Assembly: GCA_003154555.1 (NCBI GenBank)
Contig: PMDT01000383.1
Span: 1-10,801, forward strand
Source of the DNA: Spirochaetaceae bacterium
Lineage (GTDB): Bacteria > Spirochaetota > Spirochaetia > SZUA-6 > Fen-1364
Length of the DNA stretch: 10,801 bases
Reading direction: 5' to 3'
Made by a program: the position numbers and the translations under genes. The notes beneath the pieces were generated by a model. That model was not told where the DNA came from. It was given only the letters and a program-made list of their open reading frames with translations, and searched no databases. This document shows, one piece after another, positions 1 through 10,801 of this stretch; position 1 is the first letter of the stretch; each line of letters starts with the position of its first letter.

Positions 1-926
1 TAGAGCCCGCCGATCTTGTATCCCACGCCGGTGTTGATTTTTGTGTCGTGCCAGGGGGCCGCGGCGGTGTACTTGGTCGCGGTGGTGTAGAGAGCGATAC
101 GGCTTGCCACAAATGCTTTGAAGCCGCTCACGCCAAGGCTGCCGAAATCGAAGGTCAGCTTGGGCTCCAGGTACACGTACAGATCATCTGCCCCGTTGGC
201 GCCGCCGTTGGCCGCGTTGTCGTTGAAGAACATGTCCGCTTTCGTGTCGAGCTGGACAGGACCGAGGACGAAGCTGAACTGGGGTTTCACATCGAAGATC
301 GTAAAGGCGGGGGTGATCCCGGTATCTGCTTCCGCGCCGAGGGTAAGTGCGGTGGTCTTGTCAAAAGAGATCTTGTATGTCGCCTTCAGGTAGTTGTTGA
401 CCCAGAAGCTCTGGGTGTAGTCGGGAGTCGTCGTGTTGTTGAACATGCCGTAGCTGTAAGGCTTATAGCCGTACTTCAGCTCGTTGTAGCCGCTGGAGTC
501 CGACGGAGAAAAGAACACGAGCGGGAAGCTCACCTTGACATCAAGGCCGCCCATTATAAGCTCGGCGGAGGGATCCACCTTGCCCGCCATCTGGAACTCA
601 TAAGGCTTCGTCGCGCCGGTGTACAGGCCAAGCCAGTCTTCGGCATACAGGCCGTACTTCAGGCTCATGGTGTCCATTTTCTGGGTGAAGACGTAGCTCA
701 CGTAGGGCTGGACGGTCGGTGAATACTTGTCTGTCTGGGTTCCGCCCGCGACTGTTGCCTTGAAAAGCGAGTTGCCAGCCGTATCGAGCTTTCCATCGCC
801 GTAGGCGCCGGTCACGTCGGTGTCGTAGCCCCACCCGCCGATCTCGAGCGTCGACTGGGCGGCAATCGATGCGGCCGCTCCGACCATGATCGTCAGCACA
901 ACCGCAAGAATCATAGAGCGCTTCAT
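1..926 (-). CDS. Exported outer-membrane beta-barrel-like protein, 3' end outside window
   Basis: An open frame runs from ATG at 926 to the window edge (308 codons plus 2 nt) without a stop. The protein opens with a clear signal peptide: MKR, a hydrophobic core of about 18 residues, then an AxA-Q cleavage site (SIAAQS) near residue 23. The rest is rich in Tyr, Phe, Trp, Gly and Asp/Asn, with alternating polar and hydrophobic residues (for example LKYGLYAEDWLGLY, AELIMGGLDVKVSFPLVFF), as in amphipathic barrel strands. No named family is recognised; a porin or similar outer-membrane protein is inferred. Two in-frame-looking ATGs compete: 930 is in another frame and only 2 nt from AGGAGG (933-938), while 926 has a 6-nt spacing and gives the signal peptide, so 926 is chosen. 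It follows the GNAT gene by 187 bp and probably has its own promoter. Function is uncertain; export is well supported. Confidence 0.85.
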   Translation of the reverse strand, partial: MKRSMILAVVLTIMVGAAASIAAQSTLEIGGWGYDTDVTGAYGDGKLDTAGNSLFKATVAGGTQTDKYSPTVQPYVSYVFTQKMDTMSLKYGLYAEDWLGLYTGATKPYEFQMAGKVDPSAELIMGGLDVKVSFPLVFFSPSDSSGYNELKYGYKPYSYGMFNNTTTPDYTQSFWVNNYLKATYKISFDKTTALTLGAEADTGITPAFTIFDVKPQFSFVLGPVQLDTKADMFFNDNAANGGANGADDLYVYLEPKLTFDFGSLGVSGFKAFVASRIALYTTATKYTAAAPWHDTKINTGVGYKIGGL

Positions 927-956
927 TCATGTCCTCCTGTTCGCACGCGAATGAAT

Positions 957-980
957 CACGAGAGCCTGATGACTCTCGTG
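957..980. repeat. Perfect 8-bp inverted repeat in porin leader
   Basis: CACGAGAG (957-964) and CTCTCGTG (973-980) are exact reverse complements separated by an 8-nt loop. The element lies about 19 nt upstream of the Shine-Dalgarno sequence of the exported protein. It could be an operator or a 5'-UTR stem that protects or controls the mRNA. The sequence alone does not decide between these. Confidence 0.6.
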
Positions 981-998
981 CGCCAGGGTACGGGTCGT

Positions 999-1045
999 GT
1001 GTTAGCACTCGATAAAGAGTCCGTTAATTTTCGGTGAGGTCCGTT
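999..1045 (-). promoter_or_regulatory. Weak candidate promoter of the porin gene with direct heptamer repeats
   Basis: On the minus strand, TTAACG (1027-1022) and TAACAC (1004-999) are separated by 17 nt. They match the sigma70 -35 and -10 consensus at 4/6 and 3/6 positions, which is weak on its own. The heptamer AACGGAC (minus strand; GTCCGTT on plus at 1019-1025 and 1039-1045) occurs twice, 20 bp apart, about two helical turns. One copy overlaps the proposed -35 box. This arrangement would suit an activator such as a response regulator. The promoter call is tentative; the repeats are directly visible. Confidence 0.3.
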
Positions 1046-1113
1046 TTTTCCCGGGGGGCGCGCCACCGCCGGCGGTCACGGATCAGCACGGCGGTCGGGC
1101 TGTTAAGGGCCCG

Positions 1114-1785
1114 TCAGAGGCGTTTGCCGAACACTATTGCGACGTGCCCTTCTACGCCCTGCCAGAATGTGCCCGGCTTTTGTGCGAGCACGTCATACCC
1201 AAGCTTGGCATAGAACGGAAGAGCCTTGCTGTTGCGATTCGAGGTGATGAGATGAACCCCGGCGACACCGGCATCGCGGAGCGTCGCTTCAAAGGTGCGG
1301 ATGAGCAGCTCACCGATGCCACGCCGCTGGCAGGTCGGCAGCACATTGATGTGCAGGTGCGCCGGGTAGCCGTCAAAAAAAGCCTCCGCGGAATCCGAAT
1401 AGGCGCGGGCCCAGGCAAGAACGTGTCGAAATGACTCGGGATGTCTCCACCAGCTCACGAGGAAACACCGCACCGCTATGCGCCAGTACATGCGCCGTCG
1501 AAATGTCTTTTCGTAGCGGCGCGAGTCCCCTGTGCCGATGATATAGCCCGCCACCGTGCCGTCCGCGTCGTCAACGGCAACAAAGCAGAACGAAGGCTGA
1601 AAGCGAAGGTAGCCTTCCGTGTTGACAAGGGCAAAAAGCCGCTTGTCCTCGAAAAGCCCTTTTCCCGCCAGCTCTTCTCCGAGAAAGCCCGTCGAATGAA
1701 GGATCCCCCGCACAGCGCTGCGATCCCCGCGACCGTACGGGCGGCAGTGGATCCCGCATGCGGCCGGGACCTGCGCCAGCTTCAC
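1114..1785 (-). CDS. GNAT-family N-acetyltransferase
   Basis: This 223-residue protein is a GNAT fold enzyme that should transfer an acetyl group from acetyl-CoA to an unknown amine. The acetyl-CoA-binding motif A is visible as a beta strand (HLHINVLP, about 143-150) followed by QRRGIG (153-158), then the helix and the C-terminal motif B region (NSKALPFYAKLGY, 185-197). The N-terminal part (RPYGRGDRSAV, then VAGYIIGTGD at 78-87) resembles the stand-alone GNATs related to the C-terminal domain of O-GlcNAcase; this is from memory of the family and less certain. The middle (about 95-135) is rich in Trp and Arg. The start is GTG at 1785, overlapping the MFS stop as GTGA, with a purine-rich GGGGAAGG just upstream. 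It is the last gene of the three-gene leftward operon and may modify the imported or oxidised substrate. The target is unknown. Confidence 0.9.
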   Translation of the reverse strand: MKLAQVPAACGIHCRPYGRGDRSAVRGILHSTGFLGEELAGKGLFEDKRLFALVNTEGYLRFQPSFCFVAVDDADGTVAGYIIGTGDSRRYEKTFRRRMYWRIAVRCFLVSWWRHPESFRHVLAWARAYSDSAEAFFDGYPAHLHINVLPTCQRRGIGELLIRTFEATLRDAGVAGVHLITSNRNSKALPFYAKLGYDVLAQKPGTFWQGVEGHVAIVFGKRL

Positions 1786-3092
1786 GGCGCCTTCCCCTGG
1801 GCAGCGGCGGCCGCGCGCATCTCCCGTGCCACGCCGCGCAAGTGCTCGTGGTGACGGGCCATGTCTGCCGTGAAGGTGAAGATGACGGCAACGATCAGCG
1901 CGGCGCAGACGACCCAGAATCCCGAACAGATGGCAAGCGCCGCCGTGAGACCGAAGAAGCCCGAGAGGGAACCGGCGACGAATCTGCCGAAGCCCTGGCC
2001 AAGTGAGTCAGTGAGGTTGAAGATGGAGAAGACGGCGCCGCGGTTTTCCGGGGAGTTCACATCGAGGATCATCGCCGTGATGTTGGGTCCCGTCATGCCG
2101 GCAAGCGCCGTGGCAAGGAAGCCCATGAGGGCGAGCTCCGGGACGCTCGCCGGGACCACGAGCACGATGCAGATGACCATCGCGGCGCCCAGGAGCGTCG
2201 TGGCCGCACAGAATGCCGGCAGCACGCGGGGCGCCCGACGGAATATCCGCCCGCCGACCTGGCCCCCGACGATGTTGCCGACAAGCATGCCAACGCCAAA
2301 GACCAGGAACACGGTGGTTGCATTCGCGACGGAGAGGCCTTTCACGCGGTTGAGGTATTCGTTGATGAAGAAGAAGCTCCCCCAGGGAAGGCTGCCCGCG
2401 ACTCCCTGAAGGAAGAGGTAGAGATTCGTCCGTGACTTGAAGATGCCCGCGTAGTCCGCCAGGTGGAGCCGCTTCGGATAGACGAGCCCGGCGGCAACAA
2501 GATCGCGCGTCGCCTCTTCAGACGCTGCCTTTTTCGGTTCCGGCGTCAGGAGCCAGTACACCAGCACGAGAAGATAGTTCGGTGCCGATGCGACGATGAA
2601 GGGGGTGCGCCAGTCGCCATTCCCGCCGACGTAACCTCCGACCAGGGTGCCCGCAATGGTGCCGACGCTCACGGCGACTGTGACAATGGCGACGGCCGAC
2701 GGCCGTTCCCTTTCATCGAACATGTCGCCGACGATTGAATACAGAAGAGGGTACGCGGCGCCCAGGCCCACGCCTGACAGGATGCGCAGCGCGAAAAAGA
2801 CCGGATAGTTCGGCGCGAATGCCGTGAGCGTGCAGGGCAGCTCGCCGATAAGAATAGCCGCGATGAAGAGCACCTTGCGGGCCGCCTTGTCGGCGAAGTA
2901 TCCCCAGAACAGGGACACCACGGCACCAATAATCGTGAAGAGCCCCATCATGCTCCCGATTGCCGCGTCCCCGATGCCGAACTCTTTCTCGATCATGACA
3001 AGGGTGGGGCTCATGACATTCGCATCCATGTTCAGCACGATCATCATCAGGGAAATCACGACGAGGCTGAAATAGCGCTGGTTCCTGTTCAT
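1782..3092 (-). CDS. Major facilitator superfamily (MFS) transporter
   Basis: A 436-residue integral membrane protein with about 12 hydrophobic segments in two halves, joined by a charged cytoplasmic loop near residues 187-220. The MFS motif A is seen after the second helix as GYFADKAARK (64-73). The pattern RILSGVGLGAAYPLLYSIVGD (about 103-123) fits MFS helix 4, and the second half ends in a cytoplasmic His/Arg-rich tail. It should move a small solute across the inner membrane, probably by proton-driven symport or as a facilitator; the closest general resemblance is to organic-acid/Spinster-like MFS members, but the substrate is not readable. The ATG at 3092 overlaps the oxidoreductase stop (ATGA), and AAGGAG lies 7 nt upstream inside the preceding gene, which supports this start and translational coupling. 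The 3' end overlaps the GNAT start by 4 bp. Confidence 0.95.
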   Translation of the reverse strand: MNRNQRYFSLVVISLMMIVLNMDANVMSPTLVMIEKEFGIGDAAIGSMMGLFTIIGAVVSLFWGYFADKAARKVLFIAAILIGELPCTLTAFAPNYPVFFALRILSGVGLGAAYPLLYSIVGDMFDERERPSAVAIVTVAVSVGTIAGTLVGGYVGGNGDWRTPFIVASAPNYLLVLVYWLLTPEPKKAASEEATRDLVAAGLVYPKRLHLADYAGIFKSRTNLYLFLQGVAGSLPWGSFFFINEYLNRVKGLSVANATTVFLVFGVGMLVGNIVGGQVGGRIFRRAPRVLPAFCAATTLLGAAMVICIVLVVPASVPELALMGFLATALAGMTGPNITAMILDVNSPENRGAVFSIFNLTDSLGQGFGRFVAGSLSGFFGLTAALAICSGFWVVCAALIVAVIFTFTADMARHHEHLRGVAREMRAAAAAQGKAP

Positions 3093-4453
3093 ACGGCGGC
3101 TCCTTTTTCATCCAGCGTGATGACGCAGCCTTCGATGCGCGCTCGCTCCGCCGCAAAGCAGAGCAAATGGCTGCGCAGTGCGGCCCGGGCCGCGCCTGGC
3201 TCATCAGGGGGTGCCGCGCCTTTCAGAAATGCCTCCACGTGGGACGTGAAGTCTTCCATCAGGCCTTCATCCCCTCCCCCATGGCCGCGAAAAGGACTGC
3301 GGTTGCGCCAGAGGACTTTTCGGCCCCCCCGACGATGGTCGAAAAGCACGAGCTCTTCCCCCGCGAAGCCGAATGTCCCTTCCAGGGACCCCGCGGAGCC
3401 GTCGATCCTGATCTGCCGTCCTTCCTGATAGGAATGGCCGTGGAGAATAAAGGCAGCAACGACTCCATTGTCGAACTGCACATTCACGACCTGCCGGTCC
3501 ACGACGTCATTGTCGCATCGGTAGACGCAGCGGCCGTAGGGGCCATCCTGCAGCGCCGCCATTCGCGCGGCCCGGGAATGCCGGTCAGAGATCGTCACTG
3601 ACGGCCATTCCTTCCAGTCCCAGAGCCGGTCAAAAGGCTCCGTCGAGAAAAAGGACGCAAGAGGTCGGATAAGGAGGCTTTTGGAAAAGGCGAGATTCTT
3701 CAGCATCGGTGTGCCATTGAGATAGAGCCGCGGCGCGTACCACGGGCACTGCCGCTCGTGGGGGCATCCGTCGGTGCAGCGGGCAGGCGCGCCGGCGGGA
3801 GCATGATCCGCCCGGAAATACTCCTGCGACCCAAAGGACTGCACAACCCGCGGCCGTGCGCCTGCGAGCCAGCAGAGAATGTCCATGTCGTGACAGCTTT
3901 TTGCAAGAATCATCGGGCTCGCGCCGGCCGCGTTCCGCCAGTTGCCCCTCACGTACGAGTGCGCGTAATGCCAATAGCTCACGTTTTCAGAATGCCGGAT
4001 GATTGCGATCTCCCCCAGCAGGCCGGAATCCAGTGCGCTTTTCACGGCGGCAAAGAAGCGCGTATAGCGCAGAACATGGCAGATGCGAAGGATCACCCCT
4101 GCTTCTTCGGATGCCGCCACGAGGCTCATGCAGTCCTCTTCGGTGACAGCCATCGGTTTTTCCAGGAGGACATTATAGCCGGCCGCAATCGCGGCACGGG
4201 CCGGGGCGGCATGGTCCCGATCCTGCGTCGCCACGATGCAGGCATCGGCGATCCTCCCCCTGTCGATCAGCTCCCGCCAGTCCTTGAAAAGCATCCCTTC
4301 TGACAGCCGATGCCGGGCGGCGCATTCCACCCGGCGTCCTTCCTGCGGCTCGGCAACCGCCACAAGCTCCGCCTCATCAGGGTTGTCCGCGATCCACCGG
4401 GCGTACGCATCCTTGCCTCGTGTCCCGGCGCCGATCAACACGTATCGGACCAT
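3089..4453 (-). CDS. Gfo/Idh/MocA-family NAD(P)-dependent oxidoreductase
   Basis: This 454-residue protein belongs to the glucose-fructose oxidoreductase/inositol dehydrogenase family, which oxidises or reduces sugars, cyclitols and related hydroxy compounds with a nicotinamide cofactor. The Rossmann motif is VLIGAGTRG (5-13). The catalytic-lysine signature EKPMA is at 98-102, and the active-site helix reads KSCHDMDIL (185-193). An insertion at 226-236 carries C226-x3-C230-x5-C236 (CTDGCPHERQC), a cysteine cluster I associate with one subgroup of these enzymes; whether it binds metal is unknown. The chain is longer than the usual 330-390 residues, mostly because of the insertion at about 210-320. 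It is the first gene of the leftward operon. ATG at 4453 begins directly on the Rossmann strand. No Shine-Dalgarno sequence is seen, which fits a leaderless message. Confidence 0.95.
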   Translation of the reverse strand: MVRYVLIGAGTRGKDAYARWIADNPDEAELVAVAEPQEGRRVECAARHRLSEGMLFKDWRELIDRGRIADACIVATQDRDHAAPARAAIAAGYNVLLEKPMAVTEEDCMSLVAASEEAGVILRICHVLRYTRFFAAVKSALDSGLLGEIAIIRHSENVSYWHYAHSYVRGNWRNAAGASPMILAKSCHDMDILCWLAGARPRVVQSFGSQEYFRADHAPAGAPARCTDGCPHERQCPWYAPRLYLNGTPMLKNLAFSKSLLIRPLASFFSTEPFDRLWDWKEWPSVTISDRHSRAARMAALQDGPYGRCVYRCDNDVVDRQVVNVQFDNGVVAAFILHGHSYQEGRQIRIDGSAGSLEGTFGFAGEELVLFDHRRGGRKVLWRNRSPFRGHGGGDEGLMEDFTSHVEAFLKGAAPPDEPGAARAALRSHLLCFAAERARIEGCVITLDEKGAAV

Positions 4454-4459
4454 GCCGTC

Positions 4460-4488
4460 AGGCTATCGTCGCTCCCGGAAGCCGTCAA
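4460..4488 (-). promoter_or_regulatory. Candidate promoter of the oxidoreductase operon, possibly leaderless
   Basis: On the minus strand, TTGACG (4488-4483) is a 5/6 match to a -35 box. It is followed after exactly 17 nt by TAGCCT (4465-4460), a weaker -10 match. Initiation 6-8 nt downstream would fall at 4454-4452, on the ATG at 4453. Together with the missing Shine-Dalgarno sequence, this suggests a leaderless transcript. Confidence 0.45.
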
Positions 4489-4495
4489 GCGACGA
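4466..4495. repeat. 8-bp inverted repeat overlapping the divergent control region
   Basis: TCGTCGCT (4466-4473) and AGCGACGA (4488-4495) are perfect reverse complements with a 14-nt centre. The repeat covers the spacer and -35 box of the proposed leftward promoter, a typical place for a repressor operator. The separate heptamer GCCGTCA also occurs twice nearby (4454-4460, 4481-4487). No regulator gene lies next to it, so the binding protein is unknown. Confidence 0.45.
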
Positions 4496-4602
4496 GCCGG
4501 CGCTGCAACGAAGGCCTCACGGCATCTGAGCGCCGGATCCCCGGCACTTGTGTCTCCATCCGTTCGACGATACCCTCAGCGTCACACGAGAGGAGACAGC
4601 CA

Positions 4603-5829
4603 GTGAAACGCATGTCATCGCGCGAGCGGATGATGCACGCCCTGTCCTGCGATCCAGTCGACTACACGCCATGCTGTTTCATGCTGCTGCATGGCTTTGA
4701 CGAATGGTTCCCGGGGGAACAGAACCTGGTCGCTGCCCAGGCGGACCTGGGCCTGGATCCGCTCGTCGACATTCCCTCCTGGTCGGTGAGCCGCCCAGGG
4801 GATCCGCTCGATCTTCGCGGCTACCAGCTCGACTACCCCGGAAAGGTCAATGTGACCCTTCGCGGCATGCCGGTGCACGCGCACCGGGATGTCACCCTCA
4901 GGGAGTGGCGCGAACTCGGCCCCGGGGCGCGGTATCCGGTCCTCCATCGTGAATACCTGACCCCTGCAGGACCACTGACGGTGTCTGCCAACCAGACCGA
5001 GGACTGGCCTTACGGGGACCATCTCCTGTTTGTCGATGATTTCATCATTGCCCGGGCCACGAAGACCCTCATCACGAAGCCATCGGATCTGAAAGCGCTT
5101 GCGTATCTCCTGCAGCCGCCGGATGCCGAAACGATCGCGCATTTTCGCTCCTCGTCGGAATCAAATCGGAAACTTGCACAGGAAATGGAGCTGCTGCGCG
5201 TCTATCAGTGGGGCGTGCTCGCAGACATGGCGTCGTGGCTTTGCGGCCTGCAGGAGCTCATTTTCCTCACTGCCGATCAGCCGGCTCTTGTCGAGGAGCT
5301 GTTCCACATGATCGCGGACTGGAACCTCGCACGGATGAAGGTCGTTCTGAACGAAGGAATCGACCTGTGGGTGCGCCGCGGCTGGTACGAGGGCTCTGAC
5401 TTCTGGTCACCCGCCTTGTATCGAAAGTTCATATTTCCTCACTTGAAAAAGGAAGTGGAAACGGCGCATGCGCGCGGCGTCAGGTTCGGCTACATCATGA
5501 CGGCGGGTGCAATGCCCCTGCTCGACATGATCCTTGAGGCGCGCGTCGATGTCCTGATCGGCCTGGATCCCGTGCAGGGAGGCTACGACCTTCGTGAAAC
5601 GAAAGCGAAGGCGAAAGGACGCATGTGCCTCTGGGGCGGCGTCAACGGCTCCCTGACGGTGGAGGCTGGGACACCAGAGCTGATCCGCGAGACGGTGAAG
5701 AGCACGATGGATATCCTGGCGCCCGGCAACGGGTTCATTCTTTCACCGGTGGACGGCATCTATGATGCCTCGGACCGCGTTCGAAGCAATGTGCGTCATT
5801 TCATAGACGCCTGGAAGGAGTGCCGATAG
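4603..5829 (+). CDS. Uroporphyrinogen decarboxylase (URO-D) superfamily protein
   Basis: A 408-residue protein with the URO-D/methyltransferase barrel pattern: the opening SSRERMMHALSCDPVDYTP (5-23), a helical middle, LDPVQGGYDL (321-330), WGGVNG (344-349) and a FILSPVDGIYD-type C-terminus (378-388). Relatives include HemE and the corrinoid methyltransferases MtaA/MtbA/CmuA. At the strand where those methyltransferases carry a zinc-binding His-x-Cys, this protein reads RFGYIMTAG (294-302), so that site is missing and methyltransferase chemistry of that kind is doubtful. The gene stands alone from heme genes, which argues against a HemE role. The open frame extends upstream to 4420, but GTG at 4603 is chosen: AGAGGAGA (4589-4596) ends 6-7 nt before it, while ATG 4612 is too far and the upstream ATG lies inside the divergent promoter. 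It is followed with no gap by the transporter gene. The substrate is unknown. Confidence 0.9.
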   Translation: MKRMSSRERMMHALSCDPVDYTPCCFMLLHGFDEWFPGEQNLVAAQADLGLDPLVDIPSWSVSRPGDPLDLRGYQLDYPGKVNVTLRGMPVHAHRDVTLREWRELGPGARYPVLHREYLTPAGPLTVSANQTEDWPYGDHLLFVDDFIIARATKTLITKPSDLKALAYLLQPPDAETIAHFRSSSESNRKLAQEMELLRVYQWGVLADMASWLCGLQELIFLTADQPALVEELFHMIADWNLARMKVVLNEGIDLWVRRGWYEGSDFWSPALYRKFIFPHLKKEVETAHARGVRFGYIMTAGAMPLLDMILEARVDVLIGLDPVQGGYDLRETKAKAKGRMCLWGGVNGSLTVEAGTPELIRETVKSTMDILAPGNGFILSPVDGIYDASDRVRSNVRHFIDAWKECR

Positions 5830-7302
5830 ATGAGCGACGACGCCAAGCGGAGCGGAGCGGCGATCCAGATCAGCGCGCGCGCTTTCATCACCACGATTGC
5901 CATCATTCTTGCCCTCATGATCGGGTCCGGCATCCTCACCTACGTGATCCCGTCAGGCAGCTACGGGCATACGGTGGAGGCGGGCGTCGACAAGGTCATT
6001 CCCGGCACCTTTGCCTATGGCGCACGGCCAAATTACCCTGCATGGCGCTGGCTGACGGCCCCCGTGGAGGTCCTGTGGTCTCCCGGCAATATCCAGGTCA
6101 TCACGATCATCATCCTGCTGGTCCTGATCGGGGGCTCGTTCACCGTCCTGGACAAGGGCGGCATCCTGAAGGTCGCGCTGTCGATGATCGTCTCCCGGTT
6201 CAGGAAGAACAAGTACGTTCTCATGGCGGCGATCATATTCTTCTTCATGATTGCCTCCTCCGTGCTGGGCATCTACGAGGAGGCGGCGCCCCTGGTCGTT
6301 TTCATCGTGCCGCTCGCCCTCTACCTGGGCTGGGACAGCCTCACCGGGCTCGGCATGAGCCTGCTCTCACTGGGCTTCGGCTTCGCAGCCGCCACGATGG
6401 ATCCCTTCATGGTCACCATCGCACAATCGCTGTCCGGGCTGCCGCTCTACTCGGGCCTCTGGCTGCGGGCGATCTTCTTTGTCACCATGTTCGCCCTGGT
6501 TTTCCTCTTTGTCCGGCGCCATGCCCGCAAGGTGGAACGCGATCCCGCGCGCTCGATCGTGCACGAGGAGGACCTCCGTCTGCGCGCATCCATCGACGTG
6601 AGCGGAGCGGTGGCCAGCGACGAGGTCGCTTCCAGACCGCGCATGCGCGCCGCGGTCAGATGGCTCGGCCTGTGGTTTCTCGCGGCGATCCTTTTCATCA
6701 TTGCCGCAACGCGCATCAAGGCCATTTCTTCCTTTGCATTCCCGATCATGGGCCTTTTCTTCGTGATTGCCTGCAACGGCGCCGCGCTGGTTGCCGGGGA
6801 AAAAGGGAAAGCACTTGGAAAATGCTTCCTGATCGGCATGAGGTCGATACTCCCGGCCATCGTCATGATCCTCATGGCCATGAGCGTGAAGCTCATCATC
6901 ACGAAAGGGGGCATCCTCGACACGATTCTCTATGCGGCTGCGGGCAAAATAAGCGGGGTCGGCCCGTATGCTGCCGTGGCCTTCGTCTACCTGATCACAC
7001 TGGTCTTCGAGTTTTTCATACCATCTGCGTCGGCCAAGGCCTTCCTCATCATCCCGATCCTCGCGCCGCTTGCAGATCTGGTCGGCCTGACGCGGCAGAC
7101 CGTCGTGTTCGCATTCGACAACGGCGACGGTTTCGCCAATATCCTTTATCCGACGAACCCGTTCCTCATGATCTGCCTGGGGCTCACCATCGTGAGCTAC
7201 CCGAAGTGGGTGCGCTGGACCCTGCCTCTCCAGGCAATAACCGTCCTCATCTGCCTCGGCTTCATGGCCCTTGCCGTGGCGATAAAGTTCGGACCCTTCT
7301 AG
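5830..7302 (+). CDS. YfcC-family (DcuC/ArsB-like) membrane transporter
   Basis: A 490-residue polytopic inner-membrane protein with about 11-13 hydrophobic segments. It matches the YfcC family of carboxylate, amino-acid or peptide-type secondary carriers. Seen: the first helix ending in YVIPSGSYG (38-46); VIPGTFAYG (56-64); VLIGGSFTVLDKGGIL (98-113); the paired acids YEEAAP (149-154); DPFMVTIAQ and SGLPLYSG (191-199, 202-209); and FFIPSASAKA in the C-terminal half. A charged loop at about 229-272 divides the two halves. ATG follows the URO-D stop codon directly, and AAGGAG (5815-5820) lies 9 nt upstream, so both are made from one message. The pair suggests uptake of the compound processed by the URO-D-like protein, but the substrate cannot be read. 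The stop is only 9 bp from the stop of the convergent Crp/Fnr gene. Confidence 0.9.
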   Translation: MSDDAKRSGAAIQISARAFITTIAIILALMIGSGILTYVIPSGSYGHTVEAGVDKVIPGTFAYGARPNYPAWRWLTAPVEVLWSPGNIQVITIIILLVLIGGSFTVLDKGGILKVALSMIVSRFRKNKYVLMAAIIFFFMIASSVLGIYEEAAPLVVFIVPLALYLGWDSLTGLGMSLLSLGFGFAAATMDPFMVTIAQSLSGLPLYSGLWLRAIFFVTMFALVFLFVRRHARKVERDPARSIVHEEDLRLRASIDVSGAVASDEVASRPRMRAAVRWLGLWFLAAILFIIAATRIKAISSFAFPIMGLFFVIACNGAALVAGEKGKALGKCFLIGMRSILPAIVMILMAMSVKLIITKGGILDTILYAAAGKISGVGPYAAVAFVYLITLVFEFFIPSASAKAFLIIPILAPLADLVGLTRQTVVFAFDNGDGFANILYPTNPFLMICLGLTIVSYPKWVRWTLPLQAITVLICLGFMALAVAIKFGPF

Positions 7303-7311
7303 GTCGCGTTC

Positions 7312-8025
7312 TCACACAGCAGTGACGTCGGGAAGGAGTCGACGGAACTCCTTCCTGACGACATCGTAGCATTCGCAGACCCGCTTCTCCAGGCCTGGTC
7401 GATCCAGCACGGTGATGTGGCCCCTGACATAGTGAATCAGGCCTGCGCTCTGCAGCCGCCCCGCGGCCTCGGTGACGCCTTCACGGCGCACGCCCAGCAT
7501 GTTGGCAATAAGCTCCTGCGTCATGACAAGCTCATTCGACTGCAGACGGTCGAGGCTGAGAAGCAGCCACCGGCAGAGCTGCTGATCCACGGAATGGTGC
7601 CGATTGCAGACCGCCGTCTGCGCCATCTGGGAGAGCAGCGCCAGGGTGTAGCGCAGCAGCAGATGCTGCAAAGCAGCGGCGCGGTTGAACTCCTGCTTGA
7701 GCAACTGCCCGTGGAGGCGGTAGGCATGGCCCGCGCTTTGCACGACGGCCCGGTTCAGCATCGTATCCCCACCCATGAAGAGCGCAATGCCCACGATTCC
7801 TTCGTTGCCCACCACTGCGATCTCGGCGGACGCGCCGTCCTCCAATTCGTAGAGCAGGGAAACGATGGCAGTCGTCGGGAAGTAGACGTGATTGAGCTGA
7901 TCCCCTGACTCATACAGGGCCTTCCCCAACGGCAGCTCGACCCGCTCCAGGTGGGGACGCAGGCGCTGGGTCGCGAGCTCAGGAAGGACAGCGAGAAGAT
8001 GGTTCTTTCGGCTGTCGGGCATCAT
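7312..8025 (-). CDS. Crp/Fnr-family transcriptional regulator
   Basis: A 237-residue DNA-binding regulator with an N-terminal cyclic-nucleotide-binding-like beta barrel (about 25-115), a long dimer helix (about 118-150) and a C-terminal winged helix (167-192: MTQELIANMLGVRREGVTEAAGRL as separate halves, then GLIHYVRGHITVLD). The barrel reads NEGIVGIALFMGG and NRAVVQS in place of the phosphate-binding cassette (GELAL..RSA), so cAMP binding is unlikely. There is no N-terminal cysteine cluster, so it is not a classical Fe-S Fnr. The signal is unknown. The frame extends to 8079, but GAGGAG (8033-8038) is 7 nt from ATG 8025, followed by a second ATG at 8022, and the homologous family begins near MPxSRxNHLL, so 8025 is preferred. 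It diverges from the kai operon and may control it and itself. Confidence 0.95.
   Translation of the reverse strand: MMPDSRKNHLLAVLPELATQRLRPHLERVELPLGKALYESGDQLNHVYFPTTAIVSLLYELEDGASAEIAVVGNEGIVGIALFMGGDTMLNRAVVQSAGHAYRLHGQLLKQEFNRAAALQHLLLRYTLALLSQMAQTAVCNRHHSVDQQLCRWLLLSLDRLQSNELVMTQELIANMLGVRREGVTEAAGRLQSAGLIHYVRGHITVLDRPGLEKRVCECYDVVRKEFRRLLPDVTAV
7326..7360 (+). terminator. Long hairpin between convergent genes, candidate terminator of the transporter mRNA
   Basis: The segment 7326-7339 pairs with 7347-7360 in a 14-bp stem with a 7-nt loop (7340-7346). The inner 9 bp (GGAAGGAGT/ACTCCTTCC) are perfect. Position 7330/7356 is a G-U pair only in plus-strand RNA and an A-C mismatch in minus RNA, so the structure favours the transporter transcript. 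It starts 23 nt after the transporter stop and lies inside the last codons of the Crp/Fnr gene. No U-run follows, so it may act as an RNA 3'-end stabiliser or a Rho-dependent end rather than a classical terminator. Confidence 0.5.
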
Positions 8026-8042
8026 CGGAGGGCTCCTCGTCT

Positions 8043-8059
8043 TCGACCATGCAGGTCGA
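8043..8059 (-). other. Small hairpin in the regulator leader
   Basis: TCGACC (8043-8048) and GGTCGA (8054-8059) form a perfect 6-bp stem with a 5-nt loop. It lies 4 nt upstream of the GAGGAG ribosome binding site of the Crp/Fnr gene. It could affect translation or mRNA stability; a role is not shown. Confidence 0.35.
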
Positions 8060-8077
8060 TGGCCAATCATTGCCGGC

Positions 8078-8097
8078 ATGTGGCTACCACCTCACAT
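8078..8097. promoter_or_regulatory. ATGTG-N10-CACAT palindrome, possible operator
   Basis: ATGTG (8078-8082) and CACAT (8093-8097) form a 20-bp palindrome with a 10-nt centre. The arms resemble Crp-type half-sites (TGTGA/TCACA), but the spacing is 2 nt longer than the Escherichia coli consensus. It overlaps the expected start point of the regulator promoter, a position suited to autorepression by the encoded Crp/Fnr protein. Confidence 0.4.
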
Positions 8098-8101
8098 AGA
8101 A

Positions 8102-8130
8102 ATAATACATCGGGCATGCAGGGCTTGGAA
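8102..8130 (-). promoter_or_regulatory. Candidate promoter of the Crp/Fnr gene
   Basis: On the minus strand, TATTAT (8107-8102) is a 5/6 match to the -10 box and lies in one of the few AT-rich patches of the window. TTCCAA (8130-8125) is a weak -35 match at the ideal 17-nt spacing. The expected start near 8095 leaves a leader of about 70 nt. Confidence 0.45.
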
Positions 8131-8151
8131 GTCGCGTGATCCATGAAAAAT

Positions 8152-8190
8152 CGTGTAGGAAATCTCACACGGGCGTGTAGAAAAAACACG
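8152..8190. promoter_or_regulatory. Cluster of CGTGT/ACACG half-sites upstream of kaiC
   Basis: CGTGTAG occurs at 8152-8158 and 8174-8180, 22 bp apart. Inverted ACACG arms occur at 8167-8171 and 8186-8190. They build two overlapping-style palindromes with centres of 10 and 7 nt. Read on the minus strand, the first also gives TGTGA-N6-CTACA, close to a Crp-type site. Their centres fall near -80 and -59 from the expected kai start, typical of an activator that contacts RNA polymerase. The adjacent Crp/Fnr protein is an obvious but unproven candidate. Confidence 0.45.
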
Positions 8191-8206
8191 ACAGCACCCT
8201 CCCCGC

Positions 8207-8234
8207 TTGACTTCACAACCACATGAAGTAGGAT
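8207..8234 (+). promoter_or_regulatory. Candidate sigma70 promoter of the kai operon
   Basis: TTGACT (8207-8212, 5/6 match) and TAGGAT (8229-8234, 4/6 match) are spaced by 16 nt. Transcription would begin near 8241, leaving a 20-nt leader with GAGGT (8250-8254) 6 nt from the ATG of kaiC. This is the best promoter match in the window. Confidence 0.55.
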
Positions 8235-8260
8235 AGCTCTGGCAGAAACGAGGTGGAGCG

Positions 8261-9961
8261 ATGACGAAAGTGCAATCCCCGCGAGTGAAGCTTCGCGGGA
8301 TACGGAAATGTCCCACGGGCATTCGCGGGCTGGACGAGATCACTGAAGGCGGGCTTCCGCGGGGGCGGGCAACCCTGGTGTGCGGGGGGCCGGGGTGCGG
8401 CAAAACTCTCCTGGCCACGGAGTTCATCGCGCGCGGGATCCTCGACTTCGGCGAGCCCGGCGTCTTTGTATCGTTCGAAGAGCCCATCGGGGATCTGACG
8501 GCGAACGTCGCCAGCCTGGGTATCGACCTGAGCGACCTCCGCAAACGCGGGCTTCTTGCAATGGACGAAGTGCGGGTCGAGAGGAGCGAGATCGAAGAGT
8601 CCGGAGAATATGACCTGGACGGACTTTTTATTCGTCTCGGGGGGCTTATCGACGAGGTCAAAGCGAAGCGCGTGGCGCTGGACACCATCGACGGTCTGTT
8701 CGACGGCCTGCCGAACGAGGCAATCCTCCGGGCAGAGCTTCGCAGGTTGTTCCGCTGGCTGAAGGCAAAAGGTGTCACGTCCATCGTCACCGCGGAGCAG
8801 GGCGACGGCGCGCTCACGCGTCACGGCCTGGAGGAATACGTGAGCGACTGCGTCATTCGGCTCGACCATCGGGTGAAGAGCCAGATCGCCACGCGGCGGC
8901 TCCGCGTCGTGAAGTACCGGGGCAGCCAGCACCGCACGAACGAGTATCCGACAATGATCAACAGCAAGGGCCTGAGCGTGCTGCCCATCACCTCCCTCGG
9001 CCTGAGTTATCCCGTCAGCAAGGCGCGCATCTCCACGGGCATCCGGAAGCTGGATTCCATGCTTGGCGGCAAGGGATACTACCTCGGGAGCAGCATCCTC
9101 GTGTCGGGGAGCGCGGGGACGGGCAAGACGAGCCTCGCCGCCGCGTTCGCCGACAGCGCGTGTCGCGCCGGCAGAAAGTGCCTTTACGTCTCCTTCGAGG
9201 AATCCCCGGAGCAGCTTCTTCGCAACATGGCGTCCATCGGCTTCGATCTCAAGCACTGGATCCCACGGGCACTGCTGCAGTTCAGAAGCCAGCGCGTGAC
9301 CCTGTACGGTCTGGAAAACCACCTCGCAAACCTTCACCAGTGGGTGGAGGAGTTTTCTCCTTCCACGGTGATCATGGATCCCATCACGAGCCTTGGCGGC
9401 GAGGGGCTGATTGACGAAGTGGAAGCGATGTTGACGCGCACCATCGATTATCTGAAAGGCCGCGGAATCACCGCGTTTTTCACCACCCTGTCCAAGAGCG
9501 CGCAGGCCGAAGGGAGCGAGGTGAGCATTTCCTCCCTGATCGATACCTGGCTGCATCTGCGGACATTCGAATCCGGGGGGGAGCGGAGCCGTGGGCTCGT
9601 CGTGATCAAGAGCCGGGGGATGGCGCATTCCAACCAGGTGCGGGAGTTCCTCCTCACGGACAAGGGCGTAACGCTGCGCGACCCTTACGTGGGGTCGGGG
9701 CAGGTTCTCATGGGCTCCTCCCGCGAGGTGCAGGAAGCACGGGACAGGGACGGGGCTGCTGAGGCGAAGCAGGGCTTCGAAAAGAACCAGGGTGAGATGG
9801 AGGGTGCTCGCCAGAGACTGGAGGCAGAAATAGCTGCCATGCGTCTCAGGCTGAAGAACCTGGGGGGAGAAATGAAAGCCGCCGATGACAGGGAACGACT
9901 CAGAGCGACCCGGCTGAGCCAGGAGCGCAGGCAGTTGCGGATTTCCAGGAAAGCGGACTGA
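8261..9961 (+). CDS. kaiC: KaiC-type double-domain ATPase/autokinase with extended C-terminal tail
   Basis: A 566-residue protein with two RecA-like KaiC domains. CI (about 15-245) has Walker A GGPGCGKT (42-49) and catalytic glutamates FEE (72-74). CII (about 253-475) has GSAGTGKT (283-290), FEE (312-314) and Walker B VIMDP (370-374). The phosphorylation loop aligns as EVSISSLIDT, giving Ser424-Ser425 where cyanobacterial KaiC has Ser431-Thr432. Cyanobacterial KaiC is about 519 residues; here about 90 extra residues (476-566) form a charged, Glu/Arg/Lys-rich helical tail, likely a coiled coil. A Ser-Ser site plus such a tail is known from the KaiA-independent Rhodobacter sphaeroides KaiC, whose tail drives dodecamer formation. 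It should hydrolyse ATP and autophosphorylate as a hexamer or dodecamer, with KaiB as partner. ATG 8261 has GAGGT 6 nt upstream. The kaiB gene follows after 6 nt. Confidence 0.97.
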   Translation: MTKVQSPRVKLRGIRKCPTGIRGLDEITEGGLPRGRATLVCGGPGCGKTLLATEFIARGILDFGEPGVFVSFEEPIGDLTANVASLGIDLSDLRKRGLLAMDEVRVERSEIEESGEYDLDGLFIRLGGLIDEVKAKRVALDTIDGLFDGLPNEAILRAELRRLFRWLKAKGVTSIVTAEQGDGALTRHGLEEYVSDCVIRLDHRVKSQIATRRLRVVKYRGSQHRTNEYPTMINSKGLSVLPITSLGLSYPVSKARISTGIRKLDSMLGGKGYYLGSSILVSGSAGTGKTSLAAAFADSACRAGRKCLYVSFEESPEQLLRNMASIGFDLKHWIPRALLQFRSQRVTLYGLENHLANLHQWVEEFSPSTVIMDPITSLGGEGLIDEVEAMLTRTIDYLKGRGITAFFTTLSKSAQAEGSEVSISSLIDTWLHLRTFESGGERSRGLVVIKSRGMAHSNQVREFLLTDKGVTLRDPYVGSGQVLMGSSREVQEARDRDGAAEAKQGFEKNQGEMEGARQRLEAEIAAMRLRLKNLGGEMKAADDRERLRATRLSQERRQLRISRKAD

Positions 9962-9967
9962 AAGCTT

Positions 9968-10306
9968 ATGGCGAGCGCAGGAACAAAGGGAAAAAGCAAA
10001 AAGGCAGCGAAACCGCGGGGGGCCTCGAAAAAAAGCGCATGGGACCTTCGACTCTACATTGCCGGTCGGACACCCCGGGCCGAGAGGGCGCTGAAAAACC
10101 TCGAGCGCATCTGCGCGGAGCACCTCGCCGGCCAGTACCGCGTGGTGGTGATAGACCTCCTGAAAATACCGCAGCTGGCCAAAGGAGATCAGATCGTCGC
10201 CGTTCCCACCCTCGTGCGGAACCTTCCCACGCCAATGCGCCGGATCATCGGGGACCTTTCAAACACCGAGCGGGTCCTCATCGGCCTCGATATCCGGGCC
10301 CGATGA
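9968..10306 (+). CDS. kaiB: KaiB-domain clock protein, first copy
   Basis: A 112-residue protein. Residues 25-111 are a thioredoxin-like KaiB domain: LRLYIAGRTPRAERAL (27-42), VVVIDLLKIPQLA (59-71), VPTLVRNLPTPMRRIIGDLS (79-98, read in parts) and VLIGLDI (103-109). These fit the cyanobacterial consensus closely, including the conserved PTL, LP.P and GDLS stretches. KaiB binds the CI ring of KaiC and in cyanobacteria changes fold to do so. The first 23 residues are an added basic tail with ten Lys/Arg, absent from ordinary KaiB of about 100 residues. ATG 9968 follows the kaiC stop by 6 nt. The best ribosome binding match, AGGAAAG (9947-9953), is rather far, so translation may depend on coupling to kaiC. 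It overlaps the next kaiB by 4 bp. Confidence 0.95.
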   Translation: MASAGTKGKSKKAAKPRGASKKSAWDLRLYIAGRTPRAERALKNLERICAEHLAGQYRVVVIDLLKIPQLAKGDQIVAVPTLVRNLPTPMRRIIGDLSNTERVLIGLDIRAR

Positions 10307-10665
10307 GCGCGAAAAAAGAGGGTGCGCCGGCAGGCAGGAAAGTGTCCAGGACTCACCTCCGCGGGACTGCCACTCGCGGAAAGCGCCGCCCCCGCTACGT
10401 CCTGAAGCTGTACGTCGCAGGGGTGAACCGAAAATCCACGGAGGCTATCAGGGCGATCACGGAGTTGTGCGATGAATACCTGAAGGGAAGGTACCAGCTT
10501 GCGATCATCGATATTTACCAGCAACCCACCCTGGCGCAGGGAGAGCAGATCATCGCGGCACCCACGCTCATCAGGAAGTTGCCATTGCCATTGAGAATGC
10601 TGGTCGGAGACATGACGGAGAGGGACAGAATCCTCGTGGGGCTCGACCTGAGGCCTCCGTCGTGA
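10303..10665 (+). CDS. kaiB: KaiB-domain clock protein, second copy
   Basis: A 120-residue KaiB homologue that differs clearly from its neighbour. The domain spans about 31-117: YVLKLYVAGVNRKS (32-45), AIIDIYQQPTLAQ (67-79), APTLIRKLPLPLRMLVGDMT (86-105, read in parts) and ILVGLDL (110-116). It departs from the consensus at NTPNS (here VNRKS) and RRIIGDLS (here RMLVGDMT). Like the first copy it has a basic N-terminal tail, about 30 residues with many Lys/Arg. ATG 10303 overlaps the previous stop as ATGA, and no good Shine-Dalgarno sequence is seen, so reinitiation is likely. A longer frame exists upstream to 10039, but it lies in another frame over the first kaiB and is discarded. The two copies could form mixed complexes or work at different KaiC states; this is inference. 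Confidence 0.95.
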   Translation: MSAKKEGAPAGRKVSRTHLRGTATRGKRRPRYVLKLYVAGVNRKSTEAIRAITELCDEYLKGRYQLAIIDIYQQPTLAQGEQIIAAPTLIRKLPLPLRMLVGDMTERDRILVGLDLRPPS

Positions 10666-10801
10666 GATCCCCCCCTCCCCGCCCGGGGCTCCCACGCCAG
10701 GTTGCGGAGCTCACCGCGCGCCTGCGCGAGGCGGAGGAGGCGCTCGCAGCGATTCGGGAGGGGGACGTCGATGCTGTCGTCGTCTCGGGAAGGCGCGGCA
10801 C
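10662..10801 (+). CDS. Probable PAS-type sensor kinase, N-terminal fragment
   Basis: Only 46 codons plus 2 nt are inside the window. GTG at 10662 overlaps the second kaiB stop as GTGA, and TGAGG (10649-10653) lies 8 nt upstream. After a Pro/Arg-rich opening, the chain has a helical segment VAELTARLREAEEALAAI followed by REGDVDAVVVSG. That helix plus the GDVDAVVV strand is how many PAS-domain sensor histidine kinases begin, and such kinases are common beside kaiC-kaiB-kaiB genes outside cyanobacteria. If so, it would be the output or input kinase of the Kai system. No kinase motif is visible here, so the call rests on a short pattern and on context. Confidence 0.55.
   Translation, partial: MRSPPPRPGLPRQVAELTARLREAEEALAAIREGDVDAVVVSGRRG

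Follow-up and report, generated by a model that had tools for sequence, protein, structure and literature searches.

The window, by which we mean the whole 10,801-nt stretch of DNA analysed, ends in an operon whose four genes all lie on the + strand: kaiC, two kaiB genes and the start of an output gene. The features discussed below are:

8261..9961, + strand: kaiC, 566 aa, RecA-like domains CI and CII (Pfam PF06745, two stretches)
9968..10306, + strand: kaiB-a (first KaiB), 112 aa, basic N-terminal tail (Pfam KaiB, 90.8 bits)
10303..10665, + strand: kaiB-b (second KaiB), 120 aa, basic N-terminal tail (Pfam KaiB, 80.2 bits)
10662..10801, + strand: output gene, truncated after 46 codons by the end of the contig (10801)
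8207..8234, + strand: predicted sigma-70-type promoter (TTGACT, 16 nt, TAGGAT)
7312..8079, - strand: Crp/Fnr-type regulator (Pfam HTH_Crp_2 and cNMP_binding), outside the core and divergent

The initial annotation had described four co-oriented genes with a short gap followed by two stop/start overlaps, and each of these was reproduced at the same positions: the kaiC stop and the kaiB-a start are 6 nt apart, kaiB-a and kaiB-b overlap by ATGA (10303-10306), and kaiB-b and the output gene overlap by GTGA (10662-10665). A second genome of the genus (the sister genome, locus L023) carries a complete copy of the operon, and its KaiC shares 85% identity with that of the window. The operon is under purifying selection, with dN/dS values against the sister genome of 0.14 for kaiC, 0.16 for kaiB-a and 0.45 for kaiB-b, and its G+C resembles that of the remainder of the contig. 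Because the gene order recurs in many phyla, and given the dN/dS values of kaiC, kaiB-a and kaiB-b, the operon is real and its arrangement is not due to chance.

A scan of 7900-8400 returned the predicted promoter as the sole promoter-like site (shuffle mean 0.1), a match to consensus only, and both of its hexamers are unchanged in the sister genome. By eye, two CGTGT..ACACG inverted repeats can be seen upstream of kaiC, which L023 keeps only in part. The divergent Crp/Fnr-type regulator is 86% identical in L023, where its position is conserved; a Crp match was absent from the other 77 loci scanned, some of them short. It is a possible regulator of the kai operon.

We then placed the KaiC by class. 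Pfam matched two stretches of the protein to the KaiC domain (E 3e-107 for the whole protein), and the NCBIfam KaiC model PRK09302.1 scored 688 bits against a cut-off of 408. The best PDB match was 8dba, the KaiC of R. sphaeroides, at 581 bits and aligned through query residue 547, while KaiC chains other than the R. sphaeroides constructs reached at most 344 bits. In alignment, the catalytic Glu pairs E73/E74 and E313/E314 are present in CI and CII, and the phosphosites are S424/S425, two Ser replacing the Ser/Thr pair, as in 70 of 74 aligned KaiCs. Passages of two papers treat Ser-Ser phosphosites as a defining feature of the KaiC2 type (PMC10076222, PMC5520375). The KaiA-independent KaiC2-type class is further defined by a C-terminal extension, of about 50 residues, that forms a 12-helix coiled coil in the dodecamer. 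The window KaiC has a tail of 65 residues past the R. sphaeroides truncation point; in a heptad test 45 of 1000 shuffles scored as high as this tail, and the established R. sphaeroides coil itself goes unrecognised by this test (521/1000).

The KaiA family (PF07688) was found in 0 of 61 genomes, including the window's own and the sister genome, with S. elongatus as a positive control and with the search covering this one family, as distinct from a chimeric KaiA3. The window's own genome is 69% complete, so its missing KaiA is weak evidence taken alone; the sister genome is 91% complete. By these searches the system appears to lack the KaiA of a canonical KaiABC circadian oscillator. The Ser-Ser sites, the C-terminal tail, the nearest structure and the KaiA count together bear out the earlier reading of a KaiA-independent KaiC.

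We next asked how widely the layout occurs. From 87 sources we counted 76 loci; the 11 excluded comprised nine sources without a KaiB match (several cut by contig ends or fragmentary) and two with KaiB that lacked KaiC. Two KaiBs in a fixed order were present in 55 of the 76, so that the kaiC-kaiB-kaiB-output layout is shared by many bacteria rather than confined to this one. The first- and second-KaiB sets (A1/A2) drew on 53 of these 55 loci (L114 and L116 excluded). The two-KaiB output-protein set (A3) held 48 of the 53, leaving out the window (46 codons), L011 and L048 (cut), L030 (fused) and L052. The single-KaiB set (A4) held 17 of 19 loci (L115 and L118 excluded), and the module set (A6) 49 of 66 modules. 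This comparison establishes gene content, order, paralogy and sequence class.

Both window KaiBs match Pfam KaiB (E 5e-26 for kaiB-a and 9e-23 for kaiB-b), as expected from the initial annotation's kaiC with two different kaiB genes, and at 40% identity over 90 aligned residues they are really different. The best PDB match of kaiB-a is 8fwj, the R. sphaeroides KaiB, and kaiB-a falls on the "first" side of the KaiB tree, which is also the R. sphaeroides side. In a careful tree built from 30 KaiBs of each group, first and second were separated at 99/97, and group-specific positions distinguish them: position 37 is Ile/Val in first KaiBs versus Leu in second, and position 43 mostly Leu versus mostly Tyr. 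A recent tandem kaiB duplication was ruled out, as the sampled tree keeps first KaiBs apart from second KaiBs. Judged by sequence, first and second KaiBs are old paralogues forming separate lineages and are not equivalent, a point missing from the first reading. Relatives of kaiB-b were not found in phage records.

SasA is the output kinase of cyanobacteria, in which a KaiB-like domain reads KaiC and a histidine kinase provides the output. The SasA model PRK09303 matched the window kaiB-b at E 1.8e-6. In single-sequence scans at E<=1e-5, this model matched 39 of 53 second versus 6 of 53 first KaiBs; at a looser E<=0.01 the contrast was small (51/53 versus 43/53). A second-KaiB profile recovered the SasA N-domain structures 6x61 (E 2e-7) and 1t4y (E 3e-7), versus E 0.025 and 0.54 with the first-KaiB profile. 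An artefact of a broad profile was set aside: between the first- and the second-KaiB profile, thioredoxin chains mostly stayed within about 2 bits, while SasA gained 16-20 bits with the second; one other chain, 7q3k, gained 6 bits. The single-sequence scans agree with this at E<=1e-5. At the level of sequence, then, kaiB-b resembles the SasA input domain. AlphaFold2 (AF2) modelled kaiB-b in the fold-switched topology (pLDDT 94.7) and kaiB-a in a ground-like, poor model (pLDDT 69.5), and a fold-switched kaiB-b is predicted on this basis; AF2 given mixed alignments leans to the fold-switched state, as passages of PMC10808063 describe. The published residues favouring the fold switch, R68/D83/R84 (PMC10808063), are absent from the window kaiB-b, which has L68, V83 and G84.

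The output gene had been called a probable PAS kinase. That call stands for the sister orthologue, which carries PAS, HisKA_3 and HATPase_c domains and whose first 46 residues are 78% identical to the window's output-gene start; within the window's 46 codons no PAS or kinase domain was found. The gene following the sister-genome kinase encodes a LuxR-type regulator (Response_reg and GerE). All 66 output proteins examined share an N-terminal module of ~53 residues, whatever the effector, and it is nearly confined to kai operons (118 + 12 genomes searched). The window matches it at 10692-10799 (E 2.7e-14), the 46 codons carrying most of it. L030 fuses a KaiB domain to the module and GGDEF-EAL, as do P0003-P0006; by profile, only the fusion of L030 has a second-like KaiB (111.0 bits with the second profile versus 97.4 with the first), that of P0006 being undecided (104.2 versus 105.1 bits). 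A HATPase occurs in the next gene at 42 of 48 two-KaiB versus 7 of 17 single-KaiB loci (Fisher p 4e-4), but a link between second KaiB and kinase output was set aside, independent-pairs counting giving only three supported pairs and no significance given relatedness. That counting used 57 rows with outputs sorted by regex, which left 21 of 69 outputs unclear; Pfam tallies were used everywhere else.

With a KaiC of the R. sphaeroides-like class, no KaiA match and, in the sister genome, an output of the kinase/LuxR kind, the operon most likely encodes a timer or an energy-state switch of the KaiBC type, an already known kind of system. Leaving the step of kaiB-b aside, we consider it probable that it works as a KaiA-independent KaiBC switch with kinase output. 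Such a KaiC2-type module would probably be a damped timer or a switch set by the ATP/ADP state, with a two-component system as its output. By analogy with R. sphaeroides biochemistry, KaiC would autophosphorylate at S424/S425 without KaiA, as passages of PMC10076222 report for the R. sphaeroides KaiC of this type, and we propose that it could do so because its A-loop is exposed beside the C-terminal tail. KaiB-a would be a KaiB that switches fold slowly, binds CI in its post-hydrolysis state and shifts KaiC towards dephosphorylation; the R. sphaeroides KaiB is described as binding CI in the ADP-bound state (PMC10076222, in part). KaiB-b may read the state of KaiC and, jointly with the module at the N-terminus of the neighbouring PAS kinase, relay it to the LuxR-type response regulator.

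We infer from this a division of labour between KaiB-a as timekeeper and KaiB-b as messenger. In its general form the proposal is a "split SasA", in which kaiB-b would be a permanently fold-switched, SasA-like KaiC reader acting in trans with a kai-specific docking module that sits at the N-terminus of exchangeable effectors (histidine kinase, GGDEF-EAL, sigma-54 activator); this would be the general output route of KaiBC timers outside cyanobacteria, and a hitherto undescribed one. We advance it tentatively and would sooner expect it to fail than to hold. The sequence nonetheless points to a testable answer to how KaiBC state reaches gene expression outside cyanobacteria, namely a second KaiB lineage resembling the SasA input and a short module common to the 66 output proteins examined, whatever their effector. 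If true, a fold-switching and a fold-locked KaiB in one operon would form a natural pair for studying the role of fold switching in timing.

We weighed four other explanations, which are not mutually exclusive. The operon might not be a timer at all but a KaiC-based stress or energy sensor that signals via the kinase, along the lines proposed for KaiBC of Legionella, and this is a serious possibility that we rate somewhat below even. A Legionella KaiB was crystallised fold-switched and implicated in stress responses, not rhythms (passages of PMC10808063), and Legionella Lpp1115 (4kun) favours the second-KaiB profile (95.9 versus 83.0 bits); however, KaiC here retains its two phosphosites and the catalytic Glu pairs of CI and CII, and kaiB-a lies on the R. 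sphaeroides side of the tree. Both KaiBs might instead be ordinary fold-switchers acting jointly or redundantly on KaiC, the second having no special output role. The triple-proline signature of slow fold switching (P58, P65 and P67 of R. sphaeroides KaiB) is kept in both window KaiBs, in 55/55 first KaiBs and in 54/55 second KaiBs (exception L036), all 53 second KaiBs scanned match KaiB models, and L027 carries a KaiB-KaiB fusion. We nevertheless find such redundancy rather unlikely in view of the deep split and fixed order of the two groups, positions 37 and 43, the SasA likeness of the second KaiB and the faster change of kaiB-b (dN/dS 0.45 versus 0.16). A role for KaiB-b as a competitor that keeps KaiC KaiB-bound, resetting or shortening the timer and carrying no output, is in our judgement unlikely: a KaiB predicted to be stable in its binding-competent fold should sit on CI as KaiB or SasA does, but kaiB-b adjoins the output gene, and KaiB domains (second-like by profile only in L030) are found fused to the module and GGDEF-EAL. 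Finally, the operon might be a non-functional remnant of recent acquisition, or stem from a binning error. This would accord with G002, the listed genome of the same family, which has no KaiB match, and with nearest KaiC relatives, the sister apart, in other phyla, but it is very improbable given that the sister genome has the same operon beside the same Crp gene, and given purifying selection and G+C like the rest of the contig.

The preferred reading of a KaiBC switch with kinase output can be set beside known systems. The general layout matches the kaiC-kaiB "orange group" described in 2011, with SS or ST KaiC and an HK or GGDEF/EAL gene directly downstream; the text of PMC3164672, figures aside, mentions neither a second KaiB nor a shared module for this group. 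In Rhodopseudomonas palustris (PMC4794148) and in Bradyrhizobium BRADO1478-1481 (PMC3899966), kaiC, kaiB and a PAS histidine kinase are adjacent, as here, although the passages concerned describe a single kaiB; in R. palustris they report a proto-circadian fitness dependent on KaiC (PMC4794148). The R. (Cereibacter) sphaeroides KD131 KaiBC hourglass clock likewise has a two-Ser KaiC with a C-terminal tail, kaiB downstream of kaiC and no KaiA (PMC10076222), and the N-terminus of its downstream kinase carries the same module (56 bits). It differs in having a single KaiB, of the first type, and a kinase annotated as HWE family, whereas the sister genome here encodes a HisKA_3 kinase; the term "histidine kinase" has 0 occurrences in the main text of the structural paper on R. 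sphaeroides KaiBC (PMC10076222). Against the same pair of profiles, PDB 4kun and 8ubh both favour the second KaiB. For 8ubh, which we take to be KaiB-TV4, the scores are 84.8 versus 77.4 bits. Passages of PMC10808063 describe a Legionella KaiB and KaiB-TV4 as resting in the fold-switched state, without presenting either as the companion of a first-type KaiB encoded in the same operon. SasA joins a KaiC-reading KaiB-like domain to a histidine kinase output (PMC6769508, in part), whereas here kaiB-b is encoded on its own, its reading frame overlapping the output gene by 4 nt, and in the kinase the module and PAS take the position of the fused KaiB-like domain.

The window is contig C173 in its entirety, from a draft genome of 3.47 Mb and 69% completeness. 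The following features lie near its 3' end (L023 is the sister locus in the same genus, with a complete operon copy):

8207-8234: promoter-like TTGACT-16-TAGGAT, both hexamers identical in L023
8261-9961, + strand: kaiC (gene call, Pfam, NCBIfam)
9968-10306, + strand: kaiB-a, the first kaiB gene (gene call; KaiB by Pfam and NCBIfam)
10303-10665, + strand: kaiB-b, the second kaiB gene (gene call; KaiB by Pfam and NCBIfam)
from 10662, + strand: output gene, 46 codons in the window (gene call)

Pfam and NCBIfam bear out the kaiC and two kaiB genes of the initial annotation, and the gene calls its spacing of a 6-nt gap followed by ATGA and GTGA overlaps. Both KaiB scores lay above the Pfam cut-off and below the stricter NCBIfam cut-offs. 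Relative to L023, all three genes are under purifying selection (dN/dS 0.14 for kaiC, 0.16 for kaiB-a and 0.45 for kaiB-b), and the same operon is present in the same-genus genome G001 (KaiC identity 85%), which, judging from its operon coordinates, is probably where L023 comes from. Both KaiBs carry Lys/Arg-rich N-terminal tails of ~24-31 residues (window 9968-10040 and 10303-10390), present in L023 too and less conserved than the core. The intergenic region at 8080-8260 separates the operon from a divergent Crp-type gene. By eye, it contains CGTGT..ACACG inverted repeats at about 8152-8171 and 8175-8191, partly conserved in L023, the first of which was also flagged as a stem; these may be regulator sites. 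Elsewhere in the window, 1782-7302 encodes an MFS transporter, a Gfo/Idh oxidoreductase, a URO-D-like methyltransferase relative and a DcuC-family carrier, a set that may work together in uptake and breakdown and have no relation to the kai operon. A 308-residue protein at 3-926, open at the contig start, had no Pfam match and presumably resembles an outer-membrane porin.

The nearest solved structure to the window KaiC was R. sphaeroides KaiC (8dba, 581 bits), with KaiC chains other than R. sphaeroides constructs scoring at most 344 bits. Alignment to R. sphaeroides KaiC placed the catalytic Glu pairs at E73/E74 (CI) and E313/E314 (CII) and the phosphosites at Ser424-Ser425, and showed that the window KaiC extends 65 residues past the R. 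sphaeroides truncation point. Ser-Ser phosphosites were found in 70 of 74 aligned KaiCs. In R. sphaeroides, a KaiC of this type autophosphorylates in the absence of KaiA, and KaiB binds its ADP-bound CI (PMC10076222). KaiA (PF07688) was detected in none of 61 genomes, own and sister included, with S. elongatus as positive control; the search covered the PF07688 family. Rhodospirillum rubrum has been reported to carry a chimeric KaiA3 adjacent to its kaiBC pair (PMC10931921). A KaiA-free switch with kinase output, as had been claimed, is well supported as a class. The kinase itself, proposed as a PAS kinase, cannot be read from the 46 codons in the window but is supported through orthology: these codons are 78% identical to the start of an L023 protein (8404-9729) with PAS, HisKA_3 and HATPase_c domains. 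In L023, the gene after the kinase encodes a receiver plus LuxR-type (GerE) regulator.

The two KaiBs belong to separate lineages. A tree built from 135 KaiB domains, with few columns and many unresolved forks, placed every one of the 55 first-position KaiBs inside one supported set of 63 rows, together with seven single KaiBs and R. sphaeroides KaiB and with zero second-position KaiBs. Separating first from second required one label change; once single and reference rows are included, 5 and 4 changes are required. When 30 KaiBs of each position were placed in a careful tree, first and second separated with support of 99/97. The first profile scored higher for 55/55 first KaiBs and the second profile for 54/55 second KaiBs, counts that are descriptive because 53 of each built the profiles; 17 of 19 single KaiBs were first-like by profile. 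The three prolines that PMC11551320 connects with the slow fold switch of R. sphaeroides KaiB are kept in 55/55 first and 54/55 second KaiBs. An acidobacterium has both KaiBs joined into a single protein of 245 residues (L027:7664-8401).

Second KaiBs resemble the N-domain of SasA, the KaiC-binding output kinase of cyanobacteria. Their profile (n=53) matched the SasA N-domains 6x61 (E 2.1e-7, 33.9 bits) and 1t4y (E 2.6e-7, 33.6 bits), versus E 0.025 (17.7 bits) and E 0.54 (13.5 bits) for the first-KaiB profile. Mere profile breadth is disfavoured as the cause of this contrast, since thioredoxin chains scored mostly at most about 2 bits apart between the two profiles. In single-sequence scans, the SasA model PRK09303 matched 39/53 second and 6/53 first KaiBs at E 1e-5, and 51/53 and 43/53 at E 0.01. 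Among KaiB chains, 4kun (Lpp1115) scored 95.9 bits with the second profile versus 83.0 with the first, and 8ubh 84.8 versus 77.4; we take these to be Legionella KaiB and KaiB-TV4. R. sphaeroides KaiB scored 133.2 bits with the first versus 118.3 with the second, and the remaining listed KaiB chains about equally with both. Legionella KaiB and KaiB-TV4 are described as resting in the fold-switched state (PMC10808063). AF2 modeled kaiB-b in the fold-switched order strand-helix-strand-helix-strand-strand-helix (pLDDT 94.7) and kaiB-a with a ground-state-like tail (helix-helix-strand) at a pLDDT of only 69.5. The predicted fold switch of kaiB-b is a hint, because mixed alignments bias AF2 toward this state, the second-KaiB alignment was more varied than the first-KaiB one, and the R68/D83/R84 residue switch described in the same source (PMC10808063) is absent from kaiB-b.

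All 66 output proteins examined directly downstream of kai genes (49 from two-KaiB and 17 from single-KaiB loci) share an N-terminal stretch of ~53 residues with the consensus EAEETLxAIRxGEVDAxVVxGxxGxQVxTL (the module), irrespective of whether the rest of the protein is a histidine kinase, a GGDEF-EAL protein or a sigma-54 activator. As the profile was built from these same proteins, whole-genome checks weigh more. Across 118 genomes of the class, strong matches (E <= 2e-8) occurred at six places in five genomes, all beside kaiB; two weak matches (E 5e-4 and 7e-4) lay in genomes without a KaiB match, and the module was not found in four of the nine class genomes with KaiB over the cut-off. 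In 12 genomes of 2.5-8.3 Mb from loci whose titles lack a MAG label, it occurred 13 times at E <= 1e-5, 12 of them <=150 bp from kaiB; seven of the 12 loci are rows of the search alignment themselves, so what counts here is that the rest of each genome lacks the module. The thirteenth match lies in a gene that flanks the Methanoculleus operon in divergent orientation (L066:2056-5415, minus strand), where a single operon may therefore drive two outputs; L017 gave a second match as well. A planctomycete (L030:4265-6058) encodes KaiB, module, GGDEF and EAL in one 597-residue protein, and a protein search returned four KaiB-module-GGDEF-EAL proteins, one with an extra receiver domain. In eight module-bearing proteins, no listed Pfam match had a best stretch that overlies the module, and the same held in five proteins for the NCBIfam matches listed (best 25 per protein).

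By analogy with R. sphaeroides (PMC10076222), the KaiC phosphorylation state would most likely cycle with ATP/ADP, and KaiB-a, after fold switching, would slowly bind the ADP form of KaiC, leading to dephosphorylation. From SasA-likeness, gene order and KaiB-module fusion we infer that KaiB-b may read the KaiC state and pass it through the N-terminal module to the kinase, with the LuxR-type regulator as the probable final relay. The system may act as a timer or simply as a reporter of energy state. The fusions are mixed evidence for the KaiB-b step: by profile, the fused KaiB is second-like in L030 and not clearly of either type in P0006, a protein from the search. Single-KaiB operons also carry the module, which thus cannot depend on KaiB-b alone.

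KaiB is patchy among relatives, exceeding the cut-off in 9 of 118 class genomes; it is in both genus members and missing from G002, the other family genome listed. Class members L111 and L112 have KaiB-like genes with no kaiC within the fetched stretch. The nearest KaiCs besides the sister come from other phyla (Omnitrophota, Planctomycetota and WOR-3), which suggests horizontal transfer; a Chromatiaceae genome lies within the same supported set of nine KaiCs. A single scan of genomes, with the KaiC of the window as query and hence biased to its relatives, gave 78 loci; adding the window itself and eight regions of class members made 87 sources. In 76 of these, kaiC and kaiB share a strand: 55 have two kaiB genes downstream of kaiC, 19 have a single one there and 2 have kaiB upstream. 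Two-KaiB loci span eleven named phyla by record title, one archaeal, and the window locus is an ordinary member of this widespread type. As far as we found in the open-access literature (text without figures), two paralogous KaiBs in one operon and an N-terminal kai output module are undescribed. Public annotation shows the two-KaiB layout too, for example in Pararhizobium qamdonense (kaiC - kaiB - 'KaiB family protein' - 'response regulator'). The general kind of layout is already known: operons in which a histidine kinase or GGDEF/EAL gene comes after kaiC-kaiB were described in 2011 (PMC3164672). R. sphaeroides KD131 has the order kaiC - kaiB - HWE kinase, with the module also in its kinase (56 bits), but encodes one KaiB where the window encodes two.
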